From: Papiliotrema nemorosa
Taxonomy: Eukaryota > Basidiomycota > Tremellomycetes > Tremellales > Rhynchogastremaceae
Direction: 5' to 3'
Assembly: GCA_032158125.1 (NCBI GenBank)
Contig: JASKOT010000026.1
Coordinates: 124,001 to 188,000, forward strand
Length of the DNA: 64,000 nucleotides
Shown: piece by piece, positions 1 through 64,000 of the stretch
Position numbering within the stretch: the first letter of the stretch is position 1
Layout of the letters: the number at the start of each line of letters is the position of its first letter
Position numbers and translations under genes: made by a program
Notes under the pieces: model-generated
What the model saw: only the letters and a program-made list of their open reading frames with translations
The model's database searches: none
What the model was told of the DNA's origin: nothing

Positions 1-232
1 TCTTCTGCTGCGGTGCTGCTTCATTGAAAGATTGCTTACGGTGGCGAGAGCGGCAACTAGCGGGTAAATCTTCCCCGGACCCCGATGTGCCGAGCTTCAT
101 GTCAGATCTGTCAGATGTATCAAATGTCTTGTTGAGGTATGCATCGTGTATGTCGTTACCATCAACATCTTGTATATATAATCGTGACGCGATCACCCCG
201 GGTGCTCTTGCCCCTCAACGTGAATCGTCTGC

Positions 233-2777
233 TCAGACCATGACCGCCCTGTCCACGTTGGCCGTTCGTCGGACAGTCTCGAAAATCCTAAACAAACTCA
301 ATACCATGTTTCCCGTGTACAACAGCATGGTCACGATCGCCAAGGCGATACTTCCTACTTGCTTGTCGCAAATGTCATTCGCCAGACTGGACCCGGTGAT
401 CTCGGCAGGTAGGATGATGCCCATCGAGTGATTAATCGCTTCGACAGGAGTCACCGTGGTCCCACTGCCGAGATGCAATTTGTGAAGGAGATTTTCGTAT
501 TGGTCGACGAGGCCGCCTCTCCACCAGGGATCCAGAGGTGAGCATTCAAGAGGAGTTGCGATGTAGTCGTTGATAGCGAGAGATAGTCCAGACGACCAGA
601 ATGCGATGAATGCAAGATCGAGACACACCCAAAGCATTTTGGATCGAAGACCCCATAACCCGATAGGTTTTCCAAAGTATTCCCGATAAATGGCGGTGAG
701 GACGTGAAAAGCTGTGAGAGAAGAGAACGCTATGAGCAGTGTAGTGGAGGCACCCAAAAGCCCTGGGACTTGCAGCTGATCCAGTTGCAATCGAATCCGC
801 ACGGCCAGGGCTGCGACGTAAGCAGGGTGAATTGAAGGCTGGGTACAACTCACCAAGGGAGACAACAACCACGATGAGATTGAAAAGACGAATGTAGATT
901 GTCACCCGTGCATCGAGAAAGATCATTCTTCGCAGCTTTTTCTGCCAACTGATCTCCTCGGCCCTTCCATTGGAATACATTTGTTTCCTTTGGCGACCAA
1001 ATGTCCACCAAGGTCCCTTTACAGAGTCCGCTTTCGCGCCCGTCTTCTCGTTGAAGGCTTGCGAGTCTATGGCGGCAGAGGAATCACGAGACTCTGTGAT
1101 ATCCGTTTGAGGAGCCGAAGTGTGATTATTACCCCAATCGAACCCGTTCTGCGCTGCTCCAACACGGCCTTCTTTCCAGGACTCATTGTCTCTTTTGGTC
1201 CCGTTCGGCGAAAACCCTAAACCCGAGGGCGTAGGAGGCGCTAGACCAGTCCGATATCGTCTAGTCTTGCGTGTTCTTCTGCGCCTCGAGGGATGACGAA
1301 CGACGGGTGTAGCGCTTTCACTGGCCACCGCCGAATCTTCCGGAGTCGCATCTAGTTCACGGATTCTCGAGGGTCGTCTGCTGGTGATTGATGCACTTTC
1401 CCGGGCATCTGAACCTTTCCTAGATGGCGGCTTGGATCCGGTCGATTGTCTTCTGCTCGACACTTCAGCCTGATTCTCCGAATAATATCCATAATAGGCG
1501 TCCTGCCAACTTCCTGCGTGCGGTCGACCTCCCGGCCATTGTGCAGCCAAATGCTGCTGAAGATTGTCCGGGAGGTTGATTCTTAGCCTGCCTGTCTGCA
1601 TACGACGACTTCGAGGACGATATGGCGTCGTGAAGCCCTCGCCTGCTGATTCTGTAGATGGACCTGGAAGGGAACCTCCAGGGGCCTGCATATCACTAAG
1701 CTTTTCTCGTTGCTTTGCACGAGGCAAGGTAGCCCCATTCGTCTCGGTGTCGGTATGTATATCTTGGTCGGATCGCTTGAGGAAGCGGGGGAAGGTGGGT
1801 GCCGTCATCTGTCGCTTGGGCATAGGTATTGGCCTACTTTCGGTCATAGACCGCTTGGTCTTCGTCACAATTTCTGCATCGCCTCGGCGAGCATCATCAA
1901 CACTGCCGACTAGGGTGGTCATACCAGGGCTGATGGCAGCCTCGCTTGGCAGGATTACTGGCGAGACGGGTGCCGAGTTGGATCGAGCCATTGGCGTTGA
2001 TTCCAAAGCCATCGGGGGAAGAGGTGACTCCCGTCCGGCAGATCGTCGCCACAACAAAGAATGTGGGTTGATGTTCCGAGGACGGATATTGACTGGTGGA
2101 GCTAGGACGTCACGATCTCGATTGTTTGGAATTGCCGGGGTAGGTGTTGAGCGTTTATCCTTGTCCTTCGAGCTCTGTCGACTGCCCCTTCTCAGGCGGT
2201 TGTCTTTCCCACTCTCCCTGCCGGACTCCACACCACTTGTCGCTGGATGGTCTCCCTCGGCTTCTTCCACGCCTTTGTGTCCCAATGTTCTCGCTCTCAT
2301 CTTTGCCATTCCACGCTGAGTAAAAGTCCACCAGGGGGGCTCGTCGTCTGACGAATCGGCATCGGTACTATCGGCAGAAGAGTCACTCGTATCGTACCGC
2401 ATTTTAGGCATACGCCTAGTATTGCGGCTTGTAACAGTAGGGTTTGTCGCCAATGTGGGAGATTTAGTATGACTGGCCAAGACTCCGCTATGTAGATCAT
2501 TGTGAGCGGCTTCGGGAGGTGTGGGGGGTTCAAATGCCGCCAGTGCTGCCTTTGTCAGCGACATCAAGCAGAAACATCAGAACAGCTTACGGGGGACTGT
2601 CCGTACTGATCGATGCACACTGTCACCGTTGGTGCCATGGGTGGAAGTCGGACTCGTCACCCTACTGAGGGCGGTTCCGTTATTGGGGGTGTTCTTCAGC
2701 GCATCTTGTGATTTCCGTCGAGAGAAGCCAGAACGTGGAAGGCGGCTCGAAGATGCCTCGGCATTCACAAAAGCCAT
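233..2777 (-). CDS. SRF1: SRF1-like membrane protein (phospholipase D regulator family)
   Basis: Three exons (2777-2591, 2545-854, 810-233) give 818 residues; introns are 45 and 43 nt. The first two thirds are low-complexity, Ser/Arg/Pro-rich and probably disordered, with two PWWTF motifs (near residues 125 and 555). The C-terminal third holds membrane segments: a hydrophobic run at the exon 2 end (NLIVVVVSLALAV), then a segment before REYFGKPIGLWGLRSKM, then LDLAFIAFWSSGLSLAI, and a last one near the end. The (E)Y.GKP.GL....KM...LDL.FI....NLSLA block is what I recognise from the fungal SRF1 family, whose yeast member regulates phospholipase D Spo14. The start is the first ATG of the spliced frame. 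The function is by family only; the disordered N-terminus is long for the family. Confidence 0.72.
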
Positions 2778-4094
2778 CTCAACTCACGCCAGGCGAAGTT
2801 TTGTGTGTTTTGAATCTGCCAAAATGAGTGTGATGCGCTCACAGGTGTTGTATGATTGATTCGAGGTTGCTCGTCATAGAGCGTATTTGGCGAGTTTATG
2901 AATTCGCCGGGCGAACGGCACCTGGGTATGAATAGACCTTGATCGAGTCGAACGATAACACCGCTAGGTCGTAAATGGAGAGGCGAGAATGATGGTTGGA
3001 GGGATATCGCGCGTGGCTGAAAATATCGGTCGTTGATGGTAGTCACCGTGCGATGAATATATGTAGTCTTTCCGCGTCGTGTCTAAGATGAGGAACGTTA
3101 TACACAGAGGAAGGGGTGTTAGATGCAATAGTTGGGTCGAGATGATGATAGAATAAGAAAGTGGACAAGTGCGAGTCGCCAAGAGGTACCTTTGTGATCG
3201 TCGAGTGAACAACAAACAGCGAGCAAAGTAGTAGCGGCGAAACGTCGAAAACACACCTCGATCTCCCCATGACACCCTCCGGATCCGACCTCTCAAACAG
3301 CGGCGACCCAATGCATCTCAATGATCGGCTGCTGCATGTCTCGAAAGGTCTGAGGAGTCGAGCGAGGATGCATAGCTGTGTTGAAGAGCGCCGAGGTAGC
3401 GCTGATCCCACTGAGCATCGTACATCCTCTTGCAGAAATCCTTGCCACCGGAGGACGTCTCGCGATGCTGCAATGAGCCCGGTCAGTAGAAGCAGACGAC
3501 GACGTGAGCTCAACACTGGCTAGCGATTCGTTCATCCAGTCATGTCGAGTCTTCTGCATCACAGCGAAGACGATGCCTACTTGACGAGACCCACGAGTAG
3601 ATGAAAGGGGTGCCACGAGCGATGATGCGTGAATCGGAGTTCGAGACTGGCTCTACCAGACTCACCCTTTCCGTCAAATGATTCGGATCCTCATCATAGT
3701 ACTCGCCGATCATCTGTGGACTCTAGGCGGTGCATTTATTATTGCTTGCCGTACATAATTTTGTCCAGACCCAACCTAAGCTGGGGCAAGAGATCTGGTC
3801 GTCTTTGGCCTGGAAACCCAACCCACCACCTCGGTCGACGCCACCGAACACACTTCGCTAATCCCTTCCCTTCCCCCTTGGCAACCCTTCTACCTCGCAT
3901 CCTTCCCAATCTCGATCACATCCCACTACGATACGATCACCAGATCGACCTCGCCACATTCAGCTATCAAACAACTCAACCTGAAGCATCGAATTTTATT
4001 CCAGTCGTATTGATCACCTTTGTAAAGCGACTTTTGGCAAGATCTCCGCAACGTCGTTCAAGATCGTCGTCGTTTTGGTGGAGATCGGGTCAAC
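2778..4094. other. Divergent intergenic region
   Basis: About 1.3 kb lies between the starts of the SRF1-like gene and the PP4R1-like gene and should carry both promoters and 5' UTRs. The last 500 bases before the plus-strand gene are pyrimidine-rich. Apart from one candidate small spliced reading frame (3318-3535, minus) I see no convincing coding sequence. Confidence 0.5.
3318..3535 (-). CDS. Possible small spliced ORF (56 residues)
   Basis: Reading 3535-3515, then a 47-nt candidate intron (3514-3468, with CTGAC branch-like sequence and TTGCAG acceptor), then 3467-3318 gives a 56-residue protein without interruption. Exon 2 has protein-like composition (for example KDFCKRMYDAQWDQRY). The weak point is the donor, GTTGAG, which is poor compared with the other introns here. 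No family is recognised. It could instead be 5' UTR of the neighbouring SRF1-like gene. Confidence 0.3.
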
Positions 4095-7000
4095 ATGAGG
4101 CTGGAGGATGAGGATGTGATCATGGACGAGTCTGATGCAGACGAGGAGAATGGCAACGGTAAGTGTCTTGCACGTCCCATCCCTTCGCATACCGCGACTT
4201 TGACATTTGGTTGGGAATCATCACATGTTCTCCTGCAATGCTCGTTACTCATTGTTTCAGACCTCTCTGCGACTGTCAACCGTCGCAAATCTGCTCGATC
4301 AGGCTCAATCACCTCACCTCCTCCTCTCCCTCCTCCAGATTTCAATCCTCGAGCACATACACCGGTCGACGTCGCCGAAGCCGTCACTCCACCTATCGGC
4401 TCTGTCATCCACTCTCCTACGCTGGCGCAAGCAGTCCACAGCCCGAGCATCCACCAACAGCTCGGTGACAACGGTAATGGAGTATCGTTAGCAGCAGCTG
4501 TGGCAAGCGTCGCAGCGTCCTCGCCTTCCGAGACACTCGTCCGCCCTCAATTGAAAGCCTTTCAACGGATCTCCAACGATTCGATAGGAAGCCCTCAAAG
4601 TGCGGAGAGCTCTGCTTCCAACACGAGCAACGTTAGTGGCGTCTCTGAAGGAGGAGAGCATTTGGCCGAAGCGAGGGAGCAGTTGCTACATTCTGGCGAG
4701 TCTTCACGGCGAGACTCGCTCACTCAAAACTCGAGCGAACGGCCTTCCCGAGCGCCTTTCGACTTTAATGTCATCGCTGCAACCCCTCCATCAGGTCCCA
4801 ATTTCCTCGAAGCACAGCCACCGGAAGCAGGCCCCAGTCAGCCGAGGAGGAGTATCTCTCCATCTGGCACTGTGGAATATGAAGATGCGGGAGACATGCC
4901 AGCCGAGCATGCTTGGGACAGCGTGGTTAGTCACCTTTCAGATCTGTTTCATTTTCCTGCTCGAGGGTCTACTGACGACACAGTGGCCAGCACCAGGCAG
5001 TAGCCACAGAGGACCTTACGTCTCAGACTCTATGCGCCCTCATTTCCCCACTGCACCCATGTCGCCTTTTATCACACCGGCCTTCTCTCCCGCAATCATA
5101 CCCATCACATCTATACCTCGCAAACCACCTTCCCCCTTGATCGGTCCTGCAGATCCTACCTCCCCTACTCGCAGTCACCAATCTTCTTCACACAGACCAT
5201 CGCAGAGAGATAGCCGCGATTCGCCAGTTTTGGGCTCTACTGGAGCTCTGGAAGAGTACAATCTACGCCGTCGTGGATCAATCACCTCGTCTGGGCCCCT
5301 CCTATCTCATTCGCCCCCCAAATCACAGCCAGTTTCGATCAATACCGGTCGCCATCAACGATCCTTTTCAGCGTCATCATCGCCTTCACTGCCGGTTAAG
5401 AGCAAATTTCATCATAGAGAATTACTAGATAGAATACAGGATACACCTCCAGGCAGTCCTCCTACTGGTCCGGATCGACGTTCCGCGTCTATGGCCGAAT
5501 CGCGATCATCCGAGAAACAGGCGAACAGGTCTATCGATGGATTACCGAGAAACAGCTCCCCTGGGCTTGCAGATTCGTCAGCACAAGAACAACTAGCCGA
5601 CGTTGTCTCCGCCCCAGCATCCCCCGCAGATCTGGAACGACCAATCACCAAGCCTTTGCGACCTCGAGGAAGGAGTATGTCAAGTTTGGAGGGTTCTCCT
5701 CTAACCTCCATATCCCCGCGTGGAACTATCGAGCCAGCTGTATCGGATGTGACAGAAGTACGCCCAGCATTAACGAATACGAGTCTGCCTTCAGTCTCAT
5801 CAATGTCATTACCTCCTATAGCCCTCCCTCCACCGGCACCTGAAGCAAGTGCATTACCCAACATCACAGGCGATGATGGGCTGCTTCCTTCTACGAGCCC
5901 GATCATCGCTATGCTGCACAACAGCGCGCCCCCGATGCCATCACCACTGTTTGCTTCGCTTTCAAGGCCGGCTATGATGAGACGGGCAATGTCCGACTAT
6001 GATACTACCAAGAACCGCGCAGCGGCTCCGCCTTTGCATCGCTCGGTGAGCATCACTGCTGAATTGGACAAGTCACCAAAGAGACCTACCACCGAGGCAG
6101 ACATCACTTCGCCTACGTCGCCCAGGATGGGAGGGGATGCAGACCTTGCACGAGTCAGGAAGAGTCCGCGGAGGTCGCCAAGTGTGCTGCCGTCCTTGAC
6201 GCCGTTGGGTACAAGCGGCATGCAAACGGGCCAGAGTCTACCCTCTACCAAGGATATACCGCCTCTCGACACGGACGACATTCCCGGCACACCTTTACCT
6301 GCAGCAGGTGCCGATCATGTTGGAGAGGTCAAGCTTGTTGATGAGGGAGATGTCCTGCCCAACATGGACTTCCAGATGGATGTTACATTCGATGACGAAG
6401 GTCTCAACACGCTGGAAAGGATATTCCTGCTGTCCAAATCAGAGTTTCCCTTTCATCGAGCATACGTCGCCAGAGTGTTGGGTGATCTTCTCGCCGAAGT
6501 CGACCCTTGCGAATCGGTCGAATACGTTCTGCCGCTTCTCTCGGGATTCTCAATGGATGAGGACGAAACGGTCAAAGAAGCCTTTGCGTCGGAGTTGCAT
6601 CGGATTTTGTGGTACTTTTACTCCACATGTCGACTCATCACGGAAGAGACCGAGCATATGGAACATCAAGTTGCGGACATGCATGTCGAACCGACAACCG
6701 AAACAATAACCATCACCTCAGAAGGGATGGGCGTGAGCGACAGACCGACTGCTGCTGAAATTGCTGCAGCACCGGTGGTTCCTGAAAGACAAGCCTCTAT
6801 TCTTTCCGGGTCATCAACGGGTACCTCAACATCAGCTCTCAACACAAGTTCGTATGCCGATACAGAGGTGGACACACCGGCATCGACGACTTCCGACGTC
6901 CCGTCGACAGCATATAGCCCCGCCGAATTTGTCAACCCTTTTGCGGATGATATCGATCCCGAGAAGGGGTGGGCGAAAGATATGGGGCCGCTCGTTGATA

Positions 7001-9249
7001 GGCCGACTCTGGCAGTCAACTTTTTCACTCCCCTACTTGGCTCGTTGCTGCTTAATCAAATCCCCACCATTTCAGAATCTGTCAGGAATGGCGTGGTCAA
7101 CCTGATTGGTCGGCTTCGATACAAGGTCGACCCTGAAATGGAGACTTGGGGATCGGCAGCAACACAGAAAGAGGCGGATGAAAGACGAACTTTCGCCTCG
7201 CAGAACGGTCCTCACTCGCATGACCTCCGGCCGTTTGATCGTGATTCGCGTAAGATGGTCGAGATGGAACTTGTACATGGCATCGTGGTCGGCATGGGAC
7301 AGTTATCCACCGACATGCCCGAAGGGCTCTTTACCGAAACACTGGAGGATGGCCAACGAATCCTTGAAGACTACGCTCATGGCCATTCGGAAGGTGGAAG
7401 CGATTCGATGCATCCCTCTCAAGCAGAGATATTCCAGGAGCAATTGATTGCCGAAGCTACGGCGGGTCGAGCGACTTCGATGAATCTCATCGGGTCATTG
7501 TGCTCGTTCTACGAGGGTGAAGAGATTGAACAATACGGATTTGTCGAAGAGGTGCTTCGGAGCGGAGACGGGGATATTTCCGTCAGAGCAGAGGGCGCGG
7601 TAGCTGTCAGCTGTTTGGTCAAGATCGCTCATCTCGCTCAGGTGTATGAAATGGTGAGTCGAACCTCTTGCTATGTGATTTCGTGGTGACCGGTTAGATT
7701 CCGCTGTTTGAGCAATACATGGAAGACCCAACAGATCACGTTCGACAATCCATCTGTCTCTCCCTTCCGGCCATTGCCAAACGGATCGAGGACAAAACCT
7801 ATCGAAGAGAATTCACCGTAAGGGCGGTGCAAACTCTGGCGTCGAGTGGAGACGATGTCCGATGTGCCATTTTGGAGATGCTCGGCGAGGTCATCTACGT
7901 TTTCGATGATGATCCGGATGGACCCCCCGTGGATCTGCTCGAGGTGTACATGGATGATATGATCGGCGATCAGCCGATCATTGACGGGGATTGGGATGTT
8001 GTCGCAGCCTTCAATGTGAGTCCCTCCCGCTAGGCTTTGAGATTGTCACTGATGTCAGTTCCCCGGTGTAGCTTTGACTCTTGGATCGAATCGATGGTCA
8101 GAGCTGCGGTCACTCTATCAGCGATTACAAGAGCGAGCGGGAGACAAAATTATGCGGATCCTCGCGGCATCTTTACACGAGCTCGCCAAGATCTTGACAT
8201 TCGATCAAGTGGAACAAGACTTGTTGACTGTTTACAAGCGCTGTCTGACGTGCAACGACGAAATACGAGAACGAGTGTACGAGCATGTCGATGTGATTGT
8301 CACTCGAGTTCGACCCGAAGTGGCCTGGGAGCTGTTTACCGATCTCGCAAAGGCATGGAAAGACGGTAGTCTGGGTGGATGGAGAGCCAGAGAACAACTT
8401 GCTCTTCACTTGCCCAGCTTCCTCGAGACCTTCAGCGATGTGCATCAAGGTGAACAGGTGCTAGAAGTCCTTCGGGATGCGCTTCTAGACCCCTTCGCTG
8501 CCGTGCGAGATGGAGTTACAAAAGGGATCCCTCCAGCCTATGTCATCTTGGGCGACGATTCGCCCGTGGCCGCCAAATTCCGTCACATGCTACTCGACCT
8601 AGGCATTTCGTCGCATTATCGACGTCGACTGACTTTTGTACGTTGCTTGCGAGAGTTTGTTAAACCGCCTCCAAATCAACACGCTTTTGAAGAATTCTTC
8701 GTCCCGTCCTTACCGAGACTCTCGACAGACGTAGTGGATATCCGATTAGGTCTCGCACAAGCCATAGCGGATCTATTCGTCGTCGGAGCATATTACGGCG
8801 ATCAAACTGGGTCTGTACCCAATGAGATCAAGAATCTCGCGAGGATTTTGCGAGATGACGATTCGGCAGAAGTCAGGGACACGTTGCGCAATGTCGATTT
8901 GAAAGGGATCCACAAGGGTAAAGGGGTCCCTCACGAGGTACATACTACACCTCAAATCGATCGATCTCTCAGACCGGATTACACGGGGAAACAATCGTCC
9001 AGACAATCCCCAAGTGCAAATTCACCCGGATTCGACAAGTCCAACTCTCCCAGAGGCAAAGATAAATCGCCAGAAGGACGAAGTGCACCTCACAGGAGAC
9101 TCAGTGCGGAAGTGACGGAAAAAATGGATGGAATGCAACTTGATCACGGGTCGATATCGAAAGATGGAGAGATCCAAGGAGATGCCGAACTTCAGGACCC
9201 ATTCTCGATATCCTTCTCCCAAGCTACTTCTCCGGACTCTCAATCTTAG
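4095..9249 (+). CDS. PP4 regulatory subunit 1-like HEAT-repeat protein
   Basis: Five exons (4095-4158, 4261-4925, 4984-7653, 7698-8015, 8059-9249) encode about 1635 residues. An acidic N-terminus is followed by roughly 650 residues rich in Ser/Pro, then alpha-helical HEAT-type repeats starting near FDDEGLNTLERIFLLSKSE. That block, with AYVARVLGDLLAEVDPCESV and ..DHVRQSICLSLPAIAKRI.., resembles the regulatory subunit 1 of protein phosphatase 4, a scaffold that targets the PP4 catalytic subunit. A second acidic/Ser-rich insertion separates repeat blocks, and the C-terminus is again disordered. The length is much greater than that of animal PPP4R1, mostly from the disordered parts. The first intron is 102 nt (a multiple of three) and would not break frame if retained. 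Confidence 0.7.
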
Positions 9250-9712
9250 GCGCCTCGAATACACCCCAATTCCACCGTTCAATCCGCTTCGACTGGATCT
9301 GGATCCGTTTCTTGCTTTTTCTCCATTTGTTGTAGCCTATCGCATCGGAGATTACCCCGCATTACACATATACATCCTTCATCTCCTCAACAGCATTGGC
9401 GTTTCTACATTCTACTTGTAACACCGATCCGGTCCTTGTACACATCATGCATACATGCGACATGGCCACAGCCCTGGAATTGTAGCTGAGGACTTGACAG
9501 AATGCAACTTGGTACGACACATGATCTTTGTGCACATGGTTCGCAGAGTGTTATTCGGTCAATCAAGTAGAAGGAAAACCCATGTCCAAGGACGCAAAGC
9601 CAAGAAGTTACATGAACGGTGATGAATGTACAACAAAGCAAAAGAAAGATATACTGGATAATCGCTGAAGCGACACAAGCCCCTTGACAACGGTTCTCCA
9701 ATGACCAGATTT
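9250..9712. other. Convergent intergenic region
   Basis: The 3' ends of the PP4R1-like gene (plus) and SIN3 (minus) face each other here. The 463 bases are T/C-rich on the plus strand, consistent with 3' UTRs and polyadenylation signals. I see no gene. Confidence 0.5.
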
Positions 9713-12700
9713 CTATACCATGGAAGCCGCCGGGATGCTGGTGACCGGTGGGGACTTTGGCGCAGCGGTCGTCGAGGACGGAGCATCAACGTCCATCTTT
9801 TCTCCTGCACTGGTGGAATCATTCTTCAAGCCCAATTTGCTCTCGATAAACCCCTCGAGCTTTTTCAATCCCTCCTCTCGATCCGTCTGCTCTTGGACCT
9901 CCGCCTCGGCCTTTTGAGCTGGAGTACTGCTTTGCGGGCGGTAGAAGAAGTCTTCTGTTCCCGGAGTGTAGAAAATGCGATAGTTGCCTAGGGCAATCTT
10001 GATTTCCAAACCAGAGGTGGATTGGAAAGCATCATCATCGGGCAGGTCGGCCAACGTCCTGCAATCTCAGTACAAGACGTAATTGCAATGTGTGTGTATC
10101 TCACCGATTCAAGAATGGCTTGTCAGACTTCGATGGTAGACCTTCCGTTGGATGCGTCTGAGAGATCAGACACGCACAGAGGAGAATCTCAACAGACTAA
10201 CCAGGACATAAGACTCGATGTATTGTCTCCATTTATCTTGAGTCGTCTCTGCATCATCGATTGTGGGCTCCTCTCGACCCAAAAGTTGTACGGTCAAGTC
10301 CTTGGAGGCGTGGTGCTGCCCATCAGTCCGGGAACAGCTCTCTAATGGTATGCCACTCACATATTCAATCTTGAACAAGCTTTCCTCATTGCCCAACAAA
10401 GCTTCAGCTTGCATCCTGTAGGCGATTTGCTGCCTCGTAGAGGTCGTCTCTGCCTCCCGATCACGTTGCAAGAGCCCGAATAGCTCCGATGACTTCATGT
10501 CCCCGAGGACCAATTGGACCTTATTGCGTCAACTTAAAGCGGGTTGGACGGTCATATAATTGTACGGACCTGTTTGACAATAGCCGCAACAACCCTGTCC
10601 AGGGTGAACATAATATACGCTTTCGTGCCAAACATCAACCGCAGCGTCTCCTCGAAGGTAGCCGCATCGATCTCATTCTCAAACAGCCTCTCAGCCATTC
10701 CGAGCAAATGTTGGTAGTAAAATTGCGCAGGGTTCTCGCCGGACTCGATACCGTAGTAGTTTGTGTCTGGCTCGGCGAGTCCCAAGCGAATCGCAGTGGG
10801 GTTGATCGGTTTCTTCTCGCTTTTGGCTAGCTCATCTGCAATGTCCTTGCACTTTTTCAGTCTGGTGTACAGAATCTAGTGGTGAGCTTGATCCCGGGAA
10901 AGTTACAGCTGCTCACCTCGATGAGACGGATCAAAACGTAGTAATGGTTGTTGGTGAAGAAGATGGCTCGGCGGGTGACGACGGGCTTGAGCTCCTGAGG
11001 AGCTTGCGATACCTCTGCGGCAGGACGAGGCGGTTCCGGAGCATCGATGTTGACCCAAGTCTGCTCTGATTGATCCGCGACAGCCTTGTCCTTTTCCACG
11101 GCTTCTGCCACAGCCTCAGGATCCGCTGGAACGGGCAAAGGAGTCTCACCCCGGTCATCAGTGACTGGCGTTCCCTCGATCGACCGACGCTCGGTCTGAG
11201 CCTCGTCATCCGGTCCAGGGGTCATTGTTGAACCGCGTTTCTCCCTGCCTTCCTTCTCGCCAGCTTGTTTTAGAAGCTTCTTTCGCAGGTCACCGGCAGG
11301 TGCACCCTTGCCCTTTTTCTTTTGCGCGGCGACGCTGGCCGCATCGTCATCATCAGCCATGCTGACGTCCCCGTCCGACTCGTCAGATCCATCGTCTGGT
11401 GACTCGTGCTCGACATCTCCGAACTCGGCGTCAAACTCCTCCTTGTCATAGATGAAGAGAAGCGGGACGAGATCTCGTAGATGGTGTTCGACCCTGTCTT
11501 TGTCCGCAGTAGAGACTTGGTTGTTGATGCGGTCGAGATAACTTATGACCAGCTTGAGCACATCCTTGACGACTTCGACATCGGCAAATGTGAAGTTGAA
11601 CTGAGGTTTCGGCCGCCAAGGCCGCTTGTCGAGTAATGTTGCCCGGAGATTGTCGTGCTCTCGTCGTCGCGCCTCGATCTCGGATACCAGAGCCTTCGCC
11701 GAGATGACCTTTTTATCACTGCTTTTGAACGCGACACCCTGATGATCCAGTGCTTTGTAAAAGTTCTTTGCGTCTTGCTCTCGCCAGACTCGGTTCCATT
11801 CTCGCTGTGCCTTCTTCCACTCTTCGTCTTTGGCCTTTAGCCGCTCGATGACGATGGGAAGCGCAACGACGGGATTGTCATGCATCGCTCGGATGATTTC
11901 CGGGCCGAGCTCTTTTCCATAAACCTTTTTGACGATGCGTTGATAAATCGATCTAGACTGACCGCCGAGACCGTTTTTCAAGTTGAAGTGAACCCGATCT
12001 TCCGGATCCATCGTCTGGATCTTGTTGTTCAGCGGCTCGAGCAAGGCGATGGTCCGCAAATTCGCCTCGATGTGGTAGTCGTATTCGTGACGCTCTTCCT
12101 CGGACTTGTGGAGCGCCTCTTCGTATGCATTCTTCTTGTGTGCCATGAACGGCGCGGCGTCCTCGGCCGCCCAAGTGGGATGAGAAACCCACTCGTCGTT
12201 CAGAACATCCCAGCACATGGCATCCCTACCGGTGCAAACCACGTTGATTTCCTGAGAATCAGCCAAGCCTCCGACTTCTTTATTTGCTTACAGATTTGGG
12301 AAGCTTTCTGTAGCTCGGGCCGAATGCCTTTACTCTAGGCCCGTCGAGGTAGGGCTTGTTCCTCTCAAGCATTGGGGTATTCTCAACGACTTGCGAGTCG
12401 ACAGAGATCATGCCGCCGAAGCCGTATCCACCTTGAGCGCTAGTAGGATGAGGGCCCGTGTTGCCCGCATCATCTGCGCCAACTATCTTCCTAAACATTG
12501 CCCAAACGTCGCCCGATCCACCGATGAAAGTCTCGGCTCGTTCCACTAGAGTCTTGGTGTCAATCATGTCCTGCACGAACAGATTGATAAGCTTGAGGAA
12601 TTCGTGGTAGGTCACTTTGTCATCGATAAACTTCTTGACCTTGTCGAAGAAAGCGACCTCGTCAGGCGAAGCGAGAGTCTGGATTCCACCAGTCGCAAAT

Positions 12701-14231
12701 GCGGACGACGATTCGTCCTCGCCGGAAGGACTGTCGGCCCGCGCTGCGTTTGTCTTTTTCTGATGATCAGCCTCACATTGTGCTAGGTCAATGAGCGTAC
12801 CTTTTGGCCTCCCCTGCCATCCGCAGCCGCTCCACCACGTCTCTTCTTCGCTGGTGCGGCCTCCTTTGCGTCTTTTGTCCTCTTTGCTCCTGGCTTGTCT
12901 ACCGGAGGTGCTCCACCTGAAGCGGCCTGCACGAAATGCCCAAAAGGCATTCCACTCAATCCGCCATGGCCAATCTCGGGCAAAAATTGTTTGAACTCGT
13001 CCACCAGGTCTGGTGAACCGCCAAAAAGCTTTGATACCTGCTCGTACACCTGCCACGTCAATTTATGATATAGCAAAATCCGTTCTACTTACGTCGCTAA
13101 TATCCCGAGTATCACGCTGATACGTCTGCAGAATTTCCAGGAATTGCTTGTACGTCTCGGGTTCAGAGTTGAAGCGATTCTTGATCTTGTTGACAAAAGA
13201 TATGGCATGGTTGAACTCGAGACCTTGCGGAAGCGTTCCTGCCTTTGCTTGGGCAGCGCCTCCCAGACCCCCAGAAGCAAGGAATTGAGCAGCGGAAGGA
13301 GTAGATGGACCAGAAGGAGCGGTGGGCTGACTTTGGGGAGGGATGGTGACATTGGGTGGCCTGACTTCGGCCGCACCTGCACGCGGACGAGGCGCCGCAC
13401 GGTTCGCTGCAGCTGTAGCGGGGGCGGGTTGAGCGGCAGCGGGTTTTGCTCCTTGTCGAAGAGGATCGGGCTGGAAATGAGTTCCTATCTAGAATCAGAG
13501 TACGACAGATACTTACCTTTGCTTCCTGTTCTGCTGCTTTCCTAGCTTTCTCCTTGTTCTCCTTGTCCTGCCGATCCAGAGTCACAGCAAGCTGACCAGC
13601 TACTTGACTGACAGTCCCACTTGGTGTCGTCACCGTGATCAATTGATCGCCTCCTTCTCCCTTTGTGCAATCGATATGATAGCCCGGCGGAAGAAAGGTA
13701 TTGAATCCTTGTATGAGAACTGGGTGACCTCGGAAGAGGGTGGAGACCCGATCAATGACTCCTGGTGTGTCGATACTTTAGTGGTCAGCTGAGAGTTTGA
13801 GGCCGCAAAGGAAGAATAAACCCACATTTGACCCTTGAACTCTTTCATCACGTCCAAGAAGCGATTGTACACCTCGGGTTCGCCAATAAATTGGATCTGA
13901 GTATCAGCGAGTCTATCTCAGGCACAGTTTCAATAGAGCGAGGGATGCTAGACATGTGCTAGCCGTCCAGGGACAACAACAGTATATCGACCGATCACAG
14001 AGCTGGCAGACCTGGGCTATCCATCCAGCTTCGTCCTCCTCGAGGAGGTGCTACTGCAATCTCCGTACCTCCTTTCCATGCCTCACAAATACAGACAGGC
14101 ACAGGAGGAGGTGACAAGCTAAGCGGAAGACTTTCACTCACCTTGACCTGATCCAGGTAACTGAGAGCATCCCGGACGTTTAGTGGCCGGTACGCACTGT
14201 ATCCGGCCGAATCTGATTTGCGTGAAGCCAT
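9713..14231 (-). CDS. SIN3: SIN3 transcriptional corepressor
   Basis: Twelve exons (14231-14142, 13896-13826, 13775-13517, 13470-13093, 13049-12801, 12759-12292, 12251-10917, 10875-10570, 10519-10361, 10315-10202, 10157-10105, 10058-9713) encode about 1275 residues. PAH1 starts at [14 protein letters not shown] (residue 17) and continues to [20 protein letters not shown]2 lies around residues 205-280 and PAH3 around 375-440. The HDAC-interaction domain opens with [11 protein letters not shown] and includes [16 protein letters not shown] and [20 protein letters not shown]. An acidic linker precedes a C-terminal domain ending in KPFLNR. SIN3 scaffolds class I histone deacetylase complexes and binds repressors through its PAH domains. 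The first intron (245 nt) is the only long one. Splice frame agrees throughout with the family. Confidence 0.95.
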
Positions 14232-14762
14232 GGCTGTACAGTGTAGCCTGATATGTAGCTATTAAGACTCGATGTGGGAAGCGGGGGAGGCGAAGAGGGA
14301 TAGATGGTGGTGTGAAGGGAGTGAGAGCCTTAGGCTACCTCGGTGGAGGTGAGTGTGATTGGTTTGCTTCTCCAGCTGACGCAGTCTACAGCTCTTGCCG
14401 AGCTGCGGGAACTCGCGAGCACCGATAGCGAGTACTATTGGACAGTAAGGCGGGGGATCGAGCTGTTGCTCGAGGATGGGAGAAGGCGCAATGGAGGGGT
14501 GGGTTATGGTGTCAACAGACGGAAGGAGAGGGGGGCACTTAGGGGGGGGGGGGGAAAGAGAAGGGCCGCCATCACCGTGGGAAAGTTGAAACAGCAGGGG
14601 TGACGAGGGAAAGGCGGACATTCCCGAGTATCGGTGGACGGAGATTTGACTCATCTCCGCGCCGGTTACTGCTATTCTGTCTGACCCGGGGCAACGATGC
14701 CCAAGCAATACAACCACGAACGTCCTCTAGACAGCAGACAACAACCTGATCGTGTCGATAAG
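14232..14762. other. Divergent promoter region SIN3 / enoyl-CoA isomerase
   Basis: This segment separates two divergently transcribed starts and must hold both promoters. It contains a run of 13 G at 14542-14554 and is purine-rich on the plus strand around it. An in-frame upstream ATG at 14697 could extend the downstream protein by 22 residues. Confidence 0.5.
14542..14554. repeat. Poly-G tract (13 G)
   Basis: Thirteen consecutive guanines lie on the plus strand in the SIN3/isomerase divergent promoter. Such tracts are length-variable and hard to sequence, so the exact number may be uncertain. Confidence 0.9.
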
Positions 14763-15754
14763 ATGACAGCCAGCAGCGCCACAACTCTCAGTCGACCCCA
14801 TCCGGCAGTATGGCAGATATCTCTCACCTCTCCACCCGACCATCGACTCACACCCGAGCTATTCGCCTCCCTCTCTGAAAACCTGGACATTGTCGAAGCG
14901 GAATGGCGAAAGTCTAGTGGGAAGAGGGACAAACAAGGTCCAATGTCTGATCCAAAGACTTTCGGTGAACATAGAGGAGCCGGAGCATTGATACTCACTG
15001 GGAGCGAACGTTTCTTCTCCAATGGATTGGATTATCAGAAATCGATGGAGAACCGGTTCTTCTTCGAGGGTGAGTCGTCTGATTCCCCCAGATTCTCAGC
15101 TTATCAGGCAGAGGTTTATGACCCTGTCTTGTATAGGCTGTTGACTTTTCCCCTGGTGACTATAGCAGCGATCAACGGACACGGTAAGGACACCCGGCTA
15201 TTTCGAGGCGAGACACTGATCAATAGCGTTCGCGGGCGGTTTTGTGCTCGCCATGGGGTGTGATTTCCGGCTGATCACCTCTGGCAAAGGCTTGATGTGC
15301 ATGAACGAGGCAAGTATCTCAACTCCTATTACTGCCTAAAGCACTAACGGCCGCAGCTCGTCTTCGGTTCTCCCATCCCAAACTCTTTCTCGTCCATACT
15401 TCGTGCCAAGATCACGAACCCGGCTGATCTGCGCGACACAATGCTCGCAAAGCGGTGGACTCAAGACGAGCTACTGAAAGCCGGTCTAGTGGACGGAGTG
15501 GTTAGTCCCGACAAATTGCTAGAAGTGGCCACGGAGACAGGGGTCAAGGAAGGAGCCAAAGTCGGCGCAGGAGCTTGGGGTGCCATCAAGGTGCGCAACT
15601 CAAACAGACGGATCCGTGCTCGTTTGCTGACGTCTAGGACGGCTTGTATCACGATATCATTGACGCCTCGAGGTCTTTTAGGCCAATCTATTTCCCCAAG
15701 CACGAGGCGGAAGCCTTCTGGAAACGAGTCGGAAAGGAAAGGGCAAAGTTGTAG
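14763..15754 (+). CDS. Peroxisomal enoyl-CoA isomerase/hydratase family protein
   Basis: Five exons (14763-15069, 15112-15183, 15227-15309, 15357-15590, 15638-15754) encode 270 residues. The crotonase-fold signature is visible as AAINGHAFAGGFVLAMGCDFRL, the region that forms the oxyanion hole, preceded by ALILTGSERFFSNGLDY. The protein ends in Ala-Lys-Leu, which fits the C-terminal peroxisomal targeting signal 1, so it probably isomerises or hydrates enoyl-CoAs in peroxisomal beta-oxidation. The sequence alone does not decide isomerase versus hydratase. The intron at 15310-15356 has a GC donor (GCAAGT). I chose the ATG at 14763 because family similarity begins shortly after it; an in-frame ATG at 14697 is the alternative. 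Confidence 0.85.
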
Positions 15755-15981
15755 ATCAATCGTGATGCAGCTGTATAAGCGTATCGATTTTGCTCATTCC
15801 AAGACATGATTTCTCCCCGTAAGCGCTGGTCGCCCGTTCGCGGCACAGAGCAGAATCACTGATCCGGAGATGATCATCGAGACGTCACAGATCCATCGCT
15901 GTTGGTATGAACCCATATACAGTATCCCAAATATCTCTCCTCACACGACCGACCGAGAATGATTCGCATCGACGAGTAGGT

Positions 15982-16774
15982 TTAAGCAGACTCAGACTTG
16001 GTCTTCTTGGCAGCCGAAGATCCCTCTCGGAAGCCGTTCTTGAATCGTCGATTGACGTCCTTGAGGTGGGACATTCGACCGGTACCGCTGTTGTGTTGAA
16101 GTGGTGTTGGTGATGGAGGAGGAAGATATGTAGCGTGTGGAGATTAAAAGGGAAAAGCATGATCAGCTATGATTTCTGCAAAATGCCCACACAACGTACG
16201 TGGTCTTTCTTCGCTTGGCCTTGGCTCCCCAGTTGTAGCTTCTCAGCTTGGCGGCAGGGTAACCACATTGAGCACATTCTGATCTAGTCAGCGGTCGCCC
16301 AATCGACATGTCAACAGTTCCGATAAATTCTGCCATCCCTCTCGCCCTAGCTCTATCGCTCCGACACACCCCTCTTGAATGCACAGATGCCTGCTTCATC
16401 TCCAACTAAGTGTATCGTGGGCAGGGATGTGCGAGATGAGTCAGGGCGAGAGAGTCGACATTCTAGTTGATCCATGAAAGAAACACTAACGGTGCTTTTG
16501 CTTGTGGAAAGATCGGTCACCACATCGTCGGCACAGAGTGTGCGACTTGGAGTGTCGTTTACCACTAAACATCCATCAGCCTCTATCCTCCTCACGCAGA
16601 CAAAGATCAACTCACAAAGATGGAGTACCCTGTAATGTGTAAAAAAACGAGCGACCAGGTCAAAAGGACCTTCCGTCAGCTCTTACTGCCATAGGCAATA
16701 AAATAGATTCAAACAGACCTTGGACTGGACACATCAGCATCATCAACAAGACAGAGTGACAGGGTGCGTACCAT
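15982..16774 (-). CDS. RPL37: 60S ribosomal protein eL37
   Basis: Six exons (16774-16772, 16724-16719, 16629-16616, 16564-16491, 16278-16200, 16087-15982) give 93 residues, the normal eL37 size. The zinc-finger cysteines are present (CRRCG and CAQCGYPA), followed by [24 protein letters not shown]. The start codon is alone in exon 1. Without the 6-nt exon 2 (encoding Ser-Lys) the protein would begin MGTPSFGKRH and lack the conserved Lys-Gly step of (G/T/S)KGTPSFGKRH. With it the N-terminus reads MSKGTPSFGKRH. Introns of 112 and 212 nt in the gene are longer than the local norm, as is common in ribosomal protein genes. Confidence 0.93.
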
Positions 16775-17106
16775 TGCAAACGACTTTTCTTGAAGGTTGA
16801 AGGGAGAGAGGTGCTAGGAAAGCCTCGAATGATGGCGAGCAGCAGCTCCGCCCACTACAGAAAGCGGAATCAAATTTGGTAGGGGAAGCCATCCACCCTC
16901 TCAGGCGGAGGGAGAAATTTCGTCGACGGGATCAAATAGTTTGGATGGATGAGGGACAAGCGGGATTATGATGCCTTGTTTTGCCAATCACCGAATGTGG
17001 CACCCGTGTGTTTCATTGATCGACTGCAAGAGCTAACAGTACATCTCTGATATGGTGTGGGTATCTAATGCTGGGTATGTAGAGTCCAGACGACAAGCAA
17101 TCATCT
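16775..17106. other. Intergenic, eL37 promoter side
   Basis: This holds the eL37 5' flank and the 3' end of the next minus-strand gene. I see no coding sequence; no specific promoter element is claimed. Confidence 0.4.
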
Positions 17107-19780
17107 CTACGACATACTGACGTCCTCCATCTCCGTCTTTTCTTCTGTCGTGGATTCGTCCCCGAAATCCGGCTTGCCCACCGTAATCGTCGTCCCGTCA
17201 GACCTGTCGACGTTGATCGATTCCTGAGGTGTAGCCGTATCAACTGACGGTGACTCGTCTAAATCGATGAGTGTTTCTTCCACCGGTACAGGCATGGCAG
17301 GACGAGGTCCTTCTCTTGAATACAGCCTGGACATCATCAGCATGTGTAACGCGCGGATCGACGAATACGCACAGGACATAAGGCCCGCCATCCATGAACA
17401 ATCCGGTCTTATCAGTTGCTATACTGTCGAAATCGACTTTGGTCGCTTGATGTTCCTGTATTTTCCACCAAGATCCATCATCTTGCCGTATGTACGCGTA
17501 AAGATGTTGACCCGATACGAGGGCTCCATCGTGGAACAAGACTGCGCGCAAGATATACTGATTCAATGAGCGGAATCCTGACCCTCGTGGGGACTGCCAC
17601 TCACTACGTGTTTGTTCATTTCCGGATCATCAGTGTCAAATGCGGTAGGTAGCATCGCTTCTTCCTCTTTTCGCACAATGTCATCGAGGACAGCCTTCTT
17701 CTCTTCAAGCTTGGCTAGAATGTCTCGCAGCTAGGACTCAGCCCGAATCGACAACAATCACGCCTACCTTGGCCTTGATCTCATTTCGAGATTGTGTTTT
17801 GACAGGGTCATCCGTGACCGGTGAGTTCTCGTAGAATTTGACCAATCTGGGCAATGTCAGCTGCGGCCTCACCAGCTTAAGCCAGACTTACGCCGCGATA
17901 TTTTCGAGTGTGTTTTGGCCCTATCTCTCAGCTTTCTACCCGCGTCACTTTCGGAACACTCGCCTTGTGCTGAGTGAGATCATTGATCTTGTCCTTCGTT
18001 CGTCGAGCGTTGCTAGATGCAGCATGCTGCTGTGCCCTTATCTTGATTGAGCGGTGCGCATTCTGTCTTAGGTATCGATCTACCGTCAGCGTAAAGCTGC
18101 ACGATAGACCAGTGCACCCACCGAGGACAACCCTCTCGTCGATCTTCCACAGCTCACGGGTTGCTCCATGATTCCATATCAGTCTCACGGTGAGAATATC
18201 GCTCAGATATTCAATCGAGGCATTTGGCTGTTGTTGCCATAGGATCGTAGCGAGCATGCTGTACATATTCAACTCGGATGCCGGACCTTGGCGCCAGAAA
18301 TCGACATAAGAGGAACTCTGCGTGGGGTCCATGTTGATCTCTGACACGAATAGTCTGGGGTCAACACAAATACCACCAAGGTAATGAAGGACTCACTGAG
18401 ATGGATCCTGCGAATAATCGAATGTGCCCGGTTTTTCCGTGTTGGGTCCCAAGTCTTTCACCCTGTTGAGCAGATCGCGCGTCAAGCCTTGTAGCTGGAG
18501 CGATAATTCTGACACAGAGTTAGCACGTCAATTGTAGGAAACCCGGACGTGAGGCGACTAACCTAGAGTAGGTTGAGCAGGTGGAAGTTGAGAAGGCTCG
18601 TGGCCGTTCCGAATCTCCTTGAGCGATCCATCGACTTCGACAAAGTCATTGCCAGGCGATTGATATCGCTCGATTAATTCTTGCAGATAAGTCATCTCTG
18701 TTTCCTCATCAGCACGGCTCGATCACATCAAGCAACCCATCGACCCACTCATATATTCGTGAGAAGGCAAGTCGTCCAACTTCAAGCCCGATATAGCTTC
18801 TCTGAATTGCGGTATAGCGATCAATCCTTGGAGTACAAGGGCTGCGTAGGTCGAATTGCCCGATTCCGACCAAAAGACCAGTGGGCTGTATTGTATGAGC
18901 TCAATAGTACTCGTGATTTACCACGATAACATACGTTTCGGGATCTCTCACCCTTGCCTTGGGCTTCTCTACGGCTTGAAGCGCTGAAGCAGAGTGAAAC
19001 GAGGCCGTCATGAGAGAGTCCGCTATTGCCTTTTCCATATCCTGATCTTCCGTCGACGTCTTCTATCAGCCACGAATCGACTCGTCATGCTCGACCTACT
19101 TGGTTGACTGGACCCTGAGTGGATGGTATCATGGCCAGCTTTTCCTCTTGATCATTCTTCTCACTGGGTCCAAAGGTGACCGACGTGTTGGGCACCTCCC
19201 CACCTTCAGGACTGGGCGGAGGGACCCCACTTGCCCTCACACTCCTCTCCCTTTCCGCACGTCGATCATCGACTTTGTCTTCCCCTTCCATACCTTCACG
19301 GGACATCGCCAAGGCTTTGCGGAGATCCTCATCTTCATCATCTTCCACCTGGACAGGCGGTGGTGGGTTGTTTCTGAACGGGTTGTTGGAAGCGAAAGGG
19401 GCGGAGAGATTGCTACTCCCCGGTCTGGGAGGTAAAGGTGGAGATTTTGGTGTGCGATCGGGTAGATCATCCTTCATATCGATCAAGTTGGAGGTCGATG
19501 AATTGGCGGAATCGTACACCTCATGATGGGTCACCGTTGCTCCTGATTGATCTGTAAAGTCGATCCTTGGTGGAAAACCTTTTGGCATGTCATCTTCAGG
19601 TTTCCACTAGAGGGGTCAGCTTTGTTTGTCGTGTCTGTATGGACGCACATCTGCACCGGGACCGAAACACCAATTGACGGCTGCGTCTACGCTATGATAC
19701 CGTTGAGCAGCAGCACGGGCAAGATTCCACTCGATACCCATCTCCTGGAGCTGCTTGAGTATCGCATCGTTGACCGACAT
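17107..19780 (-). CDS. USP25/28-like protein, predicted inactive deubiquitinase
   Basis: Thirteen exons (19780-19649, 19606-19100, 19062-18935, 18885-18749, 18697-18563, 18508-18397, 18354-18122, 18079-17964, 17920-17892, 17846-17768, 17730-17605, 17557-17373, 17326-17107) encode 712 residues. Order: UBA-like helix bundle (about 1-45), disordered linker, two ubiquitin-interacting-like helices (DLRKALAMS near 140; MEKAIADSLM near 222), then a USP fold interrupted by a coiled segment, as in USP25/28. The Cys box reads GNSTYAALVLQGL, with Thr268 where the family has the nucleophilic Cys (GNTCY). The His box reads SGQHLYAYI and the ND following it is replaced (KIQEHQ). It probably binds ubiquitin without cleaving it. 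The intron at 17921-17963 uses a GC donor. Confidence 0.75.
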
Positions 19781-20017
19781 GGTGGTGATCCCGCTGCTTC
19801 CCGGATGCGAGGCCAAGAGCAGCCCTCGAGAAAGCAATAACAGTCACTCGGCTGGAGTTCCATCTCAAGAGGCGATGACGAGAGAGAGAGAGAGGGGTGG
19901 GAAAAGTCGTGACGTGGAACTTTCCAAGAAGAAGCTTTCTGCAGGTTCGCCGTCTGGACAGTCTCGACAATCATCCTATTCAACAAGATACCCCTTGACC
20001 CTGTTCACTTCCACAAC

Positions 20018-20784
20018 ATGGCATCAGCGGTAGCAGGACCATCGACCAAGCCCATCGTACCATTCTACTGTGGCGTCTGCTCGCTCCCTACCGAGTATTG
20101 CGAATTCGGACCATCTTTCTCCAAATGCAAATCATGGTTGGAAGACAAGGACGCCGATGAATATTCAAGGCTCTGGGGTGAAGGTGAGGGCGATATTCAA
20201 AATGTGTGACAGGGCTGAACGCTCAGGTACTTTGTCTGCTCGAATGGGCACCTTATCTGTGGAGAAGCAGGAAAAGCTCGAAGCGGACGCCGCCAAAGCC
20301 GAGAGAAAGGCAGACAAAAAGGCAGAAGCGGAAGCCAAGAAGAAAGAGGCTGCCAAGGTACGACCCTCCCATTATATACGCTTCTGACTGTAGATCACTA
20401 TCAAGAGAGCAGAGAGGACTAAAAGGAAACATCAGACTCATATTCTCGGTCTCGACTTATTCGGGATTGATCTGAAAAAAGCGGCCAAAATGATGGCTAG
20501 CAAGTTTGCAACGGGGGCAAGTGTTAGTAAGACTGCTGCCGGGGAGGAAGAGATTGTGATTCAAGGAGATGTGGGAGACGAGGTGGTGAGTCTGACATAT
20601 ATTCTGGTGCCATCCAGCGGGCTCATGGCAGGTGGAGATGCTGCGTGCTCAGGTCAAAGAGCTAAAGGGAGCTCCGGCAGATCAGGTCGTTAGGGTGAGC
20701 CGACTTGACATGGAGCATTTTTTCCATCCCACTGACGTCCAGGTGGATGAGAAGAAGAAGCGAGCTGCAGAGGATGCCGCTTGA
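20018..20784 (+). CDS. TMA22: Density-regulated protein homolog (DENR/Tma22)
   Basis: Five exons (20018-20183, 20227-20357, 20394-20585, 20632-20694, 20743-20784) give 197 residues, the expected size. The N-terminal zinc-binding part shows FYCGVCSLPTEYCEFGP. The C-terminal SUI1/eIF1-like domain shows ITIKRAERTKRK, DLFGIDLKKAAKMMASKFATGASVS and EEIVIQGDV. With its partner MCT1/Tma20 this factor helps recycle 40S subunits and restart translation after short reading frames. A Lys/Glu-rich helix links the domains. The splice frame is consistent throughout. Confidence 0.95.
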
Positions 20785-20933
20785 GAGGATATAGAAACCC
20801 ATGATAAGTCCAGGATGAAAACTATCCTGCTGCGTCCATAATTCACTTGCTGTCCGAAAGAGCTCTAGCGATCCTCGTTGACTGAGCCGAGCGTACTCTT
20901 TCTCTAACATGACATCCGCTAACCTATCACAAG

Positions 20934-21083
20934 ACTCATATCGCTGTTCTGAATCGAAGGTCTCCTTTCAAGGCACATGAGTGGTAGCGACGCTGAATTA
21001 AGTACTCGTACTGTATGGGATGGCTGATACGCAAGACTCATGTCGCGTGTCATGATCGAGACCATATCTCGAACGACATGAGT
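20934..21083. repeat. Tandem pair of imperfect hairpin elements
   Basis: At 21036-21045 ACTCATGTCG is matched by its exact inverse CGACATGAGT at 21074-21083, with a second nested inverted pair (TCGAGA/TCTCGA) in the loop. About 100 bp upstream a degraded copy shows ACTCAT at 20934-20939 and ATGAGT at 20977-20982, with shared flanks (AAGACTCAT.TCGC and CATGAGTGG). The unit therefore looks duplicated. It lies between the TMA22 3' end and the next plus-strand start. Confidence 0.6.
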
Positions 21084-21299
21084 GGAGCAGACACTGAAAG
21101 GTATTTCTGATTTGGTACCTTGCATATGGTTGTGCGAAGTAATTCCACTTGCACCGAGGGCGCGTCGTCCACCTACAAAAGCCAGCCTCCCTCTCTTTCC
21201 CTCAAGGTTCCTAACCTGAACCTTACGAACTGCAATACTGAGTAACACCCTCACTTTTCCCATTAGATAGCCTATTTCTGTAACTTACTTGTTCCAACA

Positions 21300-21836
21300 A
21301 TGCCTGAATCCTCCAACGCCTCGGGCACGACAACGATGGCGGAGGAATACTACAGCGCGATACTTCAATCCGCTCATCGAGGCGGTAAGCTCGACAGGCA
21401 GGTGGCAAGACTCCAAGGGAGTCAAGCACCTTCCACTCGAGCCAAGAGGTTGCTCGTCACTTCAGTGATCGAAAGCTATCCTCTCATGCTGAGGACCGCA
21501 GGTGCTGCTGCACGTATAAAGGGCAGCAAACTCGAATTGACCACGCATGTGCACTCTTTCAGTCCCAAAGACTTGAGCGTATACTTTGTGACCGAGTATG
21601 AGAATGCTGACTTCGCCTCGGCGTCTTTCAACCATGTGCTGGCAAACTACAAGTTGGGCTCAGACGACCAGCTCGAATCGGTCTTTATTCAGACTGTATC
21701 GGATGACGAGGTGGATGAGGGACCCAAAGAGCCCGAGAGAGTAGAGGACGATGACCTAGAGTTTGATCTCGTCGACAAAGATGAGATCGAGGACCTCATG
21801 GCGGGCATGGAGGGACTCTCGACTGAGTTCAAGTAA
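21300..21836 (+). CDS. Hypothetical acidic protein
   Basis: A single uninterrupted exon encodes 178 residues. The first half is mixed alpha/beta in appearance (SPKDLSVYFVTEYENADFA), and the last 50 residues are strongly acidic (..VSDDEVDEGPKEPERVEDDDLEFDLVDKDEIEDLM..). There is no signal peptide or membrane segment. I do not recognise the family. Lack of introns is unusual among its neighbours. The ATG at 21300 is preceded by a C/T-rich leader; a second ATG 12 codons later is possible. Confidence 0.6.
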   Translation: MPESSNASGTTTMAEEYYSAILQSAHRGGKLDRQVARLQGSQAPSTRAKRLLVTSVIESYPLMLRTAGAAARIKGSKLELTTHVHSFSPKDLSVYFVTEYENADFASASFNHVLANYKLGSDDQLESVFIQTVSDDEVDEGPKEPERVEDDDLEFDLVDKDEIEDLMAGMEGLSTEFK

Positions 21837-22493
21837 ATACTCTGGGCTCGGCTTGACATCCATGTTCGGTCTGACGATGTTGGGCGGTGTGTAAAGGAAA
21901 GCATGACTCTGATTTAGCGAGATGTCAGGCCTTCTGAGTGGCGAGATACATGATACGGGCCGGGAGGATAGACAGAGATGAACTACAGTGTGCACCTCTT
22001 AAAAGGTCGCTCCTCCCGACTCATACCTATGGCAATAAGTACCCTCTGCAACGTTACCCCCCTCGATGGCTTGAATGACCTCAGCCGTTCAACGGCAAGA
22101 GTTCGCACCTGATCATCCTTAGCACAATATCGTGCAATTCGCGAGATATTGTGAGCTCATTAGTGCGAAAGTCTATTGTCTGGCCGGTATCGACTCTTTT
22201 CTCGCAGCTGCTTAAAGCGTCTGAGTGCGCAGTGTTCCCCGTTCAGCTTCGACATGCGAGGCGTTGCAATCCTCAATGTCATGAGAGCTGGACGTGGTGT
22301 TCTTGCATGCAGGGGTATCAAAAGTCATCGGCGAGCTACAGTATTATAAGTGATCTATGAACAAGGTATCCCATTCTTCTATGCTGCTTCACCATCGTCC
22401 CGCACCTTGCGGGACACCTCTCCGTTGCCTCCCTCAGCGATGTGCCGCCGAACCGAATGACCCAGGGTGGTCCGCCTTAATCACGGACGCAGC
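21837..22493. other. Intergenic region with a perfect inverted repeat
   Basis: The hypothetical acidic gene and the minus-strand peptide precursor converge here. A 9-bp perfect inverted repeat, CACAATATC (22123-22131) and GATATTGTG (22145-22153), is separated by 13 nt. No coding sequence is supported. Confidence 0.5.
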
Positions 22494-22851
22494 TCAATCA
22501 TCCCTCTTCCAAGGATGACCGCCACCTATCAGCATCAGCCATGAAGTTCAAAGCGAGATGAATGTAACCTACAAATCGAAAGCCAGCATTGTGCTGATGG
22601 ACCAGAAGGTGTAGGCGAAGGTGGAGGGGTTTCAATCGATGTCTCTCGGTCTTCCCGCTTCCATGGGTATCCTCCACCTGGATCATTCAGTCTCAACTAT
22701 TGATGCCGGATTTGGACGCACATCGTGATCCCCAACATTGGGCTTCTGGACCGGACGGCTCAGCAGCGGGCGCTAGTATATCGTCTGGGATAGGTGCAGC
22801 AATGCCCAAAGCGGCTCCGAATATGAGAGAGATGGCAGCGAAGAATCTCAT
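22494..22851 (-). CDS. Secreted two-repeat peptide precursor with Kex2-type sites
   Basis: Three exons (22851-22722, 22677-22573, 22525-22494; introns of 44 and 47 nt, both phase 1) encode 88 residues. Residues 1-19 form a signal peptide (MRFFAAISLIFGAALGIAA). Two repeats follow: PSGPEAQCWGSRCGGYPWKRED and, to the stop, PSGPSAQCWLSICGGHPWKRDD, joined by a Thr/Pro-rich spacer. Each repeat ends in Lys-Arg, the Kex2 cleavage site, and each core begins after an X-Ala/X-Pro stretch suited to dipeptidyl aminopeptidase trimming. The predicted cores are 12-residue peptides with two cysteines four residues apart and a C-terminal Pro-Trp. Both introns split the second Cys codon (T|GT) of their repeat. 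Without splicing the frame stops after 52 residues. I infer a secreted signalling peptide; a ribosomally made natural product is an alternative. Confidence 0.78.
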
Positions 22852-22933
22852 GGTGGTTCTGAATTCCGGATAAGCGAACGTGATGAATGGTGTTTTTCGT
22901 GGTGAGGCCCGATGTCAAGGCGATGTATATGGC

Positions 22934-22940
22934 TTTATAT
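22934..22940 (-). promoter_or_regulatory. TATA box of the two-repeat peptide gene
   Basis: ATATAAA on the minus strand, about 85 nt upstream of the ATG at 22851, in a position like that of the TATA box of the other peptide gene. Confidence 0.5.
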
Positions 22941-23408
22941 CCCCATTGCATCACCTATCACCTGTATCAGTGATCTGTTGTCATTCTGAGCGTGTTGTAA
23001 TCTGGCCTAAAGGGCGGTGTCGTTTTCGGACAACGTTCATTCCGCCACAAATGTCAATACGTCGTCACGGTTATATGAGCATGTTCAGCCCACGCGACTT
23101 GGGTAGATCCAACTTGAAATCCTGCGAGGGTGAGCGGAATGCGGAAGGCGAGTGAACACCCGACGCAGAGTTTCATTTAGCAAAACTTCATGTTCATCTG
23201 TTTGACGCGGTTGATGTGTTTGTCAGATGATGGATGAAACGCGTCGTTTCATTCCGGTGTCATCACATTGCATGACATTCATACATTAAAGTTGATGTCC
23301 ATATTGTGTTTGATGAGAGTGTCGCTGCGCTGGAATGCTTCGGCGTCGATACTGACGATTGTATCCTTTCACGTATTCAGGCTCGCAGGACATCCCACTC
23401 CAATACGA

Positions 23409-23739
23409 TCATCCACGCGGATGGAACACGTTTGTCTTCTCAATCTTCTCCTTCTCGACGACATCATCGGTCCGGTCTGTCATGGGAGCTCCGATGTTAC
23501 GCGCATTCGGAGGCATCGCTGGGATCTCAACCCGAGCATCCCTTGTGATGATCACGTTCCCTGCTGTACGACGTCTTGAGCACCTGTCCCACCTGCCTAT
23601 GCTGCACGTTCCAAGTCTCGACTCCGGTCCACACGTCATGCGTGAAATACCGTCCCGGACCAGGCTTCACCGGTCCATTGGCAGATCCCATCGTTGCGAT
23701 CTCTCTTCGCCATCTCGTTGCTCGTCTATTCTGGAACAT
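23409..23739 (-). pseudogene. Possible broken coding remnant
   Basis: On the minus strand one frame reads GPVKPGPGRYFTHDVW..VQHRQVGQVLKTS, then the neighbouring frame continues with GNVIITRDARVEIPAMPP and ..RTDDVVEKEKIEKTNVFHPRG before a stop. Codon choice looks coding-like in both parts, but the switch of frame at about 23575 has no normal-sized intron nearby to explain it. A 97-nt intron skipping most of the first part is possible. No family is recognised. Confidence 0.25.
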
Positions 23740-24974
23740 GTTCCCATCGGCCGTTTATCAGCATCGTCATCGCCCGTGTCTCGGACCTAAGTTTGGGTAT
23801 ACCATGCTAACGAAGGTTTTGCGTTTAGGATGTTAGACCCCTGAACCCAAAAGTTTGAAGTGTGAGCAGAACGTGCGCGATATGTCGCCAGACAAAAGAG
23901 CCTCATCACACGTCGTTCCGATGGGACATGTATGAGGCTTCGAGACTCGTAGCTACTCGTAGATGTCTCGAGTGAGAAAGGAAACGCTGAAAATAGCTGA
24001 GACTCGTGCTAGAGAAGGCACAAGAGAAGAAGCAGCAGGTGCAACAACGAGATAGAGGAGAAGACATGAGATTGGACTCGAGTGACGCGACGGACGCCTC
24101 GCGGGTACCTTCTTCCGCCTCCCCCACCTTGATACACCGCCGAACGCCTCGTAGAGTGATGCCCGCCGATCACGACTTTTTGCGTTAGGATGGGGGCGAT
24201 CAGCAAAGGACAAAAACGGGGTCTGGACATAGTGGGCTGTCGCATACAGAGCTTGTGGTCAACAGATGTTTCCTGTAAACCTTGGTTCCCTTTCGACTTT
24301 CACTCGCCGGTGATCATTTATCTGATGGGAATCATGATCCCAGCGTTCGTTGCGGCCGGTGCACGCTGATAGCTGATGCCGCGGACGGCCAAGACCTCGA
24401 GTCAAAGGGTGAAATGCCATAAATAAACCTCGACGCCCTGGGCTGGCACAGAGAGTTTTGGAGCGCCACATTCGATCATCGGTGGCAAACTGTGCCCTAG
24501 TGCTGCGTGGCAAAAAAGGTCAAGCAGGTCATTCCCGGTGTACCGGCTGGGGCGTCTCGGCGTCAAAAGCTTCAGAGCAACAGACAGTTTTTTTCATCTT
24601 GCCATAACAAGGAGGTTAAAAACAGCCTGAACGGTAAGCTTACAGCCTGATCTTGTCACCCGTCAGCAACCTCGCTGCGCGAGCGTCGAGATCCCACGCA
24701 AGAAAAACGACCGACTCGTGGAGCTGCGCCATGTGCCGCCTCTCTCTCCTAGATGTGCCTTTGTGATACATGTGCCTGAGGATGGCTCAAAGCTGCGAGG
24801 GCGATAGCAAGGTTCAAGGGGTCGACTGGGGTGGGCGAAGGGAATGGCCGTGTGGTGACGACGACCCACACGGCCGGGAATCAGGGCAAAGATGGAATTC
24901 AAAGAGTTTCCTTTCTAGACTTAGCGCGTATTTTCCAACCATCCCGCATAGAACCATCCCATCTCCCGAGCACA

Positions 24975-24982
24975 TATATAAA
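24975..24982 (+). promoter_or_regulatory. TATA box of the 43-residue peptide gene
   Basis: TATATAAA lies about 85 nt upstream of the ATG at 25067, followed by an A/C-rich leader without upstream ATG. This is a strong core promoter for the window and suggests high or inducible expression. Confidence 0.65.
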
Positions 24983-25066
24983 CCCCGTCCCTTCAGTCTT
25001 CTTGTAAATTAGACTACAACTCCCAACTCGTCAGCACCAAACACAAACACCCAACCTCCAACCACA

Positions 25067-25282
25067 ATGAATTTTGCTGCGCTCTTTGTCCTCGTCGGCA
25101 CTGCCATCACCGCTTTGGCTGCCCCTGCCCCTGTTGCTCAACCCGAGCCAACCGTTGAGGCTCAAGGATGGTGGGGTCAAGGAGGTAAGTCACCTCAACA
25201 CCTCGTCACTTCGCTAGCGCCCCCAGCTTTGCCTTCGTTTCACAGGGACCAGACGCTAACGATCCCAGGACGACCCTACTAG
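25067..25282 (+). CDS. Secreted short peptide precursor, Qsp1-like ending
   Basis: Two exons (25067-25184, 25269-25282) with an 84-nt intron (GTAAGT donor, CTAAC branch, CCCAG acceptor) give 43 residues. Residues 1-19 are a signal peptide (MNFAALFVLVGTAITALAA), then a Pro/Ala/Glu propart, then QGWWGQGGRPY at the C-terminus. The last 11 residues resemble the Cryptococcus quorum-sensing peptide Qsp1 (NFGAPGGAYPW) in length, in the aromatic-Gly start, the Gly-Gly and the Pro-aromatic end. The phase-1 intron falls directly before GRPY, as the introns of the divergent peptide gene fall before GG(Y/H)PW. The intron length is a multiple of three, so unspliced RNA would encode a longer protein of 71 residues with the same end. 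The function is inferred. Confidence 0.7.
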   Translation: MNFAALFVLVGTAITALAAPAPVAQPEPTVEAQGWWGQGGKSPQHLVTSLAPPALPSFHRDQTLTIPGRPY

Positions 25283-26131
25283 ATGTCTTCAACCCCTAAA
25301 TTGTCGATCTTAGACTGTATTCCCTTTCCATCGATTACCCACCCGACTTCTAATTTCAATTTATTCATTTGATGTTGGACGAGAGAGAACGCTGTATGAG
25401 TTATGACTCGGATGGGCTTGGATGAGAAGGATCATCTGGGTATGGGATACGGTCAACCTTTCCGTACTCGTAACATGTGGTCCTTTGCCGAGGCGGCGTA
25501 TGGAGCTTTTCACGCTTATGCACGTTGCTCTTTGTATGACCGCGTTTCATTCTTTTTGCCAGGCATCTCATATGTTCGACCGTCTTTCAGGTAGTGTCAC
25601 CATTTGAATCCTTCCAGGTCCTGGTCAACGGACGATATCATCGTGTGGAGCTTCGTGTGGAGCAACGACGCGCCTTCCGCGCATCGATCGCCCGGATCGT
25701 CTCTCCAACTCAGACGACTGTCTCTTCCTCGCCATAAGTTGGGGCGCATTGAACAGATCTGTGTCCACGACCGCATCGTTGGCACACGGACTAACCAGAT
25801 GTATGGTGCCTCGACGCGGCATACTCGTCATCCGGGAACGATTCAGTTTGCCTTCCCGTACGAGGCGTTTCTGGGAGGCGCAACTTTCGGATCACTCAAA
25901 ACCCTTGTTTACTCTTCATGCTTCTATCGCCACAGGTACCAAACAGCCTCACAGCGTGACTTGGTTGGTCTTCGCCTGGCGATGACTGCATCGTGTCATA
26001 CCGCACGTCTTTCACGATCTGCAAAGGCTCATGCATACTTGTGACTTCACTGTCTATACTTGTACTACTGCGCAACGGAGGCGAAGATCCCGATGCGACA
26101 ACTACTCCTCCCCATCGAGCATGCGATCCGA
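25283..26131. other. Intergenic region
   Basis: This is the 3' flank of the peptide gene and of the minus-strand alcohol dehydrogenase. Several overlapping open frames occur but none shows family similarity or a good splice structure. Confidence 0.4.
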
Positions 26132-27438
26132 TTACTGTTGAACCGGCTCGATATCCTGGATCAAGATGGATCGGTATCGAATCGAGTTGTCCTCCACGGC
26201 CTTGATAGCCTTGGCTGCATCTTTCATCTGCAAGACGTTGATCCAAGGCTTGACCTTTTTGTCGGCAGCCAGTTGCAACATTCTAATAGCCTCCTTTTTG
26301 CTTCCGATATGCGAAGAGGCCAAAGCGGCAGCGTTACCGGAAAGAGCCTGAGAGGTGATGTTGGACAAACCCTCCTCTGGCATACCGACAAATACGAGCT
26401 TCTTTTCAATGTCAAGAGTGGACAAAAGCTCGTTGATGGGGAGTTTGGAGGAAGAGGCAGTGACGACGATCAAGTCGAATTCGAGGGCGAGATCCTTGTT
26501 GAAACCCTCGGTGGTAGCGACGAATCGCTTGGCACCCATCTTGAGGGCGTCCTCCTTTTTAGCATCGGATCGAGAGAATACTGTGACCTCTGCGCCGAGA
26601 GCGACACCAAACAAGACGGCGTAGTGACCCCTGCCAAGTCAACAACCCGTCTAGGTATGTCCTGTTTGACTCACAATCCACCAAGACCGACGACACCGAC
26701 CTTCTTTCCTGGCCCAGCACCGTTTCGGACCAAAGGTGAGAAGACGGTCAAACCACCACACAACATAGAGGCAGCATCGACAGAAGGCAAATCCTCCGGA
26801 ATGGGGAAGACGAATCGTTCCTGAGCTCGAATGTGGGTAGAGTAACCACCCTGGTGCTCGGCCTTGTCGGGCCAGAGGGTGTTGTAACCGTGAACAGGGT
26901 TAGGGCAGTATTGCTCTGCACCATGAGCATCGCCCTCTTCCCCTTTCTTTCCCTAGGCCTACTCACCGTTGTCATTCTTGCAAGCCTTGCATTGACCACA
27001 AGATCCAACTTGAGCTCCGACACCGACTCGTTGTCCGACCTTGAACTCGGTGACATTCTTCCCGACCTCGACGACTTTTCCGATCACTTCATGTCCAGTG
27101 ACGACAAACTTGGTCTCCCAAGGTCCCCAACCGCCCGAAATGGTGTGGTGGTCCTGAGACATCAGCCCTCCGCCATCTCACTGAGAGACTTACCGATCCA
27201 CAAACACCGCAGACCTCTACATTGACGGTGATTCGATCATCTTCCAATGGCTCGAGTTCGTACTTTTGCAACTTGAAGTTCTAGTCATGTCAGCACACGA
27301 TCGTCGTGCATCCCGTTTGGCGCGGAAGACACCTACAAGGTAATCCTTCGCGTCGGTGATCGCGTATCCTGTAAGTCAGCGGGTGGATCAGTGCCTTCAT
27401 GAGAATATTTGCTCACCGGTAGCGTGAGTAATGGCCAT
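26132..27438 (-). CDS. Zinc-type NADP-dependent alcohol dehydrogenase (cinnamyl/ADH6-like)
   Basis: Six exons (27438-27417, 27368-27337, 27280-27194, 27153-26967, 26915-26675, 26630-26132) encode 355 residues, the usual medium-chain dehydrogenase length. Visible are the catalytic zinc ligands CGVCGSD and GHEVIGKVVEVG, the structural zinc cluster CGQCKACKNDNGEQYC, and the Rossmann motif GLGGLGHYAVLFG with SRSDAKKEDALKMGA following the second strand. These fit the cinnamyl alcohol dehydrogenase branch (yeast Adh6/Adh7), which reduces aldehydes with NADPH in the cytosol. No targeting signal is seen. Confidence 0.9.
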
Positions 27439-28103
27439 TTTGGATGATCTCTGTTGATGTTTGAATGAAGAGTAAAAGGTTCGATAAATGGACGACTTTT
27501 GACTTTTCCATCTGACGTCTAGGGTGGGGAGGGCATGATGCGGCAACGGACCATCGAGCTATTCTCGGCCCGGACTCGGCCCGGTCATATCTCCACTCGG
27601 CACAGACCTCCACTTTACCTCCACCACGATTTGGACACTCTGAAGCTTCGGTGCAAAGGAGTTTCCTTATATGATAGCCTTGGGGAAAGTCAATGCACTC
27701 ATTGCTGCTGAGGATATATCCTGGCTTGTGCGATGGTTCTGCGTGCATGCATGGGCACAGAGACTAATGCCTTGTCAGGTCGCAATATTACACCAAATGT
27801 TATGACTTCACTCGGAAGCCCATTCGGGATGTTCCGAGTGTTACAGAAGACCGACCTGTAGAGTTGCCATACTGAAGCCTAGGGTTGAACCCGTATGCCT
27901 GTTTGTAGATCCGTAGCAGCTGCTCTATCGCTCTCTCTTTTCTTACAAGCGACAAGTCTGGACGCAAAAACGTCGACGCCATCCCGACTACTCCTCTCAT
28001 GCAAAGAGTACAACACCTCGCACTGGGTGCCACGAGGTCGGAGCGGATGATTTTTGATGACACTCATGGGATCCGGGATAAGCGTTCCCCTCGAACCACT
28101 TCC
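27439..28103. other. Intergenic region upstream of the alcohol dehydrogenase
   Basis: This carries the promoter of the minus-strand alcohol dehydrogenase and the 3' end of the PX-domain gene. No coding sequence is supported. Confidence 0.4.
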
Positions 28104-28886
28104 TCATCCTAGATCCTGAGCCATGACCCATGACCCAACAATCGAGCCTGGTCCACCTCGACCCATAGTTGGGTGCAGCATGACAGTCCTGAGGAACCGT
28201 TGAAGACGGGGTTGTCGATCTTCGAGCAGCTTCGTTGCGAATTTGGCTACATTTTCAGGTCTTATACTCGCGCTCACAGCTGGATTCCGGGAGCAGGGAA
28301 GCGGGATGACTTACACATGTGCGCTTTGCCCGGTAATCGAGGTATAGTCCCTGACAAGTCCTACACAACTCAGTCATATCCTTCCCGAGCGTCGCTGATC
28401 CACTTACGGGATAAGTATCAAGCAGTGACCGGCGCAGATTGACAAAATCGGTATACCTCCTCATGATGCTCATTTCTCCTCCCTAAGTATCAGCCTCCGC
28501 TAACGCTATCTCTTGAGCTCGCTCACTGCGTGAAGACTTATATGGATGTCGTACACGACATAAGAACCAAGTTTGGCTTTATCACTCCACGTTTTCCCAC
28601 CTATTACCTTCCATCCATCTATCCTCACATCCTTGGCAAAAGGCAAGATTACGTCTTCTTGGCCTATCGCGGAGGATTTGTCGATCTCATCCGGATGACC
28701 TAGGAGAAGTATCTCTCTAGAGCGGTTCGGACGAGGTAGATCGCGGTGGATAGTCAATGTCCGTAGATCCCGTATACCTAGAAAGGGACTGGGAGAGCGG
28801 CTGGGTTCATCGAGCTCAGAGTCCAATTCGGGTGGAGGGGAAGGCGAGGCGGAGAGACGGATGATCGGCTGTAGAGAATTGGACAT
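28104..28886 (-). CDS. YPT35: PX-domain protein, YPT35-like
   Basis: Four exons (28886-28527, 28482-28408, 28360-28315, 28246-28104) give 207 residues. A Ser/Pro-rich N-terminal third precedes a PX domain: DGWKVIGGKTWSDKAKLGSYVVYDIHI, then GGEMSIMRRYTDFVNLRRSL (the RRYTDF phosphoinositide-binding strand), then SKFATKLLEDRQPRLQRFLRTV. The layout fits YPT35, an endosomal PX protein that recruits Vps13 in yeast. The proline-rich loop is short and its exon boundaries (28315-28360) are the least certain part. Another small PX protein cannot be excluded. Confidence 0.7.
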
Positions 28887-29130
28887 CTCTGGGGTCTATT
28901 ACTTCACGGCGGAAATTCCAGCATCCACGGGGTCGAGCTTTCGAGGGACCTCCAGCGGTCGTACGGATCGTCTGAGAGAAAGTCATTGCCATTGACATCA
29001 CCTATTTGTTGACAATTACAAATCTCCGCGCCTATTTCCAAATGGCTCAGAGTCCCGCCTGCCTATCACGTTCTGCCGTTGATCTTCAACTTCTGTTGCA
29101 TTGCGCCAAAATCGACCAGCTGTATCAATC

Positions 29131-30006
29131 ATGAGGACAAGTCGAAGAAGTATCTTGTTGTTTTTGCTGGTGACACTGGCGACTGTGAGCGGTCCATGCT
29201 TGATACTTCCTTCGAGAAGGCCTGACGTTCAGCTATCATTCACATCCGCGTCTATATTCTCAGAACCAGCAATCTCATATTGCAAATGTAAGTCGGACTC
29301 TACATCTTGCCCTCTATAAGTCAAGATCAACATAAGTTAAGAATGTCGAGTCGACAACGTTGACACACAGGTATCTGTTTCCAAAACTCAACCATCATCC
29401 CCCTATACCGACCCACCGACCCCTCTAAACCTTGTCTGAGCTGTACCCGACAATTCTGTCTGGATCAGAAATTGCCTATATGCAGAGATGCCCAGGTCCC
29501 GGAACTTGATGCGGATGTTGGGACAGGTACAGAGGGTGATGTCGAAGCGCGGTGTTTTAGTGAGTCTACTTCACCCTTTGCCGTGTGCATGCGAGTGGAT
29601 GGCAACCGGGAGCTGGGTCATGGGGGTTGTGTGCTGATGGTTAGAACGTGATTCCCCCAGGGATCAATTGATCGTCACCTTCTTCTTGCTCATCATCATT
29701 GGATTACTCCTCTTCCAGGGCATTCGAACGAGGTGAAATCACCGTTACGTTTCCTTTGGCCGGGAGAAGCTGATAGCAGATTACGCAAGGCGATTGAAGA
29801 GAAAGGCAGGCCAACGGATCTTCGACAATGGGGCGAGGTGCGTGTTGTTATAATCTTCTTCTTCTCCTTCGTACTGATATCAGGCCCTGCTACCTGATCG
29901 ACTGCAACCGCTCTCTGCGACGTTTTTGGGTCGCAATAGACCAAGGGGCGGTATGGGAGATATGAGGCAGAGCTCGCGATACGAGCCAGTCAGTGTGGGC
30001 AGCTAG
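29131..30006 (+). CDS. Cys-rich single-pass membrane protein
   Basis: Five exons (29131-29287, 29371-29559, 29645-29732, 29777-29837, 29884-30006) give 205 residues. A signal peptide (about residues 6-22) is followed by an extracytoplasmic domain with many cysteines (CKCICFQN, CLSCTRQFCLDQ, PICRDA). A transmembrane helix (LIVTFFLLIIIGLLLFQ) comes next and then a basic cytoplasmic tail ending ..SSRYEPVSVGS. This is a type I topology. The even, well-supported splice structure argues it is a real conserved gene, but I do not recognise a named family. Confidence 0.7.
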
Positions 30007-30100
30007 GTCAAATCAGGGGTTGTACAAGAATGCATACTTGGTCATTGCCGTCGTTAGTCGTTCCATTCTTCTCCCGCGTGGGTCTCTGTCTTTAAGAGCC

Positions 30101-31419
30101 TCACGCTGCATCCTCCTCCCACCAGTTTAGTCCACTCCCGCCAGACTGTCCGCCTGCACTGGGACCTGCCCCATTACGGGGTTTCTGATTATCCACTCGA
30201 ACTCCATTCCGCCTGACAATAAGACCCAGACCAGAACTGATCCCTTTACGTCCTCCGCCCGGAAATTCCTCCCTCTTCTCTTTTTTGCTCCCTTCCCCAT
30301 CTCCTTCTTCTCCATCGTCTTTATCTGACCTCTTCCTTTTCCCGCTCTTCCCAGTTTTCACCTTGAAAGCTTCCGTCAACGGCCGTAGCTGTTTCTCCCA
30401 CTCGACCTTGACCAATCGATACAGAGCCATCGTTGCCCGTGCATCGGTAACCTAAACTCAGCTCAATGCTCTCTAGGGAAGAAATCGACTGACCGAACTA
30501 TGTGCGCCCTTTTGAATCTCTAAACCCAGTTCCGACTCTGCGAGCTTTTTCAATCCCGGTCGCTTATTCTTCGCCCTCTCTCGTAGGGCTTTACATTTTT
30601 GGGTATCTCGAACCATAGGTCCCGGATGATTCAACAAAAGCACCTCTTATTAGCTTCAAATCCGTCTCCATGTGAGGAAGGCTCACCTTGAGATCGTTAT
30701 CTATAGCATGCCCGACAAGGATCCTCCCGTCGACCAAACCAGCCACAGTCTTCTGCACCTCCTCAAAACTCGGCGCGCCAATCATATCCCTCTCTCTCAC
30801 TCCCGAAACCCACGTTCTCCAATCTGTCACTCGCTCTCTGGGAGCAACAAAGGTGTCAAGAAGGACGTGTCCGTGGTAGTTGACCAGGGAGACTCGAGCG
30901 AGGGCAGACTCTGAACCCATATGGCCCAATCCTACCATTTCACAATCTATCGCTATACTACAATTAGCGCTGCCTACACCGAGAGAAAGTATCGCACTAG
31001 TTGCCGGGTCTGATTGTCAGCTTGTTGATTCTTCTACCTGGAATGTGTTGGCTCACGCTTTCCTAGACTCGGTCATGGGTGTTCGACCAGCTACCATTTC
31101 CCTCAACTCCACTTGTAATGCCGTAGCTTCAGGCAAGGGTTTGAATTTGACACCTTCGACTACAGAGGGGGCAGGTACGTTCACCGCAACTGTTTTACCT
31201 TCAGCGCTAGACCAAGTCAGCCATACTTTCCGCCAGACGCCGACCGGCCTTGTTAACTACGTACGGTGCGGTATTCCGGGTAAATGACGAGATGCCAGAC
31301 ATTCCTTTACGACCCTTGGCAGGAGCGGATGACCTCGCGTCATTCGTCGACTTTTCTTTGCCTTTTCTAGACGAAGACGAGGAGGATGAGGTTGAGGTAA
31401 TTGACTGGGCCATCAGCAT
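30101..31419 (-). CDS. REX4: RNA exonuclease 4 (REX4-like)
   Basis: Five exons (31419-31265, 31206-31057, 30996-30687, 30643-30494, 30451-30101) give 371 residues. The DEDDh exonuclease motifs are present: Exo [12 protein letters not shown], Exo [11 protein letters not shown], and Exo [20 protein letters not shown] (His and Asp). REX4 acts in the nucleus on pre-rRNA in the ITS1 region. The N-terminus is Ser-rich; the C-terminus is basic/Gly-rich and ends NWWEEDAA. The intron at 30997-31056 was placed so that exon 3 opens in frame into the Exo I motif. A second ATG two codons in is an alternative start. Confidence 0.9.
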
Positions 31420-31740
31420 ACCGCACCAGGTGAGTTGGGGAGATGGACAGACGCCTTGTAGTTTCGCCCAGTTGCTACTTGGCCCAGCGACAGACTACCA
31501 TCAGTTTCAAGATACGGTCGAGAAGCAAACAGACCCACTGAAGAGGACGACATGGTGCAGCACTGCAGGGTGAGGATACAATCGCTCGATATGAGCACAA
31601 GAGAGACCGGCAAAATAAATCGTCGGTATCATCTCCTTCGGATCCGAAGAGGCATGATTTCGGTGATCGCCGTTGGAAAGTTGTGTTTCAGATTCATCGA
31701 TGCCAGAGTCGAGTAGCAGCATATCATCTTGGAAAGAACG

Positions 31741-33184
<1,444 letters not shown>

Positions 33185-33360
33185 AGATCTGTCGCGGTGG
33201 ACAAGCATTGAAGACATCGAAACATAGCACATGTTCGACTATAGACATGCACGTACAGTACATCTCTACAGTACTCTATGACAAGACAATATGACATCTG
33301 TTGTGGCGCTTTACACCATCCCGCTTGGGACAATGATACTTCTTTTTCCATAATACAGCA

Positions 33361-36300
33361 CTATTGGGTGGTCGAAAATTCCCGGGTCCGGCCGTTGAGA
33401 TGATCCAAGACTCTGCCTATCACACCAAACAGCGCGTTCGACAGGCCCATCGCTCCGTCAGTGATGGGTCGGAATCCAGTCCTGAGTGTGTCAACGATGC
33501 GAGTCCTGTCCTCCTGGTATCCTCGCAGCCTCGGAATCCTAAGCAACGGTGCGGGAGAAGGCGTTGGAGGGGCTTCCTCCAAGCTAAAGAATCCGATATC
33601 GAGAAACGGCATGGTGACGCGTCCAGTCTGCATTGCCTCGTACTCGCTGACTCTGGTCGCAAATCCCCTGGCAATCTCCTCCTCGGTCCAGAGTGCGGTC
33701 GCAGGGAGCTCTCCGACGGGTGGCGTAGGTGCGCGTCTTGTGGGTGTAAACACATCCAGTCTTCTCCACGCCGTCTCTCCCTCCAGATCTGAGTGATCTG
33801 CTTCTCCGAGCTCCTCGTCGACTGACATCGATCGTGGTAGAGTCCTGCTCTTGTGGCGGTATCGTCTCCTCCTATGCCGTTTGGCATTACGGATTGTCGT
33901 ATTAATGTCTGAATCACTCGATTCACCCTCCCCCGTTAGCGGTTGTTCGCTATTGGATCTTCGGTATTGTCTGCGCATCCGACGGGCTAGGTCGTGTTCA
34001 GATTCCCCCTTGCGCGGCGATGGGTCCACCTCATCGTCTACCCCACTCGCGTACTCGGCGTCCTTTGAGCTGAGCATGGGATTGTCATCCGGAGTTTCTG
34101 GACGAGGGATATCGCCATCTGCTGGTCCCATGACGATCATTCTCACGGGCGATGAGCGATCTGGCAAGTTTTCCAGACCAGTGATACTTGGAGCCAACCG
34201 TTGTCCACGCATGGCCCTTGAAGGCGGTGCTTGCCAAGATCGGAAGACAAGAGGTTCTGAGTTGCGTCGCGCGAGCTCGGTGAGAGACATGGCCTCAATT
34301 CCTTCATCTTCATTTGCTCGATGCTCGATTGAGACCTCCCCTGACAGGTTGCCTGTCATCAAACATTCTGCACCAGACCTTTGCGAGAACTCACCATCAT
34401 CGGGACCTGATGTCAGTGAAGCACAAAATAGGGCTGGTGAGTGCATACCTGACGTAGAAATCTGTTGCCGTCTCTCTCTCGCCCGATCAGCGATACTAAA
34501 CAAAATATCCCAGGAAACAACCGGGCTTCGACCCAGCTTCCTGCGGATATCCTCGATACTTCTTGCAAGATCCAGGATCGACCCCATCCGTTTTTGCCAT
34601 TCCTGTGCTCCTCTCCGGCTGTCGGCATCGATGCGCTCTGGCACTACCTCTCGCAAAGCAGCAACATCGAAGAACGAGCGGTTCCTTAGAGGCTGATGCT
34701 CTCCGTGTGAGCGGAGCTGATTCTGAAATTTGCGCTCGAGATCACTCTGTCCCGCATGGGAGTCATCCATCAGGGAGGGGAGCAGTGTAAACGCCCGATC
34801 AAACGAACCCTCCGCAGATGCCCAGCTGGTCCGGCGGATGGCGCGCCACCCTCCTTCGACAGCTGGATTGGCCAATCTCAGTCTGTCCAGCCCGGGCGAA
34901 GGCACTGGAATGATGTTGAAGGGCGGAGGATAGTCTGTTGACACAAAAGGTCTCGCATCAGAGTTTGGAGAGGGAACCGCAAGCGGGCTCTGCAGTAGCG
35001 ATATGGACGAGGTGGTGGGCGTCGGGTCGATAAAACGGATCGTTGGTATATCATGCCTTTGTGAAGTCCGCGGTGCTGATTCAGCTTTGGGCTCATCACG
35101 CAACGCCCGCTCGCCCGGTGACGACGACGCTGTCTGCTGACGAGTCGACGGTCCAAGATGTATAATGTCCATGGGAAAGTGATATTCGCCAGAGGTCGCC
35201 TGACCAACTTCTGCGGGCTGTGCAGCTGGCGGGGGCGTGATAGTCCGCCGTCCATCCAAGACAGAACGTTCACGTGCCGGGGGCAGAGTGTGGGTGATGT
35301 CTTGCTCAAGGTGGGCATCGATGGGGTGAGCTCGAAGACCATGTGTCACTTCCACCGATTCCTGGTCCTCCTCCCAGAGATCCGATTCTTGGTTGGATAG
35401 AGATCGCGCCAGACTGGTCGGTCCCAAGACCTCGCTTGCATCGTCAACAATGAGTGAGGGGGTCGAGCCGCGTGTCGCTGGCGTATCGCGTCGGAAGAGT
35501 CTATTCGGATGGCCCGAGGAATCAGCTGAAGAAGTGGTAGATGCATCAGACGGAGGTGGTCGAGCGGCCTGAAAAAACAGTCCCAAACCGCGACGAACGA
35601 CTGGTGGGCTTGGTCCAACGGTGCGGGGTAGGGCCGAGACGCGAGTGGGCGGACCAGGGGGACGAGCACGGAAAAGAGCTTCGGGTATCGTAATTTTGTC
35701 CACGCTTTCAGGATCAGTACCGATCTCATCGCTACTACTACTGCTATCACTGTTGCAGCCAGAAACAGCCTTGATAGTATCGTCGGAGCTGTCGCTGAAA
35801 TGGCTGACAAGGACCGGCTCTTCTGGTGACCCGATCTCTGAGGGGGAACGCAAGTGATATGTTGATGACCAGTATGGTCCGGCAGAATCCATCGTAGTCG
35901 CCCTAGGTTCAGGCGTTGTTGAGTGTTCACTGTCTGCGCCTGATGGAATGAGCACCGATCCCGTTTCCCCAATGGCTCCATATGGATTAGCGGGTGGTGT
36001 CCTGCCGACATTACTGCCGCTAGGATTGTCTGTGACGCCAAGACGCTGTTGGAACAAAGCTCCAGCGTCGATCTTTGCAGTCAGTATCACCTTCCGGGAT
36101 ACCGTAAGGGGATGTGCGACCCACCTGCCTGAATCGAAGGTCCGCAGTGTCATCTTGCCGATAGACTAGCGTTTCTCGGTTGGGTCCAACAGGTGTGCGT
36201 GGCGAAGAAGAACCCTTCCAGACCTGGTCCACGCTAGCTGATGATGGCGATGTGATCAAGCCCAAAGCACGCCTTTCCTCGTCAATCTCGTCATCAGCTC

Positions 36301-38624
36301 GATAAAGCGACACAATCGAAGATGCACGCACCTCGGCTGATCTTTGCTCAAGCTGTCTGTGCTTTGCAGAGCCTGTGGTTCCCTCTCCATGTACGAATTG
36401 TTCTTGGTCAAGCAGCGACGCTTCTATGGCGAGCTGCACTCGCTTCTGGTCCAGCCTTTCGACGCTGGCCTCTAGAGATTCACCTGGAGAAAGAGCTGTC
36501 TTGTCGAGGTAGCGAGCTTCGCCCTTGCCCGTTCTATCGGATGTCGACGTAGCGGGTGGGGTAAAGTTGCCGAATTTCGGATCACCGCCTATTCCAGGCA
36601 GTTCTTCGGGCATGTCGACTTCACGAGCTTTACCCTTTCCCTTTCGGTCCACAGGGGAGGTCACCGCAGGAGAATCAGCATCAGTGGGTCTGGCGCCCGG
36701 ATACAGCTCTTCGTCGGGCGACATGGTGTCCCGAGCTCTTCCTTTACCCTTCCGATCTACAGGGGAGGTCACGGGCGGGTTCTCGGTTGTACGCTGACCA
36801 GCTGCAGGCGAAAGATCAAGCGCAACCTCCCGGTATCTGCCTTTACCTTTCCAACTAGCGGAAGAGTGCATGGGCGGTGGGGTTCTGAGTTCGGTGGATA
36901 CCGCCCCAGGTGGAGTATCGGCTTCCGGTGGGACATCTTGGGCTCTTCCCTTCCCTTTCCTATTCGAGGTAGCAAGTCGGGGTGAGTTGAAAGGGCTCGC
37001 TTGATTTGCAGATAGTCGTGGGACCAAAGACCCCAGTGTGAATGGGTCGTCTAATTGCTTTGCTCTCGCCACCGTTTTCAGTAAGGCCGAACCGACCTTG
37101 GCCAAGGGTAATGTGGCGGATGTAAATGTCCCTGGTGGTCGAGGATAGGTGGTCGAATCGAAAGTCGGTTTGGTGGGGGAGACACTAGGGCTGCGCCTCA
37201 TAATCAACGATCGCACGAGGCTCTTCTGACCTCCTGGTGAGATCTCTGGCTCTTCAAGACCTTGATAAGTCGTGGGCAGTGCTGGTATGGCGGGAATCAT
37301 GACATCTGACAGAGAAGAGATCGACGAGGACTTGCGTTTGTGGACAAAGCGGGATAAAAGCTGAGGCTTCTGTCTTGTTGATGAAGATGTCTCTGTCCAA
37401 GGGGCCACCGGTGTCATTGGTTCGAGATTTGGCTCGTGCTTCAGGAACGGTAGCGGCTTGCTGTTGTACATGACGCTGAATGATCTGGACATCAGAATAG
37501 GGTGGCGCGCTTCACAACGACTCACGTCTTGCTGCTTGACGGACCGCTAGTCATGCTCGGGTTCGAAGCTGTAGCCTCCAGGGATCTCGATCGACCTCTG
37601 GACGATCTGTTCCGCTTGGGCTTGGGTGCGGGCACATTACCAAATTGCGTTCTTTCCAATGCAGGTCGATAAAGACCTTCAACTTGGGAGATGGATGGAA
37701 CGCGCCCGTGCTCCCACCTCTTCCGCCTTCTTTCGAAAGGACTAGGTGGCTCATCTGCAAGATCACCTGTGACGGTGGAATCCGATGTTGCAGTTGTGCC
37801 AAAGAAGCTCTTATTCTCCGGATCGTCCATGTCACCATCGTCTTTGTGGCCAGAACCGACCAGTCGCAGCCGTCGACGATATGATGGCAGGTGTGTTGGG
37901 GGGTCTAGACGAGACACCGATGAGCCCCGGGTCAGGCTTACGAAGTCTTCACCCTTATGGAATGGACGATCGGTTAACTGGCTAAGGTGTCAGCTTCGCT
38001 CCATGAGAACCATTCACCTCTGTGTGGACGGTGACGAGAGTTGAGGACAGTCGATCGACGGATATTCCATTGGATTGGCAAGGGAGCAATCAAGAACGGG
38101 TGAGTGATCGTCCATGATTGGGCCGAACGACGCCCGTGGGCTGGCGGGGCATTCCAACGATGCATCATCGACATCGTCCGAAAGATCGATAACGATGGGC
38201 TCAAATTGAGGTATCTCTGGTAAACTGTCGAGACGTGACCCGTCTGATAGGTCCCTGCTGAATCAGCTTACCTATCGATCGGGAAGAAGAGATGATATCA
38301 GTAGCAAGTAGTAGAGGAAGTGTAGAATACTTACTTCTTGGCGTCTTCTTCCTCCTCCTCAAGCGGCCTTTCTCGATTGAGCTGCTGTCTTTCCAGGTCG
38401 TCTGCGGAAAGAGGAGGTAGACGTAACAAGCTCGGACTCTCGGGGTCTCTTCTGAACCTCTTGATCTGTCTCTCCAGCCGAGCCTTTGCCACATCGGCTC
38501 GAGAAGAGGAAGAAGGCGTTTGAGGGAGAGCAGGCGAGAAGGGAGAGAAGGGGGATGAGGGGGAAGGCGGGGAATAGGAGGGATAGGGATGGCCCGAACT
38601 ACCATGAGAGGGTGGATCGCCCAT
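33361..38624 (-). CDS. Large disordered protein of unknown function
   Basis: Seven exons (38624-38335, 38224-38018, 37981-37953, 37904-37526, 37484-36125, 36072-34449, 34406-33361) encode about 1644 residues. The protein is Ser/Pro/Arg-rich nearly throughout. Exon 5 carries five copies of a basic motif of the type DRKGKG(R/K)AR(D/E). The N-terminus is Pro/Ser-rich with a short charged helix (RLERQIKRFRRD). The C-terminus has the most ordered look, RIVDTLRTGFRPITDGAMG and ..NALFGVIGRVLDHLNGR... No domain is recognised. The intron at 34407-34448 is 42 nt and in frame, so its splicing is inferred from GTATGC, CTGAC and CAG signals. Confidence 0.7.
36500..36980 (-). repeat. Coding tandem repeats, KGKG(R/K)AR motif
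   Basis: Five copies spaced about 95-120 nt encode NRKGKGRAQDV, WKGKGRYREV, DRKGKGRARDT, DRKGKGKAREV and DRTGKGEARYL. The third and fourth share near-identical DNA (both followed by ACAGGGGAGGTCAC on the plus strand), indicating recent duplication. Confidence 0.75.
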
Positions 38625-39290
38625 GATTGGGTATCAAAAGGCGTCTAGAAGTCAGCGGGGCCAGGCGCGGCTCTGCCTCTGGGCGTACCTATCAGAGCAT
38701 CAAGCAGAGCAAGAGGTAAAGACAAGGGAAGATTGGTAAGATCAGAGAAGGGATTAGGATAGGTAGTATAGGACTAGAAGAGAGGAGTGAAAGAGGTGAC
38801 AGATTGAGTTGAGCGTGTGAAGAGGCAGAGGTCGGCAAGTGTGTCGGAGGGAGAGTGAGTCATCGAAATGGGGGTCAAAGCGTTTCATCCTCCTACAGTG
38901 GCACAAAGTCAGTCGCGTCGAGGTGTACCACACTCCGGGACACCACGCCGATCCACTAGGCATGGTTACATGATACAAGGTGACGATCATTACCAGGCGT
39001 ACTGTGTTATGCAGAGAGGCTCAGAGATCAGTAGTGAGCACAATATTGGAATAAGGGAGATTTGGGGTTCGATCTAGAAACAGATTGCTATCCGAGATGG
39101 TCCCAGGCAAGACATCGAACAACTCTGCGTGATGATGGGGAATCATAAGGAACGGTCGCAACACGACTGAAATGCATGCAATTACTGTCAATGATCAGCG
39201 CTACTCAGAAATGACAATGTATGAACTGCACTGCTTGATGATAGACTTCTTCCGCTCACCCTTTTGCCGACTGGTGCCTCCCGCTCCTTC
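38625..39290. other. Intergenic region
   Basis: This holds the 5' flank of the large disordered-protein gene and the 3' end of the acetyltransferase gene. Runs rich in GAG/AGG occur on the plus strand up to about 38860. No gene is supported. Confidence 0.4.
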
Positions 39291-40057
39291 TTATACCTTG
39301 AACCTCAGCAATCCTCCAATCTGTTCATCTCCCTCTAAACGCATTCCCTCCCATTCAACCTGAGGTTCTGCCTTGAGGTATTCGACGTAAAAGTCAACAG
39401 AGGGTTTGTTCCACTTCTCGTCAGCCTCACACATGCTTAGGGGTGTACCTTCAAGACACGCCATTCGACTCGAGCACATCCCTTTTCCTTTGCTATGCTT
39501 CCTAGTTCTCCGAACAGCCTCTTACCCAGCCCCTTGGCACGATGCTCAGGCTTGACATAGAGGTCTTCAAGCTAGCGGTGAGCGAGCAACAAAGGTGATC
39601 ATGGATTGACTTACGTAGAGACCCGGGGCGCCGAGCCATGTGGAGTAGGTAAAGAAATACTAAACAGTCAGCCAGTCGAGAAGACTATATACAGTATGCG
39701 GTGAAGCTGCGTACCAGAGCTAATCCGACAGCCTCGCCTGATTCACTTCGAGCAATTACACATTCGGCATACTTCTTCTTGAAGATGTTTTCAATCATCT
39801 ATTCTCGTCAGTGCCCTCAATCACCCATGGCGATATGGAGACTCACCATCTCAGGAGTAGCTTTGACTGCATCGGGTTCCTTTTCGTACACCGCCTAGAA
39901 CTTCAATATCTCGCGAGAGTGGATCGACGCTCAGTCTCACTAATTCAATGATGAGCCCCAACAGCTCTGGCTGGATTTATAAGCTCCCACATTAATGACA
40001 CTCCAAATCGTTACTTACTACATCGGCCTCGGTCGCTTGTGTGATCGTGTAGGACAT
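39291..40057 (-). CDS. GNAT acetyltransferase, diamine/spermidine N-acetyltransferase-like
   Basis: Seven exons (40057-40019, 39964-39941, 39894-39847, 39798-39715, 39659-39615, 39571-39449, 39413-39291) give 161 residues. The fold elements match the SAT1 family: ATEADV and LIIELAVYEKEPDAVKAT, then GLALYFFTYSTWLGAPGLYLEDLYV, the acetyl-CoA loop EHRAKGLGKRLFGEL, and the late WRVLKWNKPSVDFY. It should acetylate polyamines or related amines with acetyl-CoA. Exon 2 is only 24 nt (LLGLIIEL) and is needed to complete the first helix. Seven exons in 161 residues is dense even here. Confidence 0.88.
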
Positions 40058-40522
40058 TGTGTGGGGTACTGATCTTAACCTGGTAATTATACGAGTATGA
40101 CCTTGCTGGTCGACTCAACCGGGGCAGAGCCGAGATCTGAGAGCACCGTGGGAGAATCGATATGATGGTCGTGGCTCTATTGCTGTCATGGGACGTGTGC
40201 ATATCTCAAGGAGACTTGTTCGACTACGAGGCAGGGTACACAATCTGAGCCCTTTTAGGTTTCTCCCGGTGAGGTGAGAAGTGGTCAAGAAGGCATTCTG
40301 GTGGAGCCGAGCCAAGTGTGCCCCTTCTACCAAACATCCGAATCTGATCAAATGGATCATTATTGCCGCATTGGGAGAGATGCATACATGAATAGTTCGA
40401 TAGCTGGCCTTAGCAGCTGAGAACAGCCTTGAGGGCAGAATGACTGGCTCACGGGCAAGGGCAAGACACCAGTGGCAAACCTACATATACAGTACTCGTA
40501 CGAGTACAGTACGAGTACGATC
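40058..40522. other. Intergenic region with palindrome
   Basis: The acetyltransferase promoter lies at the left end and the 3' end of the NmrA-like gene at the right. A perfect 16-bp palindrome lies 15 bp beyond the NmrA-like stop (listed separately). No coding sequence is supported. Confidence 0.45.
40492..40519. repeat. Perfect palindrome with partial second copy
   Basis: GTACTCGTACGAGTAC at 40492-40507 is its own reverse complement and is followed by AGTACGAGTACG, repeating half of it. It sits just after the stop codon of the NmrA-like gene and might act in 3'-end formation or as a protein-binding site. Confidence 0.7.
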
Positions 40523-41397
40523 TTATTTAGTGGGTGGTGTTGGTGGCGCTGGCGGGTTCTCCTTGAGCTCGCGCATAAAGTCCAGCAAGGACCTCTTTGG
40601 TCGATCCAGGTCCAATACACTTTCATCTGCCTTGATCACCTTTCCAGTAGACCAATTCTCCCACATGAGCGCCATGAGCTTGAAGAACGGCATGGAACTG
40701 GCGATCTCCCCAGATTTCCGCTTGGCAAGCTCTTCATCAGTGACAAAGGTGATTTGTGGTGGTTCGCCATTGAGTCGAGTGAGAGCCTCGATCAGTTCCT
40801 GTCCGGTTGGTGAGAATTCGATCAACGTGACGAATTCCGGTGCGTCGGGTAAGGGGTAGGGTTGACGTGTAGCCAACGCCGCGATCCCTTCAGCAACGTG
40901 TTGGAATGAACTGTCGTTTGAGCAAGGATACGGCTGTCGATGTCTAGAAAGGGGTAGCTACCTGATAGGATAGGGCACTCTGAGGATGTTTTCCGTCATC
41001 GTCCCTGCATTTCGGCCGATGCTGGGTAGGACAAAGCCAAAAGTCAAGGCATAGCTGTTGCGTTACCCTCCACTCTCTTAGCCTCAGGACGGCGACTCAC
41101 TCGGCAAAGAGTCCCGTGTAGACAAAGGTAGTTGGAACGCCTAGTTTCTCAATCTCCCGTCGAAACCGGTATTTCCTCGCTATATGTCCTCCTCCTACCG
41201 CATCATATGTCGCAGCGTGCGTGTCATCCTCGATTTGGTCGGAAGTGTAGAAGGAAGGAATGTATCTCTTGACCTGGGATCGCTTGGCCGCTCGAGCAAT
41301 GGCAAGTTCTTGATTCTGACCAGCGTTGCCAATGGTCGATCTGCACTCAGCACATTATCCAAAATAAACTCTTAAGGATGGCTTACAACGGCAACAT
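40523..41397 (-). CDS. NmrA-like/isoflavone reductase-type protein, N-terminally short
   Basis: Four exons (41397-41387, 41340-41101, 41054-40962, 40910-40523) give 243 residues. The middle matches NmrA-like NAD(P)-binding proteins: STIGNAGQNQELAIARAAKRSQ, VKRYIPSFYTSD, REIEKLGVPTTFVYTGLFADY, GIAALATRQP. The family normally opens with a GATGxxG Rossmann motif and about 70 further residues, which are absent here. The only start that fits is an 11-nt first exon only about 110 bp from the PEX3 ATG. Either the gene lost its 5' end or the true first exons were missed. Without the glycine motif, dinucleotide binding is doubtful. Confidence 0.6.
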
Positions 41398-41505
41398 CAC
41401 GTGACCGATACGGGGAAGCTCCGAGAGGGTCCCGCTTATTTCACAACCGTCCGTCCTTTACTCGTATCGGTTTCGACTGCAATAATCTCATCGTTACAAT
41501 TCACC

Positions 41506-43507
41506 ATGCCAGCACAAGAGAATCGCTGGAGAGGACATGTCCGGCGCTTGCTCTACGTCGCAGGGACAGCTACTTCTGTGTATCTCGTGGCTAGCTACGC
41601 TCTGGATAGAATGCGGGAAGCTCGAATCAGAGCTTCCAAAGAGCGCAAAGAACGAGATATGCAAGTTCGACTCGTCCTTGTCATATCGTAGCTGACATCC
41701 AGGTTAAAGAACCACTTCACGTCGCTCATTTCGACCATCTCCTTCACGCTTTATGCCTTGTTGCCAACGTTACAGCCTCAGCTGCACGATGCGTACCCTG
41801 TAGAAATGATATCTCAGGCTCTTCAAGATTTGTCTACCGCGAGTTCAACAACGGAAAGCTCTCAGCCGACTCCGGATACATCTATGGTTTTACAGGCGCC
41901 GGAACCGAATACGACTCTACCTACAGAGGGCTCTCATTCTCAGCAAGAGACAGCCGCGCACAATGCAGTTGAAGCGAGCTGGTCGTCCGAGTTTAAAACG
42001 GAGAGTGTGGCCGAAAGCGAGCCACCATCGTTAGTCGGCGACTCCCTGTTGGTCGGAAAAGACGAAGACCTGGTGAGCCTATCATGTTATCTAGCGAAAA
42101 AACCTAAAGACGAGGAATCTTCCGCCTTGTCGCAGTCCATCTCGTTACCGCCCACAGACATCTCTTCATCCTCCCCCTCGCCCATATCAGAGATCTCCCA
42201 CTTGCAAACTACTCCACCTCGGACTTCAGAATCGAGCGAAACTGCTCATCCTCTTATCGCCGGAAAAAGCAAGAAGGAGCTCTGGCGAGAGCTAAAGGTG
42301 CAAAGTAGGCGAATTCCCCTCATCCCGCCTTTGAATTTTGCTGATGCCCTGCCAGCCTTGACTAGAACACTGACTACGGCCTATCTCATCCCGCTTCTAT
42401 ACCTCCTCACTTCGTCTCAGCTGTCTACTCTCGCCAGGATACGCTATCTCGACGACTTACAATCAGCCCTTCCGATTCTCGACGAGGCCGTCCCTGCACC
42501 CACCTCCAAGCCCCGTAAAGGCTTATTTAGCTACTTCTCTACCGATGCCATGGGCTTGGACGACTTTGAGGAATCTGCCACCCCTGGCTTGCTGGATCCC
42601 CGGAGGTATCTTCCTTCGATGATCTCGCAGTACCTTCCGTTCGGCGCGCCAGGTGTAGTAGCTGTGCGGAATGTCCCTGAAGACCCCAACGTGCTCAGGG
42701 ATAGAGAGGAACAAATGGAGGCAGAACGAGCAGAGGATGAGAGGGTGTACCTGGTGTATTCTTGGTGGATCCTACACGAAGGGTGGAGAGGTGTAGCTCG
42801 ACGAGTTGAAGAGGCCGTCGAGGAGGTCTTCGGATCGTGAGTCTATAATGATCTCGGGAACTGACGCAAGGATGCAATTGAAACGGGAACTGTCAATCGA
42901 GGAATGGGAGATTCATATTCGTCAAGTTCGGGTCAGAGTGGAGACATCGACCAATCCTGAGGGCAGTGCCGTGCTGTACTCGTGAGTTCTTGCGAGACTT
43001 GATCGGGAAGATACTCATTCAACAGCTTCCTGCCGCATGTTCTCCCTCCCAACCCAATACCAGAGCTGGTCACTGGCGATCCATGCCCGCTACCATTGAG
43101 CCCGCCCACAGAAAGGCCTCATCTCTCTTCATTGCTCGAGCAAACGAAAAGTCATCTCAGATCAGCCGATGCGACATACCTGATCGAAAAGGGTGTCTCA
43201 GCAATGATACGCCGACTTGTCGAATCTCTTCGGGAAGAATCCTACGCAGGCTCGGAAATCGGTCTGATATTAAGCGAACAGCAGCGACCTATAAATGCAA
43301 CGCGAAGACTGGTAGATTGTCTACCCTCTGTTGACAGGTGGGGCAAAGGTGTATGGGAGGGAGTTCCAGACAGTGGTATCGAGGTGAGTAGTTGATACGA
43401 GCGGTCCGTACGTGTACGCGTACTAAGAGCAGAATCTCACTTCGGTCCCGGAGTTTGAGGGATTCGCAGCTTTGGTCTTTGGCGACTGGGCGCCGAGAGA
43501 TGATTAA
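41506..43507 (+). CDS. PEX3: Peroxin-3
   Basis: Five exons (41506-41660, 41703-42836, 42871-42981, 43026-43383, 43433-43507) give 610 residues. A basic N-terminus and membrane anchor (LLYVAGTATSVYLVASYAL) are followed by LKNHFTSLISTISFTLYALLPTLQ, a Ser/Thr/Pro-rich insertion, then KSKKELWRELKVQSRRIPLIPPL and ARIRYLDDLQSALP, typical of PEX3. The protein sits in the peroxisomal membrane and docks PEX19 to insert membrane proteins. It is long for the family because of the insertion. The intron at 41661-41702 uses a GC donor (AT|GCAAGT); with it the junction reads ERDMLKNHF. Confidence 0.9.
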
Positions 43508-43647
43508 ATATGGTCAAAGTGCTTGAATGTGCGGGTCAGTATACTAGAAGATGTGTATGTCACCACGACAAGAGCTAGTGTCCTGTGCGAGAAGCCATTC
43601 CCGACAGCCTTGCATATCACTTTGAGAGAAAGTAAAGTCGCTGCTGA

Positions 43648-44389
43648 TTATTGTTCCTCGGCAGGAATGTTGTATCGAGGCTACACAATCAGTATACCAT
43701 AGGAAGAGGAGGTCACTTGACTCACGTTGAAGAAGAGACTCTGGTTACCCCATGGGAATTGCTGTTTGTCAATAGCCGGACATGTGATCCAGATGATCCC
43801 AGTAACTCATGACTCACCTTGGTTCGCATGTTCATGTACGAGTAGACCTTTCGCTCTGGTGGCTCACCTCCGTTCTCGTCACTGGGTCATTAGCTTGCAC
43901 TTGACCCGCGCATTGACGACACCTACATGATGTGTTGGAGGTGCTCCTCGTGCTCCTTCTCGAGTTGGTAGACGTAGATACCCGCAACGATCAAAGCGGG
44001 AACACAGATGTAGTATCTGACCGTGAGTCTCCCAAATACATGCATGGAAAATGCTCATCCACATACGTGATCTTTCTCCAGAGGTCGGTGGTTCCTATCC
44101 CGTCAGTCTTGTTCCATCACCACGATAAGACATTCATCTCACCCTCGGCGTGCTCGGCGACGGCCAATCGTCGCTTCAAGAAATCAGTCTTGGGCAAGTC
44201 CTTGACTGGCTCGACGGGCCACAAGTAAGCTTGAGCACCGGCAGGGATTCGGGGGTCCTCGAGTTTGAGTTTGCTGAGGTCGCCTTGGATCTCTTTGGGG
44301 ATGTAAGCGGCAGACGAGGCTGATCGACGGGCGACAGCGACTCGAGAGACGGTTGATGCTCTGAGAGCGGCGTTTCGGACGAGGGACAT
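43648..44389 (-). CDS. COX13: Cytochrome c oxidase subunit VIa
   Basis: Six exons (44389-44143, 44094-44067, 44016-43927, 43881-43818, 43761-43726, 43680-43648) give 165 residues. The N-terminus (MSLVRNAALRASTVSRVAVARRSAS, shown in part) is a mitochondrial presequence. Then come TTDLWRKITYYICVPALI and VAGIYVYQLEKEHEEHL around the single inner-membrane helix, and finally YSYMNMRTKQFPWGNQSLFFN, the family signature. It is a nuclear-encoded regulatory subunit of complex IV. Confidence 0.93.
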
Positions 44390-44695
44390 GGCGGTCTAGG
44401 TGAAGATTGGATGATACAAAAGAGTGGTGAGTGAAGAGCTGGACCAGAGGGGGGAGTTACGCAAAAGGAGCGAATCGGAAGGGAATGGGATGATTGAAAC
44501 GTGAATAGTACCCCCATTTAACGGGCGAGGTGGGATTTGATTCCGCCCCTCCCTCCCTCCCCCTCTGACACGTCGAGGTCCAACGCTCTCCAAGTGGCAT
44601 TCAGAGGGTGTCGACTACGTTCTACTCTTGGTCTCGATCATATACCCCGCCCTCGTCACCTCTCGAGGCGCAGCTAGCAGCTCGACTAGCTCAAC

Positions 44696-47223
44696 ATGGC
44701 GCCAGGTATATCGTATGACGATTCTGGATCACTCGCTTCATACTTTGGAGTCACCGTCCTCGTCTTCATCCTCCTCCCTTCCACCTACCTCACCTTCAGA
44801 CCCGCCAAAAGGAGTGCGTCAAGTAGTCACCATTCATACAATGTAAAGAGCTTACCAGCAGGCTCCTCCAAACCCCTCGCTCCATGGCCTAGGCATCTTC
44901 GACTCGCGCATCCCAACGCTACCTCCAAAGGCAGCTCCTCGCGCAAAGCCAGACGCATAGGGTTATTATCCCTCGGATGGGCTCTACTCGCTTTCTTATG
45001 TCTGAGAATAGCGAACGCTCCTCCTATAACTGGAGGGGTGGTTTATAACCCTTTCGAGATTTTAGGGTTGAGCGATAGCAGCACAGAGAAGCAGATCAAG
45101 AAACACTACAAGAAGCTTTCTCTCCAATTGTATGTCCACCTCGAGTATCCGTGGATGGCAGGCTGATCCCAGTCACCCCGATAAGATCAAATTGTCAGAG
45201 AATCAGACGAAAGAAGATGCAGAGGCGAAATTTGTAGACTTGACAAAAGCCTACAAGGCATTGACAGACGAGGTGACGAGGGAGAACTTGGCGAAATATG
45301 GAAATCCAGATGGGCCTCAGCAGAGGGAGGATAAGATTGCTATTCCTCAGTGGGTTGTCGAAGGAAAGAACAACATCTGGGTCTTGGGACTCTACGGTCT
45401 TGTCCTAGGTGGTGGTATCCCGTTCGTTGTGGTAAGCTATACAGATCCGTTTCCGAGGTGTAGCTGAACGCTCAGGGCCGATGGTGGTTCTCACAAAGGA
45501 GTCTGACACGGGACGGCATTTTGAACCCCACGGCGGAGCACTTCTTCCATTATCTCCGCGAAGATACCGACTACCTCTCCTTGGTCGCTCTACTCGCAGG
45601 TGCTGTCGAGTTTGTCCCCCTTCTTTCAGGAAAGAAACGGGGAAGCAAGAAGGAACGCAAAGACAGACAGTCGAAGATCGATGAGCTGGAGAAAAAGCTG
45701 GATGCGGACAGGGCAGAGCTTGATGTGGATGAGGACCCGGTGATGAAGAACGAGAGCCGAGTCGGAGTGCACAGTGCATCGGCGAAAAGGGCAAGAGCAC
45801 TGATATGGGCTCACATGCTGCGGCATGCGCTCGATGACAAGGAGCTCCAGGATGGTCAGTCGTCACGGGAGATTCGATCGGATACAGCTGACTCTTGCAG
45901 ACCAGACCGCTGTGCTCACAAAAACTCCCGTACTGCTCCAAGCTATGCTCAACATCGCTCTCGCCCACAACTGGCTCAACACCTCTTTATCGATCGTCAA
46001 GCTTCAAGCTGCTCTCGTCCAGGCTCTGCCACCAAATGCTTCACCTCTGCGGCAATTACCTGGAATATCGCATGATCAGGCGTTGGAGCTCGAAATGGTC
46101 AACGGTGCCGAGGGGAAGAAATGGGCAGAGAAGGCAGTCAAGAAGGACTTGCTGGACGGCGATGCCAAGGAAGTTGCTCAATACTGGCCAAAGTTGGACG
46201 TCTCGGATGCGGAATTCTCAGGTGAGCTTCTTGACCGCCGTCGTTAGCCCAAGCTCATGGATAGTCGTTGGAGAAAGGATAGTCACACCTAGCTCTATTG
46301 TCTCACTCACTTTCCGTGCGAGATATGTTTACCCAACTACAAGTCTCTCTACCGCCAAGCCGGTCGCCAATGGAGATAGCCATAGTGCGCCTGTCGAGAA
46401 AGGGGAGCAACAGGAGAATGGCGGTGTCAGAGAAGCAAGCGTTTCGGTGATTGAGGATGATCTGGAAAAAGTTGAGCCAGAGCAAGCGGCAGGAGATGTC
46501 AAAGAGAAGATTGTCGAGGCTGTGACAGAAAAGGTCGAAGAGGCGAAACAAGCAGTCAAAGTCGGCAGGAAGGGCAAAGTTCCGGTCAAGGACGAGAAGG
46601 TCTGGGCTTCAAACGGATATGCGTATGCTCCACATTGGCCCATGGTGAGTTTGCCTGAGCGACAACAGTAGCTGACGAATAGCTGCGGAAACCTCATTAC
46701 CAAGTCTTGCTGGGAGACTCAAAGCTTGACAAAGTCATTGTGCAGCCTACCAAAATCACCGACATTCCTATTCCTCGTCCCGATGGATTACCTTCAGAAG
46801 CGAGGGAATACACACTACAATTCCAGGCACCACCCCAAGCCAACTTGTACTCTTTCGTCCTCCACGCCGCGAGCGATACCTTCCTCGGATCAGATGTTTC
46901 TCACCCGATGATGGTGAGTATACTATACTAGTTGTGAACGTTTAAATCTGACAATGCAGTTGAAAGTGGAAGAGCCTACAGATGACGCGGGAGCAGACTC
47001 GGATGATGATATCTCCGAGCCGGAGGAGGATACGTTGGCGGGACAGATGGCCATGATGAGAGGAGGAAAAGTCAAACCTTCTGCTGTGCATGGAAGCAGG
47101 GAAGATGACGACGACGATGAGAGTGGGAGCGAGGATGAGTATGAAAGCTCGTCGGATGAGGAGGGACCCAAAGGGAGGAGAGCCGGCAAAGCGATTAATG
47201 AAGACTCGAGCGATGAGGATTGA
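44696..47223 (+). CDS. SEC63: ER translocation protein SEC63
   Basis: Seven exons (44696-45129, 45173-45431, 45476-45854, 45901-46221, 46265-46644, 46683-46913, 46960-47223) encode 755 residues. Membrane helices lie near residues 15-33 and 90-108. The lumenal J domain runs from NPFEILGLSDSS (about 118), with the HPD motif formed across the first intron. A third helix follows (NIWVLGLYGLVLGGGIPFVV), then the Brl domain and an acidic C-terminal tail (DEDEYESSSDEE type). SEC63 recruits BiP to the Sec61 channel for post-translational import. Confidence 0.95.
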
Positions 47224-47408
47224 TCGAGTCCGGAGGATGTTTAGCATGTATCGATCTCCATGCACTGCTTGTCGCATTGATACCTTCCTACAGTATCTTT
47301 TTTCATGTGCAGATGGCAAATGAGGTATATGCTGCATCCAAGTGATCATACAATATGAGTAGTCCTTTCGGTATACATGCTGAGTGTTCTAGGCCATTTT
47401 CACATGAC

Positions 47409-48686
47409 CTACTTGAAGAGCTCCTCGAGAACCTGTCTATTAGACCCGCTCTCATAGTCGTTCGCGGACCAAGTGCGTCCAGACCCGTTTTACTTACCGT
47501 GCTCTCGTGAATATTGGAGGTATTGTTACCCCGATCTGCAGAATCAGTAAGTGATGTCCCTATAATCTGCTATGACGGGCAACTCACAGTTGAGCTTTTT
47601 CAGCGTCGCAATGACCTTTGGCCTATCGAATCCCATATCTGTAAACATGACCACGTTGGCCTCTGCCAATCCCGCCATCTCCGCATCTGTAGCTGGTTTA
47701 CCCCCTTCTACCGATTGTTTCGTTTTACTATGTGGCGCTTGGGCATATGCCTGAGCCCAATGTTTCGCCGTGGCGGTGAAGGAAGCTCGATCGGAGAGAT
47801 AATGCTTGGCGACTGAACGTCAGGTCTCCCTATCTGAAAATAAGTCTAGACTTACCTTCGGCGTCTTGTGGGTCGTTCGGAACCGGATCGCAAAGAAGGG
47901 ATTGAAGGGAGATCAAGGTGCTTTTCAGCGTCAGAACCTGGAAAATCAGCTTGGGGAGATTGGTAATGCGAGCCCGGCGCACTGGTGACCAGGCATCTTT
48001 CAAGATATCTAAAACAGTCAGCGAAAAGCGGAACGAAATTACGCGAACTGACCTAGACAAATCGCTCCCTGCTTCGTCAGCTGAAGCATTCTCCCAATTG
48101 GGGAAGGAGGACTCACACTAGCTGAAGAGATATTTGGGTCTTCGGGTCAGCTGATCCCACATGCAGCAGTCAAAGCTCACGATACACTTTCCTGGTTCTG
48201 TCAGCACGCAATCATTGGGAGTCACGGACATGCGACATACGTTATGAATTTCATCTTGACCGGCTGGAAGGGGTATGATTCGGGGATCTGTATGTCCTGA
48301 GAGGGTTAGCTGCCTCCTCGACTATGAAAGGGCGAAGGAAAGCTAGGTATCAATGGTCACTCACCACCTCGTAGTATCCTCCCTCGTAGGGCGTATCAGG
48401 CTAGATGATCAATCGATGATTCTTGATCGGCAAATGGGTCACACGAACCGGACCTGGAAAAGCACCAATCAGATGGAAAGGGTTCTCATCGATCGCTAGA
48501 TATGAGAAGCGAATCACTACTTCAATTCGCGATACGCACTCTCGATCGAGATCTGAGAGGTCTTGTCTTTGGCACAATCTGCAGGTCAGTCCCGTATAAG
48601 TGGACCGTGGATCTGGATGGAGAGCTGATAGAGGCTAGCTCACCCTTGATCTCTTTCTGAACTCTCCTCAATCTGGCGTCTGACAT
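47409..48686 (-). CDS. UBC1: Ubiquitin-conjugating enzyme E2 with UBA domain (UBC1/UBE2K)
   Basis: Thirteen exons (48686-48644, 48578-48540, 48495-48449, 48400-48365, 48296-48241, 48191-48181, 48139-48117, 48068-48053, 48008-47983, 47937-47856, 47812-47588, 47535-47498, 47432-47409) give 221 residues. The UBC fold shows [54 protein letters not shown] (catalytic Cys in ICLDIL), and [15 protein letters not shown]-terminal UBA domain follows ([20 protein letters not shown]), the mark of the Ubc1/UBE2K class that builds Lys48 chains. Exons of 11 and 16 nt flank the active-site region. Confidence 0.93.
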
Positions 48687-49006
48687 GTTGGGCTAGTCAA
48701 GACTATGAGCTGCGCGGGGTGAGAACGATGCAAGTGAGAATGGGTGGAAGAGGGGGTATAGATGCATCGAGCCGTTGAGTCACTCACTTCCGCCTGGAAG
48801 CTTGCCGGTATTAGGGGTCGGACATCGCCGCTTCGAGGGAAGGTGGAGGGGGGGAGCGGGATCAAAATTATCAAGTGACAGCCACTGCCATCTCTTCAAG
48901 GATTGTCAAAATAATCCAATAGCCTCAGACCTGCCCTTGACATTCCATCTAGATCGCTTGTCCGACTCGCTGGTCTCAACAAGGGGAAATCAGACCCGGA
49001 CACACG

Positions 49007-51994
49007 ATGAACGGTGGCCATTTGCCGAAAAAGGCGCTTAAAACGAGGCAAGTCGTTACCTACAAACCTTCGCAACCTCTCCTGACATGCAGCTACCGAG
49101 CATCGCCCCGATCTTTGCGAGCTTTATACACTGGTGGACCGGTGTTGATCACCCAAGATGGGAGATGGCTCATCACTACAATGGGCGAGGAGGTGCTGTT
49201 GACGGAAGTCTCCACGGGGGAGAGTATAGCTCGAGTCAAGGGTGTGAGTCCATCTCGAAATATTTCTTGACATGTCTGATTGCTTTAGGACACGACAGCG
49301 ATCACGTCTTTAGCCCTCTCATACCACACGAGTCCACCGACTCTCATCACATCCCACATGTCGACCGCAGTGCGATACTACCCTTTACCTGAAGCGGCAC
49401 TTCCCCCTACATCACCTTACATCTCTTACTCTCGACAACTCCCCAAAGCGCATGCAGCTCCTATTCTCGTCTCGGCCTCCTCGCCCGACTCTTCACTGTT
49501 CGCCACAGGGTCATCAGATGGGATCGTCAAAGTTTGGGACAGCGAAGGCGGATACGTCACCCATATTTACCGTGGTCATGGTGGACCTGTATCAGCTGTC
49601 AAATTCTTCTTCAACGAGGACAAGTCGGTCATGGAGCTATGGACGGGATCTACCGATGGTAGAGTTAGGGTGTTCGACTTGAAAGATGCCAATTCTAGGG
49701 TCGTCGGCGGGGGAGGAGCGGCCAAAGCGAAACATGTGTTGGAAGGCCACGTATCCGTGGTGAGGGGAATCGATATTTCGCCAGATGGGAAGACGGCCAC
49801 CACCGGAGGAAGGGACAAGGTCGTTCTGGTTTGGGATTTGCCAGGAGGTGAACCGAATCACGGGAAGAAAGGCAAGGGCAAAGCGGTCGGACCGAAAGTC
49901 GTGCAGACTATCATTGCCCAAGAACAGGTCGAGTCGCTGGGTCTGTTGCCGGAGGATGTCTCGGTGAAGGGCGCGAGAGCGGGTAGATTGTTGTGTTTCA
50001 CCGGAGGCGACAGGGGGTTCGTCAGAGTATGGGACGTGCTTGGCGGCCAGGAGGTCGTCTGTATGCAGGGAGTTGAAGGTGTTGACGGGGACGAAGACGA
50101 GGAAGATGAGCAGCGGGGAGTCTTACAAGTCTTGTGAGTCCACTGCCTCGATACCATTGTCATTGCTCATCCCAGATTTGACGAAAACACATCATCCCTT
50201 GTGTCGATACATGCCGACCAGAATATCATCTATCATTCTTTGGCATCGGCACAACCTTCAAGGCAAATAATCGGCTTCAACGACGAGATCATTGACGCTG
50301 CTTTCCTCACCTCTTCCCCTGGCGCTTCTTCATCCTCGTCATCCTCTCACACTCATTTGGCTCTCGCTACCAACTCGTCCATGATCAAAATGTACTCTAC
50401 GTTAGACTTTGACGCTCGACTACTACCAGGACACAAGGATATGGTTCTCTGCCTCGACAAATCTCCCGACTACAGTCTGCTCGTTTCCGGAGCCAAGGAC
50501 CAAACAGCCAGGATATGGACGTCGGATGAAGCGGGCGACTGGCGGTGTATAGCCATCTGCGAGGGTCACGCGGAGTCTGTTGGCGCGGTGTGCTTTTCTA
50601 AGCGGGTAGATGAGAAGACTGGACGACCGAGATTCTTGATCACCGCTTCCCAGGATCGGACTATCAAGCTCTGGGACTTGTCGAATTTGCGTACGGACGT
50701 CGACGAGCCGATTAGGCCGAAATCTTTAGCGACTTTACGGGCGCATGAGAAGGATATCAACTCTTTGGACATTTCACCAAACGACAAGTTCTTGGCTAGT
50801 GGCTCGCAAGATAAGCTGGTCAAGATATTCGAGATTGACTACAACTTGTCGTCTTCTGGCCCGGCTGGATCCTTGAAGCTGTTGGGGACATGCAAGGGGC
50901 ATAGAAGAGGTGTCTGGACAGTCAAGTTCAGTCGTAATGATAAGATTGTGGCGAGTGGTGCGGCAGATCGATCTATACGTCTGTGGAGCCTGGACGACTT
51001 TACATGTCTAAAGGTAAGAGGACACGATCAGATATCTTGAAATGCGCTGACCCTGCAGACTTTTGAAGGACACACAAACTCGGTGCTTCGTGTCGACTTC
51101 TTGTCTCAGGGTATGCAACTCGTCTCGTCGTCCTCGGATGGATTGGTCAAGCTGTGGAACATCAAGGACGAGGAGTGCGTCAAGACACTGGACAACCACG
51201 AAGATAAGGTATGCTATGAATCAACAGCACCATCCGCAGACGCTAACCACAAGGTGTGGGCTCTTGCCGTGTCGGCAGACGAGAGGACGATCGTTTCGGC
51301 CGGTGCTGATTCGGTCGCAACATTCTGGGAGGACTCGTCAGAGGTCGAGCAAGCCGAGAAGAATGAAGCACTGATCAAGTCTGTCCAAAGGTGAGTTTAA
51401 ACAGAGCCTTTGAGGGGACACCGCTCACGCTGCAGCGAGCAAGACTTTACAAATTACCTCGCGTTGAAGGATTACAGACGCGCCATTCAGCTTGCTCTAG
51501 CAATGTCTCAGCCCGGTCGTCTGCTCAACTTGTTCAACACGGTCTTGGCTAGCAAAGTACCCGGGACATATACCGGTGCGACCGAAGTGGACGAGGTCAT
51601 CAGGACGCTATCCGGACTCGATCTCACCCGTCTTCTAGGTCATATCAGGAACTGGAACGCCAACGCTAGGACGTCACCTGTTGCTCAAAATATCTTGCAT
51701 GCGATTTTGAGGCTCAAGTCGCCTGAAGATATCATACAAGCTTTCGAAAGTGCCAAGGAGATCCCTCAAATCACCGAATCGACCGAGGACCAGGATTCCG
51801 AAAGCAGGCCAAAGAAGCAACAGCCCGTTTTGAGCCTCAAAGATATCCTCGACGGTCTGATTCCTTACTCTGAGAGGCATTTCGCGAGGATAGACCGACT
51901 GGTGCAGGATAGCTATGTGCTAGACTATGTGGTCGGCGAGATGGATGGTGGTTTGTTTGGCGGCGAGGCGATGGACGTGGATGTCGAGGCCTAG
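49007..51994 (+). CDS. UTP13: U3 snoRNP WD40 protein UTP13
   Basis: Seven exons (49007-49047, 49093-49243, 49289-50133, 50176-51013, 51059-51208, 51254-51390, 51436-51994) encode 906 residues. Two WD40 propellers are evident (many GH...WD/LWD units, such as DGIVKVWD, DGRVRVFD, DRTIKLWD, DGLVKLWN). A helical Utp13 C-terminal domain starts SEQDFTNYLALKDYRRAI and includes LLGHIRNWNANARTSPVAQ. It belongs to the UTP-B part of the small-subunit processome. Intron 1 (49048-49092) has a GC donor and is 45 nt in frame; splicing it restores the KTSYRAS start usual in the family. Confidence 0.92.
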
Positions 51995-52222
51995 GCGGTG
52001 TTACGACTATCCATTGTAGTACTGCACATGCATCTGCCATACTCGCTCCACCGTTTCGTTCTGCATTAGCGAAAGTACAGCCAGTCATCGAACCCCTCAA
52101 AAGCCTTTCAAGTTTGACTACGCTTCGAGTTTCGGTGAGCGCCGCCGATGGAGATGAAACGATGTCGAGATTTCACCCAGCAAATAGATCCGGATACTAT
52201 ACACCTTTCAGCTGCGTCCACC

Positions 52223-53759
52223 ATGATCGTGAGGTCTGTCGCGACCTCGAGCCGGACGAGATTTGCCCCTTTGATATGCTCGGATTGTGCGGGTTTTCTT
52301 CTGGCTCGCCCACCGGCAAAAGCATCGCTTCAACTCTCTGCACCTAGACTTCGACAATTCAGCTCATTTCGGGGACCGGAATCGCATCCTTCAGGCTTGT
52401 TATCCCAACGTGATTTCTTCACTCCGCATCGTGTCTCATCACGCAAAATCACTCTGACCAGATGGAAAATCTCTATGGCCTCGGCCCCTGTTGTCGTACC
52501 CGTCAGCGCGGCAGCAGAATACGAACCAAACTTCATCCTTGGAACACTTGCCGATCTCCTCCTATCCTCTCCAATACCATCGTACGGACTCACGATCGTC
52601 CTCTTGACTATAATATTACGATCAGCGACGACTTTTCCCGTAGCTCTCTGGCAGAGGAAACGGATGGCGAGGATGAAGAGTATCGTACAGCCTCTTGCGG
52701 AGGAGTACAATGTAGCAATACGGAAAGAGCTCGCACCGGAATCACGACGGGCCGGGTTGACTTTTATGCAATTTGACGCAAAGGCGAGGGAAAAGGTAAG
52801 CAAGAGTTGTTTATAGTGCTACGACGATGAGAGGGCTGATGTATAGGTCAATGCCTACGTCAAGACGCTGCATAAAAAATACAACACTCATCCTACGCTC
52901 ACCCAGTATGCCCCTCTGGCAGTGCACATTCCCCTCCTTATCATCTTCTCCCTGGTCATCCGAACAGCGTTGGATACTCCCGGGAGTCCACTTGGCGCTT
53001 CGAGTTTTTTGTTCATCGAGAAATTGTCCGAACCGGAGTTTATGATAGCCATCGCGGGCGGGATGATGACCGCCATCAACTCTGAAATCACCGCTAGAAG
53101 TGGAGAAAAGACGGTGCTCAGACTGGAACAGACTGAAAAGGAGCAAAAGGAGAAGATTCAAGCTGCAGTGGAACAAAATCAAGCCAAGCGACGCGCTGCG
53201 GAAATTGCGAAATCCAGAGCTTCGCGCGAGACTACCCTGATGTCTGGACCACGAGGACGGTCAGATGCTACGATGGGATCTTCCAGCGCTGCTCTACGTC
53301 TACCCCGGGCTCCTATGCGGAACACGAATCAGAAATCCACAACGTCACCAACTACCACGGGCAAGTCGAATGTGCCTAAAGTTGGACAAGTTGGACTGGG
53401 CAATAAACGATCCATATCAACTTCGGCTGTCCGACTTGGTCTCTGGCCATTCAGCAGAAATGCGACACCTCCAGTCCAGAAAGAGGAATACGAGCGAGAA
53501 GGCATGTCGGCCTCGACCAAAGCTGCAGTGAGGACAGACTTTATAGGGATGGTCATGCGCCTCGGGTCGGTCGGATTCGTCTGTATAGCCAGTATGACCC
53601 CGAGTGTGAGAACATACTGCCTTGAATGACTGAATTCGAGCTGAGATACAGGCCTTGTCGTTGTATTGGCTCACGTCGATCGCGTTTTCTCTGGCACAAA
53701 ATGCGTACTTTAGTCTGTACAAACCGTTGCCCGCGGTGGTGAGCCCACCGAAGGAGTAG
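52223..53759 (+). CDS. COX18: Mitochondrial Oxa1/YidC-family insertase, COX18-like
   Basis: Three exons (52223-52795, 52847-53605, 53652-53759) give 479 residues. The N-terminus is an Arg/Ser-rich presequence. The YidC core begins YGLTIVLLTIILRSATTFPVALWQRKRM, followed by the helical hairpin, TQYAPLAVHIPLLIIFSLVIRT, and a last helix ALSLYWLTSIAFSLAQN. A long basic, low-complexity insertion (about residues 280-400) separates the later helices. COX18 exports the Cox2 C-terminus across the inner membrane; OXA1 is the alternative, less likely because of the sequence spacing. I preferred the ATG at 52223 over an in-frame one at 52148 because the presequence starts there. Confidence 0.8.
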
Positions 53760-54735
53760 GTACATCATTGTGCACGAGCGGGCGAGAACAGAGAAGGGCT
53801 ACGCTCTGCATGATGCATAGACTGCATCAATGTCGAGTACCGGTCACATGGGTTTTTCCGGGCGTTTCAAACCTCCGTGAAAGATGGAGCGGCTTCTTCA
53901 GTACACTATCTCACCTGGCCTTCGTCAGATCGTTTCGACTTCAGTCTACACTGATCGTTGTACCTCGCGGACTCGAACGGCACCCATTTCAAATGAAGGC
54001 GCGAGCGCTTGCCCAAATTGCGTTGCACGAGTACTCGTAGCCTTCCGTAGCGTTTGGGCGACGTCGAGCTTGTCAACGAGTCGGGGGCAATGGACACTAG
54101 CTTGCGTGTTCTTTGCACAATGTAGAATGTCCAGATAGGGCCACCTACTTTCTTTCAGACTTGCGTCCCCGACCACTGAAATCGATGAAGAACTCGGACA
54201 GTATCCGTTTTTGACTTATGACTAGAGCTACCTCTTTACATTAATGGGCTGAAAGTCCGCGAACAATAACAGCGATTTGACACCCTTTCTATTTCCACGG
54301 CAATTTTCCGACCACCATCGGAATGATCGCGCATCACAATGTCTAGCGATGTTCACTGTCCCACATGGAGGACCGAACGGGAAGCTGGCAAGCTCCTGGT
54401 GTTCTTTTGGTCATCACCGCTTCGCTGTCATTTGACCCTCCAGAAACCCTCCGTCTCACCCCAGAGCTCGGCACCTACCTCCACCGCGTGACTGTGTATT
54501 TGATGCGATCTTGTCAACAGGCTAGACGTGTACAGCGCACACAGGCTCTTGGCGAGCAGAGCAGAGCAAGAGCAGAGCAAGAGACTTGAGAAGTGAGCAT
54601 CTCAACACGGAACGGCCCGAGACGGCCGGACACGGTTCGGTAGCAGTTCGGGATATCCGGGTGGTGAAGCAGTTCCTCTTAAAGCAGTCGTCGAAGATGT
54701 AGCTGGCTGTAAGACAATACATCCTCTCGAACAAG
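53760..54735. other. Intergenic region
   Basis: Nearly 1 kb lies upstream of the sugar-acid dehydratase. It includes the repeat GAGCAGAGCAAGAGCAGAGCAA around 54557 and otherwise only short frames. It likely holds the promoter of the dehydratase. No gene is supported. Confidence 0.4.
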
Positions 54736-56360
54736 ATGGTCAGTAGAGAAGAAGGTATCCAGGATGAGTACGAGCTGAGGCGTAGCCCGTCGACCCGACT
54801 ATCACAGGCTACACCATACGGGATCTCCGATTCCCCACTTCGCTCTCGAGTGTCGGTAGCGATCCTATGAAGTGAGCCGGGATGAACCTTCCTTCCCAAT
54901 GGGGCCACTGAGCAGTGTCCTGATTTGCAGTACCGCTGGAGAGAATGCGCATGGATATATCGTCTATCACACGGATTCAGAGTATGAGGGTATCGGATGG
55001 TCATTCAGCAATGGACAGGGTAACGAGTCAGTTTCACTCTCCTCGATGAATATCTGACGGGACGGTCCTGACGAATAGAGTTCTTTGCGCAGGTATCAAA
55101 TGCCTTGCTCCTCGATTTGTCGGCCGTAAACTATCCTCCCTGACGAAAGACTTCGCAGCGACCCATCGAAACTTTCTCGGGGGTCAAACGCGTTTCATGT
55201 CTCCCGAGGTGAGACTCTGACCCCGCCCGTATAAAGAGAGCGAGGCTGACGAGCAAGCGAGGGGTGATGCAGCTCGCTAGTAATGCCATTTTGAACGCAG
55301 TCTGGGATCTATGGGCCAAAGTCGAAGGCAAACCATTATGGAAGTTGGTCGCGGACATGACGCCAGAGCAGCTGGTCGGAGTCATCGATTTCAGGTATAT
55401 CACCGACGAATTGACACCTGAACAAGCATTGGATATGTTCAAGAAGAATCAAGTCGGTAAAGCCGAAAGGATGGAGCTTGCATTGAAAGATCAAGCTGTA
55501 CCTGGGTATTCTACCAGTATCGGTTGGCTTGGACTTTCCGATGAAGAGGTCGAGAAAGGTTTGAAAAAGGCGATGGATGCTGGGTTCCACCATTTCAAAC
55601 TCAAGGTCGGATTGGGTCTGGAGACGGATAGGAAACGTTTAGGAATGGTACGCAAGATTGTAGGAGAGAAAGCAGTCATCATGACCGATGTCAATCAGCT
55701 CTGGGATGTCGACGTGAGCACGCCTCTCACGCCACGACTCTGTGCATCGGCTGATGGTAGTATGCGATCGAATACATGCCAAAGCTTGCCGATTTGGGTC
55801 TATGGTTCATCGAAGAACCTACCAGTCCTGATGATGTTCTCGGTCATGCCAGAATCCGCAAAGCGCTCAAACCTCATGGCATAGGAGTCGCAACCGGCGA
55901 ACATGTCAACAATCGAGTCATGTTCAAACAACTCTTACAAGCCGAAGCAATCGATGCTGTTCAACTCGATGCACTCCGGCTCTCTGGAATCAACGAGATT
56001 CTTGCAGTCTGTCTTTTGGCAGCCAAATTTGGTGTCCCCGTCGTACCCCATTCAGGCGGGACCGGCATGCCAGAGCTCTGCAACCACATCTCGCACTTTG
56101 ACTTTGTGGCGATTTCCGGCAAAAAGTCAATCCTCGAGTATACCGACCATTGTCACGAATTCTTCACCCATTCGGCAGGGTTCTCCAAGGGATTTTACCA
56201 CGCTCCGACTGCTCCAGGGTACTCGACGCAGATCACCGACGAGGCATTTGCGCAATTCGAATGTCCGAACGGGTCCTTCTGGCAGAGTGAAAAAGGCCAA
56301 CTCATGTTGAACGACCCATGGAGGGGCTGCGCAGCCGAACAGACTAGTCCGATGAAGTGA
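54736..56360 (+). CDS. Enolase-superfamily sugar-acid dehydratase (L-fuconate dehydratase-like)
   Basis: Six exons (54736-54742, 54808-54871, 54931-55026, 55079-55208, 55258-55713, 55761-56360) give 450 residues. The family shows throughout: YTIRDLRFPTSLSSVGSD, GYIVYHTDSEYEGIGWSFSNG, MQLASNAILNAVWDLWAK. Catalytic and metal ligands are the Lys pair of FKLKVG, Asp of MTDVNQLW, Glu of WFIEEPT, Glu of GEHVNNRVMF, and His of VPHSGGTGM. It should dehydrate a six-carbon deoxy-aldonic acid (L-fuconate, possibly L-rhamnonate) to the 2-keto-3-deoxy acid. Exon 1 is just 7 nt (MV plus one base), inferred because it supplies the only in-frame ATG. Confidence 0.88.
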
Positions 56361-56392
56361 TGGTTGTACTTCTGATGCATTGGATTGACGAG

Positions 56393-59196
56393 TCATGACA
56401 GCCCACTGAAGATGCTGTTGTCATCGAAGAAGCCGGGTTGGAGGAACATGGCCATGTCTCCAAATATATTCGCATCGGGGAACGGTGCTCCACTGCTGGC
56501 GGTGGCAAAAGCATTCACCTCGTTTCTGCCCGTCAGCTTCGATCTTGATTGATACACCCTTGACTGACTCTGGAGGTGCCGCTCTAGCCTCTGTTGCTTT
56601 GACGACGCTGTCCGACACCCAGTCGGCCAGTACCATGCCTGTCTCTTGGGCGATCTGACTAAGATTTCCAGCCATATCACACGGGAAAAAATTGGCGGAT
56701 CGATTCATCTCGACGAGTAAGGTGATGGCCATGCCGCAGTATCGCATGGCCGCCGAACGGTCTATACGTCCAGATCTCGCTCGGGCATTTCCTTTTGAGA
56801 CTGGCGAATCGACACCGCTTATTTCGATCGTGCCAAGCCTGAGTAGTGTAGCCGCAGAGTGCGAGATGACCATGTAGATGTAGTCATACGCAAAGCAGAA
56901 CGCCGACTCGCTGTCATCACGAGAATCGTCTGCAAATGCCTGGATGATGCCGGTTGCGGAATCTTCGGCCTTTTCATGAGTGCGTTCACGGTCCATCAGC
57001 TCACCTTTTTCAGGCATTTTTGCAACACAGTAGAACCAGCCACGCCGTCCAGACCGGTCTTTGACAAGAGCGACAGACTCTCCGGGTGGGACGCAGCTTT
57101 GAGCGGGACCGAATGGAGACATAGCCGAATATGATCATATAGCATCCGCAGCGGACGCGCAGACAGCCCAAGCTTGGGGGCCAGAGGCGATCCTGCGTGT
57201 CAGGGTCATAGTGTAGGGCGACTCACGGGCCCACAGCCAACGGCTTGAGAATGCATCAAGCATGGCGCCAATGTCGCTCATCTCCTCTGTGCAGCGTTTC
57301 GGGTCGGCCTTGAGCGTGACATTGACAAATCGGCTATACTCTTTGGCAATGTTGGCCAGATCAACATACGCCAACACGCATGCAGCCGATTCTTGCGAGC
57401 AAAACAAGCCTATATCGGATGAGCCAAATTGCACGTATTCCATCAGAGCGCTACAGTCGACGCTGGCCGGGTCGAATCCCTCCGTTTCGGGTCGCCCAAA
57501 ACCAACCGTCACACTATGCTTGTCAACCGCCGGAGGGAGTTATTAACTCACAAACGATCGAATGCATACAGACACAGATACGTCTTGAGGCTCGCAACGA
57601 GCTTTCCCGAGGGCCTAGCCCCCGAGGCAAGGTTTACCGCAGCATGATGCAGTCCTAGTCTGCGTGAGAGACGATATGCCGATCCAGACATGAGCCAAGG
57701 GTCGGGAGACGCGCCTCGATCTTGCAGACCCCATGCACAAAGAAGCAGTGTTGCCTGAACGTCTTCTGATACGATTAGTATTTTCCCGATTCTAGACATA
57801 CCAAGACAATGGACTTTTGAGATGAGAGCCTGAAAGTAGCTAGACATTGCCCATGACCTGACGGAGACCCATTTCTCTTCATCCATCGGTTGAACACCAT
57901 GTCGAACTTGCTGTATGGTCGGTTCTGGACCAAAAGGGTTCCCAGGGTTATCCGCATTGGTGCCGCAGCAGTATTTGCATGCGACGGCGAGAATGGCCGA
58001 GAGAAGGAAAGACGATCGATGTCTGACAGTGTCAAAGGTCATTGGCTCGAGAAAGATCGGCAGGAAGAAGGAAATCTCGTCTCGGAAGCTGTCCATCAGG
58101 TTTATTAATTCGGACAACCTCGACCTGCTTACAAAGAGAATAATGCTTTGGCTTCAGCCTCACTCATGATCCCATTGTCGATTGGATCCCGTATACCCCT
58201 CTTGGGAGTCTTACCTCCGCTATCTTTCCCGGTCTTACCCGTAGGTGCTGTCGTGATGGAATCGTCGTCTGCCATCTCGAAATTGCGATACGTGTCCGGG
58301 TTATACGTCAAAGAGCGAAAAGGCGCTTCGTGTGAGAGCGGATCCGTGAAGACTGCCATGCGGGATGCAGTACCGTATTTCGGCAACGGTCGAGCTTGCG
58401 CAGAGGTATGACGCTCGTGAGCGCTCGACTTGTTGGAATGTAAAGACCGAGGAGTGTCTGCGATGGCTATAGGAGAGGTTGAGATCCCAGGCAGCTCACT
58501 CCAGCGCGCAGGAGCAGTCTGAGGCCATGGGACTGGCAAAAGGGCGGGAAAGTTATCGCTTGGTGCCAGAGCGGACGACGGAGCTGGATTCTCGAACAAG
58601 GTCATGTCCTGACCGTCCCCTCCCGTCCAGCTCTCGAGATCAACGAAGCCTGATTGTGGCATATCAGCGGCTTGCGCAGCATGTGCGAGGACATGCATTG
58701 ACGAAGCCCCTTGGGCCGAAAGCTGTGTTGGATGAGGCGGAGGGATGTACTGCTCGCTATTTGTCGGCTGCGGAATCTCTGCCTGCATAGCAGTTGGGTC
58801 CCTGGAACGCTGCTCCATCATCTCCAAAAGTCGGGCGACGTTATTCTCCAGCTTAGCGAGTCGCCCGTCCTTCTCATCCAGTTGCCGACCCCGATCGACC
58901 ACATGGGATGGCAGAGGATTGTCAAAGGTGCAGATCTGGTCAACCTTGGCACAGTGAGCACATCTCGTATCTGTACTACCAGTCTCCGGTGGTTCACATC
59001 GAAGCTTGCTACCTCGACACGCATTGCAAGCTGATAGTCAGCGAATGGGTTTCGGAAATGCCAGGGAAGTGCTACCTCGAGCCGCGCGACGTATCCTGCC
59101 CGAGCCGCTCGCAGACTGGCCATGTTGGGTCTTTCGAGCTTTGTTGGAATCTTGAGCGAGCTGGCCTTCCTCAGATGACTCGCTCGAATTTTGCAT
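56393..59196 (-). CDS. Zn2Cys6 fungal transcription factor
   Basis: Seven exons (59196-59076, 59030-58133, 58088-57552, 57513-57227, 57192-57005, 56939-56617, 56525-56393) give about 828 residues. The binuclear cluster is CNACRGSKLRC and CAHCAKVDQIC, followed by a linker and coiled coil (DGRLAKLENNVARLLEMMEQ). The fungal-specific middle homology region starts near AKALFSFFRDEISFFLPIFL, includes SSFLLSAILAVACKYC and LLLCAWGLQDR, and has AFDRF. It is probably a pathway-specific regulator of its flanking genes. The last intron (56526-56616) is the least certain; without it the protein ends in a different frame. The gene is convergent with the dehydratase, 32 bp away. Confidence 0.85.
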
Positions 59197-59473
59197 GATG
59201 GTTGAAGTTGACGAGATCGGAAGACCGGAAGAGATGCGTTATTGTGAAGTTCGGACCGGGCATTTGCCGGTGGATTACAACTCATTACAAACTTGGACGA
59301 GCTTTGTTACAATCATTTCGTAATGCATTCGGGCTGTCTACTCGTAACGAGGCGGTCTGGTCTACCATCTACCAAGTCATGCCGCTTGACTCCACAGCTT
59401 TTCCCTGTGCATCAGACTACGTGTCATGTCGATCCTGTGAATAAGCAATGCGAAATAGCTGGAAAAAAGGTAG

Positions 59474-60750
59474 TCACGCCGTATTCCGCTCGCTGGTAGG
59501 CTTGAGCTTGAGCATCTCCTCCGACCTCGAACAATCAAACCAGTTGATCTTTGGCACTTCCGCGCCCATCTTGCCTTTGGTGGCTTTGGGATAGGCTTGG
59601 TTCAGCTCTGGATCGTTTCTGACATGGTCAAGTAGGATTTGATGTGTGAAGGTGCCTGGTGTCAGCGACATCTGACAACATGGACCTACGCGTTGCAACT
59701 CCAAATCGCTGACCGCCAGCTTCTGGTAAAAGGAGAGCGGCGATATGTGTTCTGGCAACATCACGGACGTCACACAGGATTCCGGCAGCAGCGATAGCCT
59801 CTTCATTCGTCTTTTCGCCCGTCAAAAATGCGTACCAAGTAGCGACGGCTGGTATTGAGCTCAGAGGTCGCTGAAAGACGCACATGTATTCAATTTCGCC
59901 GAGGAATCTGCCTGATGTATGATGGGGCCGAGGACAAAAGGAGGGCAAATCGTTGCCAGGTCGAAACTGCTCATCAGCCTGGAATGGCAATATCGTGGGC
60001 GGAAGACACACGCACGAGGGTTTTTGCTCCTTCATGTAGCTCCAAGCTGCTCGTTCTGCCAAAGTCTTACTGGCTCGATACCAATGCATTCGCCAAGCTT
60101 CCACCCCTTCCTTCTCGACAGCATCGATCGATTGTTGATTCCAATCAGCCTCGGTAAAGGTTACAGTTCCTGGGTCCTTGTTCTCCAAGATCCTACCCGT
60201 CAGTGACATTTCCGAGACCGGACGCACGAAGCGTAAGAGCTGGTAATGACCACTCTTTGCACCTTTGGCTCCTTCGATGCCGCCCGCAGGATTGAGACAG
60301 TACCAGCTACCGCAGGTATGATGAAGTCATCTGGCTTCTCGACATTCCAGTGGAAAGGTGATGCTGTGTGGATGATGGCACTACGAGTCAGCTCGCTACA
60401 ATCTACATCTACGCGGCGCACTCAACGCCTACAACAGCCTCGTCAAATGCGTTGTCCTGCTTGATTAGCTGGAAGAGCCAGATACTACCCACATTCTCGA
60501 GATCCGACACGATGACGAATTCAAACTTGTCATATCCCCGCTCTCGATACATGTTCTTCATCCATTGACCCTTTGCTTGGTCTCGAGTAGTCCCCCGGAT
60601 CGAAAAGCCTTGCTCCAGTAGATACAGGCATATCCAGCTAGCAATGTAGCCGCTAGCTCCGCTGACCAAAACTAATTTGTTAAACCAAACAATCCACCAC
60701 TACACACAGGATATCAGCTCACTGGTCGAGTTGGACTGTGGAACAGGCAT
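59474..60750 (-). CDS. NAD(P)-dependent epimerase/reductase, dihydroflavonol-reductase type
   Basis: Eight exons (60750-60723, 60671-60493, 60456-60413, 60380-60228, 60192-60010, 59966-59884, 59848-59690, 59655-59474) give 336 residues. The extended SDR fold shows ILVSGASGYIASW (dinucleotide motif), AAIIHTASPFHW, VVITSSYASIL, and the catalytic Tyr-x3-Lys in HWYRASKTLAERAAW, followed by FDLATICPPFVLGP. It resembles yeast Gre2 and plant dihydroflavonol reductases, which reduce aldehydes and ketones. Introns are very short (32-51 nt). Its placement between a transcription factor and a sugar transporter suggests a role in carbon-source use. Confidence 0.88.
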
Positions 60751-61015
60751 TGTGGCAGAGGTGTACCGCGAACAAGATCACTCTGCGCATGCATACATGT
60801 CCATGTCACTTTGGCGAGGTGGATTCTCGGGGCGCAACATGCCGATCTACTCGGCAGATCGGCTTTGCCGAACCGAGACTTGACGGCTTCTCGGACCGTG
60901 TCAGCGAACGATCTTGGGATCATCAGCCGGTCACTCGTATATTAAGCCCCACGAAGTTCATGTCAAGGCCCCTCAGGCATCCCCGCATTGCTTTAGTGAC
61001 CTCGATTTCGGCGCA

Positions 61016-62894
61016 ATGCCACAGCAAACGTCTTACTCCCACATCGCAGTCAGTCTTCCGCCACCTGGCGAGGGTTAAGTACTCATGGTAGAACAATACC
61101 GATCCCACTTGGTGGAGAGACCCGTGTCTCCGCCGAAATGTCTTGCACTGCCTGGGAATCTCGCTTTGCGTCTACTATCTCGGATGTACGTGCATACCAT
61201 AGCTTCATGACATCAATTTGACCTATAGATGACCAAAATCTGCTGAACGGTTTGCAGGTGGGTGCGAAAGCGCGTGGCGGCGTTGATAATTTCAGGCTCT
61301 TCCTCGATGGAAGGAATACTTCCACAGCCCGAACAGCTCGCGATTGGGATTGGCCACCGCATCGGTCTTCTTTCCAGCTATCGTTACAGCTTTCCTTGGT
61401 GACTGGATCTCCGGTCGATATGGTCGCAAGTGGGGAATCAGGCTTGGAGCGACGATGATCGTAAGGCTCGCGTCGGTACCTTTCTGACTTTAGGTCGCGG
61501 GTTCTTTCGTCAATGCTTGGGCCAAAGACTTTGACAGTGAGTCGATGTCCACTAAGGTCAAGGGCGGTACTCATCATATAGTGTTTATCGGGAGTCGATG
61601 GATCATCGGGTGAGCTCGAGGCAAAGTTGCGTGGTGCAATGGCGGCTAATACAACAGTGCCGGTGGTGGAATCACCAAAGTCTGCGCACCCGCTCTCTTG
61701 CACGAGATCGCTCATCCTCGACTACGAGCCACTCTGGGCGCGACATATTACGCCTTTGCATACCTTGGTGGTGTCTTTGCCGCTTGGATCTGCTTTGGCG
61801 GTCTTTACATCAAGAGCTCATGGTCATGGCGATTCCCTACCTTATTCCAGTTGGCGGGACCCGTGGTGGTCCTTGTTCTCCTTTTCGACATACCAGAAAG
61901 CCCCCGATTCATGATGCGACAAGGTCGAGAGACTGAAGCGTTGAAAGTGTTGGCGAAACATCACGCCAATGGAGACGAAAACGATCCATTGGTCTTGCAC
62001 GAGATGCAAGAGATTCAGGCAGCGCTTGCGGCCGAAGAGGCCAATAAGCAAACCTCCTACTTGGACTTCCTGCGAACGCCGGCCAATCGTCGTCGACTAT
62101 TTGTCGTCTGTTTCATTGCCTTTGGAACCAACTGGGTGGGGAACGGGATTGTGAGCTAGTGAGTGTTACACTCCGATATCCTGAAGGTGTTGATCATCTA
62201 GCTACCTCTCACCCATCCTCAAACTCGTCGGCATCACAAAGCCAGTCGAGGTATCTGCGATCAATGGTTGTTTGGCGCTGTGGAATTGTAAGCCTCGACC
62301 ACACGCAGTAGCTGACACGTAGTGGTCATCGCCACAGCAGTAGCTCAATTTGTCGATCGAATAGGCAGACGTCCACTATGGCTCACCTCGACCGCTGGCA
62401 TGCTGGTCGCATATGTGATCATCACCGCGCTCTCTGCCACTTTTGCCAAGACGCACGACAAGTCGACCGGTATCGCGGTGGTCCCATTCCTCTTCATTTT
62501 CTTCGGCTTCTACGACATTGCTTGGACCATTCAATGCTATTCCTATACGACCGAGATTCTGCCTTACGACCTGCGAACAAAGGGTCTTGCTATTTTTGTA
62601 TGCGTACAGAACATGGCCCTCGCATTCAACACGTATGTGAACCCCATCGCCTTGTCACACATTGGATGGAAGTACTACGGTGTTTACATTGCGACTCTCT
62701 CGATTGTCTTGGTCACAATCTACTTTACCTTCCCCGAGATCAAGGGTTTGACGCTTGACGAGATCTCCCTGGTTTTCGATCAAGGTAGACGAGGTGACCG
62801 GCGTGTGGTCGCGGATCGCCTGGCCGAACGCCGCGAGGAGACCGTTACCGACATACGAGACGATGGCGACCACAAGGAGGCGTCTAATAAGTGA
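61016..62894 (+). CDS. MFS sugar transporter
   Basis: Nine exons (61016-61048, 61092-61185, 61229-61257, 61296-61460, 61494-61536, 61582-61609, 61658-62158, 62202-62287, 62323-62894) give 516 residues, normal for the sugar porter family. Signatures: GYDQNLLNGLQALPRWKEYF in the first helix region, GDWISGRYGRKWGIRLG, PRLRATLGATYYAFAYLGG, PESPRFMMRQGR, DRIGRRPLWLTS and YTTEILPYDLRTKG, ending FPEIKGLTLDEI. Twelve helices are expected. The N-terminal block TDPTWWRDP.. resembles fungal hexose/lactose-type transporters. The substrate cannot be read from the sequence. Confidence 0.9.
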
Positions 62895-63552
62895 GCATGT
62901 AAGACCAAGGATGCCGGCAGGCGATCAAGTGGAGATGAGGTATGAGTGTTTGCTGCCAATCTGCTTATCTCAAGTCAAGTCCTCGTTGATCCACGTTATG
63001 TACGATGTCTATGTATCGGGTAGTTGGCGATTCAGTAGAGGGCCCGCAAGGCCACATTCTGTGAATTTCGGCAGTAGTTATCCCTTCCTAGGTCAGCATT
63101 GCTTGATCCTACCTGTGCAAACGACATGAAGTACAAGACAAGCAGAGAAAGACCTTGTCAGATCGACCACGAGTCGCACATCGCACAAGATTCTCTCCGC
63201 CGCAAGGAGCACTGAAAGTGGGCCCCGCTCCAGGTGACCAGTGACTTGTACTTTGGTCGAATGCAACTAGACATGACCTGGCAGTCGCATGCATGAAATG
63301 GTCTGTCCAAAACGTATGTTAATCAGTCTTTCAAGCCAAACTACCAGAGGATCCACACTGGGCGACTGCTCTGTCCGATACCTGCTCATATCAAAGGGGG
63401 ATCCGAAAGCTGACGCGAAGTGACGCGCAGATGATCGTACATTCTTCTATCGTCCAATTTCTCTGTAGTCTCGAGTCCCCTCCTCCCATGTTATCCTTCC
63501 ATCCATAGCATTGCAAGATGTCCTCGTAAACCTCACGACCTCACATTCATCA
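62895..63552. other. Intergenic region
   Basis: This holds the 3' flank of the sugar transporter and promoter of the partial gene at the right edge. No coding sequence is supported. Confidence 0.4.
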
Positions 63553-64000
63553 ATGGCCTCGTCATCGGCCATCAGTCTCCCGGGCACTTCACCAGCGAAA
63601 AGGGCCAATCCATTCGCCAGACCGACCATCCCTCATTCCCCTTCGTCGTTCAAGCGAACCTCACTCTTACCGACTCTGCCATCGCCCGTCAGGCCAAGCA
63701 CAAATGGACTGTCAACACCTTCCGATAAGCTCATTTCCGCCCACGGGGTCGGAAGCGTCTTGGCGGGGCAAAGCAGATCGGGCTGGAGACTGCTTTGGCG
63801 AGGGGGAGTCGAGATAGGTAAAGAGGGATGGCGCTTGGAAGGTACGCATCTCCTTCTATCAACAATCGCTCCTGATCCTTATGATGAGGATGTGCTGATG
63901 GAGAGGTATAACATTCTTTGCTCAATTGACCTTTCCGGTCCATACTCCATCCGGGACGACCACTTCGAATCCTTTTGATGCGCCGATTCAATCTACACAC
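63553..64000 (+). CDS. Partial gene at window edge, unrecognised
   Basis: The frame opens at the ATG at 63553 with a Ser/Pro-rich stretch (SPAKRANPFARPTIP, SSFKRTSLLPTLPSPV) and then a more ordered part (GVGSVLAGQSRSGWRLLWRGG). It continues to about 63978, where a stop suggests an intron that runs past the window. An earlier intron near 63842 (GTACGC donor) is also possible. No family is recognised. Confidence 0.5.

Follow-up and report, generated by a model that had tools for sequence, protein, structure and literature searches.

To our knowledge, few peptide signals of basidiomycete yeasts have been described outside mating. In style, the described peptide closest to the gene pair reported here is possibly Qsp1 of Cryptococcus neoformans, a short secreted 11-mer without Cys that ends in Gly-Gly followed by Pro and an aromatic residue and that is the one C-terminal peptide of a small precursor. 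Two further types of system are comparable in layout. Kex2-processed repeat precursors (KEPs, the type of yeast alpha-factor) combine a hydrophobic start, repeats, and a dibasic site per unit, while ascomycete alpha-type pheromones are short peptides freed by KR cuts that contain Q, W, and a Cys pair. Kex2/Kex1 processing is the established basis for the KR cut and for the trimming of basic residues. The basidiomycete mating scheme consists of a STE3 receptor and a CaaX pheromone, and multi-copy lipopeptide precursors are known from red yeasts.

Here, we describe a gene on the minus strand (22494-22851) of a 64,000-nucleotide stretch of Papiliotrema nemorosa DNA, the whole of which is called the window. 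Its predicted product appears to work like a Kex2-processed repeat precursor, but differs from KEPs in having only two units, in having introns that interrupt each unit within its second Cys codon, and in lacking a Pfam family match. The earlier note on this DNA had proposed that a dead-end frame of 52 residues becomes an 88-residue precursor through two introns (22678-22721 and 22526-22572). We reproduced this from the sequence, and translation of the spliced frame gave the same coordinates, residues, and two units. The unspliced frame from the ATG at 22851 stops after 52 amino acids; removal of the two short introns (44 and 47 nt) joins three exons into an 88-amino-acid product that consists, in order, of MRFFAAISLIFGAALGIAAPIPDDILAPAAE, PSGPEAQCWGSRCGGYPWKRED, RETSIETPPPSPT, and PSGPSAQCWLSICGGHPWKRDD. 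The two 22-residue units are PSGPEAQCWGSRCGGYPWKRED (unit 1) and PSGPSAQCWLSICGGHPWKRDD (unit 2), and the stop codon is 22494-22496. The features of this gene are as follows, with the coordinates of the repeat units obtained by counting:

22934..22939, minus strand: TATAAA, starting 88 bases before the ATG
22722..22851, minus strand: exon 1, with the hydrophobic N-terminus, a spacer, and the start of unit 1 up to the T of its second Cys codon
22678..22721, minus strand: intron 1, 44 nt, GTGCGT...CAG, phase 1, CTGAA 13 nt before its end
22573..22677, minus strand: exon 2, with the remainder of unit 1 (GGYPWKRED), the spacer RETSIETPPPSPT, and the start of unit 2
22526..22572, minus strand: intron 2, 47 nt, GTAGGT...TAG, phase 1, CTGAT 13 nt before its end
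22494..22525, minus strand: exon 3, with the remainder of unit 2 (GGHPWKRDD) and the stop codon
22649..22758, minus strand: repeat unit 1, PSGPEAQCWGSRC^GGYPWKRED, with intron 1 inside
22497..22609, minus strand: repeat unit 2, PSGPSAQCWLSIC^GGHPWKRDD, with intron 2 inside

The pattern of silent changes, the placement and sizes of the introns, and a scan of intron pairs make it very likely that the minus-strand gene is real, spliced, and selected for its peptide. The two units are identical at 17 of 22 residues although they differ at 21 of 66 bases, with 5, 3, and 13 differences at codon positions 1, 2, and 3, respectively. Fifteen of the 22 codons differ, 10 of them silently and five with replacement of the residue; dN between the units is 0.17, and the silent sites are too diverged for an estimate (NG86). 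When 21 changes were placed at random, none of 20,000 trials reached 17 kept residues (mean 9.2, maximum 15). Among 1,461 intron-spanning peptide pairs from both strands of the window (626 plus and 835 minus), the two units scored best, at 12 of 17; the runners-up reached 6 with other introns and 7 when the same introns were read in a different frame, and the highest score among 50 shuffled sequences (one strand of each) was 7. The spliced, repeated precursor with dibasic sites that had been proposed is borne out by these residue identities and by the scan, as well as by the dibasic Kex2 site, PWKR, present in both units. Introns 1 and 2 split the second Cys codon of their units at the identical base, after its T. 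That both introns sit at this same place is most likely the result of a duplication that copied a single unit along with its intron.

The introns also resemble those of an ordinary gene in the window. In the gene for enoyl-CoA hydratase, which begins at 14697, introns of 96, 43, 47, and 47 nt were picked by eye, one with a GTGCGC donor; with these removed, a single open frame is left, and its Pfam score is 60.1 bits, up from 27.6 bits for one unspliced frame. Intron 1 of the peptide gene matches introns of this gene in size and donor class. A CTRA-type motif stands 13 nt before the end of every intron of both peptide genes (CTGAA, CTGAT, and, in the neighbour described below, CTAAC). A GC-AG intron was also observed in the hydratase gene (window 15310-15356; GCAAGT...CAG, 47 nt).

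A second small gene, absent from the earlier note, lies 2.2 kb away on the plus strand (25067-25282), in divergent orientation. After removal of an 84-nt intron, its 43-residue precursor is MNFAALFVLVGTAITALAAPAPVAQPEPTVEAQGWWGQGGRPY, which ends in EAQGWWGQGGRPY. The acceptor was picked from five for its CTAAC at -13 and for the resulting tail, and the other four give different tails. The features of the neighbour are:

24975..24982, plus strand: TATATAAA (TATA box), starting 92 bases before the ATG
25067..25184, plus strand: exon 1, MNFAALFVLVGTAITALAAPAPVAQPEPTVEAQGWWGQG and base 1 of the Gly codon that follows
25185..25268, plus strand: intron, 84 nt, GTAAGT...CAG, phase 1, CTAAC 13 nt before its end
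25269..25282, plus strand: exon 2, which completes GRPY, then the stop codon

Comparison of the two precursors suggests that the neighbour makes a peptide related to the Cys units, in which case both genes would be paralogous members of one family. An alignment of the precursors covers the shorter one completely (BLASTP E 0.001 in a single comparison, 19 invariant columns), but part of this match is the hydrophobic start, where many secreted proteins resemble one another (11-residue mean hydropathy peaks at 2.35 in the minus-strand precursor and 2.51 in the neighbour). For the parts after the signal region, the alignment score was reached by 24 of 10,000 shuffles. The likeness of the mature peptides alone is weak, with 974 and 441 of 5000 shuffles scoring as well when the Cys units are compared with the neighbour. 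All three units have an (E/S)A-Q context in common; the neighbour peptide is Cys-free and Gly-rich and keeps only EAQ of the shared unit context. Its intron has the same phase and lies one to two codons later than in the Cys units, a distance that depends on the alignment. The TATA boxes stand at -88 in the minus-strand gene, -92 in the neighbour, and -98 in the CaaX precursor described below; TATAWA occurs 20 times on the two window strands, and about 1 in 200 31-base stretches would hold one by chance. The promoters of the two peptide genes have 10 9-mers (4.7 expected) and two 10-mers (1.1 expected) in common and no common 11-mer, so their comparison gave nothing convincing beyond the TATA box.

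Protein searches of the genome for further copies returned the known exons only. A pattern of AQCW followed by a C before the donor matched the two units only, and matched once in the reversed control. The looser AQ[CG]W pattern, which is blind to the plus-strand gene with its later donor, found one extra place on C8 that we took as chance (reversed control, 1 and 1). The pattern GGxPWKR found, besides the two units, a single stretch on C54 (59337-59356, plus), and nothing in the reversed control. That stretch reads GQGGRPWKR and then a stop, and its letters resemble the neighbour peptide; it was provisionally set aside, as by eye there is no secretion signal or EAQ upstream and about 0.6 chance matches are estimated for the pattern in the genome. 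Neither precursor matched a Pfam family, and the minus-strand precursor had no relative in the PDB (one match at E 1.4 was taken as chance). Viral contigs, a poor place to look, yielded no homologue. Rfam gave 0 matches in the window, and tandem and dispersed repeats around the gene pair included nothing relevant. As both precursors lack a Pfam match and the minus-strand one also lacks a PDB match, the gene pair is possibly novel among described peptides.

The likeness to Qsp1 that the earlier note had drawn holds for the GG-Pro-aromatic end, whereas similarity by letters is weak: of 5000 shuffles, 43 scored as well against Qsp1 as Cys unit 1, 845 as well as Cys unit 2, and 4728 as well as the neighbour peptide, whose likeness to Qsp1 by letters appears to be nil. 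No uninterrupted stretch coding for GGAYPW turned up in the genome. In layout, the minus-strand gene differs from Qsp1 in its two units, its two Cys per unit, and its KR sites, while the layout of the Qsp1 family, a single peptide at the C-terminus, is that of the plus-strand neighbour. The gene pair is possibly Qsp1-like.

Taken together, we consider it on balance probable that the spliced precursor gives rise to secreted, Kex2-cut signalling peptides of a quorum or density type, with a paralogue as its neighbour. The hydrophobic start would route the minus-strand product into the secretory path, a kexin would cleave each unit behind its Lys-Arg, and these two basic residues would then be removed by a carboxypeptidase. 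The genome encodes a P domain of the kind typical of kexins, which makes the KR cut plausible. Further cleavage or trimming in the (E/S)A-Q context, directly ahead of Gln, would free QCWGSRCGGYPW and QCWLSICGGHPW, each a 12-mer closed by a six-residue Cys-x4-Cys ring and perhaps starting with pyroglutamate. Animal Cys-x4-Cys hormones of the vasopressin and urotensin type have a six-residue disulfide ring like the one predicted here, in which an aromatic residue likewise follows the first Cys, a likeness of shape only that implies no relation. The neighbour gene would yield its peptide, probably QGWWGQGGRPY, directly at the C-terminus without a dibasic site. The role of these peptides would be extracellular signalling between cells, of a quorum or density type rather than in mating. 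OPT oligopeptide transporters, reportedly the uptake route of Qsp1, account for 26 matched stretches in the genome, and one such gene (C26:48629-50677) was observed about 96 kb from the peptide pair, whose contig it shares.

The start of the mature peptides may be placed differently. The spacer after the first KR (EDRETSIE...) has no X-Ala/X-Pro ladder, so yeast-style dipeptide trimming would not reach Gln, and either an endoprotease acting at Ala-Gln or a longer product from PSGP is therefore possible. It is conceivable, if doubtful, that maturation leaves the entire KR-bounded stretch, or 18 residues from PSGP, and that the product does not start at Gln. Indeed, the kept unit starts at PSGP, six residues before Gln; however, EAQ is all that the neighbour retains of that context.

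The same precursor and processing could also serve another target, with the products being secreted antimicrobial or toxin-like peptides or peptides that act on a host or competitor. Short peptides rich in Trp and closed by a Cys ring are able to act on membranes, and the differences between the units at ring positions (G/L, R/I) and at Y/H would suit diversification against several targets. Such a function is nonetheless unlikely: the units have few charges, they keep a core that includes both Trp and the GGxPW tail, and their relative next door is Cys-free and Gly-rich.

We regard as very improbable here a mating pheromone of the alpha-factor type that would act through a Ste2-type receptor. 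The earlier note had pointed to alpha-type pheromones, and of this likeness the layout stands: a putative secretion signal, KR-bounded repeats, an A-Q start, and the Q, W, and Cys pair of some ascomycete alpha pheromones. The putative Cys-x4-Cys ring, the GGxPW tail, and the basidiomycete-type mating genes of this genome set the locus apart. A search of the genome for STE2 gave no match, though control genomes gave none either. In contrast, matches identify three STE3 receptor genes (six matched pieces; C17:167511-168160, C17:177119-178075, and C4:347218-348218), two of them about 9 kb apart on C17. Adjoining one of these on C17 is a plus-strand CaaX precursor (C17:176176-176421) composed of MVSAAYIAASAPGQTD and then three copies of EYVNPLFIKPSIGCVI(S/A), ending in CVIA. 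This three-copy precursor occurs at one place in the genome and has a TATA box 98 bases before its ATG; a pattern search of three loci gave no second intronless CaaX precursor. The minus-strand peptide precursor ends in PWKRDD, unlike the CaaX end of lipopeptide pheromones. The STE3 receptors and the three-copy CaaX precursor, found away from the contig of the peptide pair, can account for mating, so that the pheromone is probably encoded elsewhere and not by the Cys-unit precursor.

A dikaritin-type ribosomal cyclic-peptide pathway, in which a UstYa oxidase would introduce cross-links in place of the disulfide, is likewise highly unlikely. Kex2-bounded repeat precursors are substrates of that pathway, and the UstYa oxidase as a rule adjoins the dikaritin precursor; however, the genome gave no UstYa match (nor did the control genomes), and the neighbouring frames with Pfam matches are ordinary. 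The window holds 140 stop-to-stop frames of at least 110 amino acids, or 78 after overlaps were dropped, and 20 of these were scanned with Pfam. Ten had matches, all ordinary: enoyl-CoA hydratase, UIM, exonuclease, class I tRNA synthetase (two pieces), PAH, Sin3 co-repressor, peroxin-3, WD40, and Zn-cluster (just under the cut-off). No peptide-modifying enzyme was among the 20 scanned frames. Finally, that the 52-residue frame or non-coding DNA merely happens to splice into a repeat is a negligible prospect, even with a single genome examined, as the random placements and shuffled sequences all fall far short of the observed units.

Returning to signalling peptides as the preferred reading, the gene pair may constitute an undescribed chemical signalling system. 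Such genes are easily missed, since without splicing the frame ends after 52 residues. If the pair is real, it provides defined peptides of 11 and 12 residues that can be synthesised and tested at once, with an internal comparison of two peptides and an adjoining paralogue. We tentatively suggest, while holding it to be a less than even prospect, that the divergent pair belongs to a basidiomycete family of secreted signal peptides outside mating, with Qsp1 as one member of a wider, diversifying family. If so, one gene would produce two 12-mers with a Cys ring each, whose differences at ring positions could allow them to be read apart, and the other a Cys-free 11-mer.
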